A stretch of DNA of 64,000 nt from Jiangella endophytica (GTDB taxonomy: Bacteria > Actinomycetota > Actinomycetes > Jiangellales > Jiangellaceae). Within the stretch, counting starts at the first letter, position 1, and each line of letters begins with the position of its first letter. A program made the translations under genes and the position numbers. The stretch lies in contig NZ_QVAI01000007.1 of assembly GCF_003427025.1 (NCBI RefSeq), positions 186,001-250,000 of the forward strand, in the 5' to 3' direction. A model generated the notes under the pieces. The model was not told the DNA's origin. It made no database searches and saw nothing but the letters and a program-made list of their open reading frames with translations. Shown piece after piece: positions 1 through 64,000 of this stretch.

Positions 1-841
1 CGCAACGCAGCACCAGCGCGCCGGCGCCGATGACGTCGGCCCGGCCGGGGTGCATCGGGCCGATGGCCAGCCGCTCGGCCTGGGTCAGCGTCAGCAGGTG
101 GTCGCTGATCGCCCGGACCTGATCGGCCGGGATGCGGCTGTGGTGGATGGCAGCGGAGTCGTACTCGGCCAGTCCCAGGTGGATCGCGGCGACGGTGGTG
201 ACCGAACCGGCCAGCCCGATCAGGGTCCGCGCGTCGCCGATGGGCACGACGCCGGCCGCCTCGTCGAGCGCGGCCTCGATGTCGGCCCGGGCCGCGGCGA
301 CCTGATCGGGCGTGGGCGGGTCGGACGGGAACCGCCGCTCCGTCAACCTGACGCAGCCGACGTCGACGCTGCGGGCGGCGGTGACGCCGCCGGTGCCGAG
401 CGCCAACTCCGTAGAGCCGCCACCGATGTCGACGACGAGGTACGGCGCGCCGCCGTCGGCGGGCAGCCCGCGCACGGCGCCGACGAACGAGAGCCCGGCC
501 TCGGCCGCGCCGGACACGACCTCCGGCTCGACTCCGAGCACACTGACGACGCCGGCGACGAACTCGTCGCGGTTGGCGGCGTCGCGGGTGGCGCTGGTGG
601 CGACCATGCGGACGTGGTCGGCGCCGAGCTCCTCGATGACGGCGGCGTACTCGCTCAGTGCCTCGAACGTGCGCGACAGCGCCTCGGTGGCGAGCACGCC
701 GGTGCGGTCGACGTCCTTGCCGAGCCGGACGATGCGCAGCCGGCGGTCGAGGTCGTGCTGGGTGTCGCCCGCCGGGTCGAGGTCGGTGACGAGGAGCCGG
801 ATGGAGTTGGTGCCGCAGTCGATGGCGGCGACGCGGGTCAT
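1..841 (-). CDS. ppx: Exopolyphosphatase / guanosine pentaphosphatase, Ppx/GppA family (partial)
   Basis: Releases phosphate from polyphosphate or converts pppGpp to ppGpp; cytoplasmic, of the actin-like ASKHA fold. The frame begins with ATG at 841 and reads MTRVAAIDCGTNSIRLLV, the N-terminal phosphate-1 motif of the family. At the left edge it reads HPGRADVIGAGALVLR, the conserved near-C-terminal motif. About 280 codons are present, so only a few tens of residues are missing beyond the edge. Its ATG overlaps the stop of the DUF501 gene (ATGA), so the two are translationally coupled. The order eno-ftsB-DUF501-ppx is standard in actinobacteria. Confidence 0.93.
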   Translation of the reverse strand, partial: MTRVAAIDCGTNSIRLLVTDLDPAGDTQHDLDRRLRIVRLGKDVDRTGVLATEALSRTFEALSEYAAVIEELGADHVRMVATSATRDAANRDEFVAGVVSVLGVEPEVVSGAAEAGLSFVGAVRGLPADGGAPYLVVDIGGGSTELALGTGGVTAARSVDVGCVRLTERRFPSDPPTPDQVAAARADIEAALDEAAGVVPIGDARTLIGLAGSVTTVAAIHLGLAEYDSAAIHHSRIPADQVRAISDHLLTLTQAERLAIGPMHPGRADVIGAGALVLRC

Positions 842-1341
842 GCGGGGCTCCAGTCGCAGGTCGCCGGAGTCCACGTGTCCTTCATCGACTCCAGCGCGCG
901 GTCGCCGAACGGGTTGACGCCCGGGCCGGCGGCGAGGCTGTGTGCGACGAGGACGTGCAGGCACTTGACGCGGTCGGGCATGCCGCCCGCCGTGACGCCG
1001 GCGATCTCGGCGACGTGGCCGATCCCCTCACGGCGAGCCAGGTACGACTCGTGCGCGGCGCGGTAGGCGGCGGTCAGCTCGGGGTCGCCGGCCAGCTCGT
1101 CGGTCCACTCGCGCATGAGGCCGACGGACTCCAGTGTCGACGTCGCGGCGACGGCTCGCGGGCAGGTCAGGTAGTAGAGCGTCGGGAACGGCGTGCCGTC
1201 GGGCAGCCGCGGCTCGGTCTCGACGACGGACGGGTGTCCGCCGGCGCACCGTGCGGCGACGGCCCGGACGCCGCGGACCGGGCGCCCCAGCTGCTGGGTG
1301 ACGGTGTCGAGGTCGGTGGGGGCGGGCGGGGTGGCGGTCAC
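838..1341 (-). CDS. DUF501 domain protein
   Basis: A 167-residue cytoplasmic protein of unknown biochemical function, conserved across actinobacteria between ftsB and ppx. Features seen are RLPDGTPFPTLYYLTCPR near residue 50 and a C-terminal part containing VKCLHVLVAHSLAAGPGVNP. Cys and His residues recur in these conserved blocks, so metal binding or catalysis is possible but not shown. The chosen start is GTG at 1341, which overlaps the ftsB stop by four bases. The same frame stays open far upstream through eno, but that extension is antisense-free shadow sequence and not part of the gene. Confidence is high for the family and none for function. Confidence 0.9.
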   Translation of the reverse strand: MTATPPAPTDLDTVTQQLGRPVRGVRAVAARCAGGHPSVVETEPRLPDGTPFPTLYYLTCPRAVAATSTLESVGLMREWTDELAGDPELTAAYRAAHESYLARREGIGHVAEIAGVTAGGMPDRVKCLHVLVAHSLAAGPGVNPFGDRALESMKDTWTPATCDWSPA

Positions 1342-1967
1342 TCGGCTGCGTCGTCCCCGTCGTCGGCCGGCTGCTCGGGCGGCGGGCTGTCGGCGAACGT
1401 CACCGACGCCCAGAGCCGTTCGTACCAGGCGCCCTGACCGGCCGGCGGCAGCCCGTCGGCCTGGGCGGCGGTGGTGTCGTCCTGCGCGCCGGGACCGGGC
1501 AGCACGATGTAGCTCTGCTCGCCGGGCAGCACGAACCCGAGCCGCTGGCGGGCCTGGGCGGCCACGTAGGCGGGGTCTTCCCACAGCCGCAGCTCCTGCT
1601 CCAGCTGCTCGACGGAGGCGCTGAGGTCGTCCTGCTCGCGCTGCAGCTCGACCCGTTCGCGGTGCTGGTCGAACCAGGCCCGCAGCGGGTAGGCGTACGA
1701 CACCAGCAACACCGCCAGCACCAGCGCGAGCACGGCGGCCCGGCCGGTGACCGACGGACGGCCGCTGGGCTTGGCCTGCGGCCGGCGTGGTGGTGGCGAA
1801 GGCGGCGGACCGTCGCCGGCGTCGACCGCGGTGCGCGGCCGCGCCGCCGCGGTGCCGCCCTTGGGAGCGCGGGCCGACGGCCGGCCGGCCCGGCCCGCGC
1901 TGGGCCGTCGCGCCGTGCCAGCGCCCGCCGCGGGGCGGGCGCTGGGCGAACGGCGCGACGTGGGCAC
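1338..1967 (-). CDS. ftsB: FtsB/DivIC-type septum formation initiator
   Basis: Bitopic cell-division protein expected to join the FtsQ/FtsL/FtsB subcomplex at the septum. The 209-residue product has an Ala/Pro/Arg/Ser-rich cytoplasmic N-terminus of about 75 residues. A single membrane helix follows near residues 76-95 (AAVLALVLAVLLVSYAYPL). After it come a leucine/glutamate heptad coiled coil (about 100-130) and the DivIC signature RLWEDPAYVAAQARQRLGFV, then an acidic Pro-rich tail. It sits 9 nt after eno and overlaps the DUF501 start, forming an eno-ftsB-DUF501-ppx operon. The basic low-complexity N-terminus is typical of actinobacterial members. Confidence 0.93.
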   Translation of the reverse strand: MPTSRRSPSARPAAGAGTARRPSAGRAGRPSARAPKGGTAAARPRTAVDAGDGPPPSPPPRRPQAKPSGRPSVTGRAAVLALVLAVLLVSYAYPLRAWFDQHRERVELQREQDDLSASVEQLEQELRLWEDPAYVAAQARQRLGFVLPGEQSYIVLPGPGAQDDTTAAQADGLPPAGQGAWYERLWASVTFADSPPPEQPADDGDDAAE

Positions 1968-1976
1968 CTGCGGCTC

Positions 1977-3341
<1,365 letters not shown>

Positions 3342-3516
3342 CTACCCGGACCAAGCACCCGAACCGGTCGCGACGGGCCGGACCAGCCTCCAGGAGCGCG
3401 GCGGGTGTCGCCGATGTCGTCCACCGTCTCTCAGCTCGGCTGTCGCGGCGCTCGGTTGTCGGAGCGCCGCGGAGTTCCGGACGTGGATCGTCCGGAACCG
3501 CTCCTACAGTGCCCCC

Positions 3517-3873
3517 ATGGCTATCGCACGCTTCCCGAGTCTCGTGATCGACTGCCCCGACGCGGGCGCCCTCGCCACCTTCTACGGCACGCTGCTGGAC
3601 TGGAAGGTCACCACGTCCCCCGACTGGGCCGAGATCCGCGCCGACTACGGCCAGTGCATCTGTTTCCAGCAGGTCGACGACTACACGCCGCCTCAGTGGC
3701 CGGGCCAGACCGTGCCTCAGCAGATGCACCTCGACGTGGTCGTCGACGACCTCGACGTCGCCGAGGCGGCGGTGCTCGAACTCGGCGCGACCAAGCACGA
3801 GCACCAGCCCGGCACGTCGTTCCGGGTGTTCCTCGACCCCGCGGGGCACCCGTTCTGCCTCTGCGTGGACTAG
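3517..3873 (+). CDS. VOC-family (glyoxalase/bleomycin-resistance fold) protein
   Basis: A 118-residue single-domain VOC protein with paired beta-alpha-beta-beta-beta units. The N-terminal unit is PSLVIDCPDAGALATFYGTLLDW and the second unit holds QMHLDVVVDDLDVAEAAV and DPAGHPFCLC. Histidine and glutamate positions that could bind a metal are present, but the substrate cannot be predicted. The start is ATG at 3517. An upstream in-frame extension back to 3130 is rejected because it overlaps the eno start region and lacks protein-like sequence. The gene is transcribed divergently from eno and convergently with the GH39 gene. Confidence 0.85.
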   Translation: MAIARFPSLVIDCPDAGALATFYGTLLDWKVTTSPDWAEIRADYGQCICFQQVDDYTPPQWPGQTVPQQMHLDVVVDDLDVAEAAVLELGATKHEHQPGTSFRVFLDPAGHPFCLCVD

Positions 3874-3960
3874 CGCCTCACCCGCCACGGATGCACCTCA
3901 CCCGCCGGGGCGCCGGACCCGACGGCGATCCGGGGGCTTATCCGGCCCTGACGCGAGTGA

Positions 3961-3989
3961 GGTGCTCGCCGCGCGAGCGAAGAAGCACC
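3961..3989. terminator. Hairpin between converging VOC and GH39 genes
   Basis: GGTGCTCG and CGAGC arms surround a CCGCG loop, with an outer GGTGCT/AGCACC pairing, about 10 nt outside the GH39 stop. It is GC-rich and has no U-tract, so it would be a bidirectional, actinobacterial-style stop. This is inferred from position and pairing only. Confidence 0.4.
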
Positions 3990-3998
3990 CCGAGCCGG

Positions 3999-5849
3999 TC
4001 AGTGCTCGGACGGGACCAGCTCGACCAGCGACATCGCCGGGTTGGGGAGGTCGAACGCGACCTCCACCACTCCGCCCGTCGCGGTGACGGTGTGAGGCGG
4101 GTGGAGCTGGTCGAGCCGGTCCGCGGCACGCAGCTCGGCCCACTGCGCGTCGGTCGGCCAGGCCGCGCCGCCGCCGACGCGCCGCCACAGCGCGGGGACG
4201 CACGAGTGGTCGTCGTCGACGCGGTGGTGGCGCAGCTCGTAGTCGCCGTCGGGCAGGCCGGTGAACCGCAGCGCGACCCGGCGGCCCAGCTCGTCGGAGC
4301 CGGCCGCCTTGGACTGGTCCAGCGTCCCGTTCCACACCAGCGCGGCGGCCCGTCCGGTCGACGGGTCCGACGCGGCCAGCGACTCGACCAGCGAGTCGGC
4401 GCCGTCGCCCGACGCCGTCACCGCGAGCCGCCGCGATGGCAGCATGGACAGCAGCCGCAGCGCCCACCACCGTGGTTTGCGCAGCTCACCGACCGTGCGC
4501 AGCCCGAACCCGCCGTGGAGGAGCGCCGGCGGCCGGCCCAGCTCCTCGAAGTGGTCCGACACCACCCAGTACGCCAGCGCCTCCAGCCGGCCCATCGACG
4601 AGCGCATGCCGCGCAGCAGGAACACCGCCGCGAACACCGACTCGCTGACCTCGTTGAAGTGGGTCGGGGTGACACCCCACTCGGTCCACCAGATCGGCGT
4701 GCCGGCCCGGCCGTGCCGTGCCAGCACCGGCCGCAGGTCCAGCGGCGGCGAGCCGTAGGTGTGCGTCGAGACGAAGTCCAGCGGCTCCTTCGTGGCGGCG
4801 AGCAGCTGGTCGATCCAGCCGGCCGCCGCCGACGCGGGACCGCCGACGCGCAGGCCCTCGTCGACGTCCTTGACGGCGCGCGCGGCGACGTCGTGCAGCC
4901 GGAAGAACTCCTCGGGAGTGCCGGACCAGAACACCTCCAGGTTGGCCTCGTTCCACACCTCGAACGCCCACCGGTCCCGGACCTCCTCCAGCCCGTACCG
5001 GTCGACGAGGTGCGCGACGAACGCCCGGACCAGGTCGTACCAGCGGTCCCAGTCCTTCGGCGGCGAGATGATGGCCCCGTACTGGAACACGGTCGCCGAC
5101 GGGTCGGAGGCGAGGTCGCGCGGCATGAACGAGATCTCGACGACCGGCCGCAGCCCCAGCTCGAGCACGAGGTCGTAGACGCGGTCGACGCCGGTGAAGT
5201 CGTACACCGGCACGCCGTCGACCTCGCGGTAGACGCCGAGGTCGTCGCAGAGGATGCCGTGCGCCCGCACGGTCTCGACGCCGAGTTCGTCGTGCGCCGC
5301 CTTCAACGCGGCCCGCAGCTCGGCGCCGATCTCGCGCCCGCCGGTGTGGTCGGTGGACAGCGCGTGCGACAGGTGCTCGCTGCCGATCATCGGCGTCCAC
5401 GGCCGGTCCAGCTCGCCCGCGTCGGACGCGGCGTCGACGACGACGGCGACCGGCTCGCCGTCCGCCGTACCCGAGTCGCCGAGCGAGACCGCTGAGACCC
5501 GGGAGCTCAGCGGGCCGACGTGCTCGACGGACGCGACGGCGGCGACGGCGTACCAGCGCTCGACGCCCGGGGTGCCGGTGGTGTCGGCGTACGGGCCGTG
5601 CGGAACGGCGAGCACGTCGCGGCCCTGGTGGTCCAGCGGCTCGAAGGGACCGTCCGCCGACTCCGCCACGTGCACCAGGTACCCCGCCGCGCCGTCGACC
5701 GGCTCCCACGACAGCGTGACCTGCGCCCGCCCGGGTCTCGCCGTCAGGCCGCCGGGAGCCGGCAGCGACACACCGGCGCCGCCCGCCTCCCCGCTGGCCC
5801 GGCCGAGCCTGGTCTCGAAGTCGGTGCGGGCGTCGATCTCACTGCTCAC
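3999..5849 (-). CDS. Glycoside hydrolase family 39-like protein (beta-xylosidase/alpha-L-iduronidase type)
   Basis: A 616-residue retaining glycosidase with no signal peptide, so it probably acts on imported oligosaccharide. Residues about 28-130 form a fibronectin-III-like domain (TLSWEPVDGAAGYLVHVAES). A TIM barrel follows, carrying the acid/base glutamate in AFEVWNEANLEVFW (about residue 300) and the nucleophile glutamate in IWWTEWG (about 395). The C-terminal beta domain is about 470-616. The start is ATG at 5849, 21 nt from the upstream permease gene. It is the last gene of the lacI-SBP-permease-permease-GH39 operon, which argues that the importer brings in a xylo- or uronic-acid-containing oligosaccharide. 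The exact substrate is uncertain. Confidence 0.85.
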   Translation of the reverse strand: MSSEIDARTDFETRLGRASGEAGGAGVSLPAPGGLTARPGRAQVTLSWEPVDGAAGYLVHVAESADGPFEPLDHQGRDVLAVPHGPYADTTGTPGVERWYAVAAVASVEHVGPLSSRVSAVSLGDSGTADGEPVAVVVDAASDAGELDRPWTPMIGSEHLSHALSTDHTGGREIGAELRAALKAAHDELGVETVRAHGILCDDLGVYREVDGVPVYDFTGVDRVYDLVLELGLRPVVEISFMPRDLASDPSATVFQYGAIISPPKDWDRWYDLVRAFVAHLVDRYGLEEVRDRWAFEVWNEANLEVFWSGTPEEFFRLHDVAARAVKDVDEGLRVGGPASAAAGWIDQLLAATKEPLDFVSTHTYGSPPLDLRPVLARHGRAGTPIWWTEWGVTPTHFNEVSESVFAAVFLLRGMRSSMGRLEALAYWVVSDHFEELGRPPALLHGGFGLRTVGELRKPRWWALRLLSMLPSRRLAVTASGDGADSLVESLAASDPSTGRAAALVWNGTLDQSKAAGSDELGRRVALRFTGLPDGDYELRHHRVDDDHSCVPALWRRVGGGAAWPTDAQWAELRAADRLDQLHPPHTVTATGGVVEVAFDLPNPAMSLVELVPSEH

Positions 5850-5870
5850 GCGTCTTTCCTCCCACGTGGA

Positions 5871-6770
5871 TCACTTGATACCGGTCATCGCGATGCCTTG
5901 GACGAAGTAGCGCTGGACCGCGAGGAACAACACGATCACCGGCACGACCACGACGACGGCGCCGGCCAGCAGCAGGCCGTACTGCGTGGCGTTCTGGCCG
6001 ACGGAGTACAGCGCGAGCGCGACCGGCAGGGTGTACATGTCCTCCGTCTGGGCCACGACCAGCGGCCAGAGGAAGTTGTTCCACGAGCTGAGGAACGTCA
6101 GGATGCCCAGCGTCGCGAGCGCCGGCCCGGTCAGCGGCAGCATGACGCTCCAGAAGATGCGCAGCTCGCCGGCGCCGTCGACCCGCGCGGCCTGGATCAG
6201 CTCGTCCGGCAACCCGAGGAAGTACTGCCGCATGAGGAACACGCCCAGCGGGCCGACCAGGTACGGCAGGATCAGCCCGGGGAACGTGTTCGTCAGGCCC
6301 ATGTTGCTGACCAGCACGAACAGCGGCACGAAGGTGACCATGCCGGGCACCATCAGCGTGCCGAGCACCAGTGCGAACACCACCCGCTTCCCGCGGAAGT
6401 CCAGCTTCGCCAGCGCGTAGCCGAGCATCGAGCCGAACACCAGGTTCCCGGCCGTCACCACGACCGCGACGATGGCGGAGTTGAGGAAGTAGGTCGGGAA
6501 GCGCAGCCGGTCGAACAGCTCGCGGTAGTTCTCCAGCGTGTACGTCTCCGGGAGCCAGGTCGGCGGGATCGACCGGACCTCGGCCTCCGGCTTCACCGAC
6601 GACAGCACCATCCAGACGAACGGCAGCGCCATCGCCAGCAGGCCGACGCCCAGCACCACGTAGAGCCAGCGCGACGACGAGCGGCGCGTGCCGCCGTCCT
6701 GGCCCTGCTCCGTGGCGTCGGGCCGCACGTCGTCGTCGGCGGCGGCCGGCAGCGGGGTGTGCGTGGTCAT
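5871..6770 (-). CDS. Carbohydrate ABC transporter permease, MalG type
   Basis: Inner-membrane subunit of a CUT1-family sugar importer. The 299-residue product has an acidic/basic cytoplasmic N-terminus, six predicted membrane helices and the EAA coupling loop ELIQAARVDGAGELRIFWSV near residue 200, which contacts the ATPase. No ATPase is encoded in this operon, so a shared MsiK-like ATPase elsewhere is expected, as is usual for actinobacterial CUT1 systems. It begins 10 nt after the partner permease gene. Confidence 0.93.
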   Translation of the reverse strand: MTTHTPLPAAADDDVRPDATEQGQDGGTRRSSSRWLYVVLGVGLLAMALPFVWMVLSSVKPEAEVRSIPPTWLPETYTLENYRELFDRLRFPTYFLNSAIVAVVVTAGNLVFGSMLGYALAKLDFRGKRVVFALVLGTLMVPGMVTFVPLFVLVSNMGLTNTFPGLILPYLVGPLGVFLMRQYFLGLPDELIQAARVDGAGELRIFWSVMLPLTGPALATLGILTFLSSWNNFLWPLVVAQTEDMYTLPVALALYSVGQNATQYGLLLAGAVVVVVPVIVLFLAVQRYFVQGIAMTGIK

Positions 6771-6780
6771 CGTCGCCTCC

Positions 6781-7731
6781 TCACGCCTTCGGCCGCAGGA
6801 CGCGGAACTGGATCGCCGTCAGCACCACGATGGCCAGGAACAGCACGTAACTGGCCGCCGCGGCGTACCCGTAGTTGCCGAAGCTGAACTGGTCGTAGAT
6901 GTAGAACGACACCGACCGCGTCGCGTTGAGCGGGCCGCCGTTGGTCATCACGAACGGCTCCTCGAAGAACTGCAGGTAGCCGATGCCGGTGATGACGGCA
7001 CCGAACAGCAGCGTCGGGCGCAGCAACGGCAGCGTCACGTGCCGGAACCGCTGCCAGCGGCCGGCGCCGTCGACCTCGGCCGCCTCCAGCAGCTCGCGCG
7101 GCACCGTCTGCAGCCCGGCCAGGAAGATCACCATCAGCGTGCCCAGGTTGCGCCACGCGGCCATCACGATGAGCGACGGCAGCGCCAGCGCCGGATCGCC
7201 CAGCCAGTCCGGCCCGCCGATGCCGACGGCGCCGAGCAGCTGGTTGACCGGCCCGGTGTCCGGCTGCAGCAGGAACCGCCACACGACGGACACGGCGACG
7301 ATGCTGGTCACGACCGGCAGGTAGTAGCCGAGCCGGAAGAACGCCCGCAGCCGGGTGATGTTGTTCAGGCCGACCGCCGCCGCGAGCGCGAGCACCATCG
7401 TCAGCGGCACGCCGACCAGGACGAAGATCGCCGTGTTGACCGCGACCTTGCGGAACAGCGCGTCCTGGAACAGCGCCATGTAGTTGTCGAACGCGGCGAG
7501 GTCGACGGCGAACGGCGTGCGCACGTCGGTGCTGCGCATGTCGGTGAAGCTCATGAGCAGCGACGCGAACACCGGACCGGCGGTGAACGCCGCGAACAAC
7601 AGCAGGAAGGGCAGCGCGAGCAGCCAGGCGGTGCGGGTCTGCCGCCGTTGCAGCAGGGTCCGGCGCCGGCCGCCCGGCGAGCCGCCCGCGGGGGTCGGTC
7701 GGCTCGCCGGAGCCGTGGTGGCGGTGGTCAT
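6781..7731 (-). CDS. Carbohydrate ABC transporter permease, MalF type
   Basis: Partner membrane subunit of the same CUT1 importer; 316 residues. After a Gly/Arg-rich N-terminus come about six membrane helices, beginning with AWLLALPFLLLFAAFTAGPVF. The EAA loop is LLEAAEVDGAGRWQRFRHVT near residue 220. The gene starts 3 nt after the binding-protein stop, so the two are tightly coupled. The MalF member is upstream of MalG, as in most such operons. Confidence 0.93.
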   Translation of the reverse strand: MTTATTAPASRPTPAGGSPGGRRRTLLQRRQTRTAWLLALPFLLLFAAFTAGPVFASLLMSFTDMRSTDVRTPFAVDLAAFDNYMALFQDALFRKVAVNTAIFVLVGVPLTMVLALAAAVGLNNITRLRAFFRLGYYLPVVTSIVAVSVVWRFLLQPDTGPVNQLLGAVGIGGPDWLGDPALALPSLIVMAAWRNLGTLMVIFLAGLQTVPRELLEAAEVDGAGRWQRFRHVTLPLLRPTLLFGAVITGIGYLQFFEEPFVMTNGGPLNATRSVSFYIYDQFSFGNYGYAAAASYVLFLAIVVLTAIQFRVLRPKA

Positions 7732-7734
7732 GGG

Positions 7735-9015
7735 CTACTGCAGTCCGGTCCCGATGGACGAGGCCTGCGACTGCATGTCGGCGACGGCGTCGGCGGCGGG
7801 AATGGTGCCACGCACGGCCGCCTCGACGTTGCCGTCGATGACCGTGGCGACCTGCTCCCAGGTCGGGACCGCCGGCGGCGCCTCGGTCTGCTCGAGCTGC
7901 TCGCCGAAGACCGCGACCAGCGGGTCCTCCGTCAGCGGGCCGTCCTCCCAGGCGTCGGGGCGCGACGGCAGGCCGGTGGCGGTCTCGTACCAGCTCTGCT
8001 GCACCGCGGACTCGGTGAGGTACTCGATGAGCTTCCAGGCGCCGTCCTTGTTGTCGGAGTCGGTGAAGACGGCCAGGTTGCCGCCGCCGACGAACGACGT
8101 GCCGGGCGCCTCGTCCTTGCCGGGCAGCGGGACGACGTCGAAGGCGTCCGCCGCACCGGCGTCGCGGACCAGGCCGATGTGCCACGGCCCGGAGACGAAC
8201 GCGCCGATACTGCCGTCGGCGAACAGCTGCTCCAGGGCGCCCGGCTGCAGGACGGTGTCCTGCGACAGGCCCTCGGAGAAGTAGGACATGTAGTACTCGA
8301 GCGCCTCGGTCATCTCCGGGCTGTCCAGCGTGTACGCGTCGCCGTCGGTGAGCGTGGCGCCGTTCTGCCAGGCGAACGGCATGAACGTCTGCCACGAGCC
8401 GCCCTGGCCGGGCTGCAGGTAGATGCCCTGCTGGGCGCCGGCCTGCTGCAGGCCCTGAGCGAACGCCTTGAGGTCGTCCCAGCTGGCCGGCGGCTCGAGG
8501 CCGGCCGCGTCGGCGAGGTCGGTGCGGTAGAACAGCGCCCGGGTCTCGACGTACCAGGGGACGCCGTAGGACGTGCCGTCGACGACGGTGGACGCCCACG
8601 GACCGGGGAAGAAGTCGTCCTCGGCGAACACGTCGGTCGGGGTCGCCTCGAGGCCGCCGGTGGCGGCGAACTCACCCATCCAGGTGGTGCCGATGAGGCT
8701 CACGTCGGGGGTCTCGCCGGCGGCGATGGCGGTGGCGATGCGGTCGTGCGCGCCCTCCCACGGCACCGGGGTCACCTCTACCGTCACGTCGGGGTTGGCG
8801 TCCTCGAAGTCGGCCAGGAAGTCACCGAGCAGCTCGCCCTCGGTGCCCATGGCCCAGACCTCGATGGTGCCGGTGGCCGGGCCGTCGGTGAGGTCGGCGG
8901 ACGGCGCCGCGTTGCCGTCGCCGGACCCCGCGTCGTCGTCGCGGCCGCAGGCGCTGAGCGCCAGAGCGGTCGCCGCGGCCAGGGCGGTCGCGGTGATGAT
9001 GGGTCGTCGACTCAT
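7735..9015 (-). CDS. Extracellular sugar-binding lipoprotein of ABC importer (family 1)
   Basis: Captures the transported sugar outside the cell. The 426-residue product opens with a lipoprotein signal ending in the lipobox LSAC (Cys about residue 20), followed by an acidic Gly/Asp linker. Its bilobed body includes VEVWAMGTEGELL-like and TPVPWEGAHDRIATAIAAGE segments typical of MalE-like proteins. The start is ATG at 9015, overlapping the lacI stop as ATGA. The same frame is open further upstream, but that part overlaps lacI and lacks a signal peptide. Confidence 0.93.
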   Translation of the reverse strand: MSRRPIITATALAAATALALSACGRDDDAGSGDGNAAPSADLTDGPATGTIEVWAMGTEGELLGDFLADFEDANPDVTVEVTPVPWEGAHDRIATAIAAGETPDVSLIGTTWMGEFAATGGLEATPTDVFAEDDFFPGPWASTVVDGTSYGVPWYVETRALFYRTDLADAAGLEPPASWDDLKAFAQGLQQAGAQQGIYLQPGQGGSWQTFMPFAWQNGATLTDGDAYTLDSPEMTEALEYYMSYFSEGLSQDTVLQPGALEQLFADGSIGAFVSGPWHIGLVRDAGAADAFDVVPLPGKDEAPGTSFVGGGNLAVFTDSDNKDGAWKLIEYLTESAVQQSWYETATGLPSRPDAWEDGPLTEDPLVAVFGEQLEQTEAPPAVPTWEQVATVIDGNVEAAVRGTIPAADAVADMQSQASSIGTGLQ

Positions 9016-10061
9016 CGATGAGCCTCCTTCGGGTGCGGCCCGCAACTGCGGCGGACCACGAGCTGGGTGGTCAGGACGTCGTGACGTGGTTCGGAACGGT
9101 CTCCGCTGATCCGGGCGTCCAGCAGCCGGGCCGCCCGGGCCCCCATCTCGCGCATCGGCTGACGGACCGTCGTCAGCCCGGCGTAGCGCGCCGCCATGAC
9201 GTCGTCCCACCCTGTGACGGCGACATCCCCCGGTACCTGAATCCCCTGCTCGGCCAGCGCTACGGTGAGGCCGAGCGCCAGTTCGTCGTTGGCGCAGACG
9301 ACCACGTCGGGCAGGCCGTCGGCGACGAGTCCGGCGGCGACGCGGGCGCCGTCGTCCTCCTTGAACCCGGCCCGGATGGTCCGCTCCGGGACCTCCGCGC
9401 CGGCCTGCGCAAGAGCGCCGCGGAACCCCGCCCAGCGCTCGGCGACGTCGGTGGAGTCGCTCGGATCGCCGAGGAAAGCCATGCGCCGGTGCCCGTGCGC
9501 GAGCAGGTGCTCGACCACGGACGTCGCGGCGTCGACGTTCTCGGTGCGGACGGAGTCGGCCCCCTGGATCTCGGTGCGCGCCATCAGCACCACCGGCACG
9601 CCGCGCTGGACGACCTCGGCGACGACGTCGTCGTGCACCGTCCGCCCGAACACCGCCAGCCCGTCGACCCGGCCGGCGAGGTCGAGCACCATCTCGTCGG
9701 CGGACTCGCGGTTCTGCGTACTGAGGATCAGCACCGAGCGGCCCAGCGTCGCGGCGACCTCCTCATAGCCCAGCACGACCTCGGCGTAGAACGGGCCGGA
9801 GAGGTCGGGGAAGACGATGCCGTTGGCGGCGTGGCGCCGTTCTGCCAGCGACCGGCCGAGCTGGCTGGGCGTGAACCGCAGTTCCTCGATGGCGGCGTCG
9901 ACGCGCTCGCGGGTGGACGGGTGGACGAGGTCGCTGCCACGAAGCGCACGCGAGACCGTCGCCACGGACACGCCCGCGTGCCGCGCCACGTCGCGGATCG
10001 TCACGCTGGCGCGGCCGGACATGCGGCGTCGCTGAGGGCTCTTCGGCTCCGCGTCTTCCAT
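9012..10061 (-). CDS. LacI-family transcriptional regulator
   Basis: Sugar-responsive repressor of 349 residues. The N-terminal helix-turn-helix and hinge helix read TIRDVARHAGVSVATVSRAL (about residues 21-40), followed by a PBP1-like effector domain with CANDELALGL and VTGWDDV motifs. It is the first gene of its own operon and its stop overlaps the binding-protein start. Its start ATG has AAAGGAG nine bases upstream. Two operator-like sites lie just outside this ribosome site and also sit 19 nt before the divergent glucoamylase gene, so it probably controls both directions. The residues at hinge and recognition helix are canonical. Confidence 0.93.
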   Translation of the reverse strand: MEDAEPKSPQRRRMSGRASVTIRDVARHAGVSVATVSRALRGSDLVHPSTRERVDAAIEELRFTPSQLGRSLAERRHAANGIVFPDLSGPFYAEVVLGYEEVAATLGRSVLILSTQNRESADEMVLDLAGRVDGLAVFGRTVHDDVVAEVVQRGVPVVLMARTEIQGADSVRTENVDAATSVVEHLLAHGHRRMAFLGDPSDSTDVAERWAGFRGALAQAGAEVPERTIRAGFKEDDGARVAAGLVADGLPDVVVCANDELALGLTVALAEQGIQVPGDVAVTGWDDVMAARYAGLTTVRQPMREMGARAARLLDARISGDRSEPRHDVLTTQLVVRRSCGPHPKEAHR

Positions 10062-10081
10062 CGTTCCGTCGCTCCTTTGGT

Positions 10082-10105
10082 ACCGGTTACATAAACCGGT
10101 TACAT
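10082..10105. promoter_or_regulatory. Twin LacI-type operator sites
   Basis: The 11-mer ACCGGTTACAT occurs at 10082-10092 and again at 10095-10105. Each is centred on a CCGG core with imperfect dyad symmetry (AAACCGGTTAC), the usual LacI-family operator form. They lie between the divergent lacI and glucoamylase genes. Direct binding is inferred. Confidence 0.7.
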
Positions 10106-10123
10106 CGGCTACATTCGGGCATC

Positions 10124-11264
10124 ATGGCCGAGCCTGTCAACCCATTGTCTGTAGCCGACGACGCTGACCTGCGACGACTCGCTGAGGTCAGCGTCGCGCT
10201 GATCGCCACGGCCCAGGATCCGTCCGGCGCGTACCCGGCGGCGGTCGGCTTCGCGCCGTACGGCTTCTGCTGGTTCCGCGACGGAGCGTTCGTCGCGGAG
10301 GGGATGAGCCGGGCGGGGGTGGCCGAGCCGCGCGCCGTCGAGTCGGCGACCGCCTTCCACGAGTGGTGCGCGCGGGTACTGACGCGCGAGGCGCCGGCGG
10401 TGGCGTCCCTGGTGGCGCGGGTCGAGGCGGGCTCGCAACCGGCGGACTCCGAGCTGCTGCCGGCCCGGTACACGCTGGCCGGCGAACGGCACGACGACGA
10501 CTGGTGGAACTACCAGGTCGACGGCTACGGGACGTGGCTGTGGGCGCTGCGGTCGCATCTGTCTCGCTGGGACCTGCCGCTCGCGCCGTACGCCGAGGCC
10601 GCCGAGACCGCGGCGCGCTACCTGGTCGCCGTCGGGGCACGGACCTGCCGTGACTGGTGGGAGGAGCACCGCGACCGGACGCACGGCTCGACGCTGGCAT
10701 CGGTGTACGGCGGGCTGCGGGCGGCCGCCGCGCTCGGCGTGCTGCCGGAGCAGGCGTCGGCGGCGGCGGACGAGATCGCGACGCTGGTCGCACGGGAGGG
10801 CGTGCACGACGGCGCGCTGCGCAAGTGGCTCGGGTCGACGGCGGTCGACGCGAGCCTGGTGGTGGCCGGGGTGCCGTTCGGGCTGGTCGCGCCGGGCGGT
10901 CCGGTGGGCCGGGCGACCGTGGCGCGCGTGACGTCGGAGCTGTCGACGCCGGGCGGCGGCGTGCACCGCTACGTCGGCGACACCTTCTACGGCGGCGGGC
11001 AGTGGCCGATCCTGGCCGCGTTCCTCGGCTGGCACCACGCCGTCGCCGGGTCGAGGGAGCGGGCGGAGGAGCTGCTGCGCTGGATCGCCTCGACCGCCGA
11101 CGACTCCGGGCGACTCCCGGAGCAGGTGCCGCCGCTCCTGGCGCCGGACCGGCTGGCCGAGTGGACCGGCCGGTGGGGGGCCCAGCGCCCGGCCGCTGCT
11201 GTGGTCGCACGGCATGTACCTGGTGCTGGCGTCGGAGCTGGGCCTCGTCGCCGCCCAGGCCTGA
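10124..11264 (+). pseudogene. GH15-type glucoamylase-like gene with one-base frame break
   Basis: Encodes an (alpha/alpha)6-barrel glycosidase related to glucoamylase/glucodextranase, probably cytoplasmic. The first frame (from ATG 10124) shows GFCWFRDGAF near residue 45, the putative catalytic acid region WWEEHRDRTHGSTLAS near 180 and the catalytic base context GRLPEQV near 330. At a run of six G (11175-11180) the reading leaves the family sequence. Dropping one G restores RWGPSARPLLWSHGMYLVLA and a stop at 11262-11264, giving about 379 residues. The uncorrected frame would run on to 11536 across the opposite-strand kinase gene. The break may be a sequencing error or a true inactivation. Divergent from lacI. 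Confidence 0.8.
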
Positions 11265-11289
11265 CGTGCGCCCGCCACCGGTCACATGA

Positions 11290-11928
11290 TCATGAAACCG
11301 GGAGGCCGGCGCTCCGTTCGTCCAGCCAGGCGCGGACGCCGCGCGCCGTCTCGTCGACCGGCACACCCGTGGTGTCGAGCAGCGTCATCGGCGGGTCCAT
11401 GGTGGCCGCGTTGGCGTCGATCCAGGCGCCGAACTCGAGCGTCTCGGCGATGCGCGGCTCGTCCCACCCCCGCCACGTGGGCCGCTTGCGCAGCCGCGCC
11501 GCGAGCACATCGGCGTCGCAGGTGAGGCACAGGTAGTCGATGCGCTCGAACAGCGCCCGTTCGGGCAGCGACTCGAACTCCGGCGGCACCACCGTCCCGC
11601 ACAGCACCACCGGCCGGCGGCTCTGGTGGATCATCGCCGCCATCCGCAGCCACGTCGACCGGAACGGCCGGTGCTCCGCGGCGTCGTCACGCAGCCCGGC
11701 GACCCACAGCACGTCCTGCTCGAGCACGACGAACCGGTCGGCCAGCTCGGTCGCGAGGAGGCGCTGGATCGTCGACTTGCCGGTGCCGCTGGGGCCCGTG
11801 ACACAGAGCAGCGGGAGGCGGAGGAACGGCCACCGGTGGCCGCAGTGGGCGCACCGGATGACCGCCTCCGGCTCGACCTGCGGGCGGTCGGCGCGTTCGC
11901 CGCAGCGCTCGCAGATCAGCAGGTTCAC
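11290..11928 (-). CDS. P-loop nucleoside-kinase-like protein with N-terminal zinc ribbon
   Basis: A 212-residue cytoplasmic protein. Residues about 6-32 form a two-knuckle zinc ribbon (CERCGER and CAHCG). An AAA/nucleoside-kinase fold follows, with Walker A GPSGTGKST near residue 46, a DxD-like segment LEQDVLWVAG and a lid rich in arginine (LRKRPTWRGW). The small substrate is not predictable; adenylate/shikimate-kinase-like proteins share the architecture. It starts 9 nt from the TFIIB-type zinc protein gene, so the two zinc proteins are probably one operon. Function is unknown. Confidence 0.75.
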   Translation of the reverse strand: MNLLICERCGERADRPQVEPEAVIRCAHCGHRWPFLRLPLLCVTGPSGTGKSTIQRLLATELADRFVVLEQDVLWVAGLRDDAAEHRPFRSTWLRMAAMIHQSRRPVVLCGTVVPPEFESLPERALFERIDYLCLTCDADVLAARLRKRPTWRGWDEPRIAETLEFGAWIDANAATMDPPMTLLDTTGVPVDETARGVRAWLDERSAGLPVS

Positions 11929-11937
11929 GCGTGCGGG

Positions 11938-12276
11938 TCAGTCGAAGAGCTGGTCGAAGATGCTCCGCTTGCGCTTCTTGCCGTAGCCGTACGGGCCGGG
12001 CGAGTCGTCGTAGCCACGGCCGCGGCCGTACGGGGCCGGGCTGTCGCGGTACGGCTGCTGACGGGGCTGCTGGTACGGCTGCTGCTGCGGCGGCGGGGCC
12101 TGCCGGCCGCCGTAGTCCAGCGGTGGCGGCGGCGCGTTGAACTGCTCCTCGGCAGAGACGATCTGTTCCAGCTCGCCCTTGTCGAGGAAGATGCCCTTGC
12201 AGTTGTCGCACTGCTCGACGTGCACGCCCAAACGGTCATACGTCTTCATCTGACCGCTGCACTTCGGACAGGTCAC
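11938..12276 (-). CDS. Zf-TFIIB domain protein with Pro/Gln/Gly-rich tail
   Basis: A 112-residue protein starting at GTG 12276, with an AAGGGA ribosome site. The N-terminal 40 residues hold one zinc ribbon with CPKCSGQM and CDNCKGIFLDKGELEQI, the standard zf-TFIIB signature. The rest is low-complexity, with repeated QQPY/PYGRG/PYGYG elements and a basic KKRKRS patch before SIFDQLFD. The family is widespread and uncharacterised, and DNA or RNA contact is possible. An upstream in-frame start at 12324 is less likely because it lacks a ribosome site. Confidence 0.85.
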   Translation of the reverse strand: MTCPKCSGQMKTYDRLGVHVEQCDNCKGIFLDKGELEQIVSAEEQFNAPPPPLDYGGRQAPPPQQQPYQQPRQQPYRDSPAPYGRGRGYDDSPGPYGYGKKRKRSIFDQLFD

Positions 12277-12440
12277 GGGAGGTTCCCTTCGTCGTTGTCT
12301 GGTGACAACGCTACCGGTGGTCACCCGGGTTCCGGGCCGTCCGGCTGCATTGCGGCCAGGCAGCGGTTGCGTGCCCCGGGTGACGCAGCCCCCGGCGCCG
12401 CCGCCCGCCCGGGGTGCCGACCGTTCCGCCGTCGAAGCCC

Positions 12441-14303
12441 TCAGCCACCACCGGGACGCGTCCCTGCGCGAACACCTCGCCGAGGTGCGGCAGCCGTACG
12501 TGGCGGAGATCCACGCGCTGCTCGGTCTGCTGGCACCCCGCGGAAGGAGGGCGGACGAACGCCGCCGAAGCCGCCCCCACCGAAGCCGCCGCCGTCGAGG
12601 AAGGCGCCACCCCCACCGCCGAAGGGGGCGGAGTCCGAGCTGGGCAGATCCGCGCCGAGGTCGGCGAGGACGACCTGGTCGCCGGCGGTCAGGCCGTCGA
12701 CGATCTCGGTCCGCTCGGAGCCGACGACGCCGATGGTGACGGGGGTGACCTCGACCTCGCCACCGGCCAGGACCCGGACCGTGCCGCCGTCGGCGGTCAG
12801 GGTGATCGCCGAGTTCGGCACGGTCAGCACCTCGGCCGCCTCGCCGAGCAGGAAGGAGACCTCGGCGGCGGAGCCCGTCGCCGCGGTGGCCGGTGGTTCC
12901 GCGACGCCGACGACGACGGGGTAGCGGGGGCTGCCCGACGAGCTGTCGGGGATCAGGCCGATCGACACCACCTCGCCGTCCACGGTCTCGGCGGCGCCGG
13001 CCGGGCGGACCTCGGCCGCGGTCCCGACCTGCAGTCGGCGCACGTCGGTCTCCGAGACGCCGGCCGTGACGGTGATCGCGCCGGGCGCGACCACGGTGAT
13101 CGTGCCGGCGTCGGCCGTGGCCCCGGGGGTGAGGCCGACGGCCGCGACGGTGCCGGCGATCGGCGCGACGATCGTGGCGGCGGCCAGCGCCTGCTCGGCC
13201 TGCAGCACGCGCAGTTCGGCCTCCGTCACGGCCGCCTGATCGCCGGCCAGCTGGGCGGCATCGGACAGCTCGGTGCCGCCCGGCCCCTGCTGCTCGTCCG
13301 ACGGCGACGGCGCCTGCTGCTCCCCTTCCGCCGGGGACGATGGCGGGGACGACGGCGTGCTCGGCTCCTCCGGTTCGGACGGCACGCCGGCGGTCGCGAG
13401 TAGGTCGGCCAACGCGGCGATCGCCTGCTGCAACGACTGCTGGTCCGCCGCGGCCCGCTGTTGCGCCTGCTGTGCGGCCTGCAGCGCCGCCAGGCAGGGC
13501 GCGAGATCGGGCGTCGGCGACGGCGTCTCCGTCGGCGACTCGGACGGCGACGGCGTCTCCGTCGGCGCGTCCGTCGGTGTCACCGAGGGCGGCGGGGTCT
13601 CCGACGGCGACGGGGTCGCGGTGAACGAGGCCGGCGCGGCCGGCGACATCGCCGTCGCGCAGGCCTGTTGCTGTGCCTCGAGCGCCGCGGCGGCCTGGGC
13701 GAGGCTCTGGCCGGCGGCCTGCTGCGCCGCCAGCACCGCCTGCTGTAATTCGGGCAACTGCTCGGCGGCTCCGCCAGAGCCGCCGGAGCCGGCCCCGGGC
13801 CCGTCCCCGGCCGGCCGCACGTACGCCGCCGCAACGGCGGTCGCCGCCGAAGACGACGGGGACGACGACGAAGACGCCGACACCGACTCGGCCTGCCCGT
13901 CGATCGTCGCTTCGAGGGCGGCCTCGGCCTGGGCCAGCTCGGCCTCGGCGTCGGCGAGGTCGGCGGCGAGGTCCGTGGTGTCGAGCGCGGCCAGCTGCTG
14001 TCCAACCGTCACCGGATCACCGGCGGCGACATCGACGGACGCGACGGTGCCCGACGCGCCGAAGCCGGCCGCGGCCGACGACGCCGCGGCGACCGTGCCG
14101 GTGCCGTCGAGCGTCTCGGCGACCGACGCGAGCCCGGCCGCCACGGTCCGGTAGGACGGCTCCTCACCGGCGACCGTCACCGCCCATACCCCGGCCGCCC
14201 CGCCCGCGACCAGCACCGTCAGCCCGGCCGCGACCAGCAGCCGCAGCTTCCGGCGTCGCCGCGGCCGCCGGCGCACCGCGAACGTCTCAGGCACCGGGGA
14301 CAC
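12441..14303 (-). CDS. HlyD/MacA-type membrane-fusion adaptor with Ser/Pro-rich hairpin insert
   Basis: Periplasm-facing (extracytoplasmic) adaptor for an ABC exporter; 620 residues, longer than the usual 350-450. A basic N-terminus leads into a membrane anchor (about 20-45). A biotinyl-lipoyl half reads GTVASVDVAAGDPVTVGQQL (about 85-104), with the second half near 375-400 (IVAPIAGTVAAVGLTPG). Between them lies a long Ala/Gln coiled-coil hairpin. It is interrupted by an S/P/T/E-rich tract (about 228-266) flanked by the only two cysteines of the insert, Cys215 and Cys270. The beta-barrel follows, then a Gly/Phe-rich tail. Start GTG 14303 overlaps the lipoprotein gene by 17 nt. Last gene of the export operon. 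Confidence 0.85.
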   Translation of the reverse strand: MSPVPETFAVRRRPRRRRKLRLLVAAGLTVLVAGGAAGVWAVTVAGEEPSYRTVAAGLASVAETLDGTGTVAAASSAAAGFGASGTVASVDVAAGDPVTVGQQLAALDTTDLAADLADAEAELAQAEAALEATIDGQAESVSASSSSSPSSSAATAVAAAYVRPAGDGPGAGSGGSGGAAEQLPELQQAVLAAQQAAGQSLAQAAAALEAQQQACATAMSPAAPASFTATPSPSETPPPSVTPTDAPTETPSPSESPTETPSPTPDLAPCLAALQAAQQAQQRAAADQQSLQQAIAALADLLATAGVPSEPEEPSTPSSPPSSPAEGEQQAPSPSDEQQGPGGTELSDAAQLAGDQAAVTEAELRVLQAEQALAAATIVAPIAGTVAAVGLTPGATADAGTITVVAPGAITVTAGVSETDVRRLQVGTAAEVRPAGAAETVDGEVVSIGLIPDSSSGSPRYPVVVGVAEPPATAATGSAAEVSFLLGEAAEVLTVPNSAITLTADGGTVRVLAGGEVEVTPVTIGVVGSERTEIVDGLTAGDQVVLADLGADLPSSDSAPFGGGGGAFLDGGGFGGGGFGGVRPPSFRGVPADRAARGSPPRTAAAPRRGVRAGTRPGGG

Positions 14304-15150
14304 CGCCCGGCCCCTGGCAGGCGCCGTCGACCGCGGGCGAGACCGCGATCGACGCCGCGGTGACGGCTCCGGTCGTGTCGGCCTCGCCGGACGCGAACAC
14401 GCAGCTGCCCTCGACCAGCGCCTCCGGCCCCGCGACCGCCTCGGTGGTCCACGTGGTGGCGGCCGATGTGGTCACGGTGACGAGGCCGGGCGACGGCTCG
14501 GCGGTCTCCGTGCCCCGCCCGGGTATCGTCACCTCCACCGTGAACATGTCGCCGGAGACCTCGGTGACCACGCCGGAGGTGCGCCCGCCGAACGCGAGGT
14601 CACCCTCACCACCGGGCGCGCGGGACGGACGGTCCGTGGGTGCGCCGTCCGGCGGCGCCGTCGGACGGCCGCCACCACCGCCCGGGAACCCGCCGCCGAA
14701 CCCGCCGCCGAACGCGTCGCACGAGCCGTCCTCGGCCGGCTGGGTGACGGCGACGCTGGTCGCGGTCACCTCCGCGATCTCCGGGGCACCGCCCTCGGAC
14801 TGCACGAGCACGCAGGCCCCGGCCACGAGGTCCGCCACCGACCCGGCCACCGTCGACGTGATCGCCGTCGCGTCGGTCCACGTCACGGCCACCTGGCCGG
14901 AAGTGCCCTGGACCTGCAGCGTCGTCCCGTCGTTGGCGGCCACGACGCCGAACGCGCCGGGAAGAGCGCCATCGGGCCCGCCCCGCTCGGGACCGCCGCC
15001 GAACTCGGCCGCCGACTCCTCGGACGTGGCCGCCGGTTCCTCGGACGTGGTCGCCGGGTCCTCGGCAGCTGAGCCGCACCCACCGGTCAGCACGGCGACG
15101 GCGGCGAGGGACAGCAGCGCCCAGCGGGGGCGCCGAACGGTCGTGGTCAT
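14287..15150 (-). CDS. Lipoprotein with two DUF5666-like beta domains
   Basis: A 287-residue exported lipoprotein: signal peptide with lipobox LTGGC (Cys about residue 25), then an acidic Glu/Ser linker. Two related OB-like units start GVVAANDGTTLQVQGTSG (about 68) and GVVTEVSGDMFTVEVTIPG (about 195). Each ends in a cysteine-containing strand (GACVLV and GSCVFA). A Gly/Pro-rich linker joins them. It lies between the permease and the second adaptor, so it is probably an accessory surface component of the exporter. Its function is unknown. Confidence 0.75.
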   Translation of the reverse strand: MTTTVRRPRWALLSLAAVAVLTGGCGSAAEDPATTSEEPAATSEESAAEFGGGPERGGPDGALPGAFGVVAANDGTTLQVQGTSGQVAVTWTDATAITSTVAGSVADLVAGACVLVQSEGGAPEIAEVTATSVAVTQPAEDGSCDAFGGGFGGGFPGGGGGRPTAPPDGAPTDRPSRAPGGEGDLAFGGRTSGVVTEVSGDMFTVEVTIPGRGTETAEPSPGLVTVTTSAATTWTTEAVAGPEALVEGSCVFASGEADTTGAVTAASIAVSPAVDGACQGPGGVPGA

Positions 15151-15175
15151 GGTGTGGTCACTCCTGGGTCGGGGT

Positions 15176-16398
15176 TCATTCGCTGCGTAGCGCGTCGATG
15201 GGGGCGAGCCGGGCGGCCCGGCCGGCGGGATAGACGCCGAACCCGACGCCGACCGCCAGGGCCATCGCGACCGCGCCGGCAGTCGCGGGGATCGAGATCT
15301 CGACCGGCTGGTCGATGAATCGCGGCAGCAGCTCGGCGCCGAGCACGCCGAGGCCGGCGCCGAGCAGCCCGCCGGCCAGCCCAAGGACGGACGCCTCCAG
15401 CAGGAACTGCCGCCGGATCACGGTGGGGGTGGCGCCGAGCGCCTTGCGCAGGCCGATCTCGCGGATCCGCTCGGTGACGGAGACCAGCATGATGTTCATG
15501 ACGCCGATGCCGCCCACGACCAGCGAGATCCCGGCGATGCCCGCCAGCAGGACGGTGAGCGTCCGATCGGTCTCGGTCGCGGTCTCCAGCAGTGACTCCT
15601 GCGTGGAGATGGTGTAGTCGGGCTCGTCGCCGGCGGTGAGTCCGTGCGCGGTGGCCAGCGCCGCGTCGACCTCCTGGTACGCCGCCGACAGCCGGTCGGA
15701 CGACGACGCCTCCACGTAGATCGTCGAGACCGACGCGGACCCGCCGGACAGCCGCGACGACGCCGTCGACGCCGGCACGAGTGCCAGGTCGTCCTCGTCG
15801 GCCGATGAGGAGGAGCCGACGGAGTCCAGCACCCCCACCACCGTGAACGCAGCGCCGCCGGCCATGACGGTCTGCCCGACGGCGTCCAGCGGGCCGAACA
15901 GCTCGCTCGCGGTGTCCGGCCCGAGCACCATGACCGCGGCCTCGTTCTCCAGGTCCTGGTGGGTGAGGAACCGGCCCGAGCTCAGGCTCCGGTTCCGCAC
16001 GTCCAGCCAGGACGGCGTGGTGCCGTTGACGGTGGCGGTCCAGTTGGTGCCGCCGGACGTCAGCGACTGCGGGCCGCCGCTCACCGGGGCGACGGCGGCG
16101 ACGTCCGGCGCGACCACCTCCGACGCCAGCACCTCGGCGTCGTCCATGGTGAGAGTGGTGGCCGAGCCGCTGCCGCCGCGCAGACCGGACGCGTCGGTGG
16201 TGCTGCCCGGCGTGACGATGAGCAGGTTGCTGCCGAGCGCACTGATCTGCGCCCGGACCTCGGCCTGGGCGCCCTGCCCGAAGCCGATGGTGAGGATCAC
16301 CGAGGCGATGCCGATGAGGATGCCGACGACGGTGAGCAGCGAGCGCAGCCGATGCGTGCGGACCGCCTCCCAGCCGGTGCGCAGCGTGTCGGTCCAGT

Positions 16399-16402
<4 letters not shown>
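15176..16402 (-). CDS. MacB-type ABC exporter permease (FtsX fold)
   Basis: Membrane subunit of a type VII (MacB-like) ABC system, 408 residues. The N-terminal helix is [20 protein letters not shown] (about 22-41). It is followed by a large extracytoplasmic MacB_PCD domain of about 230 residues, then three helices including [20 protein letters not shown] and the coupling segment [20 protein letters not shown]. Start ATG 16402 overlaps the ATPase stop (ATGA). In monoderm bacteria such systems (YknXYZ-like) export peptides or toxic compounds rather than spanning two membranes. Confidence 0.93.
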
Positions 16403-17084
<682 letters not shown>

Positions 17085-17088
<4 letters not shown>

Positions 17089-18311
17089 CCCTGTTCTCCA
17101 CCCTGGAGGCCGCCACCGGGGAAGCCACCGCCGCCGGGGAAGCCACCACCGGGGAGCTCACCGCCCGGGAAGCGGCCGCCCGGCGGCTGCTCGCCGCCGT
17201 CACCGCCGCCGCCGTCGCCGCGGCCGGTCGCGAGCGGGACGACGACCTCGTCGCCGGCCTCGATGCCGCTGACGATCTCGGTCTGCATGCCGAAGCTGCT
17301 GCCGATCTCGACCGGCGTCTCGACGTGCGAGCCGTCGTCGGCCACGATGGTGACGGTGGTCGCGCCGTCGGCGGTGGTGACCGCGGCGCTCGGCACGGTG
17401 AGCACGTCGGCGCGCTGCTCCACGATGATCGACACGTCGGCGCTGCCACCGGCGTAGACCCCCTCGACCGGACCGGTCACCGCGATCTCCACCGGGAACG
17501 TCGCGGTGCCGGAGCCCGAGTCGGAGGCCACCAGCCCGATCGAGCCGACCGTGCCGTAGACGACCTCGCCGCCGTCGGACGGCGTCAGCTCAGCCTGCAG
17601 GCCCTGCTGCAGGCGGGCCAGATCGGCGCTGCCCACGCTGGTCTCGACGACGAACGCGTCGGTCGTGATCACGGTGATCTGCGCGCCCGTGCCGGCCGAC
17701 GCCGACGCCGACGGGTCGGTGCCTCCGGTCATGCCGGCGTCGGCGGACGACCCCGACGACCCGCCACCGACCTCGTCGCCCACGACGAGCTCCACCGCTG
17801 CCACGGTGCCGGCGATCGTCGACCGCAGCGTCGCGTTGTCCAGCGCCTCCTCGGCCTGCGCCACCCGCGACTCCGCGGCCGCGACCGACGCCTCGTCGGC
17901 GGCCAGCTGGGTGTCCGTCGCGCCGGCGTCGGTGTCGGAGTCCAGCCGTTCCCGCGCCGCGTCCAGCGTCGCCTCGGCCGCCGCCAGCTCGGCCTCCAGG
18001 GTGGCGGTGCCGACGGTGGCCAGTGCCTGGCCGGCCGTGACGACGTCGCCCTCGGCCACGTCGACGGAGAGCACCTCGCCGCTCACGGCGAACGACAGTT
18101 CCGCGGTCTGGGCCGGCTGGAAGGTGCCGGTGCTGGTCACGGTCTCCTGGTAGGTGCCGACGGCCGCCTCCGCGGTGGTCGACGACGGCGTCGTGGCCGG
18201 ATCGTCCTGTGTCACCGCCCAGGCCGCGCCGGCGACGGCGACCGCGGCCGCCGTCGTGCCCAGCAGAACGATCGCCCGTCGTGCTCGACGGGACTTCGGT
18301 AGCAGCCGCAC
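17085..18311 (-). CDS. HlyD/MacA-type membrane-fusion adaptor
   Basis: A 408-residue extracytoplasmic adaptor and the first gene of the export operon. The membrane anchor is AIVLLGTTAAAVAVAGAAWAV (about 13-33). Lipoyl halves are near 75-95 and 165-185 (IAGTVAAVELVVGDEVGG), with an Ala/Glu coiled hairpin between. The beta-barrel includes TFPVEIAVTGPVEGVYAGGS, and the Gly/Phe/Pro-rich tail has repeated PGG elements. Start is GTG 18311. It faces the response-regulator gene across an intergenic array of 11-bp repeats, so the two-component system probably controls this operon. Confidence 0.9.
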
Positions 18312-18379
18312 CTGTCCGGCTTCCCCTCACGTGTCGGAGCGGCTCGCTGGCCGCGTGCCCGACCACGATCGGTGCTCTA

Positions 18380-18466
18380 CCTGGCACGGTCCTGGGACGA
18401 ACCTGGCAACGACCTGTGAACGGCATTCACAGGAAACTCCCAGCCGACTGCCAGCGATCTCTCAGG
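18380..18466. promoter_or_regulatory. Symmetric array of 11-bp-spaced CCTG/CAG half-sites
   Basis: CCTG begins at 18380, 18391, 18402 and 18413, an exact 11-bp step. CAG begins at 18430, 18441, 18452 and 18463, again an 11-bp step. The two sets mirror each other about one centre near 18423, and the inner pair is CCTGTGAA-CGGCA-TTCACAGG. Helical-repeat spacing of direct half-sites is the mode of OmpR/PhoB-type regulators, and the array sits upstream of such a regulator and the divergent exporter operon. Confidence 0.75.
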
Positions 18467-18488
18467 CGGGACCGGCAGCGTGCGGCCC

Positions 18489-19202
18489 ATGGCCGCACGG
18501 GAACCGGACGGACGCCTCGTCGTCGTGGACGACGAGCCGAACATCGTCGAACTGCTCGCCGCCAGCCTGCGCTACGCCGGGTTCGAGGTGACGACGGCGC
18601 GCAGCGGACGGCAGGCGCTGGACCTGGTGCTCGCCGAACAGCCCGACCTCGTGGTACTCGACGTGCTGATGCCGGACCTCGACGGCTTCAGCGTGGTGCG
18701 GCAGCTGCGCAGCCACCGCGTCGACGTGCCGGTACTGTTCCTCACCGCGAAGGACGCCGGTGAGGACCGCGTCACGGGCCTCACGATCGGCGCGGACGAC
18801 TACGTGACCAAGCCGTTCAGCCTCGAGGAGGTGGTGGCCCGCATCCGGGCCATCCTGCGCCGCTCCCGGGGCAGCGTCCTCGGCGAGGCCACGGCACGGC
18901 TGTCCTACGCCGACCTCGAGCTCGACGACGACCGGCACGAGGTGTGGAAGGCCGGCCGCTCCGTCGACCTGTCGCCGACGGAGTTCAAGCTGCTGCGCTA
19001 CTTCCTGGCCAACCAGGGCCTGGTGCTCAGCAAGGCCCAGATCCTCGACCACGTCTGGTCCTACGACTTCGGCGGCGACGCGGCCGTCGTCGAGTCCTAC
19101 ATGTCTTACCTGCGCCGCAAGCTCGACCAGAGCACGCCCAAGCTGCTGCACACGGTGCGCGGCGTCGGCTACGTCCTGCGGCTGCCGCGAGACAGCCCAT
19201 GA
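18489..19202 (+). CDS. OmpR/PhoB-family response regulator
   Basis: Transcription factor of 237 residues. The receiver domain has the acidic pocket VVDDEPN, the phosphoacceptor aspartate in VVLDVLMPDL and the conserved lysine in YVTKPF. The C-terminal winged helix contains DLSPTEFKLLRYFLANQGLVLS and VVESYMSYLRRKLD. ATG 18489 is chosen; an in-frame GTG at 18480 adds only three residues. Its stop overlaps the kinase ATG. The repeat array directly upstream is the likely autoregulatory site. Confidence 0.95.
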   Translation: MAAREPDGRLVVVDDEPNIVELLAASLRYAGFEVTTARSGRQALDLVLAEQPDLVVLDVLMPDLDGFSVVRQLRSHRVDVPVLFLTAKDAGEDRVTGLTIGADDYVTKPFSLEEVVARIRAILRRSRGSVLGEATARLSYADLELDDDRHEVWKAGRSVDLSPTEFKLLRYFLANQGLVLSKAQILDHVWSYDFGGDAAVVESYMSYLRRKLDQSTPKLLHTVRGVGYVLRLPRDSP

Positions 19203-20731
19203 GCTCGCGGCTGGTCCGAGCCTGGCAGGCCCGGCGGGACCGCACCCCGCTGCGCGCCCAACTGCTGCTGGTGGTCGTGGCGCTGGCCGCCGTGACGGTG
19301 CTGGCCACCAGTGTCATCGCGGCGGGGGTGTTGCGCGGCTATCTGATGGACCGCACCGACGACCAGCTGCGGCAGGCCACCCGCCCGTTCACGGGGCAGC
19401 TCCGGCCCGGCCCGATCGAGCCGGACCCGCGCCCGATCCGGCCGCTCGCCGACTACAGCATCACGGCCTTCGCACCGGACGGCACCCCCGTCTGGAGCAC
19501 CGACGACGACACCACGGAGCGACCCGGGCCGCAGCTGCCGACGCTGGACTCCGAGACGGCCCCCGACCTGGAGGGCACGCCGTTCACCGTCGACGCGGTC
19601 GAGGGCGACGGGACCTGGCGGGTCCTGGTGGTGGACCGCGACGACGGCGGCGGCTCGGTCGCGGTCGGCCAGCCGCTGAACGACGTCACCGCGACGGTCG
19701 ACCGGCTACTGCTGATCGACGGGGTCGTCGCGGTGCTCGCGCTGGCGGCGCTGGCCGGGCTGGCGTGGTGGACGGTGCGCACCCGGCTGCGACCGCTGGA
19801 GGAGGTCGAGCACACCGCCGAGGCGATCGCCGCCGGCGACCTGAGCCGTCGCATCCCGCCGCGCGACCCCCGCACCGAGGTCGGCCGGCTGTCCGCCTCG
19901 CTCAACACGATGCTCGGGCAGATCGAGTCGGCGTTCCTCGCCCGCCGCGTCTCCGAGCGGGAGGCGCGCGAGTCCGAGCAGCGGATGCGCCGGTTCATCG
20001 CCGACGCCAGCCACGAGCTGCGTACCCCGCTCACCTCGATCCGCGGCTTCGCCGAGCTGTACCGGCAGGGCGTGGTGCGCGACGACGCCGAGGTGGGCCG
20101 GCTGCTGCGCCGGGTCGAGGACGAGGCGGCCCGGATGGGGCTGTTGGTCGACGACCTGCTGCTGCTCGCGCGGCTGGACCAGCAGCCGGTGATCGCCCGC
20201 GCGCCGGTCGACCTGATCGAGCTCGTCGTCGAGTCGGTGCTGCAGGCCCGTGTCGTGGCCCGCGACCACGACCTGCGGCTGCACGTCGACGCCCGCCCGG
20301 TGCCGCCGCTCATCGGCGACGTGCTGCGGCTGCGTCAGGTCGTGGACAACCTCGTCCGCAACGCCACCGTCCACACTCCGCCGGGAACCGTCGTCGACGT
20401 CCACGTCGGCGGCACCCCGCACGGCTGGGCGCTGCTGGAGGTGCGCGACGACGGGCCCGGCCTGGCCGACGCCGATGCCGCCCACGTGTTCGAGCGGTTC
20501 TACCGCGCCGACCCGTCGCGGTCGCGGTCCGACGGCACCCGGCACAGCGGCAGCGGGCTCGGCCTGTCCATCGTCGCCGCCCTGGTGACGGCGCACGGCG
20601 GCCGGGTCGAGCTGCGCTCCACGCCGGGCGAGGGCGCGACGTTCAGCGTGCTGCTCCCGCCGGCCGGCGGCGACGAGCACCACGACACCGCGCCGGCCCG
20701 GCTGGAACTGGAGGCCGCGCCGGACAGGTGA
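19199..20731 (+). CDS. Two-component sensor histidine kinase
   Basis: A 510-residue membrane kinase. The first helix is LLLVVVALAAVTVLATSVIA (about 22-41). An extracytoplasmic sensor of about 130 residues has no recognised fold, and a second helix is near 172-192 (DGVVAVLALAALAGLAWW). HAMP follows, then HisKA with the phosphoacceptor in SHELRTPLTSIRGF. The HATPase_c domain has the N box VDNLVRNATVHTP and the G boxes DDGPGL and GSGLGLSIV. Start ATG overlaps the response-regulator stop. Its signal is probably an envelope-active compound exported by the adjacent ABC system, by analogy only. Confidence 0.94.
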   Translation: MSSRLVRAWQARRDRTPLRAQLLLVVVALAAVTVLATSVIAAGVLRGYLMDRTDDQLRQATRPFTGQLRPGPIEPDPRPIRPLADYSITAFAPDGTPVWSTDDDTTERPGPQLPTLDSETAPDLEGTPFTVDAVEGDGTWRVLVVDRDDGGGSVAVGQPLNDVTATVDRLLLIDGVVAVLALAALAGLAWWTVRTRLRPLEEVEHTAEAIAAGDLSRRIPPRDPRTEVGRLSASLNTMLGQIESAFLARRVSEREARESEQRMRRFIADASHELRTPLTSIRGFAELYRQGVVRDDAEVGRLLRRVEDEAARMGLLVDDLLLLARLDQQPVIARAPVDLIELVVESVLQARVVARDHDLRLHVDARPVPPLIGDVLRLRQVVDNLVRNATVHTPPGTVVDVHVGGTPHGWALLEVRDDGPGLADADAAHVFERFYRADPSRSRSDGTRHSGSGLGLSIVAALVTAHGGRVELRSTPGEGATFSVLLPPAGGDEHHDTAPARLELEAAPDR

Positions 20732-20735
20732 CGGC

Positions 20736-21638
20736 TCAGCCGGCCGCTTCGGCGGCCTGGACGGCGGCGACGTAGCGGCGCGCGGCGTCGCGCAGCGCCT
20801 GCTCGGGATCGATGCCGCGGTCGCGGGCGGCCGCGGCCAGCGCGAACAACGCGTCGCCGACTTCCTCGGCCGACTCCGGCGAGCCTCCGGGCGACGACGG
20901 CGCCGGGACCGCGACGCCGGCCTTCTCGACCCGGTGGACGAGCTTGGCGGCCAGCGACAGAGCAGGCTGGGCGAGCGGCACGCCGTCGACGGCGGACGTG
21001 CGGTTCTTCTCCTCGCGCTTCAGCCGCTCCCACCGCTCACCGACGTCGGACGCCGTCGCCGCCTGGGCGTCGCCGAAGACGTGCGGATGCCGGCGGACCA
21101 GCTTGTCGGCGATGCCGGCCGCGACCTCGTCGATGCCCCACGGCCCCGACGGCCGCTCCTGCGCCAGCCGGGCGTGGAACACCACCTGCAGCAGCAGGTC
21201 GCCGAGCTCCTCGCGCAGATCGTCGTCGTCGCCGGACTCGATCGCCTCGAGCGTCTCGTAGGTCTCTTCCAGCAGATACGTGGCCAGGCTGCGGTGCGTC
21301 TGCTCGGCGTCCCAGGGGCAGCCGCCGGGCGAGCGGAGGCGGTCCATGACGGCGACGAGGTCGAGCAGCCGCGCGCCGGGCAGATCCTCGGATCCGACGA
21401 CGACCAGGGCGTCCGGGAACGCCGCGCCGCCGTCGCCGGGCGGCAGCAGCCACACGACGGCACCGGCCGGTGGCGTGGGCGCCACGGCGACCTCGATGCC
21501 GGCCGCGCGCAGAGCCGCGACCTGCGGGTGCGCCTCGTCGGCGACGTACACCGGGCCGGAACGCAGCGCGTCCCACGCCGCGGCGGAGAGCAGCCCGGGC
21601 GCGACCCGCGGGCTGGTGGCGAGCAGGACCAGGCTCAC
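20736..21638 (-). CDS. mazG: Nucleoside triphosphate pyrophosphohydrolase MazG
   Basis: Hydrolyses non-canonical NTPs to NMP and pyrophosphate. The 300-residue actinobacterial form has an N-terminal alpha/beta region (about 1-95) and a MazG core. The core holds LRSPGGCPWDAEQTHRSLATYLLEE, the metal-binding EELGDLLLQVVFHA and KLVRRHPHVFGD. A second, weaker helical part ends in EEVGDALFALAAAARDRGIDPE. Start GTG 21638 overlaps the SurA-like gene stop (GTGA). Convergent with the kinase gene, four bases apart. Confidence 0.94.
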   Translation of the reverse strand: MSLVLLATSPRVAPGLLSAAAWDALRSGPVYVADEAHPQVAALRAAGIEVAVAPTPPAGAVVWLLPPGDGGAAFPDALVVVGSEDLPGARLLDLVAVMDRLRSPGGCPWDAEQTHRSLATYLLEETYETLEAIESGDDDDLREELGDLLLQVVFHARLAQERPSGPWGIDEVAAGIADKLVRRHPHVFGDAQAATASDVGERWERLKREEKNRTSAVDGVPLAQPALSLAAKLVHRVEKAGVAVPAPSSPGGSPESAEEVGDALFALAAAARDRGIDPEQALRDAARRYVAAVQAAEAAG

Positions 21639-22213
21639 GAAGCGGGTTCGGAGATCGAGCCCGTGTCGGCGCTGACGGCGAGGTCCTCGCCCCACGTGCC
21701 GTAGCGCGGGTTGACGTCGACGTTCAGCTGGTCGCCGAGGTCGACGAGGGCCTGGGTCAGCCCGGCGTTGTCGGCGCCGGTCTCGTCGGCGTAGGCCTGC
21801 GCGATCAGCTGGTCGGCGACGCCGGCCCGGAACGCCTGCTCGGTGTACCCGGCCTGCGCGAGCGCAGCGTCGATGTCGCCACCGGGCGCCTGCGCCGAGA
21901 TCTCGTCGATGGCGTCGTCGATGTCGGCCTCGCTGACCTGGATGTCCTCGTCGGCGGCCAGCCGCAGGAAGATCTCGTGCTGGATGTGCCGGGTCAGGAC
22001 GGTGCGCTGGAACGCGGGCATGCCGCCGGCCGCCTGGACGTCGAAGCCCTCGAGCCGCTCGGCGTGCTGGACCTCGTTCTGCAGGTCGTCGACGGTGAAC
22101 CGGTCGCCGTCGATGACGACGGCCGCGCCGATCTGCTCGGAGTCACACGCGGTCAGCGCGACGGCGCTGGCCGCGGCGAGGGACGCGATGACGATACGGC
22201 GGATGGTCGACAC
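21635..22213 (-). CDS. SurA N-terminal-like lipoprotein
   Basis: A 192-residue exported lipoprotein with lipobox VALTAC (Cys about residue 23). The SurA-N-type helical chaperone fold includes VVIDGDRFTVDDLQNEVQHA, then QRTVLTRHIQHEIFLRLA and DIDDAIDEI. No PPIase (parvulin) domain is present. GTG 22213 has AGAGGA upstream; the longer open frame back to 22600 overlaps mfd and is rejected. In actinobacteria this gene stands between mfd and mazG, as here. A general envelope chaperone role is inferred. Confidence 0.85.
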   Translation of the reverse strand: MSTIRRIVIASLAAASAVALTACDSEQIGAAVVIDGDRFTVDDLQNEVQHAERLEGFDVQAAGGMPAFQRTVLTRHIQHEIFLRLAADEDIQVSEADIDDAIDEISAQAPGGDIDAALAQAGYTEQAFRAGVADQLIAQAYADETGADNAGLTQALVDLGDQLNVDVNPRYGTWGEDLAVSADTGSISEPAS

Positions 22214-22268
22214 GGTGATCCTCTTCGTAGTTCGGCCTGCGGCGGCGTGGACGATGCCCGCGCGCATC

Positions 22269-25200
22269 CTATCCAGCCCGGGTTCCGGCCACGTCGGGCT
22301 GGTGGGCGATGACGTCGTCGATGACGGTCTTCGCCCAGGCCAGCAGCTCGACGCCGCGCAGCTGGGGCGCGCCGATGGTCGTCGGCCGCGGCCGGGGCAC
22401 CAGCATGGTGCCGACGGCGTCCTTGACCAGTGACTTCGGGTACAGGCGGCCCAGCCGGACCCGCTGCCAGTCGGCCAGCTCGACATGAGCGAACCGGATG
22501 TAGGTGCCCTGGACGGTGACCTCGGACAGCCCCGCGCGCCGTGCGTGCGCCCGGAACCGGGCCACCGCCAGCAGGTTCTCGACCGGCTCCGGAGGCGCAC
22601 CGTAGCGGTCCTCCAGCTCCTCGAGCACGGCGTCGACGGCGGCGTCGTCGACCGCCTCGGACAGCCGCCGGTACGCCTCCAGCCGCAGCCGCTCGCTGGC
22701 GACGTAGTCGTGCGGGATGTGCGCGTCGACCGGCAGCTCGATGCGGACCTCGGGCATGGCCTCGGCGCCGTCGCCGCGGTAGTCGGCGACCGCCTCGCCG
22801 ACCAGCCGCACGTAGAGGTCGAACCCCACGTCGGCGATGTGGCCGGACTGCTCGCCGCCCAGCAGGTTGCCGGCGCCGCGGATCTCGAGGTCTTTCATGG
22901 CGACCTGCATACCGGCGCCGAGGTCGGAGTGCTGCGCGATGGTGGCCAGCCGCTCGTGCGCCTCCTCGGTCAGCGGCGTCTCGCGCGGGTAGAAGAAGTA
23001 CGCGTACGCCCGCTCGCGGCCGCGCCCGACCCGGCCGCGCAGCTGGTGCAGCTGCGACAGGCCGAGCCGCTCGGACCGGTCGACGACGAGGGTGTTGGCG
23101 TTGGAGATGTCGAGGCCGGTCTCGACGATGGTGGTGCACACCAGCACGTCGATCTCGCGCTGCCAGAACGCGTTGATGACCTGTTCGAGCGCGTGCTCGC
23201 CCATCTGGCCGTGTGCCGTGTCGATCCGCGCCTCCGGGACCAGCTCGCGCAGCCGGGCCGCCACCTTCTCGATCGTCTCGACCCGGTTGTGCACGAAGAA
23301 CGCCTGGCCGTCGCGCATCAGCTCGCGCCGGATGGCCGCGCCGACCTGCTTCTCGTCGTACCCGCCCACATAGGTGAGGACGGGGTGCCGCTCCTCCGGC
23401 GGGGTGGTGATCACGGACATGTCGCGGATGCCGGTGATGGACATCTCGAGCGTCCGCGGGATCGGCGTCGCCGACATGGTCAGCACGTCGACGTTGGCCC
23501 GCAGGTGCTTGAGCTTCTCCTTGTGCTCGACGCCGAAGCGCTGCTCCTCGTCGACGATGAGCAGGCCGAGGTCCTTGAACCGGACGTCGCCGGTGATCAG
23601 CCGGTGGGTGCCGATGACGACGTCGACGGTGCCGTCGAGCAGTCCCTCGATGGTCTCGGCCGCCTCGGCGTCGGACTGGAACCGCGACAGCGCTCGAATG
23701 GTGACCGGGAACGGGGCGAACCGCTCCGAGAACGTGGCGAGGTGCTGGCCGACCAGCAGCGTCGTCGGGACCAGCACGCCGACCTGCTTGCCGTCCTGGA
23801 CCGCCTTGAACGCGGCCCGCACCGCGATCTCGGTCTTGCCGTAGCCGACGTCGCCGGCGATGACGCGGTCCATCGGGATCTCGCGCTCCATGTCGGCCTT
23901 GACCTCGTCGATGGTGGACAGCTGGTCGGCGGTCTCGACGTACGGGAACGCGTCCTCCAGCTCGCGCTGCCATGGGGTGTCCTGGCCGAACGCGTGGCCG
24001 GGCGCGGCCTGGCGGGCGGCGTACAGCTTGATCAGCTCGGCGGCGATCTCCTTGACCGCCTTGCGGGCGCGGCCCTTGCGCTTGGCCCAGTCGCTGCCGC
24101 CGATGCGGTCGAGGCTGGGGGCGTCGCCGCCGACGTACTTGGTGACCTGGTCGAGCTGGTCGGTCGGGACGTACAGCCGGTCGGCCGGCTGCCCGCGCTT
24201 GGACGGGGCGTACTCGACGACGAGGTACTCGCGGGTGGCGCCCTGCACCGTCCGGCTGGTCATCTCGACGTAGCGGCCGACACCGTGCTGGTCGTGCACG
24301 ACGTAGTCGCCCGGCTTGAGCTGAAGCGGGTCGACCTGGTTGCGGCGCCGGCTCGGCATGCGGGTGGTGCCCTTGGTGGACACCCGCTGCCCGGTGAGGT
24401 CGTCCTCGGTCAGCACCGCGAGGAGCGCCGTGTTCGCGATGAACCCGTGCTTCAGGCCGCCCGTCGCGACGAGGACGACGCCCGGCTCGGGCGCGGTGTC
24501 GACGTCGGCGACGTAGCGTGCCGGGACCTCGGACTCGCCCAGCACCTCGACGACCCGCTCGGCGGTGCCGTGACCGCCGGTGACGAGAACGGCGCGGCCC
24601 CCGCCGGCGAGCCAGCCGGAGAGGTCGGCGACGGCGCGCTTGGTGTCGCCGCGGTAGGTCTCGGCCGGGCGGACGTCCACCTCGCGGGTGTCGACGGCCC
24701 CGGCCGTCACGAGGTCCTCACCGAGGTCGACGGCGTAGAGGTCGGCGTCGAGCTCCTGCTTCTCCGGCCGCGCCGGAACATCGTCGGTGCCGCCGAGGCC
24801 GAAGGAGCTCAGGCTCCACCAGGGCAGTCCCTGCCGGATCGCCTGCGCCCGCACGTCGCCGAGCGTGTGGTAGGCCGCCGCGCCGAGGTCGATCGGCGCC
24901 GTGCCGCCGCCGGCCGCCGCGGCCCACGACGCGTCGAGGAACTCCTGGCTGGTGGCGACCATGTCGTGCGCCCGGGTACGGACCCGCTCGGGGTCGCAGA
25001 CCAGCACGTGGGTGCCGGCGGGCAGCAGGTCGATCAGCATCTCCATGTCGTCGACCAGCACGGGTGCCAGCGACTCCATGCCCTCGACGGCGATGCCGGC
25101 GGAGATCTTCTCCAACATCTCGCCCAGCTCGGGATGCTCGTGCGCGAGCGCGGCCGCGCGCCGCCGGACGTCGTCGGTGAGCAGCAGCTCGCGGCACGGC

Positions 25201-25913
25201 GGCGCCCACAGCCCATGCTCGGCGACGTCGGTGGAGCGCTGGTCGGCGACGGTGAAGTAGCGGATCTCCTCGACGGTGTCGCCCCAGAAGTCGACCCGCA
25301 GCGGGTGCTCCTCGATCGGCGGGAACACGTCGACGATGCCGCCGCGGACGGCGAACTCGCCGCGTCGTTCCACGAGGTCGACACGGACGTACGCCGCCGC
25401 GGCCAGCTGCTCCACGACGGCGTCGAGGGTGACGTCGTCGCCGGGCCGCAGCGCGACCGGGCGCAGCTCGGCCAGCCCGGCGACCTGCGGCTGCAGCACG
25501 CTGCGCACCGGAGCGACGACGACCTTCACCGGTCCGCCGGACTCCTGCTCGGGGTGAACCAGCCGGCGCAGCACCGCCAGCCGCCGGCCGACGGTGTCGC
25601 TGCGCGGCGACAGGCGCTCGTGCGGCAGCGTCTCCCACGCCGGGTACTCGACGACGGACTCCGGCGGCAGCAGGCAGCGCAGCTCGGTGGCGAGGTCCTC
25701 GGCCTCGCGTCCGGTGGCGGTGACGGCGAGCACCGTCCGGCCCGCTCCGGCACCGTCGGCGGCGATGGCTCCCGCCACGAACGGGCGCAACGCCGGCGGC
25801 GCGGTGAGGTCGAGGGCGGTGACCGCACCCGTGCGCGCATCGGCGACGGCCGAGCGCAGGGTGGGGTCGCCGTCGTCGCCGAGCAGGGCGGACAGCAAAC
25901 CGCTGAGAGTCAT
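22269..25913 (-). CDS. mfd: Transcription-repair coupling factor
   Basis: Removes RNA polymerase stalled at DNA damage and recruits UvrA. The 1214-residue product has all parts. These are the UvrB-like N-terminal modules ([14 protein letters not shown]), the RNA-polymerase-interacting domain ([16 protein letters not shown] and [20 protein letters not shown] near 600-660), the RecG-like motor with Walker [10 protein letters not shown] and DEEQRFG, motif [12 protein letters not shown], and the C-terminal TRCF domain. Start ATG 25913 has GGAAGG seven bases upstream; a start at 25940 would lack one. Confidence 0.98.
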
Positions 25914-26431
25914 CGGTAGACCTTCCGGGCACGCAGACATGCCCCTACACCTGCTGGGGTGGGGGGGTTGGTACCTACGAGCTTACGACGTTCCGCCGAC
26001 AACGTGAGTGCGCTTCGCGGCCGGGAGCACTCCGTCGGGCTTTACCTGTCCGGCCGGCCAGGACCTTTGCCTGGTGCCTCTCCTCCTGATACGAACGACG
26101 AGCAGGGCGCCTGACGGCACCGTGTCGTGCCGCGGACGGCGGAGTCCGGTGCCGTGTGGAGTCGTTGATGACGAGCCATGATGCCGGCCGGTGGTCTCCC
26201 CTTCCGGCCGACGTGGTCGGGCTGGGGCTGACTCTCTGCTGACGGCCCTGGGCTGGTCATAGCCGAATAATCAGCCCCAGGCGGTCAACGTCAGCGAAAT
26301 CGCATCCTGAGCGACGAGCGGGACCCCGAGAGGTTGGTGGCGGCTATCCAGCGGCCGGCCTCGTGGTCCTTCTGCCCGAGGCCTCGAATCGCCCGATCGG
26401 GCACGTAGGGGCTCGCGCTAGCCTGTGCGCC
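25914..26431. other. Intergenic stretch without a supported gene
   Basis: No protein-like frame is seen. It holds the mfd ribosome site and presumably its promoter. Near 26247-26282 there is an imperfect inverted repeat (CCTGGGCTG and CAGCCCCAGG, 17-nt loop) that may act as a terminator or processing site. The composition looks less GC-rich than the flanks. Confidence 0.5.
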
Positions 26432-26914
26432 ATGTCCGAACGCGAAGATCGGTTCTTCGCTGCTGTTGCCGCGCGTCACCTCGTCCGCCCAAGTGTGCGG
26501 GCGATTGTTGTGCACGACAGCAGCGTTCTCGTGCAGCGCCCCGCCGACTCCGCCCCGGGTGGCAACTACGCGTTCATCGGCGGCGAGTATGAGGCCGGCG
26601 ACACCTTCGAGAGTCGGCTGCGACAGGAGATCGAGGAGGAGACGACCGCTTGCCTGGTCTCCTGGCGTTACCTCTTCGTCGTTGAGAACCGCTTCGTTCA
26701 TGCGGGCCGTCGAATCCACGCCTTGGAGCACTACGTGTGGGCGACCCTCGACACCATCGAGGTCAAGAGCCGCGAGGGGCACATCGTGCAGGAATGGCTT
26801 CCCCTCGACACACTGGGATCGGTCGATCTGCGGCCCTTCGCGGTGCGCGACGTCCTCGCCAATGGGCATCTTGAGCAGGTGCGGCATCTGGTCGTGGATG
26901 GCTGGTCGGAGTAG
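26432..26914 (+). CDS. NUDIX hydrolase-like protein with degenerate Nudix box
   Basis: A 160-residue cytoplasmic protein of the NUDIX fold, which hydrolyses nucleoside diphosphates linked to X. The box region is GGEYEAGDTFESRLRQEIEE. Relative to the consensus, the first acidic residue is Asp rather than Glu, the Arg of RE is Gln, and the late Gly is Thr. The EIEEE metal-binding core remains. It may be active with altered metal geometry or have a changed substrate. Codon use and GC look less biased than the neighbours, which suggests acquisition. Start ATG 26432. Confidence 0.75.
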   Translation: MSEREDRFFAAVAARHLVRPSVRAIVVHDSSVLVQRPADSAPGGNYAFIGGEYEAGDTFESRLRQEIEEETTACLVSWRYLFVVENRFVHAGRRIHALEHYVWATLDTIEVKSREGHIVQEWLPLDTLGSVDLRPFAVRDVLANGHLEQVRHLVVDGWSE

Positions 26915-27151
26915 CCGGACCGGTAGTCGTCCCGCGACGCCATACGCCTGCTCATTCTGAGGTGAACGACGCCACCAGCTGCGTCTTCCCGGACTCCTAC
27001 GACGTCGCACTGGCCGGGCCAGCGGCGCATGGCCCACGGTGTGCCGCCGCGAGTACGTCGTGGATGGTTGCGGGATCCGGGTCGCCATGGCTGCACCTGT
27101 CCCTCAGCCACACCGCCGTCAGGAGTTGCTCGCATGCGGCCTCCGGGGGCG
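26915..27151. other. Intergenic stretch after the NUDIX gene
   Basis: No protein-like frame or RNA gene is recognised in these 237 bases. They lead into the long palindrome at 27152-27232. Confidence 0.45.
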
Positions 27152-27232
27152 GATCACGTTGAGCATGCGTGCTCCCGCTTCACCAGGCATGCATGCCTGG
27201 TGAAGGCGGGAGCACACCAACTCAACGTGATC
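27152..27232. terminator. Approximately 80-nt near-perfect palindrome
   Basis: Arms 27152-27191 and 27192-27232 pair with one bulged base and four mismatches, with the CATG/CATG centre at 27191/27192 and no loop. It lies 8 nt beyond the stop of the MMPL gene and after the NUDIX gene, so it is well placed as a bidirectional terminator. The central CACCAGGCATGCATGCCT recurs at 37739-37756. Confidence 0.65.
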
Positions 27233-27240
27233 AACTGGCG

Positions 27241-29469
27241 TCAGTGCTCCAGGGCCGGGAGCCGCCGCAGCGGCTTCGGGAGCCACCAGTTCCGCTCCCC
27301 CAGCAGCGCCATGATCGACGGCAGCAGCACGGCCCGGACGATGGTCGCGTCGATGAGGATCGCCGCGGCCAGGCCCACGCCCAGCTGCTTGAAGTCGATG
27401 GCGCCGAGCGTCGCGAAGATCGCGAAGACCGCCACCATGACCACCGCGGCGCTGGTGACGACCCCGGCGGAGCGGATGATCCCGGTGCGGACCGCCTCGC
27501 GGGTCGACATGCCGGCCTTGGCGCCCTCGCGGATCCGGCTGACGACGAACACGTGGTAGTCCATCGACAGGCCGAACAGGATCACGAACAGGAACAGCGG
27601 CAGCCAGGTGATGATCGCGCCGGTGGACTCGAAGCCGAGCAGCCCCTCGGCCCAGCTGTTCTGGAAGACCAGCGTCAGCAGCCCGTAGGAGGCGGCGACG
27701 GAGAGCAGGTTCAGGCCCGCGGCGGTCAGCGCCACCGCCAGCGACCGGAACGCCATGACCAGCACGACGATGGTCATCAGCAGGACGAACCCGATGACGA
27801 TCGGCATCCGGTCGGCCAGCAGGCCGCGGAAGTCGACGTTGCCCGCGGTCATCCCGGTGACGCCGGTCTCGACGCCGGACACGTCGCCGAACGCGGCCGG
27901 GACGAGGTCGTCGCGCAGCGTCCGCAGCGAGTCCTCGGCGCGCTCGTCGTCGTGCTCGTACGGAACGGGCACGTCGATGCGGGCCACCGATCCGTCGACC
28001 GAGTACTCCGCGACCAGGCCCTCGCCGGCGGCGAACTCCGGGTCGGCGGCGACGGCGTCGTTCAGGCCGGCGACGGCGCGGCCGACGGCCGCGGTGTCCA
28101 GCGGCGAGCCGTCGGGCGTCCAGACGGCGACGTCGTGCGCCGCGCCCTCGGACGGGAACGCCGTCGTGATGGCGTCATACGTCTGCACCTCGGGCACGTC
28201 CTTGGACAGGTCGGAGATGCCGGGCTGCGACAGCTTCATGCCCAGCGCCGGAGCCGCCAGCGCGAGCAGCGCCAGCAGGCCCGCGACCAGCGCCGTCTTC
28301 GGGTGCCGCAGCACCGGGCCGAGCACCGCCCGCCACACCCGCGGCTCGCCGCCGTCGCGCCGGCGCAACCGCCACAGCAGCGGGACGCGCGGCCGGTCGA
28401 TCCAGCGGCCGAAGATCGCCAGCAGCGCCGGGAGCGCCGTCACGGACCCGACGACGGCCACCGCGACGACCAGGATGGTGCCGACGGCCAGCGACTGGAA
28501 GGTCGCCTCACCGGCGAAGAACATGCCGGCCATCGCGATGATGACGGCGATGCCCGAGACCACGACGGCCCGGCCGGACGTGGCGGCGGCGACCGCGACG
28601 GCGTCCATCGTGCCGCGGCCCTTCTCGCGCTCCTCGCGCTCGCGGCGGACGTAGAACAGCGAGTAGTCGACGCCGACGGCCATGCCGACCAGCAGGACGA
28701 CCGAGGCCAGGATGTCGGTCGACGGCACGATGTACGACGCGAACGCCGACAACCCCATGGCCGCGACCACGGACGACAGCGCCAGCAGCACCGGCACCGC
28801 GGCGGCGATCAGCGCGCCGAAGACCACCAGCATGATCAGCAGGCTGACCGGCAGCGACAGATACTCGGCGCGCTGCAGGTCGTCCTCGTAGACCTGGTCC
28901 AGTGCCTCGCCCAGCGAGGCGTCGCCGACCTGCCCGACCGTCAGCGACCCGTCGGCCCCGTCGACGACCCGGCCGATCTCGGCGGCCGCCGCGCTCGCGG
29001 CGTCCTCCTCCTCGGCGTCGGTGCCCGCGGGGATGTCGAGCGTCACCTCGTAGAGCGCGGCCGTGCCGTCCTCGGACACCTGCGGGTCGGACACTCCGGC
29101 CACGCCCCGCGCGGCGGCCAGGCCGGCGGTGAGCGTCGTGACGGCGTCCGAGCCGGTGTCGACGGCGCCGCCCTCGGCGGACCGGACCAGCACGGACTCG
29201 GTGAACGGGTCGTCGAAGTCGGCCTGGAGCAGCGCCTTGTCGGCCCCGGCGGAGGCGCCGACGCCCTGGTCGCCGTCCGCCACCTCCTTGGAGCCGACGG
29301 CGCCGCCGCCGACGATCGCGGCCGCGACGAACACGAGCCAGAGGACGATGGCGAGCCACTTGTGCGTCGCGCTCCAACGGGCGACGCGCACCACCAGGCC
29401 GTGGCGTGGCGGCGGTGGCTGCTGCGGAGTCGGTACTGGCGGTCGGTCGAGTGGGATGGTCGTGGTCAT
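27241..29469 (-). CDS. MMPL-family RND-type transporter
   Basis: A 742-residue inner-membrane transporter with two six-helix halves, each preceded by an extracytoplasmic loop domain. Half one contains GVDYSLFYVRREREE and half two GLSMDYHVFVVSRIRE, the paired G-x-x-x-D-Y signatures of proton-coupled MMPL proteins. Start ATG 29469 begins MTTTIPLDRPPVP, a Pro-rich cytoplasmic tail of about 25 residues; an earlier in-frame start at 29511 is possible. Such proteins move lipids or hydrophobic compounds, and the cargo here is unknown. Monocistronic, with a strong palindrome after the stop. Confidence 0.9.
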   Translation of the reverse strand: MTTTIPLDRPPVPTPQQPPPPRHGLVVRVARWSATHKWLAIVLWLVFVAAAIVGGGAVGSKEVADGDQGVGASAGADKALLQADFDDPFTESVLVRSAEGGAVDTGSDAVTTLTAGLAAARGVAGVSDPQVSEDGTAALYEVTLDIPAGTDAEEEDAASAAAAEIGRVVDGADGSLTVGQVGDASLGEALDQVYEDDLQRAEYLSLPVSLLIMLVVFGALIAAAVPVLLALSSVVAAMGLSAFASYIVPSTDILASVVLLVGMAVGVDYSLFYVRREREEREKGRGTMDAVAVAAATSGRAVVVSGIAVIIAMAGMFFAGEATFQSLAVGTILVVAVAVVGSVTALPALLAIFGRWIDRPRVPLLWRLRRRDGGEPRVWRAVLGPVLRHPKTALVAGLLALLALAAPALGMKLSQPGISDLSKDVPEVQTYDAITTAFPSEGAAHDVAVWTPDGSPLDTAAVGRAVAGLNDAVAADPEFAAGEGLVAEYSVDGSVARIDVPVPYEHDDERAEDSLRTLRDDLVPAAFGDVSGVETGVTGMTAGNVDFRGLLADRMPIVIGFVLLMTIVVLVMAFRSLAVALTAAGLNLLSVAASYGLLTLVFQNSWAEGLLGFESTGAIITWLPLFLFVILFGLSMDYHVFVVSRIREGAKAGMSTREAVRTGIIRSAGVVTSAAVVMVAVFAIFATLGAIDFKQLGVGLAAAILIDATIVRAVLLPSIMALLGERNWWLPKPLRRLPALEH

Positions 29470-29544
29470 GGTGCGTCCCGTCGGCGTGAGTCCGGTGAAG
29501 TCGCTCCTCACTCTCGCCGCGCCGGGTCCGCCCGGTAACCCGGA

Positions 29545-29570
29545 ATACCCCCGATTCGTCCTGGGGGTAT
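29545..29570. promoter_or_regulatory. ATACCCCC/GGGGGTAT inverted repeat upstream of the MMPL gene
   Basis: Perfect 8-bp arms at 29545-29552 and 29563-29570 with a 10-nt spacer (one helical turn between half-sites). It lies 76 nt before the MMPL start and 32 nt after the racemase stop, so it could be an operator for the former or a terminator for the latter. Confidence 0.5.
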
Positions 29571-29601
29571 CCCCCGGTTCCGGCCTGGGGAGGACCTGGG
29601 G

Positions 29602-30717
29602 TCAGGCCCTGAGTTCGACCGTGCGCACCTCGCTGGCCTGCACGAACGCCTCGTCCACGACGTGGCCGAGGCCGGGGCCGGTGGGCACCTCGACGACCCC
29701 GGCGGACGCGGTGATGGGCGGCGTGACGACGTCGCGCTCGTAGTACTTGTCCGAGGCGGACACGTCGGACGGGAGGGTGAAGCCGGGCAGGCTGGACAGC
29801 GCGACGTTGGCGGCCCGGCCGACGCCGAACTCGTGCATGCCGCCGCACCAGACCGGGATGTCGTGCTCGGCCGCGAGGTCGTGCGCGGCCACCGCCGGGC
29901 CGAGCCCGCCCAGCCGGGACACCTTGATGTTGAGCACCTTCAGCGCGCCCAGCACGACCGCCGTCCGCAGGTCGTCGAGCGTGTCGATGGACTCGTCGAG
30001 GCAGACCGGGGTCTCGATGTCGCGCTGCAGGGCGGCGTGCGCGAGCAGGTTCCGCGGCGCGAACGGCTGCTCGATCATCGACAGCCCGTACTCGTCCAGC
30101 GCGCGCAGCGCCCGCACCTCCTCCTCGGACTCGCCGTAGGCGCCGTTGGCGTCGACGTGCAGTTGCAGGTCCGGGAAGGACGACCGCGCCGCGCGCACCG
30201 GTTCGACATCCCAGCCGGGGGCGATCTTCAGTTTCACCCGCGGGTAGCCGGCGTCGACGTGCTTGCCGACCTGGGCCAGCAGGTCGTCGATCGTCGGCTC
30301 GATGCCCAGCGACACCCCGGCGACCACCGAGTCGCGAACGCCACCGAGCGCCGTCGCCAGCGACACCCCGCCCGACAGCGACCACAGCGTCCACGCCGCG
30401 ATGTCGACCCCGGCCTTGGCGAACTGGTGGCCGCGCACCTTCGCCCACAGACCGGCCACCTCGGCGGGGTCCTCCCAGCGGGCGCCGACGACCGCCGGCA
30501 GCAGGTACCGCTCGGCGACCAGCCAGCAGGTGTCGACCGTCTCCGGCGAGTAGAACGGATCTGACGCCGAGGCGATCTCGCCCCAGCCGGCCGCGCCGGA
30601 CTCGTCGGTGAGCCGGACGAGGATGTGGTCGAGGTGGTCCTTGGCGTGCGAGCTGGTGCGGAACCGGTGCACCAGCGGCAGCCGGACCAGGTGCAGGGAC
30701 GCATGGGTGACGCGCAC
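29602..30717 (-). CDS. Enolase-superfamily N-acylamino acid racemase / o-succinylbenzoate synthase-like
   Basis: A 371-residue TIM-barrel enzyme of the muconate-lactonizing subgroup. The KxK base motif is in RVKLKIAPG near residue 160. Metal ligands lie in HVDANG, MIEQP and CLDES, and the opposing lysine is in LNIKVSRLGG, the NSAR/OSBS pattern. Start GTG 30717 is 2 nt from the SIS gene stop. No other menaquinone genes are nearby. The neighbours are a GNAT acyltransferase and an M20 deacylase, the companions of N-succinylamino acid racemase in the described Geobacillus D- to L-amino-acid pathway. Racemase function is therefore favoured over OSBS. Confidence 0.88.
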   Translation of the reverse strand: MRVTHASLHLVRLPLVHRFRTSSHAKDHLDHILVRLTDESGAAGWGEIASASDPFYSPETVDTCWLVAERYLLPAVVGARWEDPAEVAGLWAKVRGHQFAKAGVDIAAWTLWSLSGGVSLATALGGVRDSVVAGVSLGIEPTIDDLLAQVGKHVDAGYPRVKLKIAPGWDVEPVRAARSSFPDLQLHVDANGAYGESEEEVRALRALDEYGLSMIEQPFAPRNLLAHAALQRDIETPVCLDESIDTLDDLRTAVVLGALKVLNIKVSRLGGLGPAVAAHDLAAEHDIPVWCGGMHEFGVGRAANVALSSLPGFTLPSDVSASDKYYERDVVTPPITASAGVVEVPTGPGLGHVVDEAFVQASEVRTVELRA

Positions 30718-30719
30718 GG

Positions 30720-31352
30720 TCAGTCCTCCCAGTAGAGCTCGAGGTCGTGGGCGAGCCGGTCGCGCTCGGCCAGCCGGCGGCGGGCGCCCTTCGCGCTGGC
30801 GGTGGTGAGCGTGGCGAGCAGGTGGACGACGGCGGCGACGGCGGTGGGCGAGTCGGCGAACGAGGCACTCGCGGTCGGCACGACGATGGACTGCCCGGCG
30901 ACGGTGGTGAGCGGCGAGTCCGCGGTGTCGGTGACGGCGACGACGGCGCCGCCCGCGGCCGCGAACCGCCGGGCCAGCGCGATGGTCTCGCGGCGATACC
31001 GGCGCAGCGAGACCGCCACCAGCACGTCGGACTCGCGGACGTCGGCCAGCACGTCGACGTGGCGGACCAGGGTGCCGTCGACCAGCGTGACGTTGGACAG
31101 CCCCGCGGACAGGTCGACGGCGAGCAGCGAGGCGTACGCGAACGACTTGCCGGTGCCCGCGACGAACCGGCGGCGGGCCGCGACCACCGTCGCCGCGGCG
31201 GCCGCCACCGTGCCGTCGGCCGTGACGCGCGCGAACGCCTCGGCCAGCGTCTTGGTCTCCTGCTCGATCACGCGAGTCTGCAGCGCCGCCGCCGACGACG
31301 GCCGCTGCAGCCGGGCGCCGAACCGCTGCGACGGACTGGTCAGCTCGGTCAT
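30720..31352 (-). CDS. SIS-domain protein related to MurR/RpiR regulators, lacking the HTH
   Basis: A 210-residue protein. After a helical linker it carries one SIS sugar-isomerase fold (FVAGTGKSFAYASLLAVDLS, VLVAVSLRRYRRETIALARRF, VVAVTDTADSPL). MurR/RpiR regulators are about 280 residues with an N-terminal helix-turn-helix, which is absent here. Start ATG 31352 overlaps the GNAT gene stop, so the domain cannot be hidden upstream. It may be a ligand-sensing or sugar-phosphate-binding partner rather than a DNA-binding regulator. Confidence 0.8.
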   Translation of the reverse strand: MTELTSPSQRFGARLQRPSSAAALQTRVIEQETKTLAEAFARVTADGTVAAAAATVVAARRRFVAGTGKSFAYASLLAVDLSAGLSNVTLVDGTLVRHVDVLADVRESDVLVAVSLRRYRRETIALARRFAAAGGAVVAVTDTADSPLTTVAGQSIVVPTASASFADSPTAVAAVVHLLATLTTASAKGARRRLAERDRLAHDLELYWED

Positions 31353-32077
31353 GACGCACCCCGGACGAAACGATAGGCGCCGGTCTCGGGCGAGACCCGG
31401 ACGCAGGACACCGCGGCCGAGCCCTCGACGATCAGCGAGCCGATGACGGCGCCCAGCTCGCGCCGCTGCTCCGGAGTGGAGGTCAGCGGCAGCGGCAGCC
31501 AGATGTCGGGGCCGGCCGGCCGGGGCCGCAGCCAGCCGGCCGGGTCGGCGAGGCCGGCGGGCGGCTCGGCCGGCGGCGGCGCCTCGCGGACCCGCCGGTC
31601 GTCGTCGAGGTCCCAGTCGACGATCAACCGGTCGGTGTCGGGCTGCCCGAAGAAGTTCGGCCGGAACCACCGCCCGGCCGCGCCCAGCACGTCGAGGTTG
31701 AAGTGCGCGTTGCGGACCACCGACGGGTCGAACGACCAGCGCATGCGGGTCTGCCCGCCGGCCAGGGCGACCTCGCGCTGGCCACGCTTGAGCGCCCGGC
31801 CGAGCCCGCGGCCCTGCTGCCCGGCCGCGACGACGGCGGCCTGGGAGTAGTGGTAGACCGCGCCGCCCTCCATGCCGACGAAGCCGTACGCGAACGCGAT
31901 CAGCTCGCCGTCGTCGCCGCGGACGCCGACCACCGAGCCCCCGTTGGCCGCCAGCGAGGCGAGCAGCCGCGGGTTCACCGATTGCGCGGGGTCCTGGTAA
32001 CCGAACACCTCGCGGTACAGCCGTGCGGCGGAGGCGAGGTCGGCGGCGGACCGGAGTCGCTCGACGCGCGGGGTCAT
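31349..32077 (-). CDS. GNAT-fold N-acyltransferase (COG3375-like)
   Basis: A 242-residue acyl-CoA-dependent transferase. The GNAT core has VVAAGQQGRGLGRALKRGQRE (about residues 85-105), the acyl-CoA pyrophosphate loop. It is followed by MRWSFDPSVVRNAHFNLDVL and RWFRPNFFGQPDTD, typical of the long-form group whose Geobacillus member succinylates D-amino acids. Start ATG 32077 has AGGAGGG four bases upstream, and the stop overlaps the SIS gene. It is the first gene of the minus-strand operon and probably supplies N-acyl substrate for the racemase. Confidence 0.75.
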   Translation of the reverse strand: MTPRVERLRSAADLASAARLYREVFGYQDPAQSVNPRLLASLAANGGSVVGVRGDDGELIAFAYGFVGMEGGAVYHYSQAAVVAAGQQGRGLGRALKRGQREVALAGGQTRMRWSFDPSVVRNAHFNLDVLGAAGRWFRPNFFGQPDTDRLIVDWDLDDDRRVREAPPPAEPPAGLADPAGWLRPRPAGPDIWLPLPLTSTPEQRRELGAVIGSLIVEGSAAVSCVRVSPETGAYRFVRGAS

Positions 32078-32147
32078 AGCCCTCCTAGGTGCAGATACGG
32101 ATCGCAAGTCGCGTACTACAACCCGTCAACCGACCACACTGACGATG

Positions 32148-32160
32148 ATACGGAACGTAT
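32148..32160. promoter_or_regulatory. Palindromic operator candidate ATACGGAACGTAT
   Basis: A 13-bp dyad (ATACG-GAA-CGTAT) ends 9 nt before the M20 gene, in the 92-nt region shared with the divergent GNAT operon. A related ATACGG half-site occurs at 32095-32100. The binding protein is unknown. Confidence 0.5.
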
Positions 32161-32169
32161 AGTCGCACT

Positions 32170-33312
32170 ATGAACGGTACCGCACCAGACCTCGACGCGC
32201 TGCTCACCCGCCTGGAGGGCTACGTCCGGCACGAGACGCCCACCGGCGACGCCGCACGGCTGGACGCGCTCGGCGAGGTTCTGCTGGCGCGGCACCGCGA
32301 GCTGGGCGCGACGACGCGCCGGGTCGCCGCGCCCGGCGGCGACCACCTGGTCATGGACCACCCGGGCCGGGGCGCGAAGGCCGATGCCGCGCCGGTGCTG
32401 TTCCTCGGCCACCACGACACCGTATGGCCGGCCGGCCAGCTGGACGGGCCGATGCCGTGGCGGGTCGCCGACGGCGTCGCGCACGGACCCGGCGCCTACG
32501 ACATGAAGAGCGGCCTGGTCGTCATGGAGACCGCGCTCGAGCTGGCCCGCGCCGCGCACGAGGCCGGCGGTGCCGGCCACCCGCCGGTGCGGGTCGTCGT
32601 GGTGGCCGACGAGGAGGTCGGCTCGCCGACCGCGAGCGCCCTGGTCGCCGAGGCCGCGCGCGACGCCGTCGCCGCGCTCGGGTTCGAGTCTCCGCACCCG
32701 GACGGCTCACTGAAGGCCGGGCGGCGCGGCAGCACCCGGCTGCGGCTGGCCGTCGACGGCGTCGAGGCACACGCCGCACTCGACCCGGACGCCGGCGCCT
32801 CCGCGGTCGACGAGCTGGTCGACCAGCTGATCCTGATCCGGTCGATCGTCCGGCACGCACCGGGCGACGTGCTGTGCAACGTCGGCACCGTCGCCGGCGG
32901 CGGCCGCACCAACGTCGTGCCGGCGGCCGCGCACGCCGACATCGGACTGCGCTTCGCCGACGCCGAGTCCGAGCGGGTCGTGCTGGACGGGCTGACGTCG
33001 CTGCGCCCGATCCGGGCCGGCGCGGCCGTGACCGCCGAGGTGCTGTCGCGGCGGCCGACCTGGGCGCCGGACGACACCACCTCCGGGCTGCTCGGCACCG
33101 TCCGGCGGGCCGCCGCGAGCGTGGGTCAGCGGATCGACGGCTCCCCCGCGGCGGGCGGCGCCGACACCAACACCACCGGGTCGCTCGGCGTCGCGACGCT
33201 CGACGGATTCGGCCCGCTCGGCGCCGGCGCACACGCCGTCCACGAGCAGGTGGTCATCGCGTCGCTGGCCGAGCGGGCCCGGCTGGTCGCCGCCGTGCTG
33301 GCGGAGCTCTAG
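32170..33312 (+). CDS. M20-family metallopeptidase / N-acylamino acid deacylase (CPG2-like)
   Basis: A 380-residue di-zinc hydrolase resembling carboxypeptidase G2 and desuccinylases. Metal ligands are visible in FLGHHDTVWPAGQL (His, Asp), YDMKSG (Asp), ADEEVGSPTA (catalytic and ligand Glu), GFESPHPDG and the C-terminal GAGAHAVHE (His). A dimerisation lid sits in the middle. ATG 32170; divergent from the GNAT-SIS-racemase operon, with a shared palindrome in the gap. By context it would release L-amino acid from the N-acyl-L-form made by the racemase. No signal peptide, so cytoplasmic. Confidence 0.85.
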   Translation: MNGTAPDLDALLTRLEGYVRHETPTGDAARLDALGEVLLARHRELGATTRRVAAPGGDHLVMDHPGRGAKADAAPVLFLGHHDTVWPAGQLDGPMPWRVADGVAHGPGAYDMKSGLVVMETALELARAAHEAGGAGHPPVRVVVVADEEVGSPTASALVAEAARDAVAALGFESPHPDGSLKAGRRGSTRLRLAVDGVEAHAALDPDAGASAVDELVDQLILIRSIVRHAPGDVLCNVGTVAGGGRTNVVPAAAHADIGLRFADAESERVVLDGLTSLRPIRAGAAVTAEVLSRRPTWAPDDTTSGLLGTVRRAAASVGQRIDGSPAAGGADTNTTGSLGVATLDGFGPLGAGAHAVHEQVVIASLAERARLVAAVLAEL

Positions 33313-33313
33313 G

Positions 33314-33751
33314 CTAGCCGGCGGCCTTCTTCACCAGCGAGACCAGCAGCTCCTCGTCGGCGGGCGTCAGTTCCCGCAGGCCGAACGCGGTCGGCCACAT
33401 GGTGCCGTTGTCGAGCAGCGGCGCCTCGTTGAAGCCGAACGTCGCGTAGTCCGTGCCGAACTTCGCCGCGGCCTGGAAGAAGCAGAGGACCTTGCCGCCC
33501 TTGGCGTAGGCGGGCTGCCCGTACCACGTCCGCGGCGAGAGCTCGGGCACCTCGGCGCTGATGAGGGCGTGGATCCGCTCGGCGAGCACGCGGTCCTCGT
33601 CGGGCATCTCGGCGATCTTCTCCAGCAGGTCGACCTCCGGGTCGACCTTGCTCTTCCTGCCCTTCTTGAGCTCCTTGGCCCGCTCCTTCATCGCGGCGCG
33701 CTCCGCCTCGTCGAACCCTTCGTAGGTGCTGCCGGACTTCTGCGTGTTCAC
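33314..33751 (-). CDS. DUF1801-type protein
   Basis: A 145-residue cytoplasmic protein with a Lys/Arg-rich helical N-terminus (MKERAKELKKGRKSK, about 21-35) and a C-terminal DUF1801/YdhG-like fold. That fold contains LSPRTWYGQPAYAKGGKVLCFFQA and KFGTDYATFGFNE. Members are sometimes called iron chaperones, but no ligand is evident here. Its stop lies 1 nt from the M20 stop, so the two converge. Confidence 0.8.
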   Translation of the reverse strand: MNTQKSGSTYEGFDEAERAAMKERAKELKKGRKSKVDPEVDLLEKIAEMPDEDRVLAERIHALISAEVPELSPRTWYGQPAYAKGGKVLCFFQAAAKFGTDYATFGFNEAPLLDNGTMWPTAFGLRELTPADEELLVSLVKKAAG

Positions 33752-33888
33752 TCGATCTCCTCCCCCTGCGTGAGCCGTTCTGACTCGTCCAGGCTAGGGA
33801 GCGGACCGGGGTCGCCGCTTCTCGAAACCTGACCGGTCTTGTGCGGTGAACAATCTGACAGTTACTCTCAGAAAGCAGAGACGTTCTA

Positions 33889-33900
33889 AGTCAAGTGACT
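33889..33900. promoter_or_regulatory. Palindrome AGTCAAGTGACT before the second MMPL gene
   Basis: A 12-bp perfect dyad (AGTCA-AG-TGACT) lies directly upstream of the GGAGG ribosome site. It could be an operator; its regulator is not in the window's vicinity. Confidence 0.4.
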
Positions 33901-33913
33901 GTCGGAGGCTGTC

Positions 33914-36109
33914 GTGGCAACCCTGCTGTACCGGATCGGGCGGTTCTCGTATCGGAGCCGCCGCCTGGTCGGGGCCGTCTGGCTGGCGGTGATCGCACTC
34001 GCCGGAGTGGCCGCGGCGACGCTGTCCAGCCCGACGGCGGACTCGTTCGCGATCCCGGGCACCGAGTCGCAGGAGGCGTTCGACCTGCTGCAGGAGCGCT
34101 TCCCCGGCTCCTCGCCGGACGGAGCGGCGGCGCGGCTGGTGTTCGCGGCGCCCGACGGCGGCACCGTCACCGACCCGGCCCATCAGCAGGCCATCGCCGA
34201 CGCCGTCGCGCAGATCGACGCCGGCCCGCAGGTCGCCGAGATCGTCGACCCGTTCGCCGCCGGCCTGGTGTCCGAGGACGGCCGGGTGGCGCTGGCCGAG
34301 GTCACGTACGTCGTCGACTTCTTCTCGCTGGAGGCGCAGACCCGCGAGACGCTCGACGACGCCGTCGAGACCGCCCGCGACTCCGGCCTGCGGGTCGAAC
34401 TGGCCGGCACCGCGGCGGAGCCGGAACCGGAGCTGGGCAGCGAGCTGCTCGGCATCGCCGTCGCCGCGCTGGTGCTGGTCATCACGTTCGGATCGCTGCT
34501 CGCGGCCGGCATGCCGCTGCTCACCGGCGTCATCGGCGTGGGCGTCGGTGTCGCACTGGTCACCGCGGCCACGGCGTTCGTCGACCTCAGCACGATCACG
34601 CCGATCCTCGCGACCATGCTCGGCCTCGCCGTCGGCATCGACTACGCGTTGTTCATCGCCTCGCGGTACCGCCACGAACTGGCCACCGGCCTGCCCGGCG
34701 ACGAGGCGGCCGGCCGGGCCATCGGCACCGCCGGCACGGCCGTCGTGTTCGCCGGGCTCACCGTCGTCATCGCGCTGGCCGGGCTGTCCGTCGTCGGCAT
34801 CCCGATGCTGACGGAGATGGGCCTGGCCGCCGCCGTCACCGTCGCGATCGCCGTCGTCATCGCGCTGACCCTGCTGCCGGCGCTGTTCGGGTTCGCCGGA
34901 CGGCGGATGCTGTCGCGCCTGCCGGGACTGCGTTCCCGGGCCGGCGACCCGGAGGACGACGACGTGCCGCGGGCGAGCCGCCGGTGGGCCGGCCTGATCA
35001 CCCGCCACCCGGTCGTGGCGCTGACGGCGAGCGTCGCCGGCCTCGCCGTCCTCGCGCTGCCGGTGCTGGACGCCCGGTTCGGGCTGCCCGACGAGGGCAC
35101 CTACCCGGCCGGCACCACGCAGCGGCAGGCCTACGACCTCACCGTCGAGGGGTTCGGGCCGGGCTTCAACGGGCCGCTGCTGGTGATCGTCGACGGTGAG
35201 GGCGCCGAGGCCGCGGCGGCGGACGTCGCGGCGGGGCTGCAGGACCTGGACGGCGTCGCGATGGTCACTCCGCCGGAGCCGGACGAGGCCGGCCGGACCG
35301 CCGTCATCACGGTCGTCCCGGCGAGCGGGCCGTCCAGCCCGGAGACCGAGCGGCTGGTCGAGACCATCCGCGCCGAGCTCGCCGGGCCGAACGCGCCCGC
35401 CGGATCCACCGTCCTCGTCACCGGGCTGACCGCGCTGTACATCGACTTCTCCGAGCGGATGTCACAGGCACTGCTGCCCTACCTGCTGGTCGTCGTCGGG
35501 CTGTCGTTCGTGCTGCTGATGCTGGCGTTCCGGTCGCTGGTCGTGCCGGTGAAGGCGACGCTCGGCTTCCTGCTGACGATGGCGGCGACGTTCGGCGCGA
35601 TGGTCGCCGCGTTCCAGTGGGGCTGGCTGACCGGCCTGGGCGTCGACGAGGTCGGCATGATCAACAGCATGCTGCCGATCATCGTCGTCGGCATCGTGTT
35701 CGGCCTGGCCATGGACTACGAGGTGTTCCTGGTGACGCGGATGCGCGAGGCGTACGTGCACGGCGAGCCGGCGGTCGGCGCGGTCACGACGGGCTTCGGC
35801 CACGGCGCGCGGGTCGTCTCGGCGGCGGCCATCATCATGATCAGCGTCTTCGGCGGATTCGTGCTGAACGAGGCGGCCGACATCCGGCAGCTGGGCTTCG
35901 CGCTGGCCGTCGCGATCGCCGTCGACGCGTTCGTCGTGCGGATGACCATCGTGCCGGCGGTGCTCGCACTGGTCGGCGACCGCGCGTGGTGGCTGCCCGG
36001 CTGGCTGGACCGGCTGCTGCCGAACGTCGACATCGAGGGCGCCCGGCTCACCGGCGCACTGGAGGATCAGAACCGCCAACGGGTCGCCGTCAGCCCGTCG
36101 GAACCGTAG
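33914..36109 (+). CDS. MMPL-family RND-type transporter
   Basis: A 731-residue membrane transporter, starting at GTG 33914 with GGAGG six bases upstream. The halves carry GIDYALFIASRYRHE (about residue 240) and GLAMDYEVFLVTRMRE (about 600). Twelve helices and two extracytoplasmic loop domains are evident. It is not closely similar to the MMPL protein at 27241-29469. The 3' end overlaps the converging PPOX gene by 43 nt, a real but minor antisense overlap. Confidence 0.9.
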   Translation: MATLLYRIGRFSYRSRRLVGAVWLAVIALAGVAAATLSSPTADSFAIPGTESQEAFDLLQERFPGSSPDGAAARLVFAAPDGGTVTDPAHQQAIADAVAQIDAGPQVAEIVDPFAAGLVSEDGRVALAEVTYVVDFFSLEAQTRETLDDAVETARDSGLRVELAGTAAEPEPELGSELLGIAVAALVLVITFGSLLAAGMPLLTGVIGVGVGVALVTAATAFVDLSTITPILATMLGLAVGIDYALFIASRYRHELATGLPGDEAAGRAIGTAGTAVVFAGLTVVIALAGLSVVGIPMLTEMGLAAAVTVAIAVVIALTLLPALFGFAGRRMLSRLPGLRSRAGDPEDDDVPRASRRWAGLITRHPVVALTASVAGLAVLALPVLDARFGLPDEGTYPAGTTQRQAYDLTVEGFGPGFNGPLLVIVDGEGAEAAAADVAAGLQDLDGVAMVTPPEPDEAGRTAVITVVPASGPSSPETERLVETIRAELAGPNAPAGSTVLVTGLTALYIDFSERMSQALLPYLLVVVGLSFVLLMLAFRSLVVPVKATLGFLLTMAATFGAMVAAFQWGWLTGLGVDEVGMINSMLPIIVVGIVFGLAMDYEVFLVTRMREAYVHGEPAVGAVTTGFGHGARVVSAAAIIMISVFGGFVLNEAADIRQLGFALAVAIAVDAFVVRMTIVPAVLALVGDRAWWLPGWLDRLLPNVDIEGARLTGALEDQNRQRVAVSPSEP

Positions 36110-36576
36110 CCGAAGCCCTTCGCCGGGGCGATCTCGAAGAACGCGTACTCCGGCGAGCCCGGCAGGCTGTCGTCGTAGGCGCGGCCGTCGCGCAGGCCGA
36201 AGCGCCAGTCGTACTTCGCGACGAACGCGGCAGCGACGGCCGCCTGCCGTGCGGGGTCGGTGACGTGGCGGGCGGCGCCCTCGAGCACGAGGTCGCCGGC
36301 GTCCGTCGCCGCGGTGACGACACAGCCGCCGCCGCGGAGCAGATTGCGGCCCTTCACCGAGCCCGGCCGAGTGCTGACCGCGAACGCGTCGCCCAGCCAG
36401 ACGCCGAGCACCGGCATGACGTGCGGCCGCCCGCTCGCCCGCCCCGTCGCCAGCCAGTACTTCGGGGCGGCGGCGAACCCCTCGGCGGCCACCGGCCAGG
36501 CCAAGAGGTCGGACTCGTCCGTACTCATCGGCGTAGCGTCCTCGGGCCGGAACAGGAACTCGGTGGTCGGGCTCAT
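36067..36576 (-). CDS. Pyridoxamine 5'-phosphate oxidase-fold protein
   Basis: A 169-residue split-barrel flavin- or F420-binding protein. It contains YWLATGRASGRPHVMPVLGVW (about 40-60), VSTRPGSVKGRNLLRGG and an FFEIAPAKGFGYG C-terminal strand. Cofactor type is undetermined. ATG 36576 has AGGAGG six bases upstream. The gene is divergent from an HxlR regulator across an inverted repeat and is probably its target. Confidence 0.85.
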   Translation of the reverse strand: MSPTTEFLFRPEDATPMSTDESDLLAWPVAAEGFAAAPKYWLATGRASGRPHVMPVLGVWLGDAFAVSTRPGSVKGRNLLRGGGCVVTAATDAGDLVLEGAARHVTDPARQAAVAAAFVAKYDWRFGLRDGRAYDDSLPGSPEYAFFEIAPAKGFGYGSDGLTATRWRF

Positions 36577-36597
36577 GGCGCCTCCTGAGCTGAGGTT

Positions 36598-36646
36598 AGT
36601 TTCTTGAGGAGACGGACGCTAGCGTAGTAAGTTCCTTCAAGCAACT
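36598..36646. promoter_or_regulatory. Inverted repeat between PPOX and HxlR genes
   Basis: AGTTTCTTGAGGAGA at 36598-36612 is matched on the other strand by the complement of 36632-36646 (AGTTGCTTGAAGGAA), 11 of 15 positions. It fits an HxlR dimer site regulating both directions. Confidence 0.55.
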
Positions 36647-36661
36647 GACTGGAGGTGCGGC

Positions 36662-37117
36662 ATGCAGCGGACCGATTTCGGCGACATGACCTGCTCGATC
36701 GCCCGGACGCTCGACATCGCCGGCGAGCCGTGGTCGCCGCTGATCATCCGCGACGTGTGGGTCGGCATCCGCCGGTTCGACGAGCTGCAGCGCGACCTCG
36801 GCATCTCCCGCAAGGTGCTCACCGAACGGCTCACCTGGCTGGTCGGGCACGGCGTGCTGGAGCGCCGCCAGTACTCCGACCGGCCGCCACGGCACGAGTA
36901 CGCCCTCACGGCGAAAGGGCTGGAACTGACCGAGGTGCTGATGGCGATCAGCGCCTGGGGCGATCGCTGGACGGCGGGCGCCGCCGGCCCGCCGACGCTG
37001 CTGCGACACCGCGCGTGCGGCGAGCACGTGCACGCCGAGGTGCGCTGCTCGCACTGCGGCGAGCCGCTGCACGGCGACGACGTCGAGGTTGATGAGGGCC
37101 CGGGCGCTCGCCGGTGA
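36662..37117 (+). CDS. HxlR-family transcriptional regulator
   Basis: A 151-residue winged-helix regulator. It has CSIARTLDIAGEPWSPLIIRDV, where the early cysteine (about residue 10) is the usual redox-sensing position. RRFDELQRDLGISRKVLTERL forms the recognition helix and ALTAKGLEL the wing. A C-terminal CSHCGEPL motif with two cysteines, plus HRACGEHVHAE, suggests a second metal or thiol site. ATG 36662, divergent from PPOX. Confidence 0.9.
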   Translation: MQRTDFGDMTCSIARTLDIAGEPWSPLIIRDVWVGIRRFDELQRDLGISRKVLTERLTWLVGHGVLERRQYSDRPPRHEYALTAKGLELTEVLMAISAWGDRWTAGAAGPPTLLRHRACGEHVHAEVRCSHCGEPLHGDDVEVDEGPGARR

Positions 37118-37130
37118 GCGAGGAAGTGGA

Positions 37131-37436
37131 CTGAGGGTGTGCCGAGTCGGCCGGGGCCCGAGGTGGCCGGTCGCGGGTTGGCCGGGGTGCGGGGTTGGCT
37201 GGGGTGCGCCGAGTCGGCCGGGGTCGGCCGGGCTCGCCGAGTTGGCCGGGGCCCGAGGTGGCCGGTCGCGGGTTGGCTGGGGTGCGGGGTTGGCTGGGGT
37301 GCGCCGAGTCGGCCGGGGTTGGCCGGGCTCGCCGAGTTGGCCGGGGCCCGAGGTGGCCGGTCGCGGGTTGGCCGGGGTGCGGGGTTGGCTGGGGTGCGCC
37401 GAGTCGGCCGGGCTCGCCGAGTCGGCCGGGTCGCAG
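37131..37436. repeat. Tandem repeat, three copies of a 95-bp unit
   Basis: GCCCGAGGTG begins at 37156, 37251 and 37346, an exact 95-bp period, and the surrounding unit is repeated with few changes. Each unit is built from shorter GAGTCGGCCGG and GGTTGGCTGGGGTGCG elements. Since 95 is not a multiple of three, the frame shifts each copy, so the open frames here are not coding. Confidence 0.85.
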
Positions 37437-37842
37437 GGTCGTCAGTGGGCTGGATCGTCAGGTGGCTGGGGCTCCCCGTCCCCCTGCCGCCCATTCTCTT
37501 GCCGCGACCGTGCGCCTCAAGCGGACTGACGGGCGCTTCGCGCCGACGACGACCGCTCGACCCGCACGCCCGCGGCCAAGAACGGGCAGCTATCAGAGGG
37601 ACGGGGAGGATCTGGGCACGCCTCACTCCCCGCCACACCCGCCACACACCCGCCTAGCTCCCGTTGTGCCCCGTATGCCGGAAAGTGGGCGACGATGATC
37701 ATCAACGATCCGCTACCCCACCAGGCGTCATCCCGCACCACCAGGCATGCATGCCTCGCAGAGCGAACACAGTCCTAGGCATGGCTCCCGGATCGCCGGG
37801 AAGTCTCACCCCGTGGACACCACGCGGCGCCGCCCGGCGGAC
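37437..37842. other. Non-coding stretch with a short palindromic repeat
   Basis: No gene is supported. An 18-nt sequence at 37739-37756 is identical to the centre of the palindrome at 27152-27232, and GATGATCATC lies nearby at 37694-37703. It ends just past the stop of the minus-strand kbl gene. Confidence 0.55.
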
Positions 37843-39024
37843 TCAGCCGAGGGCGTCGCGGGCCCGGACGAACGCCTGGGTGGCCGCGCGCAGGTCGTCG
37901 ATGCTGTGCGCCGCCGACACCTGGGTGCGGATGCGGGCCGCGCCGTGCGGGACCACCGGGTAGCTGAAGCTGACCGCGTAGACCCCCTCGTCGAACAGCA
38001 GCTCCGACAACCGGGCCGCGCGGGTGGCGTCGCCGATCATGACCGGGACGATCGGGTGCGTGCCGGGCAGCACGTCGAACCCGAGCGCCGTCATCTCCGC
38101 GCGGAAGAACTCGGTGTTCTCGCGCAGCCGGGCACGCAGCTCGCCGCCGGAAGCCAGCCGGTCCAGGACCGCGGTCGCCGCGGTGACGATGGACGGCGCG
38201 ACGGAGTTGGAGAACAGGTACGGCCGCGACCGCTGCCGCAAGTACTCCACGATCTCCGTGCGCCCGGACGTGTAGCCGCCGCTGGCGCCGCCCAGCGCCT
38301 TGCCCAGCGTGCCGGTGACGATGTCGACACGGTCGGCGACGCCGAAGTGGTCGGGCGTGCCGCCACCGTGCTCGCCGATGAACCCGACCGCGTGCGAGTC
38401 GTCGACCATGACCAGCGCGTCGTACCGCTCGGCGAGATCGCAGATGCGGTCCAGCGGCGCGAGGTAGCCGTCCATGGAGAACACGCCGTCGGTGGCGATC
38501 AGCCGGAACCGGGCGTCGCTCGCCTCCTTCAGCCGCGCCTCCAGCTCGGCCATGTCGGCGTTGGCGTAGCGCAGCCGGCGCGCCTTCGACAACCGGATGC
38601 CGTCGATGATGCTCGCGTGGTTGAGCGCGTCGGAGATGACGGCGTCGTCGGGGCCGAGCAGCGTCTCGAACAACCCGCCGTTGGCGTCGAAGCACGAGCC
38701 GTACAGGATCGTGTCGTCGGTGCCGAGGAAGTCGGAGATCTTCCGCTCCAGGTCGGTGTGGATGGTCTGCGTGCCGCAGATGAACCGCACCGACGCCATG
38801 CCGAAGCCCCACTCGTCGAGGCCGCGCTTGGCCGCCTCGATCAGGCCGGGGTCGTCGGCCAGCCCGAGGTAGTTGTTGGCACACATGTTCAGGACGCTGC
38901 GGCCGTCGGCCAGCGTGACCCGGGCGCTCTGCGGGCTGCCGATGACGTGCTCGGGCTTGTACAGCCCGGCCGCGCGGATCTCGTCGAGGTTCTTCCGCAG
39001 CTCGTCGCGCATCGCTCCGTACAT
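37843..39024 (-). CDS. kbl: 2-amino-3-ketobutyrate CoA ligase (glycine C-acetyltransferase)
   Basis: PLP enzyme that cleaves 2-amino-3-ketobutyrate with CoA to glycine and acetyl-CoA, the second step of threonine breakdown. The 393-residue product is full length. Signatures are [10 protein letters not shown] (about 50-60), [29 protein letters not shown] and the PLP-lysine motif [14 protein letters not shown] (about 240). ATG 39024 has a GGAGGAGG ribosome site. It follows tdh by 14 nt, giving a tdh-kbl operon. Confidence 0.96.
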
Positions 39025-39038
39025 GGCGTCCTCCTCCG

Positions 39039-40070
39039 TTACCGCTGCGCCCACTCGATGATGACCTTGCCACTGTGCCCGCTGGCCGCCGCCTCGAACG
39101 CCGCCTCGTGCTCAGTGCTGGGGAACCGGTGCGTCACGACACGGGAGATGTCGACGCCCGCGGCGACCAGGACGGAGGCCTGGTACCAGGTCTCGTACAT
39201 CTCCCGGCCGTAGATGCCGCTGATGGTGAGCATGCGCAGCACGATGCGAGACCAGTCGACGTTGCTCTCCTTCGACGGCAGGCCGAGCATCGCGATGCGC
39301 CCGCCGTTGGCCATCGACTCGATCATGTCGTGCAACGCGATCGGGTCGCCCGACATCTCCATCCCGACGTCGAACCCCTCGGCCATGCCCAGCTGCTGGC
39401 GCACCTCCTCCAGCGTCGTCGCCCGGACGTCGACGGTCGTGCCGGCGCCCAGACGATCGGCCAGCTCGAGGCGGTACGGGTTGACGTCGGTAATGACGAC
39501 GTTGCGCGCACCCGCGTGCCTGGCCACCAGAGCCGCCATGATGCCGATGGGGCCGGCACCGGCCACCAGCACGTCCTCACCATGCACCGGGAACTTCAAC
39601 GCGGTGTGCACCGCGTTGCCGAACGGGTCGAAGATCGCCGCCGCGTCGAGATCGATGCCGTCCGGATGCCGCCACAGGTTCCCCGCCGGCATCACGATGT
39701 ACTCCGCGAACGCGCCGTGACGGTGCACGCCGATGCCCTCGGTGTTCGGGCACAGGTGCCGCTGCCCCGCCCGGCAGTGCCGGCACCGCTCACACACGAC
39801 GTGGCCCTCGCCGGAGACGAGATCGCCCACCTGGACGCCGCGGCTGCCCGGACCGACCTCCACCACCTCGCCGACGAACTCGTGCCCCACGACCAACGGC
39901 GGGCGGACGTTCGCCTGCGCCCACGGGTCCCAGTTCACGATGTGCAGATCGGTGCCACAGATGCCCGTACGCAGGACCCGGACCAGCGCCTCACCCGCGC
40001 CCGCCACCGGCATCGCGACGTCCGCCAACTCCAACCCGGCGCCGGGTCCGGCCTTGACCAGTGCTCTCAC
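39039..40070 (-). CDS. tdh: L-threonine 3-dehydrogenase
   Basis: Zinc- and NAD-dependent oxidation of L-threonine to 2-amino-3-ketobutyrate. The 343-residue product has [17 protein letters not shown] (catalytic zinc Cys, about 38-54), [12 protein letters not shown] and the structural-zinc cysteines in [15 protein letters not shown]. It also has the TDH-specific [16 protein letters not shown] and the Rossmann loop [10 protein letters not shown]. Start GTG 40070 gives the family length; the open frame continues upstream to 40313 without family similarity. First gene of the tdh-kbl operon. Confidence 0.96.
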
Positions 40071-40345
40071 TCGCGCGAGCGTAACGCACCGTCGCGGACC
40101 CAACGGCGCTGGTCGAGCGGGGCTGCTGACGCTCGTTCGCGACGGGTTGTCGGTGCCCGCCCGTAGGGTGGGCCTCCCACCCGGCCGGGCGGGGTGCCGG
40201 CCCCGGCGAACGGGCGAGCTGTCGCGGCCGCGCCGGTCCGGCCCGCCCCGGCCCCTGGTCCTGCCGAGGCTTCGGTCCAGCAAGGCCCGGGTCCTGCCGG
40301 GGCTTCGGTCCACCCCGTGAGACGACGTCGGCTAACGTACGGCCA
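40071..40345. other. Divergent intergenic region with a short direct repeat
   Basis: GGTCCTGCCG(A/G)GGCTTCGGTCCA occurs at 40257-40279 and 40290-40312, a 33-bp period. No gene is seen. The promoters of tdh and the SDR gene are presumably here. Confidence 0.5.
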
Positions 40346-41002
40346 ATGAAGGTGGTCATCGCTGGCGGGCACGGACAGATCGCACTTCGACTGGAGCGGC
40401 TGCTCACTCTGCGCGGCGACAGCGCGGTGGGCCTGATCCGCAATCCCGACCAGGCCGGCGACCTCGCCTCGGCCGGCGCCACGGCGGTCGTCATCGACCT
40501 GGAGCAGGCCGGTGCCGAGGAGCTGGCGGACGAGGTCCGCGGTGCCGATGCGGTGGTGTTCGCGGCCGGCGCCGGGCCGGGCAGCGGCGCGGCCCGCAAG
40601 GACACCGTCGACCGCGGCGCGGCGGCGTTGCTGGCCGACGCCGCGGAGCTGGCCGGGGTGCGGCGCTACGTGCTGGTGTCGTCGATGGGCGCCACGACCG
40701 AGCCGCCGGCCGACCCCGACGATGTCTTCCAGGTGTACCTGACCGCCAAGGGCGAGAGCGAAGCCGACCTGCGCCGTCGCGACCTCGACTGGACGGTGCT
40801 GCGGCCCGGCGGCCTGACCGACGACCCGGGGACCGGACGGGTGCGGCTGGCGTCGTCGGTCCCGCGCGGACGGGTCACGCGCGACGACGTCGCCGCGGTG
40901 CTGCTGGCCCTGCTGGACGAGCCGGGCACCGCGCGGCTGACGCTCGAGCTGATCGGCGGTGACGTCCCGGTCGGCGACGCCGTGGGTTCGCTGTCGGGCT
41001 GA
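40346..41002 (+). CDS. Atypical SDR NAD(P)-binding protein
   Basis: A 218-residue Rossmann protein of the atypical short-chain dehydrogenase group (NmrA/YwnB-like). The N-terminal loop is VVIAGGHGQIALRL (about 3-16). The rest includes ADAVVFAAGAGPGSG, YVLVSSMGATTEP and WTVLRPGGLTDDPGTGRV. It lacks a canonical Tyr-x-x-x-Lys, although TAKGESEADLR holds the equivalent Lys. Substrate unknown. ATG 40346, monocistronic by spacing. Confidence 0.85.
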   Translation: MKVVIAGGHGQIALRLERLLTLRGDSAVGLIRNPDQAGDLASAGATAVVIDLEQAGAEELADEVRGADAVVFAAGAGPGSGAARKDTVDRGAAALLADAAELAGVRRYVLVSSMGATTEPPADPDDVFQVYLTAKGESEADLRRRDLDWTVLRPGGLTDDPGTGRVRLASSVPRGRVTRDDVAAVLLALLDEPGTARLTLELIGGDVPVGDAVGSLSG

Positions 41003-41046
41003 GACGGGTTCCGGCGCGGCCGCCCGGCGGCCCTAAGCTGTGCGCC

Positions 41047-42339
41047 GTGGCCGCCGAACCGACCCCCGGTCCCGCTCTGACCCCCGATCCGATCACCCTC
41101 ACCACCCTCGAGCTCGCGCTGCTGGGCATCGCGGTGCCCGGCGCCGCCGCGCCGCCGCCCGCGATCGCCGTCGAGCTCGACCCGCTGCCCGGCAAGAAGC
41201 CCGCGCCGGGCACCGAACTGACCGTCACCGACGCCGAGGGCGCGCCGGTCGCCGTCGTCACCGTCGAGTCAGCGACCACCCGCAAGCGCCGGCTGACCGT
41301 GAAGGGGACGGTGCGCCGCGCGGCCGCCGTCACCGACGACGAGCCGCGCGGGGCGTACGCGGATTTGCGGCGCGCGCCGGGTCGGGGGAAGCCGGCCGGC
41401 GGCGCGGCCGTCGTCACCCGCGATCCGGTCGATCTGCGCACGCTCGAGGCCGCGACGGCGAAGCCCGGGCAGCCGGTGCTGCTGATCGTGCTGGACGGGC
41501 CGCGCATCGTGCCCGGGCCGGACGCCGCCGACGTCATCTCGGCGACGCTGACGCTGCGCGACCGGCTGCGCCGCGACGGCCGCCGAGCCGAGCTGATCGT
41601 CGTCCCGGCACCGCAGTACGGCGACGATCGCGACGAGGAGCTGGCCGAGCGGATCGCCGTCGCCTACGGCGGCACCAGGGTCGTGCCGGCCGAGCCGCCA
41701 TCGGCACAGGCGCTGCGCGACTGGCTCGACGGCACCGCCGCGGAGCCGGCCGACTGGCCGCCCGCGAGCCGGCACGCGTGGCGCCGGTGGCGGCGGCTGC
41801 CGCACGAGCGCGGGCTGGTGCTGTTGTTCACGGGGCTATCCGGATCGGGCAAGTCGACCATCGCGCGGGCGGTCACCGACCGCATCGCGGAGATCGGCAC
41901 CCGCACCGTCACCCTCCTCGACGGCGACGTCGTCCGGCGCAACCTGTCCGCCGGGCTCGGGTTCTCCAAGGAGGACCGCGACCGCAACGTCGAACGCATC
42001 GGCTTCGTCGCCGCCGAGATCGCCAAGCACGGCGGCGTGGCGGTGTGCGCGCCGATCGCGCCCTTCGCCGCCACCCGGGCCCGGGTCCGCACGATGGCCC
42101 AGGCACACGGCGACTTCCTCCTCATCCACGTCGCCACCCCGCTGGCGGAGTGTGAGCGGCGCGACCGCAAGGGCCTCTACGCGCGGGCCAGGGCCGGCGA
42201 GATCCCGGAGTTCACCGGCATCTCCAGCCCTTACGAGGAACCCGCGGACGCCGACCTCGTCCTCGACACGACTGGCCTCTCGATCACCGCCGCCCGCGAT
42301 GCCGTCATCACGCTGCTCGACCAGGGCGGACGCCTCTAA
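41047..42339 (+). CDS. cysC: Adenylylsulfate kinase with degenerate ATP-sulfurylase-like N-terminal half
   Basis: Makes PAPS from APS. The 430-residue product has a C-terminal APS kinase (about 260-430). Its Walker A is FTGLSGSGKST, followed by LLDGDVVRRNLSAGLGFSKEDRDRN, HGGVAVCAPIAPFAATR and the GLYARARAGEIPEFTGI lid. The N-terminal 250 residues resemble the PUA-like and catalytic parts of ATP sulfurylase (TLELALLGI, ELTVTDAEGAPVAVVTVE), but no HxxH nucleotide motif is seen. So it is probably non-catalytic there. GTG start at 41047. No sulfate-assimilation genes are adjacent. Confidence 0.85.
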   Translation: MAAEPTPGPALTPDPITLTTLELALLGIAVPGAAAPPPAIAVELDPLPGKKPAPGTELTVTDAEGAPVAVVTVESATTRKRRLTVKGTVRRAAAVTDDEPRGAYADLRRAPGRGKPAGGAAVVTRDPVDLRTLEAATAKPGQPVLLIVLDGPRIVPGPDAADVISATLTLRDRLRRDGRRAELIVVPAPQYGDDRDEELAERIAVAYGGTRVVPAEPPSAQALRDWLDGTAAEPADWPPASRHAWRRWRRLPHERGLVLLFTGLSGSGKSTIARAVTDRIAEIGTRTVTLLDGDVVRRNLSAGLGFSKEDRDRNVERIGFVAAEIAKHGGVAVCAPIAPFAATRARVRTMAQAHGDFLLIHVATPLAECERRDRKGLYARARAGEIPEFTGISSPYEEPADADLVLDTTGLSITAARDAVITLLDQGGRL

Positions 42340-42380
42340 CGCCGTCCGGGCAACCATTGCCCTGCTGGTCAAAGGTGTGA

Positions 42381-42416
42381 GGGCAAGCTTCCGGGCAAGT
42401 CTGCGGGCAAGGGTGC
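42381..42416. repeat. Three 12-bp iterons GGGCAAGNNTNC upstream of a sigma-like gene
   Basis: GGGCAAG starts at 42381, 42393 and 42405, a strict 12-bp period ending 18 nt before the next start codon. A further GGGCAA-type inverted element (GGGCAACCATTGCCC) lies just upstream at about 42349-42363. Position suggests an operator for the downstream protein. Confidence 0.6.
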
Positions 42417-42434
42417 CCGCCCAGCCTGGAACGC

Positions 42435-43397
42435 ATGAGCGTCACGATCACGGGAGCGCGACGGCAGACCGGGACCGGCGTGGCCGGCCGGCTGAACGAC
42501 GAGTGGGACCGGCTCCGCGCCGACGGGCGTCCGGACGTGGTCGGCCGCTGGGCAGCCATCGAGACGGCGTTGGCCGGCTGCCGCGACCTCGCCGACGTCG
42601 AGGCCGCGGTGACCGCGGCGGCCGCGACAGCCGCCCGGGCGGCGCGCGGCGCCGTCCCCGCGCGGGGACGGGGCGTCACAGGTGCTGCGCCGTCGTCCGC
42701 GCGACCAGGCTCCGCCGCCGGGGACGCGGCGCCGGCGCGCTCCGGCCCGGCCCCCGCCACCACACGAGGCCCGGCCTCTCCCACGGCACGAGGCCCGGCC
42801 TCCCCCACCGCACAAGGCGCGGACGCCGTCCTGATCGCACTGCTGCGGCTGGCCCACGGCGGCGACCCGCTGGCCGGCCGGACCGTCCTGCAGCTGATGC
42901 TCGGCAAGGCGATCCGGATCGCCGCGGGGCACGCGGGCCGGGACAGCCGCGACAGCCTGGAGCACGCCGCGATCGCCGCGCTGTGGACCGTCATCGCCAC
43001 CTACCCGACCGAGCGTCGGCCCACGAAGGTCGCGGCGAACCTCGCGATGGACACGCTCGGCGTGGTCAGCCGCGAGCTGGCGCACCGCCGCACCGAGACA
43101 CCGGCCGAACCGGACGTGCTGGCGTCGGTCCTCGGCACCGATCCGGGCCGCGCCGCCGACGTCGACCTCGCCGAGCTGCTGGCCTGGGCGGTCGGCAGCG
43201 GCACGATCAGCGCCGCCGACGCGAGCCTGCTGATCGACATCTACGCGCCCGCACCCGGGTTGGACGGCGGCGCCGCGGCGGCGGAGCGGGCCGGCATCAG
43301 CTGGGCCGCCGCCCGGCAGCGGGCCAGCCGGGCGGTGCGCAAGATCGCCTGCGCCGTCCGCGCCGACACCCTCGGCGAGGCGCTCGACGCGGCCTGA
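42435..43397 (+). CDS. Sigma-70-like helix-turn-helix protein of unknown function
   Basis: A 320-residue protein. The N-terminal 75 residues include a helical WDRLRADGRPDVVGRWAAIE segment. A low-complexity Pro/Ala/Gly linker (about 75-132) contains an 8-residue in-frame repeat RGPASPTA coded by a 24-bp DNA repeat (42763 and 42787). The C-terminal half resembles sigma region 2 and region 4: AAIAALWTVIATYPTERRPTKVAANLAMD and ISWAAARQRASRAVRKIA. Whether it binds core polymerase is unknown. ATG 42435, preceded by 12-bp iterons that may be its autoregulatory site. Confidence 0.65.
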   Translation: MSVTITGARRQTGTGVAGRLNDEWDRLRADGRPDVVGRWAAIETALAGCRDLADVEAAVTAAAATAARAARGAVPARGRGVTGAAPSSARPGSAAGDAAPARSGPAPATTRGPASPTARGPASPTAQGADAVLIALLRLAHGGDPLAGRTVLQLMLGKAIRIAAGHAGRDSRDSLEHAAIAALWTVIATYPTERRPTKVAANLAMDTLGVVSRELAHRRTETPAEPDVLASVLGTDPGRAADVDLAELLAWAVGSGTISAADASLLIDIYAPAPGLDGGAAAAERAGISWAAARQRASRAVRKIACAVRADTLGEALDAA

Positions 43398-43616
43398 CCG
43401 CACCACCCCGCCCAGCTCGATTGACCGCCCCAGAGGGCGGGTCTACGTTGGAAATTCGGGCGAGCGAGCACCCATCGTCTTGCAAGGTGTCCCTCGTCCG
43501 TGCCGTCCGCCCAATTTCCTAGGGGCGCGGTGACGAGTTCGGACGGCCCCGCCACCGCGGCCGGGGAGGCAGCCGAATTTCCGTCATCTTCCATCCCGAG
43601 GAAGGGGAGCAGGGAC
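43398..43616. promoter_or_regulatory. Leader region of the formaldehyde dehydrogenase gene
   Basis: The 219-nt gap holds no gene. AAGGGGAG about a dozen bases before GTG 43617 is the ribosome site. A promoter is presumably here, but no clear -35/-10 pair is called. Confidence 0.4.
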
Positions 43617-44846
43617 GTGCCTGGAAACAGAGCAGTCATCTACCGGGGACCCGGCCACGTCGAGGTCGAGTCCATCGCCTATCCGACTTTCGAACTACAG
43701 GACGGCCCGGGGGTCAATCCGGCCAACGTGGGTCGACAGTTGAACCACGCGGCGATACTCAAGGTCGTCGCCACCAACATATGCGGCAGCGACCAGCACA
43801 TGGTGCGCGGCCGCACCACCGCGCCCGAGGGCCTCGCACTGGGGCACGAGATCACCGGCGAGGTGGTCGAGGTAGGCCGTGACGTCGAGTTCATCAAGGT
43901 CGGCGACATGGTCTCGGTACCGTTCAACATCGCCTGCGGGCGGTGTCGCAACTGTAAGGAGGGCAAGACCGGGGTCTGCCTGAACGTCAACCCGGACCGG
44001 CCGGGGTCGGCCTACGGGTACGTCGACATGGGCGGCTGGGTCGGCGGCCAGGCCGAGTACGTGCTGACGCCGTACGCGGACTGGAACCTGCTGAAGTTCC
44101 CCGACCGCGACATGGCGATGTCGAAGATCCTCGACCTCGCGATGCTCGCCGACATCTTCCCGACAGGGTTCCACGGCTGCGTGACGGCCGGGGTGAAGCC
44201 GGGGACGTCGGTCTACATCGCCGGGGCGGGACCGGTCGGACTGGCCGCGGCGACGTCGGCCTTCCTGCTCGGCGCGTCCGTGGTCATGGTCGCGGACCTG
44301 CAGCAGGAGCGCCTGGCACAGGCCCGCTCGTTCGGCTGCGAGACCATCGACGTGTCGATGGGCGACCCGAAGGAGCAGATCGCTCAGGTGCTCGGCGGCG
44401 AGCCGGAGGTCGACTGTGCGGTCGACGCGGTCGGGTTCGAGGCGCGCGGGCACGGCGCCGACGCGCAGTCCGAGCGGCCGGCGACGGTGCTGAACGCCGT
44501 CATGGACGTCACCAGGGCCGGCGGCGCCGTCGGTATCCCGGGGCTGTACGTGACGGGCGACCCGGGGGCAGGCGACGAAGCGGCCAAGGTCGGCTCGCTG
44601 TCGATCCGGCTGGGTCTCGGGTGGGCGAAGTCGTTGTCGTTCACGACTGGTCAGTGCCCGGTGATGAGGTACAACCACTACCTCATGGAGGCGATACTGC
44701 ACGACCGCGCACCCATCGCGCGGAACGTGAATGCCACGGTCATCCCGCTGGACCGGGCTCCGGAGGGCTACACGGAGTTCGACCGCGGCGCGGCCCGCAA
44801 GTACGTCATCGACCCGCACGGAATGCTGGGCTCGGCGACATCCTGA
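43617..44846 (+). CDS. fdhA: Glutathione-independent formaldehyde dehydrogenase
   Basis: Zinc-dependent NAD(P) alcohol-dehydrogenase-family enzyme, cytoplasmic. The 409-residue product has the characteristic AILKVVATNICGSDQHMVRGR (catalytic zinc) and GHEITGEVVEVG. The structural-zinc cysteines are in ACGRCRNCKEGKTGVC, and the nucleotide loop is GAGPVGLAA. Family-specific parts are DVSMGDPKEQIAQVLGG and SLSFTTGQCPVMRYN. GTG 43617 is chosen for its ribosome site; the frame is open back to 43500. It could also act as a formaldehyde dismutase. Confidence 0.92.
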   Translation: MPGNRAVIYRGPGHVEVESIAYPTFELQDGPGVNPANVGRQLNHAAILKVVATNICGSDQHMVRGRTTAPEGLALGHEITGEVVEVGRDVEFIKVGDMVSVPFNIACGRCRNCKEGKTGVCLNVNPDRPGSAYGYVDMGGWVGGQAEYVLTPYADWNLLKFPDRDMAMSKILDLAMLADIFPTGFHGCVTAGVKPGTSVYIAGAGPVGLAAATSAFLLGASVVMVADLQQERLAQARSFGCETIDVSMGDPKEQIAQVLGGEPEVDCAVDAVGFEARGHGADAQSERPATVLNAVMDVTRAGGAVGIPGLYVTGDPGAGDEAAKVGSLSIRLGLGWAKSLSFTTGQCPVMRYNHYLMEAILHDRAPIARNVNATVIPLDRAPEGYTEFDRGAARKYVIDPHGMLGSATS

Positions 44847-44919
44847 CGGTCGTGTGATACTGGATCCGTCGCAACGGGGCGTCACACCATCCCCCACCCC
44901 CCATTGCGTGGTGATCCAC

Positions 44920-45120
44920 ATGACCATCGACGAAAGGCTCGACCTGGAGTTCGCGTACACCACCTACGCCGACTCCTGCCGAGATCTCTACACATTGACG
45001 TACCGGTGCCGGCGGCCGTACGGCCACGACGGCGTGCACGCCGCCGGCTTCGGTACGCACCGGGTCCGCTGGGAGCACCACGACGGCCACGGACCCGACG
45101 CGCCGCCGGTCAGCCGGTAG
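44920..45120 (+). CDS. Small Cys/His-containing protein, unknown function
   Basis: A 66-residue product starting at ATG 44920 (GTG codons at 44908 and 44911 are alternatives). It ends in CRRPYGHDGVHAAG followed by RWEHHDGHGPDAPP; an earlier Cys is near residue 20. The C..P..H.G.H pattern is common in small actinobacterial and actinophage proteins and suggests a zinc site. It lies 73 nt after the formaldehyde dehydrogenase gene and converges with the TetR gene, overlapping its 3' end by 11 nt. Confidence 0.55.
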   Translation: MTIDERLDLEFAYTTYADSCRDLYTLTYRCRRPYGHDGVHAAGFGTHRVRWEHHDGHGPDAPPVSR

Positions 45121-45877
45121 CACCGCCGGTCGCCACCACGACGGCGAGTCCGTCGAGCACCGCCTTCAGGCCGAACTCGAACAGGTCCTCGTAGCTGAAC
45201 GTGAACGTGTCCTCGTGCAGCTTGGCCAGGGTGGGGTAGCGGCCCGACTCCATCATCCTGATGAGCACCGGTTCCTGCGCTGCCCAGAACTCCTCCTCCG
45301 AGATCCCGGTGCGCTGCTCGGCCTGCAGGGAGTTGACGTGGGCGCGAGCGACCGCGGTGACGAACCCGTCGACGACGGAGACCATGAGGACGAGCGGTTT
45401 GTCGCCGAGACCGGTCGGCTTGAGCCGGCTCAGCAGGCGGTCCATGCCGGCGATGTTGTTGGGCCCCATCAGGGGACGCACCTGGTCCACCTGCGGATAC
45501 CAGGGATGGTCGAGGCACAGCTGCCAGACGCCGCGGGCCATCTCCTCCAGCGTCGCGCGCCAGCCGTCGGCGCCGGCGTCGCCGGGCGGATCGTCGTCGA
45601 CCGGGCCGGCCACGTAGTCGAGCATGAGGTCGAGTAGCTCGGCCTTGCCCGGCACGTAACGGTAGAGCGACATGGTGCCGACGCCGAGGTGCGTGGCGAC
45701 GCGACGCATCGAGAGCGCGGCGAGGCCGTCGGCGTCGGCCACCTCGATGGCGGCCGCGACGATGCGCTCCAGCGACAGCCCGGGCTTCGGGCCGCGCGTG
45801 GGTCGCTGCTGCATGCCCCACAGGAGCTCGAGGCTCTTGGAGACGTCGCCGCTGCCGCTGCTGTAGTCCGTTGTCAT
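45110..45877 (-). CDS. TetR-family regulator of the adjacent DrrAB-type exporter
   Basis: A 255-residue repressor. The N-terminal part ELLWGMQQRPTRGPKPGLSL leads into the DNA-binding domain, with ALSMRRVATHLGVGTMSLYRYVPGKAELLDLM as helix-turn-helix. The ligand domain ends in FEFGLKAVLDGLAVVV. ATG 45877 is chosen; an in-frame GTG at 45889 adds four residues, and neither has a clear ribosome site. It is divergent from the drrA-like gene with a dyad in between, so it likely represses the exporter. Confidence 0.9.
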   Translation of the reverse strand: MTTDYSSGSGDVSKSLELLWGMQQRPTRGPKPGLSLERIVAAAIEVADADGLAALSMRRVATHLGVGTMSLYRYVPGKAELLDLMLDYVAGPVDDDPPGDAGADGWRATLEEMARGVWQLCLDHPWYPQVDQVRPLMGPNNIAGMDRLLSRLKPTGLGDKPLVLMVSVVDGFVTAVARAHVNSLQAEQRTGISEEEFWAAQEPVLIRMMESGRYPTLAKLHEDTFTFSYEDLFEFGLKAVLDGLAVVVATGGATG

Positions 45878-45914
45878 CAGGGAAAACACTAGCCCGGGAA
45901 TGAACTGCGCATGC

Positions 45915-45934
45915 TGTACGCTTTAACGCGTACA
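45915..45934. promoter_or_regulatory. TetR-type operator TGTACGCTTTAACGCGTACA
   Basis: A 20-bp dyad with perfect 7-bp arms and a 6-nt AT-rich centre, lying between the divergent TetR and DrrA-like genes. Standard size and place for a TetR-family operator. Confidence 0.75.
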
Positions 45935-45963
45935 TTGTACTCGGTTCAGCGAAAGGGACTCCC

Positions 45964-46953
45964 TTGAGCACCTCCAGCCACGCGATTCACGCCGTTGGAC
46001 TGCAGAAGCGGTACGGCGAGAAACGCGCCCTCGACGGCTTCGATCTCGCCGTCCCGCAGGGCACGGTCTACGGCCTGCTGGGCCCCAACGGCGCCGGCAA
46101 GACCACCGCCGTGCGCATCCTGGCCACGCTCGTCCGGCTCGACGGCGGCCGCGCGGAGGTCGCCGGCTTCGACGTCGTCCGCGACGCGCGCAGGGTCCGC
46201 CGGCGCATCGGCTTCACCGGCCAGTTCACTGCGGTGGACGAGATCCTCACCGGCCGGCAGAACCTGCGGATGTTCGGCCGGCTGTTCCACCTCGGCCCGG
46301 CCCGCGCGGCCGCCCGGGCCGACGAGCTGCTCGAGCAGTTCGACCTCACCGAAGCCGCCGACAAGGGCACCAAGGAGTACAGCGGCGGCATGCGGCGCCG
46401 GCTCGACCTCGCCGCCAGCATGATCCTCGTACCGAAGGTGCTCTTCCTCGACGAGCCGACGACCGGCCTCGACCCCCGCGGGCGCAACGAGGTGTGGACG
46501 GCGGTCCGGTCGCTGGTGTCCGGCGGTACCACCGTGCTGCTGACCACCCAGTACCTCGACGAGGCCGACCAATTGGCCGGGCGGGTCGCCGTCATCGACC
46601 ACGGCAAGGTGATCGCCGACGACACCCCGGCCGCGCTCAAGCGCCGCGTCGGCGGCGATCAGCTGGAGGTCGTTCTCGAGGAGTCGGTCGACCTGCCGGT
46701 GGCACTGCAGGCGGTCGCGCGGGTCGCGGCCGGCGAGCCGGAGATCGACGAGGAGCACCGCCGGGTCACCGCGGCGGTCGAGCAGCGGGTCGCCGCGCTC
46801 ACCGAGGTGGCGCGGCGGCTGCAGGACGAGGGCATCGGCGTCGAGGACATCGGGTTGCGCCGGCCCACCCTGGACGAGGTGTTCCTGCGGCTCACCGGCC
46901 ACAAGCCCGAGGAGACCACCGACACGACCGAGCGGACGGAGGTCCCCGCATGA
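45964..46953 (+). CDS. Daunorubicin-resistance-type ABC exporter ATPase (DrrA family)
   Basis: A 329-residue ATPase. Walker A is [14 protein letters not shown] near 40, the signature is [15 protein letters not shown] and Walker B is [13 protein letters not shown]. The DrrA-family C-terminal extension [15 protein letters not shown] is present. The start codon appears to be TTG at 45964, with AAAGGGA seven bases upstream. Its stop overlaps the permease ATG. Exports a hydrophobic drug or metabolite together with the permease. Confidence 0.93.
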
Positions 46954-47780
46954 GCACGACCATCCTCGGCCACGAACCGGAGGCACCTGAGCGGCGCATG
47001 TACTGGGCGCTGGCCGACGGCTGGACGGTCGCCGGCCGGACCCTGACCCACCTGATCCGGCAGCCGGCCAACATCGCCTGGCAGCTCGGCTTCCCGATCG
47101 TCTCGGTGCTGCTGTTCGGCTACGTGTTCGGCAGCGCGATGAGCGTGCCCGGCGGTGGCGACTACCGCGAGTACCTGATGCCGGGCATGTTCGGCATGAC
47201 CATGGCGATGGGGTTCATGAACACGGCCTACGCCGTCGTGCTCGACACCACGAAGGGCGTCACCGACCGGTTCCGCTCGATGCCGATGGCACCGTCGGCC
47301 CCGGTGACCGGCCGCGGCCTGGCCGACATCGTCAGCGCCATGCTGGACCTGTTGGTGCTGGCGGCGACGGCACTGGTGATCGGCTGGCGCTCGGACGGAG
47401 GGTTCTGGGCCACCCTGGCCGCGTTCGGGCTGCTGCTGTGGCTGCGGTTCGCACTGATCTGGATCGGCATCTGGATCGGCCTGGTGACGCCCAACGAGGA
47501 GGCGGCCGGCAACCTGTTCGCCGTCGCGTTCCCGTTCGCGATGATCTCCAGCGTGTTCGTGGCCCCGTCGCAGATGCCCGACTGGCTGGGCGCCGTCGCG
47601 GCGTGGAACCCGGTGTCCTCGACGGTGACGGCGGCGCGCGAGCTGTTCGGCAACCCCGTGGCGCTGGGCGACAGCTGGATCGAGCAGCACGCGATGCTCG
47701 GGGCGATCGTCTGGCCGCTGGTCATCACACTGGTCTTCGTACCGATGGCGGTCCGGCGGTTCCAGCGGCTGAGCCGGTGA
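46950..47780 (+). CDS. ABC-2-type exporter permease (DrrB family)
   Basis: A 276-residue six-helix permease. It has [17 protein letters not shown] in helix one, [20 protein letters not shown], then the conserved [20 protein letters not shown] loop. A C-terminal segment [19 protein letters not shown] precedes the last helix. ATG 46950 overlaps the ATPase stop. Second gene of the TetR-controlled exporter operon. Confidence 0.93.
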
Positions 47781-47818
47781 CGCTGCGTGAAATAAACCGG
47801 GGCAAAGGGTAGCGAAAT

Positions 47819-47851
47819 GTGACACAGGGCTACCACGATATGGCGTGTCAC
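47819..47851. promoter_or_regulatory. GTGACAC/GTGTCAC inverted pair upstream of the carboxypeptidase gene
   Basis: Perfect 7-bp inverted arms at 47819-47825 and 47845-47851, 19 nt apart, 33 nt before the start of the M14 gene. Similar GTGAC palindromes occur at 52251-52309. Confidence 0.45.
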
Positions 47852-47883
47852 GTCATATAGTCCTCTTCCTCCGGGAGTGGCCC

Positions 47884-50280
47884 ATGGCACCGCAGACCCA
47901 CCGTCCCCGCCGCCGGCTGGCCGCCTTGGCAGCCCTGCCCCTGCTACTCGCAGGGCTGCCACTGGCCACCGGCGCGGAACCCGATCCCGACGATGTCGCG
48001 TCGCCCGTCTCCGCCGCCGAGACCGCCGGCCAGGCCGGTGAGATCGTCGAAGTCACGGTCGCCGACCAGGACGCCGTCATCGGCCTCATCGAGGCCGGCG
48101 CCGACGTCACCGAGTACACCCGCCCGGTCGACGGCGGCCTGCTCGTCCACGTCGTCGCGACGCCGGCCGAGCAGGCGGTGCTGCGCGACCTCGGTTACGC
48201 CGTCGGCGACGTCGTCGTCAGTGCCGCCGAGACCGCGGCCGTCGTCGCCGGGCGCGACGCCGCCGTTCGCCGGGCCGACCAGACCTTCGCCCGCCTGGCG
48301 GAGTCGCTGACACCACTGCGAGCGGAGTGGTTCGAGAGCGTCGGCGGCCAGACCTACCTGGGCGTCGAGGTGAAGAGCTCGCTCGGCGCCGACAGCAGCA
48401 CCGTCCTGACGGTGAGCTTCGGCGGCCAGAGCGTCACGATGGACCGCTTCGTCGACGCCGGCCAGTACATCTACCACACGTTCTTCGAGCCGGTCGCGGT
48501 CGACGACGTGCCGGCCGAGGTCACCGTCACCAGCAGCGGCGGCGCCTCGATCACCGTCCCCGTCGTCGAGTGGCTCGGCGACCCGCGACCGGAGCCCGGC
48601 CCGCACTACGCGACCGGCTTCGTCGACCACTACATGGACCCGACCGAGCTGTACGAGCGGATCGAGGCGCTGGCCGCCGAGTTCCCCGACCTCGCCGAGA
48701 TCATCGAGCTGCCGTACCAGACCAACGGGTACCGCCGGAAGGCGCAGGCGATGATCGGCACCGGCGCCTCGGCGTTCTACGTGACGTCGCGCGCCTGGGG
48801 CCACGAGGGCGGCAACGACCTGCGGCTGGAGACGGTGAACCCGGGCACGGCGAGCAGCCCGCTCGGCGTCACCGTCGCCGGCGCCACCGTCCGGGTGTCG
48901 CTGGGCACCGACGCGGCCGGCGCCCCGAACAGCACCGCGGCGCAGGTCGTCGCGGCCGTCAACGCCTCGCCCGCGGCGTCGGCGCTGGTGACGGCGTCGA
49001 CGTACCGCACGACCGGCGGCACCGGGCTCGCAGTGGCCGGCGGGCAGGACCTCACCGACGGGCTGGACGCACCCGCGGAGATCTCGCGCGACCCGTTCAC
49101 CGTGCGGGCGATCCGTATCGGCAAGGTCCGCGACGGGTCGCGGACCGGCGTGTTCGCCTACAGCCAGGAGCACGCCCGCGAGTGGGTGACGCCGCTGGTC
49201 GCACTGGAGACGGCGGAGCGGCTGCTGCGCAACTACGCCAACGACGCCGACACGAAGAAGCTGGTCGACGACCTCGACATCTTCATCATCCCGTCGGTGA
49301 ACCCCGACGGCAGCCACTTCTCCTTCTACGACCGCGCCGGGCAGCGGCGGAACATGACCAACCACTGCGGTCCGGAGAACTCCGACCCCGAGCGGGCCGC
49401 CACGAGCTGGGGCGTCGACCTGAACCGCAACTTCAGCGTCGGCTCCCGGTTCGACGGCTACAGCGGCGCGTCCGCGTCGTGCACCAGCGACACGTACTCC
49501 GGGCCGGCCGAACTGTCCGAGCCGGAGGCGCGCAACGAGGTGTGGCTCACCCAGGAGTACCCGAACATCGAGTTCGCGATGAACGTGCACTCCTACGGCG
49601 GCTATTTCATGTGGCCGCCCGGCGCGTACGTCTCGAACGGCCGCGTCCCGCTGCCCCGCCCGACCCTGGGTGAGGAGAACTACTTCTGGGCCGCGTCCAG
49701 CCACATCCTCTCCGCCGTGCAGGACTGGCGCGGCACGGCGGTGTGGCCCGGCCGCACCGGCCCGGTGAGCGACGTGCTCTACTCGGCGGCCGGCAACTCC
49801 GCCGACGAGCACTGGTACAACCGCGGCATCTTCGGCTGGGACTTCGAGGTCGGCGCGGACCTCTGGGACCCGGTCGAGCGGGAGTGGGACCCGCAGGGCT
49901 TCCAGCCGCCGTTCGCCGAGGGCTACGAGCAGGCCATGGAGTTCTCCAACGGCCTGATCGGGCTGCTCGAGGTGGCCCGCTCCTACGGCCGCGACAACCG
50001 GCCGCCGCGCACCACGCTCGAGCTCACCGACGAGGGCGTGACCTTCGAGTCGACCGAGCCGGTGACCATCCACTACACGCTGGACGGCAGCCGGCCGACG
50101 TACTCGTCGCCGCGGGTCGAGTCGGCCGGGCTGCGCGAACCCGCGGCGCCGATCCCGGTCGGTTCCGGGTCGACGCGGGTGCACTGGTTCTCCGTCGACG
50201 CCGCCGGCAACGTCGAGAACCGGTACGACCCGCTGCGTCCGAGCTCGAGCTACCGGAAGCAGACGGTGCGGGTCGACTGA
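47884..50280 (+). CDS. Secreted M14-family zinc carboxypeptidase with C-terminal beta domain
   Basis: A 798-residue exported peptidase. The signal peptide is RRRLAALAALPLLLAGLPLATGA (about 9-30). A prodomain-like region follows, then the catalytic domain with zinc ligands in SQEHAREW (about residue 425). It also has NPDG, the substrate arginine region VDLNRNF, the third zinc ligand in MNVHSYGGY and the catalytic glutamate in WDFEVGAD (about 656). An insert of about 100 residues (NPGTASSPLGVTVAGATVRV onwards) separates the two halves before the zinc site. The last 90 residues resemble the chitobiase C-terminal fold (IHYTLDGSRPTY). ATG 47884. Confidence 0.9.
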   Translation: MAPQTHRPRRRLAALAALPLLLAGLPLATGAEPDPDDVASPVSAAETAGQAGEIVEVTVADQDAVIGLIEAGADVTEYTRPVDGGLLVHVVATPAEQAVLRDLGYAVGDVVVSAAETAAVVAGRDAAVRRADQTFARLAESLTPLRAEWFESVGGQTYLGVEVKSSLGADSSTVLTVSFGGQSVTMDRFVDAGQYIYHTFFEPVAVDDVPAEVTVTSSGGASITVPVVEWLGDPRPEPGPHYATGFVDHYMDPTELYERIEALAAEFPDLAEIIELPYQTNGYRRKAQAMIGTGASAFYVTSRAWGHEGGNDLRLETVNPGTASSPLGVTVAGATVRVSLGTDAAGAPNSTAAQVVAAVNASPAASALVTASTYRTTGGTGLAVAGGQDLTDGLDAPAEISRDPFTVRAIRIGKVRDGSRTGVFAYSQEHAREWVTPLVALETAERLLRNYANDADTKKLVDDLDIFIIPSVNPDGSHFSFYDRAGQRRNMTNHCGPENSDPERAATSWGVDLNRNFSVGSRFDGYSGASASCTSDTYSGPAELSEPEARNEVWLTQEYPNIEFAMNVHSYGGYFMWPPGAYVSNGRVPLPRPTLGEENYFWAASSHILSAVQDWRGTAVWPGRTGPVSDVLYSAAGNSADEHWYNRGIFGWDFEVGADLWDPVEREWDPQGFQPPFAEGYEQAMEFSNGLIGLLEVARSYGRDNRPPRTTLELTDEGVTFESTEPVTIHYTLDGSRPTYSSPRVESAGLREPAAPIPVGSGSTRVHWFSVDAAGNVENRYDPLRPSSSYRKQTVRVD

Positions 50281-50293
50281 CCCGGCGGGAAGC

Positions 50294-50319
50294 GGTGGTC
50301 GCCGGACGCGGCGGCCACC
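50294..50319 (+). terminator. Terminator-like hairpin after the carboxypeptidase gene
   Basis: GGTGGTCGCC and GGCGGCCACC pair (one G-T) around a 6-nt loop, 14 nt after the stop. There is no U-tract. Confidence 0.45.
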
Positions 50320-50425
50320 GTCTTCTCGGCCCCGGCGTCCGGCACGGTCCACGGTGCGGGCACGGTGCGAACGGGGCGAAACGGCGGCCGTAGACTGCGT
50401 CCGTCGTCGTCGGACCGGGCACCGG

Positions 50426-50978
50426 GTGGGGGGTCAGCATCGACGTTCTGTTCGTCTGCACGGCCGGCCGCTGCCGTTCGCCCATCGCCGCCGCCATGCT
50501 CGACGCCTACGCGCCGCGGGCCGGGTCGCCGCTGGCCGGCCGGTCCGGCGCGCTGGTCGGCGCACACGGCTCGGTCCCGCCGGTCGGCATCACGGTCATG
50601 CGCGAGCGCGGACTGGAGCTGGGCGGGCACCGCAGCCTCCCCGTCACCGCCGCCTCGGTCGGGTCGGCGGCTCTGGTGCTCGGCATGGAGCGCGAGCACG
50701 TCCGCGCCGTCGTCGACGCCCATCCGGACGCCTGGGTGAAGACGTTCACCGTCAAGGACTTCGTCCGCCGCGTCGAGAAGTCCGCAGTCCGCGGCCGGCA
50801 CCAGCGCTTCGCCGACTGGCTCCGGCATGTCGGTGAGGGCCGCACCCGCGACGACATCGCCGGCGAGAGCCCCGAGGACGACATCGTCGACCCCTACGGC
50901 CAACGCGCCTCCGTCTGGCGCGAGGTGGTCGACGAACTCGACGACCTCGTCCGGCGGATGATCCCGAACGTGAGCTGA
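50426..50978 (+). CDS. Low-molecular-weight protein-tyrosine-phosphatase family protein with broken start
   Basis: The active-site loop CTAGRCRSP (CxxxxxR) follows the strand IDVLFV, and the C-terminal half holds the general-acid region DDIVDPYGQ before a final helix. The phosphatase frame has no ATG or GTG between an in-frame stop at 50391 and ATG 50496, which lies after the active site. A GTG at 50426 joins the frame only if one G of the six-G run 50428-50433 is removed, giving VGVSIDVLFVCTAG. Otherwise an unusual ATC start at 50439 is needed. About 180 residues once corrected; it could act in surface polysaccharide or stress signalling. Confidence 0.7.
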
Positions 50979-51020
50979 TCCGCCCTTCTCCCCAGCATTG
51001 CGACAAGCTAGTCTGCCACA

Positions 51021-51986
51021 ATGCAGTGGGACTATGCGGTGCCACCCGACTCCCCGCCGCCGCCCGCCGCCGTGCGGACGGTCCGCGGCGCGCTGCTCAG
51101 CGGCTGGAGCAGCGTCCACATCGGCACCGGCCCGACACGCCGCTCGCGCGGCGCGGTGTACGACGGCGGGCGACTGGTGCCGGAGTCGCTGCGCGCGGGA
51201 GGGTACGACGGCGACCACGTCGTCGCCGACGACCCGGCGTACTGCGCCGATCCGGCCGTCGACCGCCTCGCCGGCCGCTGGCTCTACGGCGGACACTGGA
51301 TGAGCCGGTTCGGGCATTTCGTCACCGAGACGCTGACCAGCCTGTGGCCGGTCGGCCGCGAGGTCGACGGGCTGGTGTTCCACCGGTTCGTCCTGCCCGG
51401 CACGCCGCTGGACTATCAGACCGAGCTGGTGCGACGCAGCGGCTGGGACGTCCCGCTCCGGGTCGTGACGCGGCCGACCGAGGTCGAGGAGCTGGTGGTG
51501 CCGGACCGCCCGTACCATCCCGGCCGGCGCACCAGCGCCGAGGCCGTCGACGTCTGGGACCGCGCCGCCGTCGCCGCACGGCCGGGCCCGCCGGTCTTCC
51601 TCTCCCGGACCAGGCTGCCGAACGACCGGCGGCGCAGCGACGGCGACGAACTCGTCGACGCACTCATGGAGCGACTCGGCTTCCGCGTGCTGCACCCGCA
51701 GGAGCTGCCGATCGCCGCGCAGCTCAGCGCCGTGGCCTCGGCACCGGTCATCGCCGGCGTCTCCGGGCCGGCACTGCATCTGTCGGCGTTCGCGCCACAG
51801 GCGACCCGGGTCCTCGAGATCGGCGACATCCGTACACGCACCCGCCCGCCGGGCGACCAACGGGTCATCGACGCCGCTCGCGGCCGGCTGACCGCCTTCG
51901 TCCCCCACCTCGGCCGCAGCAACGTCCGCGACGTCGGCGCCACCATGGCGGCCGTCACCACCTTGCTGGCCCGCCAGCATCCATGA
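51021..51986 (+). CDS. GT61/DUF563-like glycosyltransferase-family protein
   Basis: A 321-residue cytoplasmic protein. The N-terminal half contains WLYGGHWMSRFGHFVTETLTSLWP, the conserved block of the GT61/capsular polysaccharide group. Later motifs are VFLSRTRLPNDRR and RVLHPQELPIAAQLSAVASA, then VIAGVSGPALHLSAFAP and RVLEIGD. No membrane segment. ATG 51021. It follows the phosphatase gene by 42 nt, so the two may share a cell-surface glycan role. Confidence 0.75.
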   Translation: MQWDYAVPPDSPPPPAAVRTVRGALLSGWSSVHIGTGPTRRSRGAVYDGGRLVPESLRAGGYDGDHVVADDPAYCADPAVDRLAGRWLYGGHWMSRFGHFVTETLTSLWPVGREVDGLVFHRFVLPGTPLDYQTELVRRSGWDVPLRVVTRPTEVEELVVPDRPYHPGRRTSAEAVDVWDRAAVAARPGPPVFLSRTRLPNDRRRSDGDELVDALMERLGFRVLHPQELPIAAQLSAVASAPVIAGVSGPALHLSAFAPQATRVLEIGDIRTRTRPPGDQRVIDAARGRLTAFVPHLGRSNVRDVGATMAAVTTLLARQHP

Positions 51987-52250
51987 CGGCACGTCACAGT
52001 CGGGAGCCCGATGTCACGGGATCGGTCATCGGGCTGACGGAGCGGCTGCGAAACCGATAGACATATGCGCGCGCCGGTTCGGGCCCCGACCCACTCCACC
52101 GCCCATCGGCGCAGACCAGGGCCAGTTTCGATCAGTGAACCGCCGCCTTCGGGAACCCTGCGGCGCGACCCCGGACCCTTGCGCGCAACCGCCGCAGATG
52201 TCATGAAATGTCCTTTTCGCCGCGCGTCTTGTGGCTGCCGATGTTTCAAC
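51987..52250. other. Intergenic stretch before the small-gene pair
   Basis: No supported gene or RNA is seen in these 264 bases. The distal end leads into the GTGAC palindromes. Confidence 0.4.
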
Positions 52251-52309
52251 GTGTCACACGTCACGCGGTGACGCTGCACGATCGTGTGGGGAGTGTCACT
52301 CTGGTGACA
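52251..52309. promoter_or_regulatory. Cluster of GTGAC/GTCAC palindromes
   Basis: GTGTCAC at 52251-52257; CGTCAC-GCG-GTGACG at 52259-52273; TGTCAC-TCTG-GTGACA at 52294-52309. The last ends 28 nt before the leader gene. Repeated dyads of one motif suggest a regulator site; the factor is unknown. Confidence 0.55.
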
Positions 52310-52336
52310 TCTCCTAGAGAGTGCGGAGGGACGGAC

Positions 52337-52459
52337 ATGGCGATCGGGGTGCGCCGAGCGACCGTCGACCGCACACCACAGGCCGGCGTGGCGGCCGGTC
52401 GGACCAGCCAGGTCCCGGCCGCCACGCCTGATCAACGAAACGGGGAACGAGTCACGTGA
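52337..52459 (+). CDS. Small 40-residue leader-like protein
   Basis: ATG 52337 has GGAGGG seven bases upstream. The 40-residue product is Arg/Thr/Ala-rich and without a recognised domain. Its stop overlaps the next gene's GTG (GTGA), so its translation would deliver ribosomes to the downstream gene. It may be a leader peptide whose role is coupling. Confidence is moderate because it is short. Confidence 0.5.
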   Translation: MAIGVRRATVDRTPQAGVAAGRTSQVPAATPDQRNGERVT

Positions 52460-52785
52460 GCCAGCCCGCTCAACTTCCGCGCCGCTTCGCCCTGCACCGT
52501 CGCTACGACATCACCGGCGTCTCCGGCACGGGCATCGTCGCCTACGGCACGCAGTACCCCACCGGCCGCACGACGCTGGCCTGGTGCTGTTCCGACGTCC
52601 AGTCGGTCGCCGTCTACGACGACATCGAGCACGTCGAGACCATCCACGGCCACGGCGGCCTCACCGAGATCCGCTGGATCGACCCGCCGCCGGCCCCGGA
52701 GCCCACCGCGAGCGCGCACCCGACGGGGTTCACCGTCCTCGCCGGCAAGGCCCGCTGCGCCACCGCCGCGCAGCAGACCGCGTAG
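52456..52785 (+). CDS. Small conserved-type actinobacterial protein
   Basis: A 109-residue product starting at GTG 52456. Its core DITGVSGTGIVAYGTQYPTG, followed by LAWCCSDVQSVAVYDDI and ETIHGHGGLTEIRWID, is the pattern of small beta-rich proteins seen in many actinobacteria and their phages; none has an assigned role. A Pro/Ala/Thr tail holds one more Cys. Coupled to the 40-residue leader and convergent with the oxidoreductase gene, 4 nt apart. Confidence 0.7.
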   Translation: MSQPAQLPRRFALHRRYDITGVSGTGIVAYGTQYPTGRTTLAWCCSDVQSVAVYDDIEHVETIHGHGGLTEIRWIDPPPAPEPTASAHPTGFTVLAGKARCATAAQQTA

Positions 52786-52789
52786 TCCG

Positions 52790-53785
52790 TTACCCGGCGA
52801 GCAGCGCTACCGGCTCGCCGCTGGCGGCCGACCGGTACGCGGCCAGCGCCACGCGGGTGGCCGCCAGCCCGTCCTCGCCGGTGACGGAGGGCCGGCGCCG
52901 ATGACGGGCCGCGTCGAGGAACTCCTCGATCATGCCCTGATTGGCATCGGACCCCCACATCGGCCAGTCCAGCTGCCCAGGCGACGCGCCGTGCACGGTG
53001 AGGTGCTGGCTGAAGGCGTCGACGGCGATGGTGCCGTGCTCGCCGACCAGCTCGAGGGTGAGCCCGCCCCAGGTGGGATAGCCCTCCGGGCGGCTCCAGC
53101 TGGAGTCGATGGTGGCGAACACGCCGTCGGGATAGCCGAGCATGACCAGCCCGCCGGTCTCGACGGTGACGGTGTCGCGGTGCAGGACGCGGTTGGTCGC
53201 CGCGTACACGTCGACGGGATCGTGACCCAGGTACCAGCGCAGGACGTCGGCGAGATGCACCACATGGTCCATGAGCGCGCCGCCGCCGGCCAGCACGGGA
53301 TCGGCGAACCAGGCACCGTGCCGGGTCGGCAGCACGCTCTGGTTCGTGCCGGTGCAGGCGTAGACCTGGCCGAGTGCGCCGTCGGCGAGCAGCGCCGCGG
53401 ACTCGCGCAGCGGCGGGCTGAACCGCATGGGGAACGCCGTCATCAGCGGTACGCCGGCGCCGGCGCACACGTCGACGATCGCCCGCGCGTCGTCCTCGTT
53501 CGTGGCGAGCGGCTTCTCACAGAGCACGGCGACACCGGCCGCCGCCGCCAGCTCGACCAGACGACGGTGGTGCACCGTCTCCGAACCGACGACGACCGCG
53601 TCGACCCCCGCGTCCAGCAGCCGCTGCGGCGAGGGGAACCACGCGACGGAGTGAGCGGCCGCCCAGCGCATGCCCCGCTCGGCGTCGTCGTCGCTGACGC
53701 CGACCACCTCGGCGCCGGCGGCACGGATGTTGCCGACATAGGCGTCGACGTGCACGTGAGCGGTGGACAGGAAGCCGACCCTCAT
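52790..53785 (-). CDS. Gfo/Idh/MocA-family oxidoreductase with altered nucleotide loop
   Basis: A 331-residue NAD(P)-dependent sugar oxidoreductase. The N-terminal Rossmann start reads VGFLSTAHVHVDAYVGN, so the GxGxxG loop is replaced by a His-containing loop found in one subgroup. The lysine motif VLCEKPLATN (about 95-104) and the C-terminal beta-sheet HVVHLADVLRWYLG are present. ATG 53785 overlaps the preceding gene's stop. Last gene of the sugar-import operon; likely reduces or oxidises an imported keto-sugar. Confidence 0.88.
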   Translation of the reverse strand: MRVGFLSTAHVHVDAYVGNIRAAGAEVVGVSDDDAERGMRWAAAHSVAWFPSPQRLLDAGVDAVVVGSETVHHRRLVELAAAAGVAVLCEKPLATNEDDARAIVDVCAGAGVPLMTAFPMRFSPPLRESAALLADGALGQVYACTGTNQSVLPTRHGAWFADPVLAGGGALMDHVVHLADVLRWYLGHDPVDVYAATNRVLHRDTVTVETGGLVMLGYPDGVFATIDSSWSRPEGYPTWGGLTLELVGEHGTIAVDAFSQHLTVHGASPGQLDWPMWGSDANQGMIEEFLDAARHRRRPSVTGEDGLAATRVALAAYRSAASGEPVALLAG

Positions 53786-54786
53786 GCGGCCACCTCCACG
53801 TCGACGGGCCGGCCGGTGGCGATCGACCGCCCGACCGCGGTCGCGATCCGCACCGCGGCGAGGGCGTCCTCGGCGGTCACGACCGGCACCGCCGCGCCAC
53901 GGACGACGTCGAGGAAATGCCGCAGCTGGACGGCATAGGGCGTCTCGGCGAGCGGGCTGGACGGCAGCGGCATCTCCCCCGCCCGGACACCCGCCCGCAG
54001 GGCCGGGCGCACCGGCGCGGTGCGGTCGGAGTCGATGTCGAGCACGCCACCGGTGCCCGAGATCTCGGCCCGGGTGCGAAACGTCGGCGGAGGATGAGCC
54101 CACGATCCTTCGACATGGCTGATCGCGCCGGACTCGTGCCGCAGGATGGCGAGGACGTGGTCGGCGCGGACGTCGGGGCGCACGGCGCGGACACTGCGCG
54201 CATGCACGCTCACGACCTCGCCGGCGACCCATCGGGCGTAGTCGAGATCGTGGATCATCAGGTCGACGTGGAGTCCGCCCGAGCGCGTCTCGTCGAAGTA
54301 CCAGTCGTCCGCGGGTTTCGCCGGCGGGAACGTCGCCCGGGTCAGCCGGACCACCGCCGGTGCGCCGATCGCGCCGGCGTCGACCGCCGCCTTCGCCGCC
54401 GCGTACTCGGGGAAGAACCGCACGACGTGGGCCGGCAGCAGCGGCACGCCGGCGTCCCGGCACACCGCGATCACGTCCGCCGCCTCGTCGGGCGTTCGGG
54501 CCAGCGGCTTCTCGCAGACGACGGCGCACCCGGCGCGAGCCGCGCGGACGGTGATCTCGTGGTGCAGGTCGGTGGGAACGCAGACGTCCACGAGATCGAC
54601 CCGGCCGAGGAGGTCGTCCAGGTCGGCGCAGGCCTGCATGCCGTACTCGCGGGCGAGCCGGGCGGGCGGACCACCCGACCCGGCCACGACCGCGGTCAGC
54701 CGGGCGTCCGGACAGGTCGCCCACGCCGCCGCGTGCACCGCACCCATGAAGCCCGCCCCGACGATGCCGATGCGCGTCCGGCTCAT
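53782..54786 (-). CDS. Gfo/Idh/MocA-family oxidoreductase
   Basis: A 334-residue NAD(P)-dependent oxidoreductase. The Rossmann loop GIVGAGFMGAVHAAAW is canonical. The catalytic lysine motif is VVCEKPLART (about 93-102), and the substrate-binding GGLHVDLMIHDLDYARW holds the conserved Asp/His pair. Start ATG 54786 overlaps the permease stop, and the stop overlaps the next oxidoreductase start. Paired with a diverged paralogue, as in inositol-like or 3-keto-sugar pathways. Confidence 0.92.
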   Translation of the reverse strand: MSRTRIGIVGAGFMGAVHAAAWATCPDARLTAVVAGSGGPPARLAREYGMQACADLDDLLGRVDLVDVCVPTDLHHEITVRAARAGCAVVCEKPLARTPDEAADVIAVCRDAGVPLLPAHVVRFFPEYAAAKAAVDAGAIGAPAVVRLTRATFPPAKPADDWYFDETRSGGLHVDLMIHDLDYARWVAGEVVSVHARSVRAVRPDVRADHVLAILRHESGAISHVEGSWAHPPPTFRTRAEISGTGGVLDIDSDRTAPVRPALRAGVRAGEMPLPSSPLAETPYAVQLRHFLDVVRGAAVPVVTAEDALAAVRIATAVGRSIATGRPVDVEVAA

Positions 54787-55667
54787 TTGACCGCTCCCGA
54801 CGTCAGGCCGCGGACGAACTGCCGCGAGAAGATGATGAACAGCGCCAGCATCGGCAGCGCCGCCAGCGTCAGCACGGCGAGCACGGCGTTCCAGTCGCTG
54901 ACGAACTGCCCGAGGAACAGCTGGGTGCCCAGGGTGACCGTGCGGACGCTCTCGCCGGGCGTGAGGATCAGCGGGAACCACAGGTCGTTCCAGATCGGCA
55001 GCATCGTGTAGACGCCGATGGCGGCCAGCCCCGGCCGCACGAGCGGCAGCACCAGGAAGTACACCCGGTACTCGCTCGCGCCGTCGATGCGCGCCGCGTC
55101 CTTGAGGTCGCCGGGCACCTGTTTGAAGAACGCGGTCAGGACGAACACCGCCAGTGGCAGCCCCATGGCGGTGTACACCAGCACCAGGCCGGCCAGCGAG
55201 TTCACCAAGCCCAGGCGGACCATGAGGTCGAGGATCCCGACAGTGCCGAGCCGGATCGGGATCATGATGCCCACGGCCAGGTACAGCGACACGAACGTGA
55301 TGCCCACGAAGCGGTACTCGGCCAGGGCGAACGCGGCCATCGACCCGAGCAGCAGCACCAGGGCCACCGTGCCGACGGTGACGACGAAGCTGTTGAGGAA
55401 GTACAGCTCGAACCGGGCCCGGGTGAAGACCGTCTCGAAGCCGCCCAGATCCAGCGTCGACGGCGTCGGAAAGGCGAACGGCTCCTCGAAGATCGCCTGG
55501 CGGGACTTGAACGCGTTCATGACGATCAGCGCGATCGGACCGCATGCCACGACGACGTAGGCGAGCAGGATGACGTGCGGAACCGCCGCGCCGGCGCGCG
55601 TCCGCCACGACCGGCTCGCCCGCGTCGGCCGCGCGACACCGCGGGCCGGGGTGCTCACAGCGCTCAC
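54783..55667 (-). CDS. Carbohydrate ABC transporter permease, MalG type
   Basis: A 294-residue CUT1 permease with six helices, beginning VILLAYVVVACGPIALIVMNAF. The EAA loop is PGDLKDAARIDGASEYRVYF near residue 195. It ends FIIFSRQFVRGLTSGAVK, a standard MalG C-terminus. Starts 10 nt after the MalF-type gene. No ATPase is encoded in the operon. Confidence 0.93.
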   Translation of the reverse strand: MSAVSTPARGVARPTRASRSWRTRAGAAVPHVILLAYVVVACGPIALIVMNAFKSRQAIFEEPFAFPTPSTLDLGGFETVFTRARFELYFLNSFVVTVGTVALVLLLGSMAAFALAEYRFVGITFVSLYLAVGIMIPIRLGTVGILDLMVRLGLVNSLAGLVLVYTAMGLPLAVFVLTAFFKQVPGDLKDAARIDGASEYRVYFLVLPLVRPGLAAIGVYTMLPIWNDLWFPLILTPGESVRTVTLGTQLFLGQFVSDWNAVLAVLTLAALPMLALFIIFSRQFVRGLTSGAVK

Positions 55668-55677
55668 TCTGGGCTCC

Positions 55678-56649
55678 TCACAGTTCGTAGCTCTCGACGC
55701 GCCGCTGCCAGCCGTAGAAGTAGAGCAGCACGCCGGCCAGGATGAGCAGGAACATCATGGTGGCGACCGTGGCGCCCATCGTGCTGGAGCCCTGCTGGAG
55801 CTGGAAGCCGAAGAACGTGCGGAAGAACAACGTCCCCATGATGTCCGAGGCGAAGTCCGGTCCGGCCAGGGCGCCCTTCACGGTGTAGATCAGGTCGAAC
55901 GCGTTCATGTTGGCGACGTACGTGACGACGGAGACGATGCCGACGGTGGGCAGGATCAGTGGGAACTTGACCCGCCAGAACGTCGTCCAGCCGCCGGCGC
56001 CGTCGACCGTCGCCGCCTCGGTCAGCTCGTCGGGGATGCTGATCAGCACGGCGTAGAAGAGGATCATCGGGATGCCGATGTACTGCCACACCGACATCAG
56101 CGCGAGCGTCACCAGCGCCGTGCTCGACTGGCCGAGCAGTGGCGTGTCGACGAACCCCCACACCGGGCTGATGATGAGCTGCCAGATGAAGCCGACGATG
56201 ACCACGCTCAGCGTCGTCGGGATGAACAGCAGCGTGCGGTAGGTCCCGCGTCCCTTCAGCGTGGGGGCGGCCAGCAGCGCCGCGAGCAGCAGCCCGATCG
56301 GGTTCTGGACGAAGAAGTGCACGGCGAAGAACACCAGGTTGTTCCACACCGCGTTCCAGAACGCCTCGGACAGCAGGTCGTCGGAGAGCAGGTGGACGAA
56401 GTTGTCCAGCCCGACGAACGTGTGCACGCCGTCCCGCGGCGCGTACAGGCTCAGCCGCAGTGAGTCGAGCAGCGGGTAGACCATGAAGATCGTGTAGATC
56501 GCCGCCGCCGGCGCGATGAAGACGACCACATGGGTGCGGAACCGGCGACGCGGACGGGCGGCGGGTCCCGCCGCCACGGCCGGGCCGCTCGCCGTCGTGG
56601 CCTCGGTGTCGATCCCCTCGGGAAGCGCCGAGGTCCGCGGTCGGGTCAT
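55678..56649 (-). CDS. Carbohydrate ABC transporter permease, MalF type
   Basis: A 323-residue CUT1 permease. A Pro/Ala/Arg-rich N-terminus precedes helix one (FRTHVVVFIAPAAAIYTIFMVY). The EAA loop is PDELTEAATVDGAGGWTTFW near residue 220. ATG 56649 has an AAGGAG ribosome site. A perfect hairpin separates it from the binding-protein gene, probably tuning their ratio. Confidence 0.93.
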   Translation of the reverse strand: MTRPRTSALPEGIDTEATTASGPAVAAGPAARPRRRFRTHVVVFIAPAAAIYTIFMVYPLLDSLRLSLYAPRDGVHTFVGLDNFVHLLSDDLLSEAFWNAVWNNLVFFAVHFFVQNPIGLLLAALLAAPTLKGRGTYRTLLFIPTTLSVVIVGFIWQLIISPVWGFVDTPLLGQSSTALVTLALMSVWQYIGIPMILFYAVLISIPDELTEAATVDGAGGWTTFWRVKFPLILPTVGIVSVVTYVANMNAFDLIYTVKGALAGPDFASDIMGTLFFRTFFGFQLQQGSSTMGATVATMMFLLILAGVLLYFYGWQRRVESYEL

Positions 56650-56670
56650 GCGTTCTCCTTCGCGGAAGTG

Positions 56671-56702
56671 GGGTGTGGCGCGGCGGCCGCCGCGCCACAC
56701 CC
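56671..56702 (-). terminator. Perfect 16-bp palindrome between binding-protein and permease genes
   Basis: Arms 56671-56686 and 56687-56702 are exactly complementary with no intervening loop. Such intercistronic hairpins stabilise the binding-protein message and reduce permease expression. Confidence 0.65.
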
Positions 56703-56713
56703 GCGCCGTCGGC

Positions 56714-58030
56714 CTACTGCTGCGGTTCGTACCAGCGCTCCAGGCCCGACTGGGCCTGGGCGGCGGCGTCGGCCGGCTGCACCGTGCCGTTGACCACCTG
56801 CGCGCTGAGGTCCCACAGCTGGTTCTCCAGGTTGGGCTCGCCGCGCGAGAGGATCTGGTACGAGTTGCGGATCGTCGACTCGCAGCGGTCCCGCCAGCTG
56901 AGGAACTCCTGCGCCAGCGGATCGTCGACCTCGACGTCGTGGTCCGACATCGGGAAGAACCCCGGCAGCGCGTTGGCGTACAGGTCGGCGAACTCGGCCG
57001 TGGTCGTCCATTCCAGGAACGCCCTGGCCTCGTCCGGGTGCTCGGTGGCGGCGTTCATGCCGACGCCGATGTCGGTGTGGTCGCTGATGTAGCAGGTGTC
57101 CTGGCCCTCCGGCAGTGGCGGGGCGAACGCGCCCATCTCGAAGTCGGCCTGCTCGTTGAAGAGCGCGATCTCCCAGGAGCCGGCCGGGAACACCACACCG
57201 CGGCCGAGCGTGAACATGTTCTGCGCGTCCGGGTAGGTGAGCGACTCGTAGCCGCTGGGCAGGAACTCCGCCCAGGACGCGAGCTCGGTGAACGCCGCGA
57301 CGTAGGGCTCGTCGTCGAACCGCTCGGCGCCCTCGATCAGCGCCTGCCGGCCCTCCTCGCCGTTCCAGTAGTTCGGCCCGATGTTCTGCAGGCCCATCGT
57401 CGCCGCCTCCCACTGGTCGGCGGTGCCCATCACCAGCGGGGCGTACGAGCCGTCGGCGGCGATCTGCCCGAGCAGGTCGTGGAACTGCTCCTCCGTCTCC
57501 GGAGCCGCCAGGCCGAGCTCGTCGAACGCCTCGGTGTTGTAGAGGAAGCCGTGGATCACCGACGCCATCGGGACGCAGAACGCCTCCGCCCCGTCGTCGG
57601 TCGACCACGCGGCCCGGGCGACGTCGCCGAACGCGTCCATCCCCTCCAGGTCGGTCAGCGGCGCCAGCCGGCCCTGCTCGTAGAGGCGCAACGACACGTC
57701 GAACGGGCGACACGTGATGAGGTCGCCCGCCGTGCCCCCGGACAGCTTGGCGTCCAGCGCCGCGTCGTACTCGTCCGGCGCCGTCGGCTGGAAGGTCACC
57801 CGGATGTTCGGGTGCTGCTCGTGGAAGGCCGGCAGGATGACGTCCTCCCAGATGGCGAGGTCGTCGTTGCGCCAGCTCTCCATGACCAGCGTGACCTGGT
57901 CACCGCTGCCGCCGCCGTCATCGCCGCCGGCGGCGTCGGTCTCCTCCCGCGGATCGGCGCTCTCGCCGCAGGCGGCGAGCACCAGCAGCGCACCCACAGC
58001 CGGTGCCAGCCGGCCGAGTCGGTTCGACAT
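56714..58030 (-). CDS. Extracellular sugar-binding lipoprotein of ABC importer (family 1)
   Basis: A 438-residue lipoprotein. The signal peptide ends at lipobox VLAAC (Cys about residue 20), followed by an Asp/Gly linker. The body includes TLVMESWRNDDLAIWEDVILP and AFHEQHPNIRVTFQPTAPDE, typical of family 1 binding proteins, and Trp/Tyr residues near WTTTAEFADLY that commonly line the sugar pocket. ATG 58030 has GGGAGAA upstream. Located between the large fusion gene and the permeases. Confidence 0.93.
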   Translation of the reverse strand: MSNRLGRLAPAVGALLVLAACGESADPREETDAAGGDDGGGSGDQVTLVMESWRNDDLAIWEDVILPAFHEQHPNIRVTFQPTAPDEYDAALDAKLSGGTAGDLITCRPFDVSLRLYEQGRLAPLTDLEGMDAFGDVARAAWSTDDGAEAFCVPMASVIHGFLYNTEAFDELGLAAPETEEQFHDLLGQIAADGSYAPLVMGTADQWEAATMGLQNIGPNYWNGEEGRQALIEGAERFDDEPYVAAFTELASWAEFLPSGYESLTYPDAQNMFTLGRGVVFPAGSWEIALFNEQADFEMGAFAPPLPEGQDTCYISDHTDIGVGMNAATEHPDEARAFLEWTTTAEFADLYANALPGFFPMSDHDVEVDDPLAQEFLSWRDRCESTIRNSYQILSRGEPNLENQLWDLSAQVVNGTVQPADAAAQAQSGLERWYEPQQ

Positions 58031-58066
58031 GAGTTCTCCCATGGTGATCGAGGGCTGAACGTCCTC

Positions 58067-58107
58067 CGTCCGGCGCCGGTCCGCAGGTCGCGGACCGGCG
58101 CCGGACG
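58067..58107 (-). terminator. Perfect 18-bp hairpin after the large secreted fusion gene
   Basis: Arms 58067-58084 and 58090-58107 are exactly complementary with a 5-nt loop (AGGTC). It lies 17 nt past the fusion gene stop and 36 nt before the binding-protein start, so it can stop or attenuate transcription between them. Confidence 0.65.
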
Positions 58108-58124
58108 TCGGTTGTCAGCGGGTG

Positions 58125-61100
58125 TCAGGACATGAACCACGACGTCCGGCTCGCTGCCGGGTGTCCGACGTCACCGCGTGCGGCGGTGCGGACGATGGCG
58201 GCGCGTTCCTTGGCGCGGAGCACGCCGTCGGCCACCAGCTGGCTGGTCACCTCCCCGACGTGCCGCACGAAGGCCCCGTGGGTGGCCCAGTCGTCCTCGT
58301 CGCGGATGAGGTCGTTGACCGTGCATCCGCTGTCGAGCACGTAGCTGGGCACGCCGCTGTCGAGCCCGCCGATCACGACGGTCTCGCGCGGATCCGGCTC
58401 CGGGCAGGCGCCCGGGTCGCCGTCGCCGATGGTGAACTCGGCCGTCTGCCAGTCCTCGGTGTGACCGGCCACGTCCACCGACCGGAACTCGACGACGTGG
58501 TCGCCGGGCTCGGTGACGGTGATCGGCTCGGTGTAGGCCACCGGCTCCTCCGCGCCGGCCATCCGGTACTGCGTCCCGGCGACCCCGGACGTGGCGTCCT
58601 GCCCGTTCAGGGTCACCGTCACCGGGCCGGTGTAGACGTCGCCGGCCTGGTCGCCGGCCAGCGACGCCGTGGTGGTGGGCGCCGTCTGGTCGATGAGGAA
58701 CTCGATCTCCTCGATCCCGGTCTCGACCGGGGGCTGACCGGTGGACGGCGTCACCTCGAATGTCGCGACCATGCCGGCCCACGTCGTGGGGTCGCCCGGG
58801 TTCGGCCGGTTCGAGTGCGGCGTGCAGTAGACGTAGTACGTGCCCACCTCTGCCGCGTCGAAGAAGAACGGGTCGTCCTCCCAGTCGTCTCCGAGCGGAC
58901 GGGATGCGAGCACGACGCCGTTCTCGTCGGTGACCACGACGTCGTGTGCGTACCCGGGGACGTACTGGAACTTGACGGTGTCGCCCTGCGCCACGCTGAA
59001 GTCGGTCTCGCTGAAACCGAACCCGCCCGAGCCGACCAGGATCTCCTTCTCGGCCGGCTCACCGCGGTCGCCGGGGACGACCGCCTTGTAGTCGATGTTG
59101 TAGACGCCGTCGGCGTCGAACAGCACCGGCTCGGTCCACGTGCGCCATTCCGTCTCGTCCGTCCGCGGCCGCCAGAACAGCTCCGCGTCCGCGTTGTTGG
59201 ACTCGAGGCCGAGCGTGACCGGCGAGACGTACCAGCCGTTGGCGCCGTCGGGCTCGGGCGGCGTCAGCGAGGCGCTGACCGTCAGCTCGTCCTCGACCTC
59301 TTTGATCCAGACGTTGCGGAACTCGACGCTCTCGCCGGCCGCCTGGCCCGACGAGTGGTTCTGCAGGCCGACGAAACCCTCCAGAGGACGGGTGCCGTCG
59401 CCGGTGAACGTGGTGACCTCGACGCCGTTGAGCGTGACGCGGTACTCCTGGCCGATCACCTCCATCTCCATCGTGTTCCACTCGCCGATGGGGTTGGTGG
59501 CCAGCGGCTCGGCCGGTGCGAAGTTGTAGATCGCGCCGGTCCGGGTCATCGGGTTGTCGGTGGCGTCGTAGATCTGCACCTCGTGGCCCTCGTTCACCGG
59601 ACGTCCCGCGTCACCCTGCGGGTCGGGGAAGCGGAGGAACACGCCGGAGTTGTCCGTCGGCGCCTGGACCCGGAAGTCGACCCGCATCACGTAGTCGGAG
59701 AACGTCTGCCGGTCGTACCAGAGCAGGCCCATGCCGCCGTACGGTTCGAGCAGCCCGCACTCGTCGATCTCGAAGCCGCCCGGACCGGCCATGGTCCAGC
59801 CGTCCAGCGATTCGCCGTCGTACAGCGGCACGAAGCCCGCCGGCGGCGTCTGCGGCTCGGGGCACTGGGTGTCACCGAGCTCCTTGATCCAGATGTCGCG
59901 GAAGAACACGTTGTCCGACACGCGGTTGTTCTGGATGCCGACGAAGCCGGAGGCCAGGTCCCGTCCGGAGCCCTCGGGATTCTCGTACTCGTTGACCAGC
60001 ACGTCGTTGATCCAGACCCGGACCATCGGGTCCTCGACCTCGATCTCCATCTCGTTCCACTCACCGGCGACGGTCGGGAACGACGTCGGCGCCTGGAAGG
60101 TGTAGATCGAGCCGGTCTTCGAACGGTCCGCGGCACCGGGCGAGCCGCCGGTGTCGTCGATCTGGATCTCGTAGCCCTGGCGCACGGCGACGTACGGGTC
60201 GTCACCGGGGTCGGGGAACCCGAAGAACACGCCCGAGTTGTCGTCCACGGCCACGGCCTTGAAGTCGAGGTGCAGCCGGTAGGACTCGAACTCCTCCTCG
60301 TGCCACAGCATCCCCAGGCCGGCCGGGTCGCCGACCGACTCCAGGGCGCACGATCCCGCCCGCTCGCCGTCCGGGACGATCGCGAACCCACCCGGACCGG
60401 ACTGGTTCCAGCCGGTCAGCGTGGCGCCGTCCCACAGCGGCCGGTACCCGGCGTCCACCGCCGGCGCAGCGCACGCGGGCTCCTCCGGGACGCACAGCGA
60501 GAAGTCGGAGAACGTCGCGGTCAGCGGGTTCTCGATGGCGGCCGGTCCGTGCGCGGCGAAGAAGCCGAACGTCGGCGACTCGTACTGCGAGATCGGCGCC
60601 GGACGGCCGACGTTGACCCAGGTCACGCCGTCGCGTGAATAGGCGGCCCGCACGTTCTCGCCGTCGCCGGTGAGCCGCAGCTGCAGCGTCAGCGGCGCGG
60701 CGGCGATGGTCGCGTTGTCGACCCCGTTCTGGTACCGGATCTCACCGTTCTGGTGGAACAGGTACTCGAACCTGCCGTCGACGGCGCTGCCGTAGGGCGG
60801 GAAGTAGGCCGCCTTGGTGAAGTTCTGATCGTCGCCGTAGATGATGAACCCGGCCTGGTCGTGGCTGGTCACACCGGCCGGCAACTGCACGGTGGCCTCG
60901 GCCACCCAGTTCCCGTCCGGCACCGGGCTCGTGATCAGGTTCTGCGCGGTGGTGTTGATGTTGCCGCTCAGGTGGTTGCTGATCATGTCGCCCTGCAGCA
61001 TGTCGATCTCGAGGGCGCCGTCGGTCTGCCGGTAGCCGTCGGTGTTCTCGCGCACGATCGTCGACCAGCGCTCGCGGTCCAGCTCGGTCCCGGCGAAGTC

Positions 61101-62663
61101 ATCGGTCACGCACTGCCCGGGACCGGTGCCGCTCACGTGGTCGACCCGGTAGAGCCCCGCGTTCGGGCTGTTCCCGAACGCGCCGCCCTCCAGCACGTAC
61201 AGCGAACCGTCCGGGCCGAACTCGCCGTCCATCAGGCCGGACCAGGTCTGGCCGGGCATGAAGTCGTCGATCGCCTCGACCTGCTCGTTCTCGTCCAGGT
61301 CGACCGTCTTCACGTGGCCACGGTGGAAGTCGAGCAGGAACCAGCGTCCGTCGTAGTGCTCGGGGAACTTGGTGTCGGACTGCAGCGCCGCGTCGTAGCG
61401 GTAGACCGGGCCGGACATCGGGCCCCCCGCGCCGGAGCCCATGTTGAGGAACGGCTCCGGGATCGGGTTGATCTCCTGTGCCGGCCAGCCGACCCACGAC
61501 TCGGGCCAGCCCGCCCAGCTGCGCGGGTAGTAGATCGTCGCCGGCGTCACCGGCGGGAGCTGGTCCAGCCCGGTGTTGTTCGGCGAGTCGTTGACCGGGC
61601 CGTTCGCGCAGTCGTAGAAGTCGCCGAGCGGCTGGTTGGTCGCGTAGTCCCACGGCCGGTACGGGTAGTTGTTCCCGATGCAGAACGGGTACCCGAAGTT
61701 GGCCGCCTCGGACGTGGCCATGTACTGGTCGAAGCCCCAGGGGCCGCGCTCGGTCCACTCGCCCAGCCGGTCCGGGCCGTAGTTGCCGATATGCAGCCGG
61801 TCGGTCGCGGGGTCGAGGGAGATGCGGAACGGGTTGCGGAACCCCATCGCGAAGATCTCCGGCCGGGTCTTCCCGCCGCCCTCCTCCTCGCCGGTGAACA
61901 GGTTGCCGTCCGGGATCGAGTAGGTGCCGTCCGGCTGCGGGGTGATCCGCAGGACCTTTCCACGCAGGTCGTTCGTGTTGCCGGAGGTCCGGCGGTCGTC
62001 GTTGTACCAGTGCGTCGGGCGGCTGTCGAGCGGCGAGTACTGCTGGTTCAGGTCCGGCGGCGACTCGTCGCCGGTGCTCAGGTACAGGTTGCCGGCGGAG
62101 TCGAAGTCGACGTCACCGGCGACGTGGCAGCAGTTCGTCTTGTTGTACGGAACCTTCAGCATGACGATCTCGGACGCGACGTCGAGCTGATCGCCCTCGA
62201 CGACGAACCGGGACAGGTAGTGCGCGTTCTCGGCGCGGGTGGTGTAGTACACGTACACCCAGCCGTTCGTCGCGAAGTCCGGGTCCAGGGCCAGGCCCAG
62301 CAGGCCGCCCTCCTGGTTCTTCGACCCTTCGAAGTCGGGGTTCTGCGGCAGCGGGTGGTCGTCGAACACGTCCAGCTCCGCCACCACGCCCACGTGCCCC
62401 ATGCCGGGGTGATACACGCGGATGACGCCGTCGCGGCTGGTCATGAAGACGCGGCCGTCGTCGGCGATGTCCATGGACATCGGCTGGGAGATGCCGGGTG
62501 CCACCAGCGTCTTCACGAACTCGTCGGCCGCGGACAGCTCCGCGAACGTGCCGTCCGGTTCGGCCGGGGCCTCGGTCGTCTGTGCGGTGGCCGGCGCGCT
62601 GACCAGGACCGACAACAGCAGCGCCAGGAATAACAGTAACGATGCGGATCGCTTGCCCAACAT
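58125..62663 (-). CDS. Secreted multidomain protein: PQQ-type sugar dehydrogenase, two DUF1080 domains, cupredoxin, FIMAH-like
   Basis: A 1512-residue exported protein. Order: signal peptide 1-28; GSDH beta-propeller about 50-515 (GGLLGLALDPDFATNGWVYV, HVAGDVDFDSAGNLYLSTGD, FAMGFRNPFRISLDP). Then a concanavalin-like domain (517-725) and two DUF1080 domains (738-928 and 942-1122), each with the D-N-S-G-V-F core. An Ig-like domain (1127-1210) precedes a cupredoxin (1208-1304) with copper ligands His1240, Cys1280, His1283 and Met1298. A second Ig-like domain (1321-1412) leads to a FIMAH-like helical end (1438-1500). DUF1080 members include 3-keto-disaccharide hydrolases and GSDH proteins oxidise sugars. 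First gene before a sugar importer. Activities are inferred. Confidence 0.88.
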   Translation of the reverse strand: MLGKRSASLLLFLALLLSVLVSAPATAQTTEAPAEPDGTFAELSAADEFVKTLVAPGISQPMSMDIADDGRVFMTSRDGVIRVYHPGMGHVGVVAELDVFDDHPLPQNPDFEGSKNQEGGLLGLALDPDFATNGWVYVYYTTRAENAHYLSRFVVEGDQLDVASEIVMLKVPYNKTNCCHVAGDVDFDSAGNLYLSTGDESPPDLNQQYSPLDSRPTHWYNDDRRTSGNTNDLRGKVLRITPQPDGTYSIPDGNLFTGEEEGGGKTRPEIFAMGFRNPFRISLDPATDRLHIGNYGPDRLGEWTERGPWGFDQYMATSEAANFGYPFCIGNNYPYRPWDYATNQPLGDFYDCANGPVNDSPNNTGLDQLPPVTPATIYYPRSWAGWPESWVGWPAQEINPIPEPFLNMGSGAGGPMSGPVYRYDAALQSDTKFPEHYDGRWFLLDFHRGHVKTVDLDENEQVEAIDDFMPGQTWSGLMDGEFGPDGSLYVLEGGAFGNSPNAGLYRVDHVSGTGPGQCVTDDFAGTELDRERWSTIVRENTDGYRQTDGALEIDMLQGDMISNHLSGNINTTAQNLITSPVPDGNWVAEATVQLPAGVTSHDQAGFIIYGDDQNFTKAAYFPPYGSAVDGRFEYLFHQNGEIRYQNGVDNATIAAAPLTLQLRLTGDGENVRAAYSRDGVTWVNVGRPAPISQYESPTFGFFAAHGPAAIENPLTATFSDFSLCVPEEPACAAPAVDAGYRPLWDGATLTGWNQSGPGGFAIVPDGERAGSCALESVGDPAGLGMLWHEEEFESYRLHLDFKAVAVDDNSGVFFGFPDPGDDPYVAVRQGYEIQIDDTGGSPGAADRSKTGSIYTFQAPTSFPTVAGEWNEMEIEVEDPMVRVWINDVLVNEYENPEGSGRDLASGFVGIQNNRVSDNVFFRDIWIKELGDTQCPEPQTPPAGFVPLYDGESLDGWTMAGPGGFEIDECGLLEPYGGMGLLWYDRQTFSDYVMRVDFRVQAPTDNSGVFLRFPDPQGDAGRPVNEGHEVQIYDATDNPMTRTGAIYNFAPAEPLATNPIGEWNTMEMEVIGQEYRVTLNGVEVTTFTGDGTRPLEGFVGLQNHSSGQAAGESVEFRNVWIKEVEDELTVSASLTPPEPDGANGWYVSPVTLGLESNNADAELFWRPRTDETEWRTWTEPVLFDADGVYNIDYKAVVPGDRGEPAEKEILVGSGGFGFSETDFSVAQGDTVKFQYVPGYAHDVVVTDENGVVLASRPLGDDWEDDPFFFDAAEVGTYYVYCTPHSNRPNPGDPTTWAGMVATFEVTPSTGQPPVETGIEEIEFLIDQTAPTTTASLAGDQAGDVYTGPVTVTLNGQDATSGVAGTQYRMAGAEEPVAYTEPITVTEPGDHVVEFRSVDVAGHTEDWQTAEFTIGDGDPGACPEPDPRETVVIGGLDSGVPSYVLDSGCTVNDLIRDEDDWATHGAFVRHVGEVTSQLVADGVLRAKERAAIVRTAARGDVGHPAASRTSWFMS

Positions 62664-62963
62664 GGCTTCCTCCGGGGGGAGACCGGTAGTGACCTGAACG
62701 AACGCCGTGTTGATCTACTGCGTTTGAACGTCGTGGGTAGCGCCCTGCAGGTGCCGGCAAGCAGAGCCTGGCTTCGGAGGGACGGAGCCGCCGCGATCGC
62801 GGTGCTCGCACGATCCAGGGCCGGGACGCCCGGTCGTCGAGGACACACGCGGCAGCCTCTGACAGCGGTCGTGGACCACCACCTAGACTTAGTAAGGAAG
62901 CTTCCCTAACTATGTGTGAATGATCACTATCTTGGTACGAGTCGTCGGTGTCAAGGGGTGGAA
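62664..62963. promoter_or_regulatory. Divergent control region with a ROK-type operator
   Basis: This 300-nt region separates the fusion gene and the ROK regulator. At 62889-62912 TTAGTAAGGAAG is followed by CTTCCCTAACTA, an AT-rich imperfect dyad of the kind bound by ROK/XylR repressors. No gene is seen here; it should hold both divergent promoters. Confidence 0.65.
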
Positions 62964-64000
62964 GTGACTCAAACCGGACATGGCAGCGGGCCCCAGGTAC
63001 TGCGGCTCATGAACTGCGCGGCGGTGCTCAGCGCCATCCGCGCCGCGGGCACGGCACGCGTGACAGACCTCATCCGAGCGACCGGCCTGTCCCGTCCCAC
63101 GGTCAGTGCCGCGGTGTCGACACTCATGGCCGACGGATGGGTCGAGGAGACCGAGGCACCCGAACCCGACCTGCCTCGCATGGGCCGGCCGGCCCGCGTT
63201 CTGCGATTCCGCGCCGACGCGCGGTACGTGCTCGGGATCGACGTCGGACCGCACAAGATCTACTGCGCCGTCGCGGATCTGAGCGGAACCGTCGTCTCTC
63301 GCGTTCGGCGTGACGTCGACGAGGCGAGCAGCCATGCCCAGTTGCTGGAGCAGGTCGAGGCCACGATGGGCCAGGCGCTCGCCGCGGTCCCCGTCGCGTC
63401 GTCCACGCTCGCCGCGGTGGGCATCGGAACGCCGGGGATCGTGGACGAGCAACGCGGCGCCGTCGTACAGGCGCCGTCGATTCCCGGCTGGAGCTCGCTG
63501 GAGCTGGGCGGCCTGTTCCGGCGCAACGTCGAGTGCTCCGTCCGCGTCGAGAACGACGTCAACCTCGCCGTCATGGCCGAGCGCTGGAACGGTGTCGGCG
63601 GCGACGCCGAGAACCTGATCCTCGTGCAGTGGGGCGCCCGGGTGGGTGCGGCCGTGCTGGTGCACGGGGAGCTGCACCGTGGTGCCCACGGAGCGGCGGG
63701 CGAGCTCGGCTTCCTCGAGCTCGAGGAAGAACCGGAGGGCGTTCAGCCCGACGGGCTCGGCCCGCTCGAGTCCGCGGCCGGAACCGCATGGATCCTGCGC
63801 CGTGCACGCAGCCTCGGTTTCGACGGCGCCGATGCGGCCGCCGTCCTCGCAGCGGCGGCCGCCGGCGACGCTCGGGCGGTGCAGGCGGTGGACGAGGCCT
63901 GCGCCCGGCTGTCACGGGGCCTCGCCTCCTTCGTGTCCGCGATCGACCCGGAACTGGTCATCATCGGAGGCAGCGTCGCCCTCGCCGGCGACGCGATGCT
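62964..64000 (+). CDS. ROK-family transcriptional regulator (partial at right edge)
   Basis: GTG start at 62964 with AAGGGG upstream; at least 345 residues, cut by the window edge close to its normal end. The N-terminal winged helix reads TDLIRATGLSRPTVSAAVSTL (about 32-52). The ROK domain has the sugar-kinase-like VLGIDVGPHKIYCAVADLSG and VGIGTPGIVDEQRG, then VENDVNLAVMAERW, and ends in LVIIGGSVALAGDAM. The zinc-cysteine cluster usual in ROK proteins is not evident in the expected CxCxxxxC form. Divergent from the large fusion gene, which it probably controls by sensing a sugar. Confidence 0.9.
   Translation, partial: MTQTGHGSGPQVLRLMNCAAVLSAIRAAGTARVTDLIRATGLSRPTVSAAVSTLMADGWVEETEAPEPDLPRMGRPARVLRFRADARYVLGIDVGPHKIYCAVADLSGTVVSRVRRDVDEASSHAQLLEQVEATMGQALAAVPVASSTLAAVGIGTPGIVDEQRGAVVQAPSIPGWSSLELGGLFRRNVECSVRVENDVNLAVMAERWNGVGGDAENLILVQWGARVGAAVLVHGELHRGAHGAAGELGFLELEEEPEGVQPDGLGPLESAAGTAWILRRARSLGFDGADAAAVLAAAAAGDARAVQAVDEACARLSRGLASFVSAIDPELVIIGGSVALAGDAM

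Follow-up and report, generated by a model that had tools for sequence, protein, structure and literature searches.

We have identified in Jiangella endophytica a gene for a secreted multidomain protein in which a GSDH-family propeller, a DUF1349 domain, two copies of DUF1080, a type-1 copper domain and Ig-like repeats are joined in one chain (Table 1). This architecture is confirmed as real, and the gene, its domain anatomy and the linkage of its parts are solid. By analogy, we tentatively propose, with less than even confidence, that the protein may be a secreted oxidoreductase-glycosidase that acts like the periplasmic pair of LacABC and DUF1080, within a single chain. The GSDH propeller would oxidize a glycoside, most likely with PQQ as cofactor, which Jiangella would have to scavenge; electrons would exit via the tethered type-1 copper domain, and the intact DUF1080 copy 2 would cleave the resulting keto-glycoside, with DUF1080 copy 1 and DUF1349 mainly binding glycan. 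The neighboring ABC importer may then take up the keto-sugar, which Gfo/Idh/MocA enzymes would reduce inside the cell. The proposal is built on the observed domains, conserved residues, secretion signal, conserved gene cluster and fused or split state of copy 2; from these we infer PQQ use, oxidation and the position oxidized, copper loading, the electron path, cleavage, import and reduction.

The window analyzed is the whole 64,000-nucleotide stretch of contig NZ_QVAI01000007.1 (positions 186,001 to 250,000), to which all coordinates in Table 1 refer. The Jiangella host is a soil-type bacterium. A first-pass annotation had read the gene as a single secreted polypeptide with a GSDH domain, two DUF1080 domains and a copper domain, and the open reading frame and the order of Pfam matches agree with it. 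The domain order that it gave holds for the domains it listed, but the DUF1349 domain, the OmpL47-type Ig-like domain and the C-terminal tail had been overlooked. Structure prediction and profile searches of the segments (Pfam, NCBIfam and Foldseek) back the domain assignments. A Pfam scan of the protein returned no match for the tail itself; PF22888, which is relevant to its FIMAH-like appearance, was matched in five of 12 paralogues, these being the other large GSDH proteins of the genome.

Table 1. Features of the fusion gene, its product and its neighbors in the window.
Feature	Residues	Position	Strand	Basis or remark
Whole gene	1512 aa	58125..62663	(-)	Secreted multidomain protein; ATG start; stop codon included
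Signal peptide and linker	1-37	62553..62663	(-)	Sec-type N-terminus without lipobox Cys; judged by eye
GSDH-family propeller	45-512	61128..62531	(-)	PF07995, Foldseek
Presumed equivalent of sGDH catalytic base His144	His180	62124..62126	(-)	Alignments; vicinal Cys178-Cys179 just before
Equivalent of sGDH Arg228-Asn229	Arg276-Asn277	61833..61838	(-)	Alignments
Equivalent of sGDH Ca site Gly247-Pro248	Gly296-Pro297	61773..61778	(-)	Alignments
Second Arg of Asd/sGDH Arg-x-Arg motif (taken as sGDH Arg408)	Met478	61230..61232	(-)	Alignment
DUF1349 concanavalin-like domain	518-733	60465..61112	(-)	PF07081
DUF1080 copy 1, with Asn913	736-930	59874..60458	(-)	PF06439
DUF1080 copy 2, with His1103	939-1123	59295..59849	(-)	PF06439 at 943-1121
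First Ig-like domain, split by the cupredoxin	1126-1204	59052..59288	(-)	Alignment with L143, L144 and L145; last strand restarts at ~1318
Cupredoxin (type-1 copper) domain	1205-1312	58728..59051	(-)	PF00127, Foldseek, ligands
OmpL47-type Ig-like domain	1318-1415	58419..58712	(-)	NF047446, E 2.1e-21 at 1344-1412
C-terminal tail, FIMAH-like by eye		58128..58418	(-)	Ends alike in L143-L145
ROK-family regulator, divergent, runs off the window		62916..63998	(+)	PF00480, E 4.2e-38
Sugar ABC importer, solute-binding protein		56714..58042	(-)	PF01547, E 2.8e-26
Sugar ABC importer, permease A		55678..56700	(-)	PF00528, E 2.5e-13
Sugar ABC importer, permease B		54783..55667	(-)	PF00528, E 3.8e-6
Gfo/Idh/MocA oxidoreductase 1, start approximate		53782..54774	(-)	PF01408, PF22725
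Gfo/Idh/MocA oxidoreductase 2, start approximate		52790..53779	(-)	PF01408, PF02894; under every NCBIfam cut-off

Sixty genomes were searched for the fusion, 22 of them from the host family with the host's own genome included. The gene is no artefact, because 13 of these 22 Jiangellaceae genomes, again counting its own, gave a full-length match in one reading frame; eight gave no match, and in G007 the fusion lies in two pieces with a stop. Among named loci, the gene was found in Jiangella species, Haloactinopolyspora alba, an Actinomycetes MAG and Saccharomonospora saliphila. A locus scan with two exact peptide patterns returned at least 44 loci, at least eight of them with the copper part. 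In a search of 298 genomes of the order to which S. saliphila belongs, that species alone was matched via the copper part, and other genomes of the order matched the DUF1080 and Ig parts, in both cases among the matches listed.

Conservation was assessed in an alignment of the host sequence and 12 orthologues (13 sequences), from which the broken copy of G007 was excluded. The invariant fraction was highest in the GSDH domain (0.68; 319 of 468 residues), followed by DUF1080 copy 1 (0.64), the copper domain (0.60), copy 2 (0.59), the Ig-like domain (0.57), DUF1349 (0.53), OmpL47 (0.37) and the tail (0.27). Pairwise dN/dS was calculated between the host gene and seven of the 12 other orthologues. 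Values for the copper domain (0.12-0.31) were akin to those of the enzyme domains (GSDH, 0.11-0.25; copy 1, 0.10-0.25; copy 2, 0.17-0.43); OmpL47 ranged from 0.28 to 0.57, and among the seven Ig values a single one reached 1.10. These substitution ratios support the view that the copper domain is under purifying selection.

The GSDH assignment comes from PF07995, which matched residues 59-337 above its cut-off (E = 8.8e-31) over profile positions 2-232 of 332 only, and from a Foldseek search in which Acinetobacter sGDH was the top hit (E = 2.3e-19) for a weak model, with a mean pLDDT of 60.8 and 181 of 476 residues below pLDDT 50. We take His180 to match His144 of sGDH, and we likewise take the Arg-x-Arg motif of Asd to be sGDH residues 406-408, with its second Arg as Arg408. 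Residue roles and sGDH numbering (His144, Arg228-Asn229 and Gly247-Pro248) follow PMC6881810. His180, Arg276, Asn277, Gly296 and Pro297 are invariant in 13/13 orthologues. Across the large GSDH proteins of the genome, with the studied one included, the base His and the Arg are each present in 13/13 and the next Asn in 12/13; the proline of the Gly-Pro pair is not universal, being Asp in L037, a classical enzyme of the same genome. A check of the PQQ contacts, which the first-pass annotation had proposed, gave a divided outcome, in that the base His, Arg-Asn and Gly-Pro are kept but Met478 replaces the C-terminal Arg. HMMER aligned the Met478 stretch to Arg-Leu-Arg of 2ism in a weak segment, and five solved relatives show the Arg-x-Arg motif. 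In the column equivalent to Arg408, 0/13 of the genome's large GSDH proteins have Arg. The motif's first Arg is retained in 4/13 of them, as it is in S. saliphila and L019; L037 keeps both Arg residues. Arg408 is counted among the PQQ-binding arginines (PMC6881789), and Arg406 and Arg408 line a pocket adjoining the glucose site (PMC1781467). The region of the Lys377-type contact to the PQQ C-7 carboxylate is poorly aligned, with low model pLDDT, and a profile-profile comparison with L037 aligned only columns 20-291 of 476.

The missing Arg in this column would suit a propeller that has given up PQQ, like Hedgehog-interacting protein (HHIP). The protein would then be a binding scaffold that holds glycan through DUF1080 and DUF1349 and offers sugar to the importer, with some other role for the copper domain. 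HHIP structures do occur in the fold search, from place 13. However, sGDH and some Asd-type structures outrank them, the GSDH domain is the most conserved of the protein with its base His, Arg, Asn, Gly and Pro kept, and the copper ligands are constrained. We consider a scaffold of this kind unlikely. That the fusion protein is an oxidizing enzyme appears likely.

The position of oxidation bears on a second alternative. Characterized sGDHs oxidize C1 to yield lactones (PMC6881810), and a GSDH yielding a 3-keto substrate would therefore be new chemistry. Our searches of the open-licence literature found no reaction assigned to the Actinomycetes clade of large GSDH proteins that lacks the Arg408 equivalent. 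Lactone chemistry fits the reverse order of events, in which DUF1080 would cleave a glycan, keto or not, and the GSDH domain would next oxidize C1 of the reducing end so released, handing electrons to the copper domain. Such an order requires no novel GSDH reaction, but the doubts over the cofactor hold for it equally, and we regard it as rather improbable.

The supply of PQQ differs between the hosts. pqqC was absent from 22/22 genomes searched (14 Jiangellaceae, 11 of them with the fusion gene, one broken); no control genome matched in this search, and among sampled genomes of the phylum this model exceeded its cut-off in 8/296. In S. saliphila, pqqC, pqqD and pqqE are adjacent genes, and every one of them scores above an equivalog cut-off. 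The search for pqq genes, which had been suggested with the original reading, therefore came out against synthesis in Jiangellaceae (pqqC in 0/14) and in favor of it in S. saliphila, and the Jiangella host would need to scavenge PQQ. PqqE matches in Jiangella were considered as a sign of PQQ synthesis and rejected: 20/22 genomes match with none above the cut-off, and they are no evidence of synthesis because 14/14 control genomes also match, again with none above it. The lack of pqqC in Jiangellaceae speaks for a propeller without cofactor, and pqqCDE in S. saliphila against one. The S. saliphila genes (one genome, set against 8/296) are suggestive with regard to PQQ use, short of a test.

The copper domain is a plastocyanin-fold cupredoxin inside an Ig-like domain. 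PF00127 matched at residues 1208-1284 (E = 7.8e-4) with 20.2 bits, narrowly under the cut-off of 21.2, and the S. saliphila orthologue lies above it with 21.5 bits. Foldseek with the copper-domain model (mean pLDDT 74.5) placed plastocyanins at the top (E = 2e-6; TM-score on the query 0.55-0.6). The His-Cys-His-Met ligand set had been named correctly at the outset as H1240, C1280, H1283 and M1298, and these residues are invariant in 13/13 orthologues and also retained in Saccharomonospora saliphila. Between His1283 and Met1298 lie 14 residues, compared with four between the corresponding His and Met of plastocyanin; this long loop has a Trp and, ahead of the Met, a Gly, both of them invariant (nine sequences). 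A search of the phylum with the copper segment and its Ig flanks matched 50/396 genomes, chiefly via the Ig-like repeats; a few weak matches of this search, in G160 and G166 (E = 1.8e-4 to 6.7e-4), reach the copper part in short frames. A copper-domain-only profile gave 1.5e-73 in the host's own genome and 2.3e-4 to 5.4e-4 in five other genomes.

Alignment with L143, L144 and L145 of the same genome places the copper domain within the first Ig-like domain, ahead of its last strand; these three proteins have the Ig-Ig-tail cassette without a copper domain. This nesting, together with the distance of the copper domain from GSDH, beginning ~690 residues past the GSDH end, would fit a domain that was inserted into a surface cassette and whose role is copper storage, copper scavenging or work with a different partner, with no part in carrying electrons from GSDH. 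We think this very unlikely, since no Pfam copper domain occurs at E 0.01 in the genome's 12 other large GSDH proteins, yet the domain is kept in 13/13 intact orthologues and in S. saliphila, and the genome offers no AA10 LPMO as an alternative partner. The feeding of an LPMO, as by CcPDH, was itself considered as a role of the copper domain and rejected on the AA10 search, in which 1/14 control genomes matched.

The DUF1080 copies differ in their state of preservation. PF06439 matched the protein twice (whole-protein E = 6e-76). Both copies had been credited with an intact core, which holds for copy 2, where the family-conserved Glu, Gln, Trp-Asn, Asn, Gln, His (His1103) and Arg are kept, but not for copy 1, where Asn913 replaces the family His and the remaining conserved polar residues are kept. 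Among 56 family domains from the fetched loci, the His1103 position is His in 47, Glu in six, and Asp, Tyr and Asn in one each, the single Asn being copy 1 of S. saliphila; the four DUF1080 domains in other large GSDH proteins of the genome have His in 4/4. Copy 1 therefore seems degenerate, and its loss of the family His would also accord with a purely glycan-binding protein. One DUF1080 protein, THTE_1561, can act as an ordinary endo-glucanase (PMC10881899), an activity that counts against the proposed order and suits cleavage ahead of oxidation. DUF1349 (PF07081) was matched at residues 545-723 with E = 1e-7 and 32.3 bits against a cut-off of 32.4, and the S. saliphila orthologue reached 41.6 bits. 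An open-licence literature search pairing DUF1080 with PQQ found no paper, and the titles and abstract openings of the open-licence literature gave no description of such a fusion protein.

S. saliphila displays a split version of the protein. Its gene at L087:7778-11761 aligns with the whole fusion save copy 2 (0/185 residues aligned), and copy 2 is a separate gene on the opposite strand (L087:5206-6204) encoding a signal peptide, DUF1080 and a tail, with the ROK gene between the two. The separate DUF1080 is 74% identical to copy 2 and 48% to copy 1, and its protein and the big neighbor share 92% identity in their tails. This separate gene for a secreted copy 2 shows that S. saliphila has not lost that domain. 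Copy 2 is linked to the unit of GSDH, copy 1 and cupredoxin, because S. saliphila encodes it separately beside that unit. The near-identical ends suggest that a fused gene was duplicated and that reciprocal loss followed.

The neighborhood is conserved as well. Of seven Jiangellaceae loci fetched, six had enough flank (L084 ends early), and in 6/6 the order of ROK, fusion, solute-binding protein, two permeases and two Gfo/Idh/MocA genes is kept. The ROK gene adjoins the fusion in 8/8 loci, divergent in seven and on the same strand in S. saliphila. There, an importer of another type adjoins the gene (Peripla_BP_4, ABC ATPase and BPD_transp_2), and a Gfo/Idh/MocA gene whose product is only 27% identical to oxidoreductase 2 lies ~5 kb downstream on the opposite strand, which counts against the proposal. 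Conserved Gfo/Idh/MocA genes suit keto-sugars better than the aldonic acids expected if C1 were oxidized after cleavage, and no sugar-acid gene was found among the neighboring ORFs scanned, which cover part of the cluster's surroundings.

Several known systems resemble the fusion protein in part. With the soluble aldose/glucose dehydrogenases of PF07995 (Acinetobacter sGDH; Asd structures 3das, 2ism and 3a9g), it shares the propeller family, base His, Arg-Asn and Gly-Pro, but it has insertions, no Arg408 equivalent, and six further domains and a tail. Fungal CcPDH (AA12, AA8 cytochrome b and CBM1) is likewise a secreted GSDH-fold protein that includes an electron carrier and a part for binding carbohydrate; its carrier is a cytochrome b, it has no DUF1080, and its AA12 domain is of low homology to bacterial enzymes (PMC6881789). 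A further group is formed by actinobacterial large GSDH proteins with ThuA, PKD, CBM6 and, in some, DUF1080. The genome's 12 others belong to the same GSDH clade, and four carry DUF1080, with DUF1349 directly ahead in 3/4, but ThuA (8/12), PKD (11/12) and CBM6 matches (9/12) are all absent from the studied protein. GSDH and cupredoxin also share a chain in L136, a Verrucomicrobia MAG protein (cupredoxin-Big_7-GSDH-CHRD), which differs in its N-terminal cupredoxin, its CHRD repeats and its lack of DUF1080, and planctomycete proteins L130 and L133 combine DUF7133 with both a copper domain and cytochrome c. Given these precedents, fusion to a carrier is not unique; within the material searched, the combination with DUF1080 is seen only in this orthologue group.

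Oxidative breakdown of glycans through 3-keto intermediates has been described with Gfo/Idh/MocA NAD enzymes. It has also been described with membrane-bound LacABC (PMC9007349). In Caulobacter, extracytoplasmic oxidation by the LacABC lactose 3-dehydrogenase and subsequent action of DUF1080 (CCNA_01705) are proposed, with a transporter and sugar reductase nearby (PMC9007349); these are separate proteins, with a membrane-bound dehydrogenase in place of GSDH, and the text consulted does not refer to any cupredoxin. By analogy, this system is the closest functional parallel to the proposed secreted oxidoreductase-glycosidase.

The first-pass annotation had claimed oxidation, electron transfer and cleavage in one chain. 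The domains, copper ligands, secretion signal, selection, linkage and the GSDH base His, Arg-Asn and Gly-Pro speak for it, and Met478, the absence of pqqC, C1 chemistry, Asn913 and the distant copper domain speak against it. It is possible that the fusion protein both generates and cleaves 3-keto-glycosides within its single chain. In its most specific form, a GSDH-clade enzyme without the Arg408 contact would oxidize a ring hydroxyl, probably at C3, its own blue copper would take the electrons, and copy 2 would split the keto-glycoside for import, acting in cis (Jiangella) or in trans (Saccharomonospora); we consider this full sequence of steps doubtful. If true, a secreted form of the 3-keto route, equipped with an electron carrier of its own, would indicate how a Gram-positive cell could run this route outside its membrane, and the fused and split pair of Jiangella and Saccharomonospora would provide a ready test system.

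The presumed catalytic His of the GSDH domain is immediately preceded by a vicinal Cys pair in 6 of the 13 large GSDH proteins of the J. endophytica genome, and a second Cys pair, Cys328 and Cys352, is present in 12 of these 13. In methanol dehydrogenase, a vicinal disulfide is located close to PQQ. GSDH matches in the whole genome number 15, and a stretch of approximately 40 kb (G000:C78:244001-289900; loci L040-L042) holds five of the large proteins. In another searched genome, the orthologue (G007:C80:60121-64667; L020, L083) is split into two overlapping pieces with a stop, owing either to a sequencing error or to a broken gene.

Positions in the window of the Cys-Cys-His motif and of two other genes
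Feature	Position	Remark
Cys178-Cys179-His180	62124-62132	vicinal Cys pair and presumed catalytic His
M14 zinc carboxypeptidase	47845-50277	chitobiase-type C-terminal domain
Glycosyltransferase-61 gene	51021-51983	adjoins the M14 zinc carboxypeptidase gene

Copper domains occur in fusions in other phyla as well. Two planctomycete proteins (L130 and L133) combine a GDSL lipase, DUF7133, HEAT, a copper domain and cytochrome c in a single chain. Like the Jiangella protein, one from a Verrucomicrobia MAG (L136:355-3885) is a copper-GSDH fusion. It carries a cupredoxin domain, Big_7 and GSDH together with four CHRD domains, and its domain order differs from that of the Jiangella protein.
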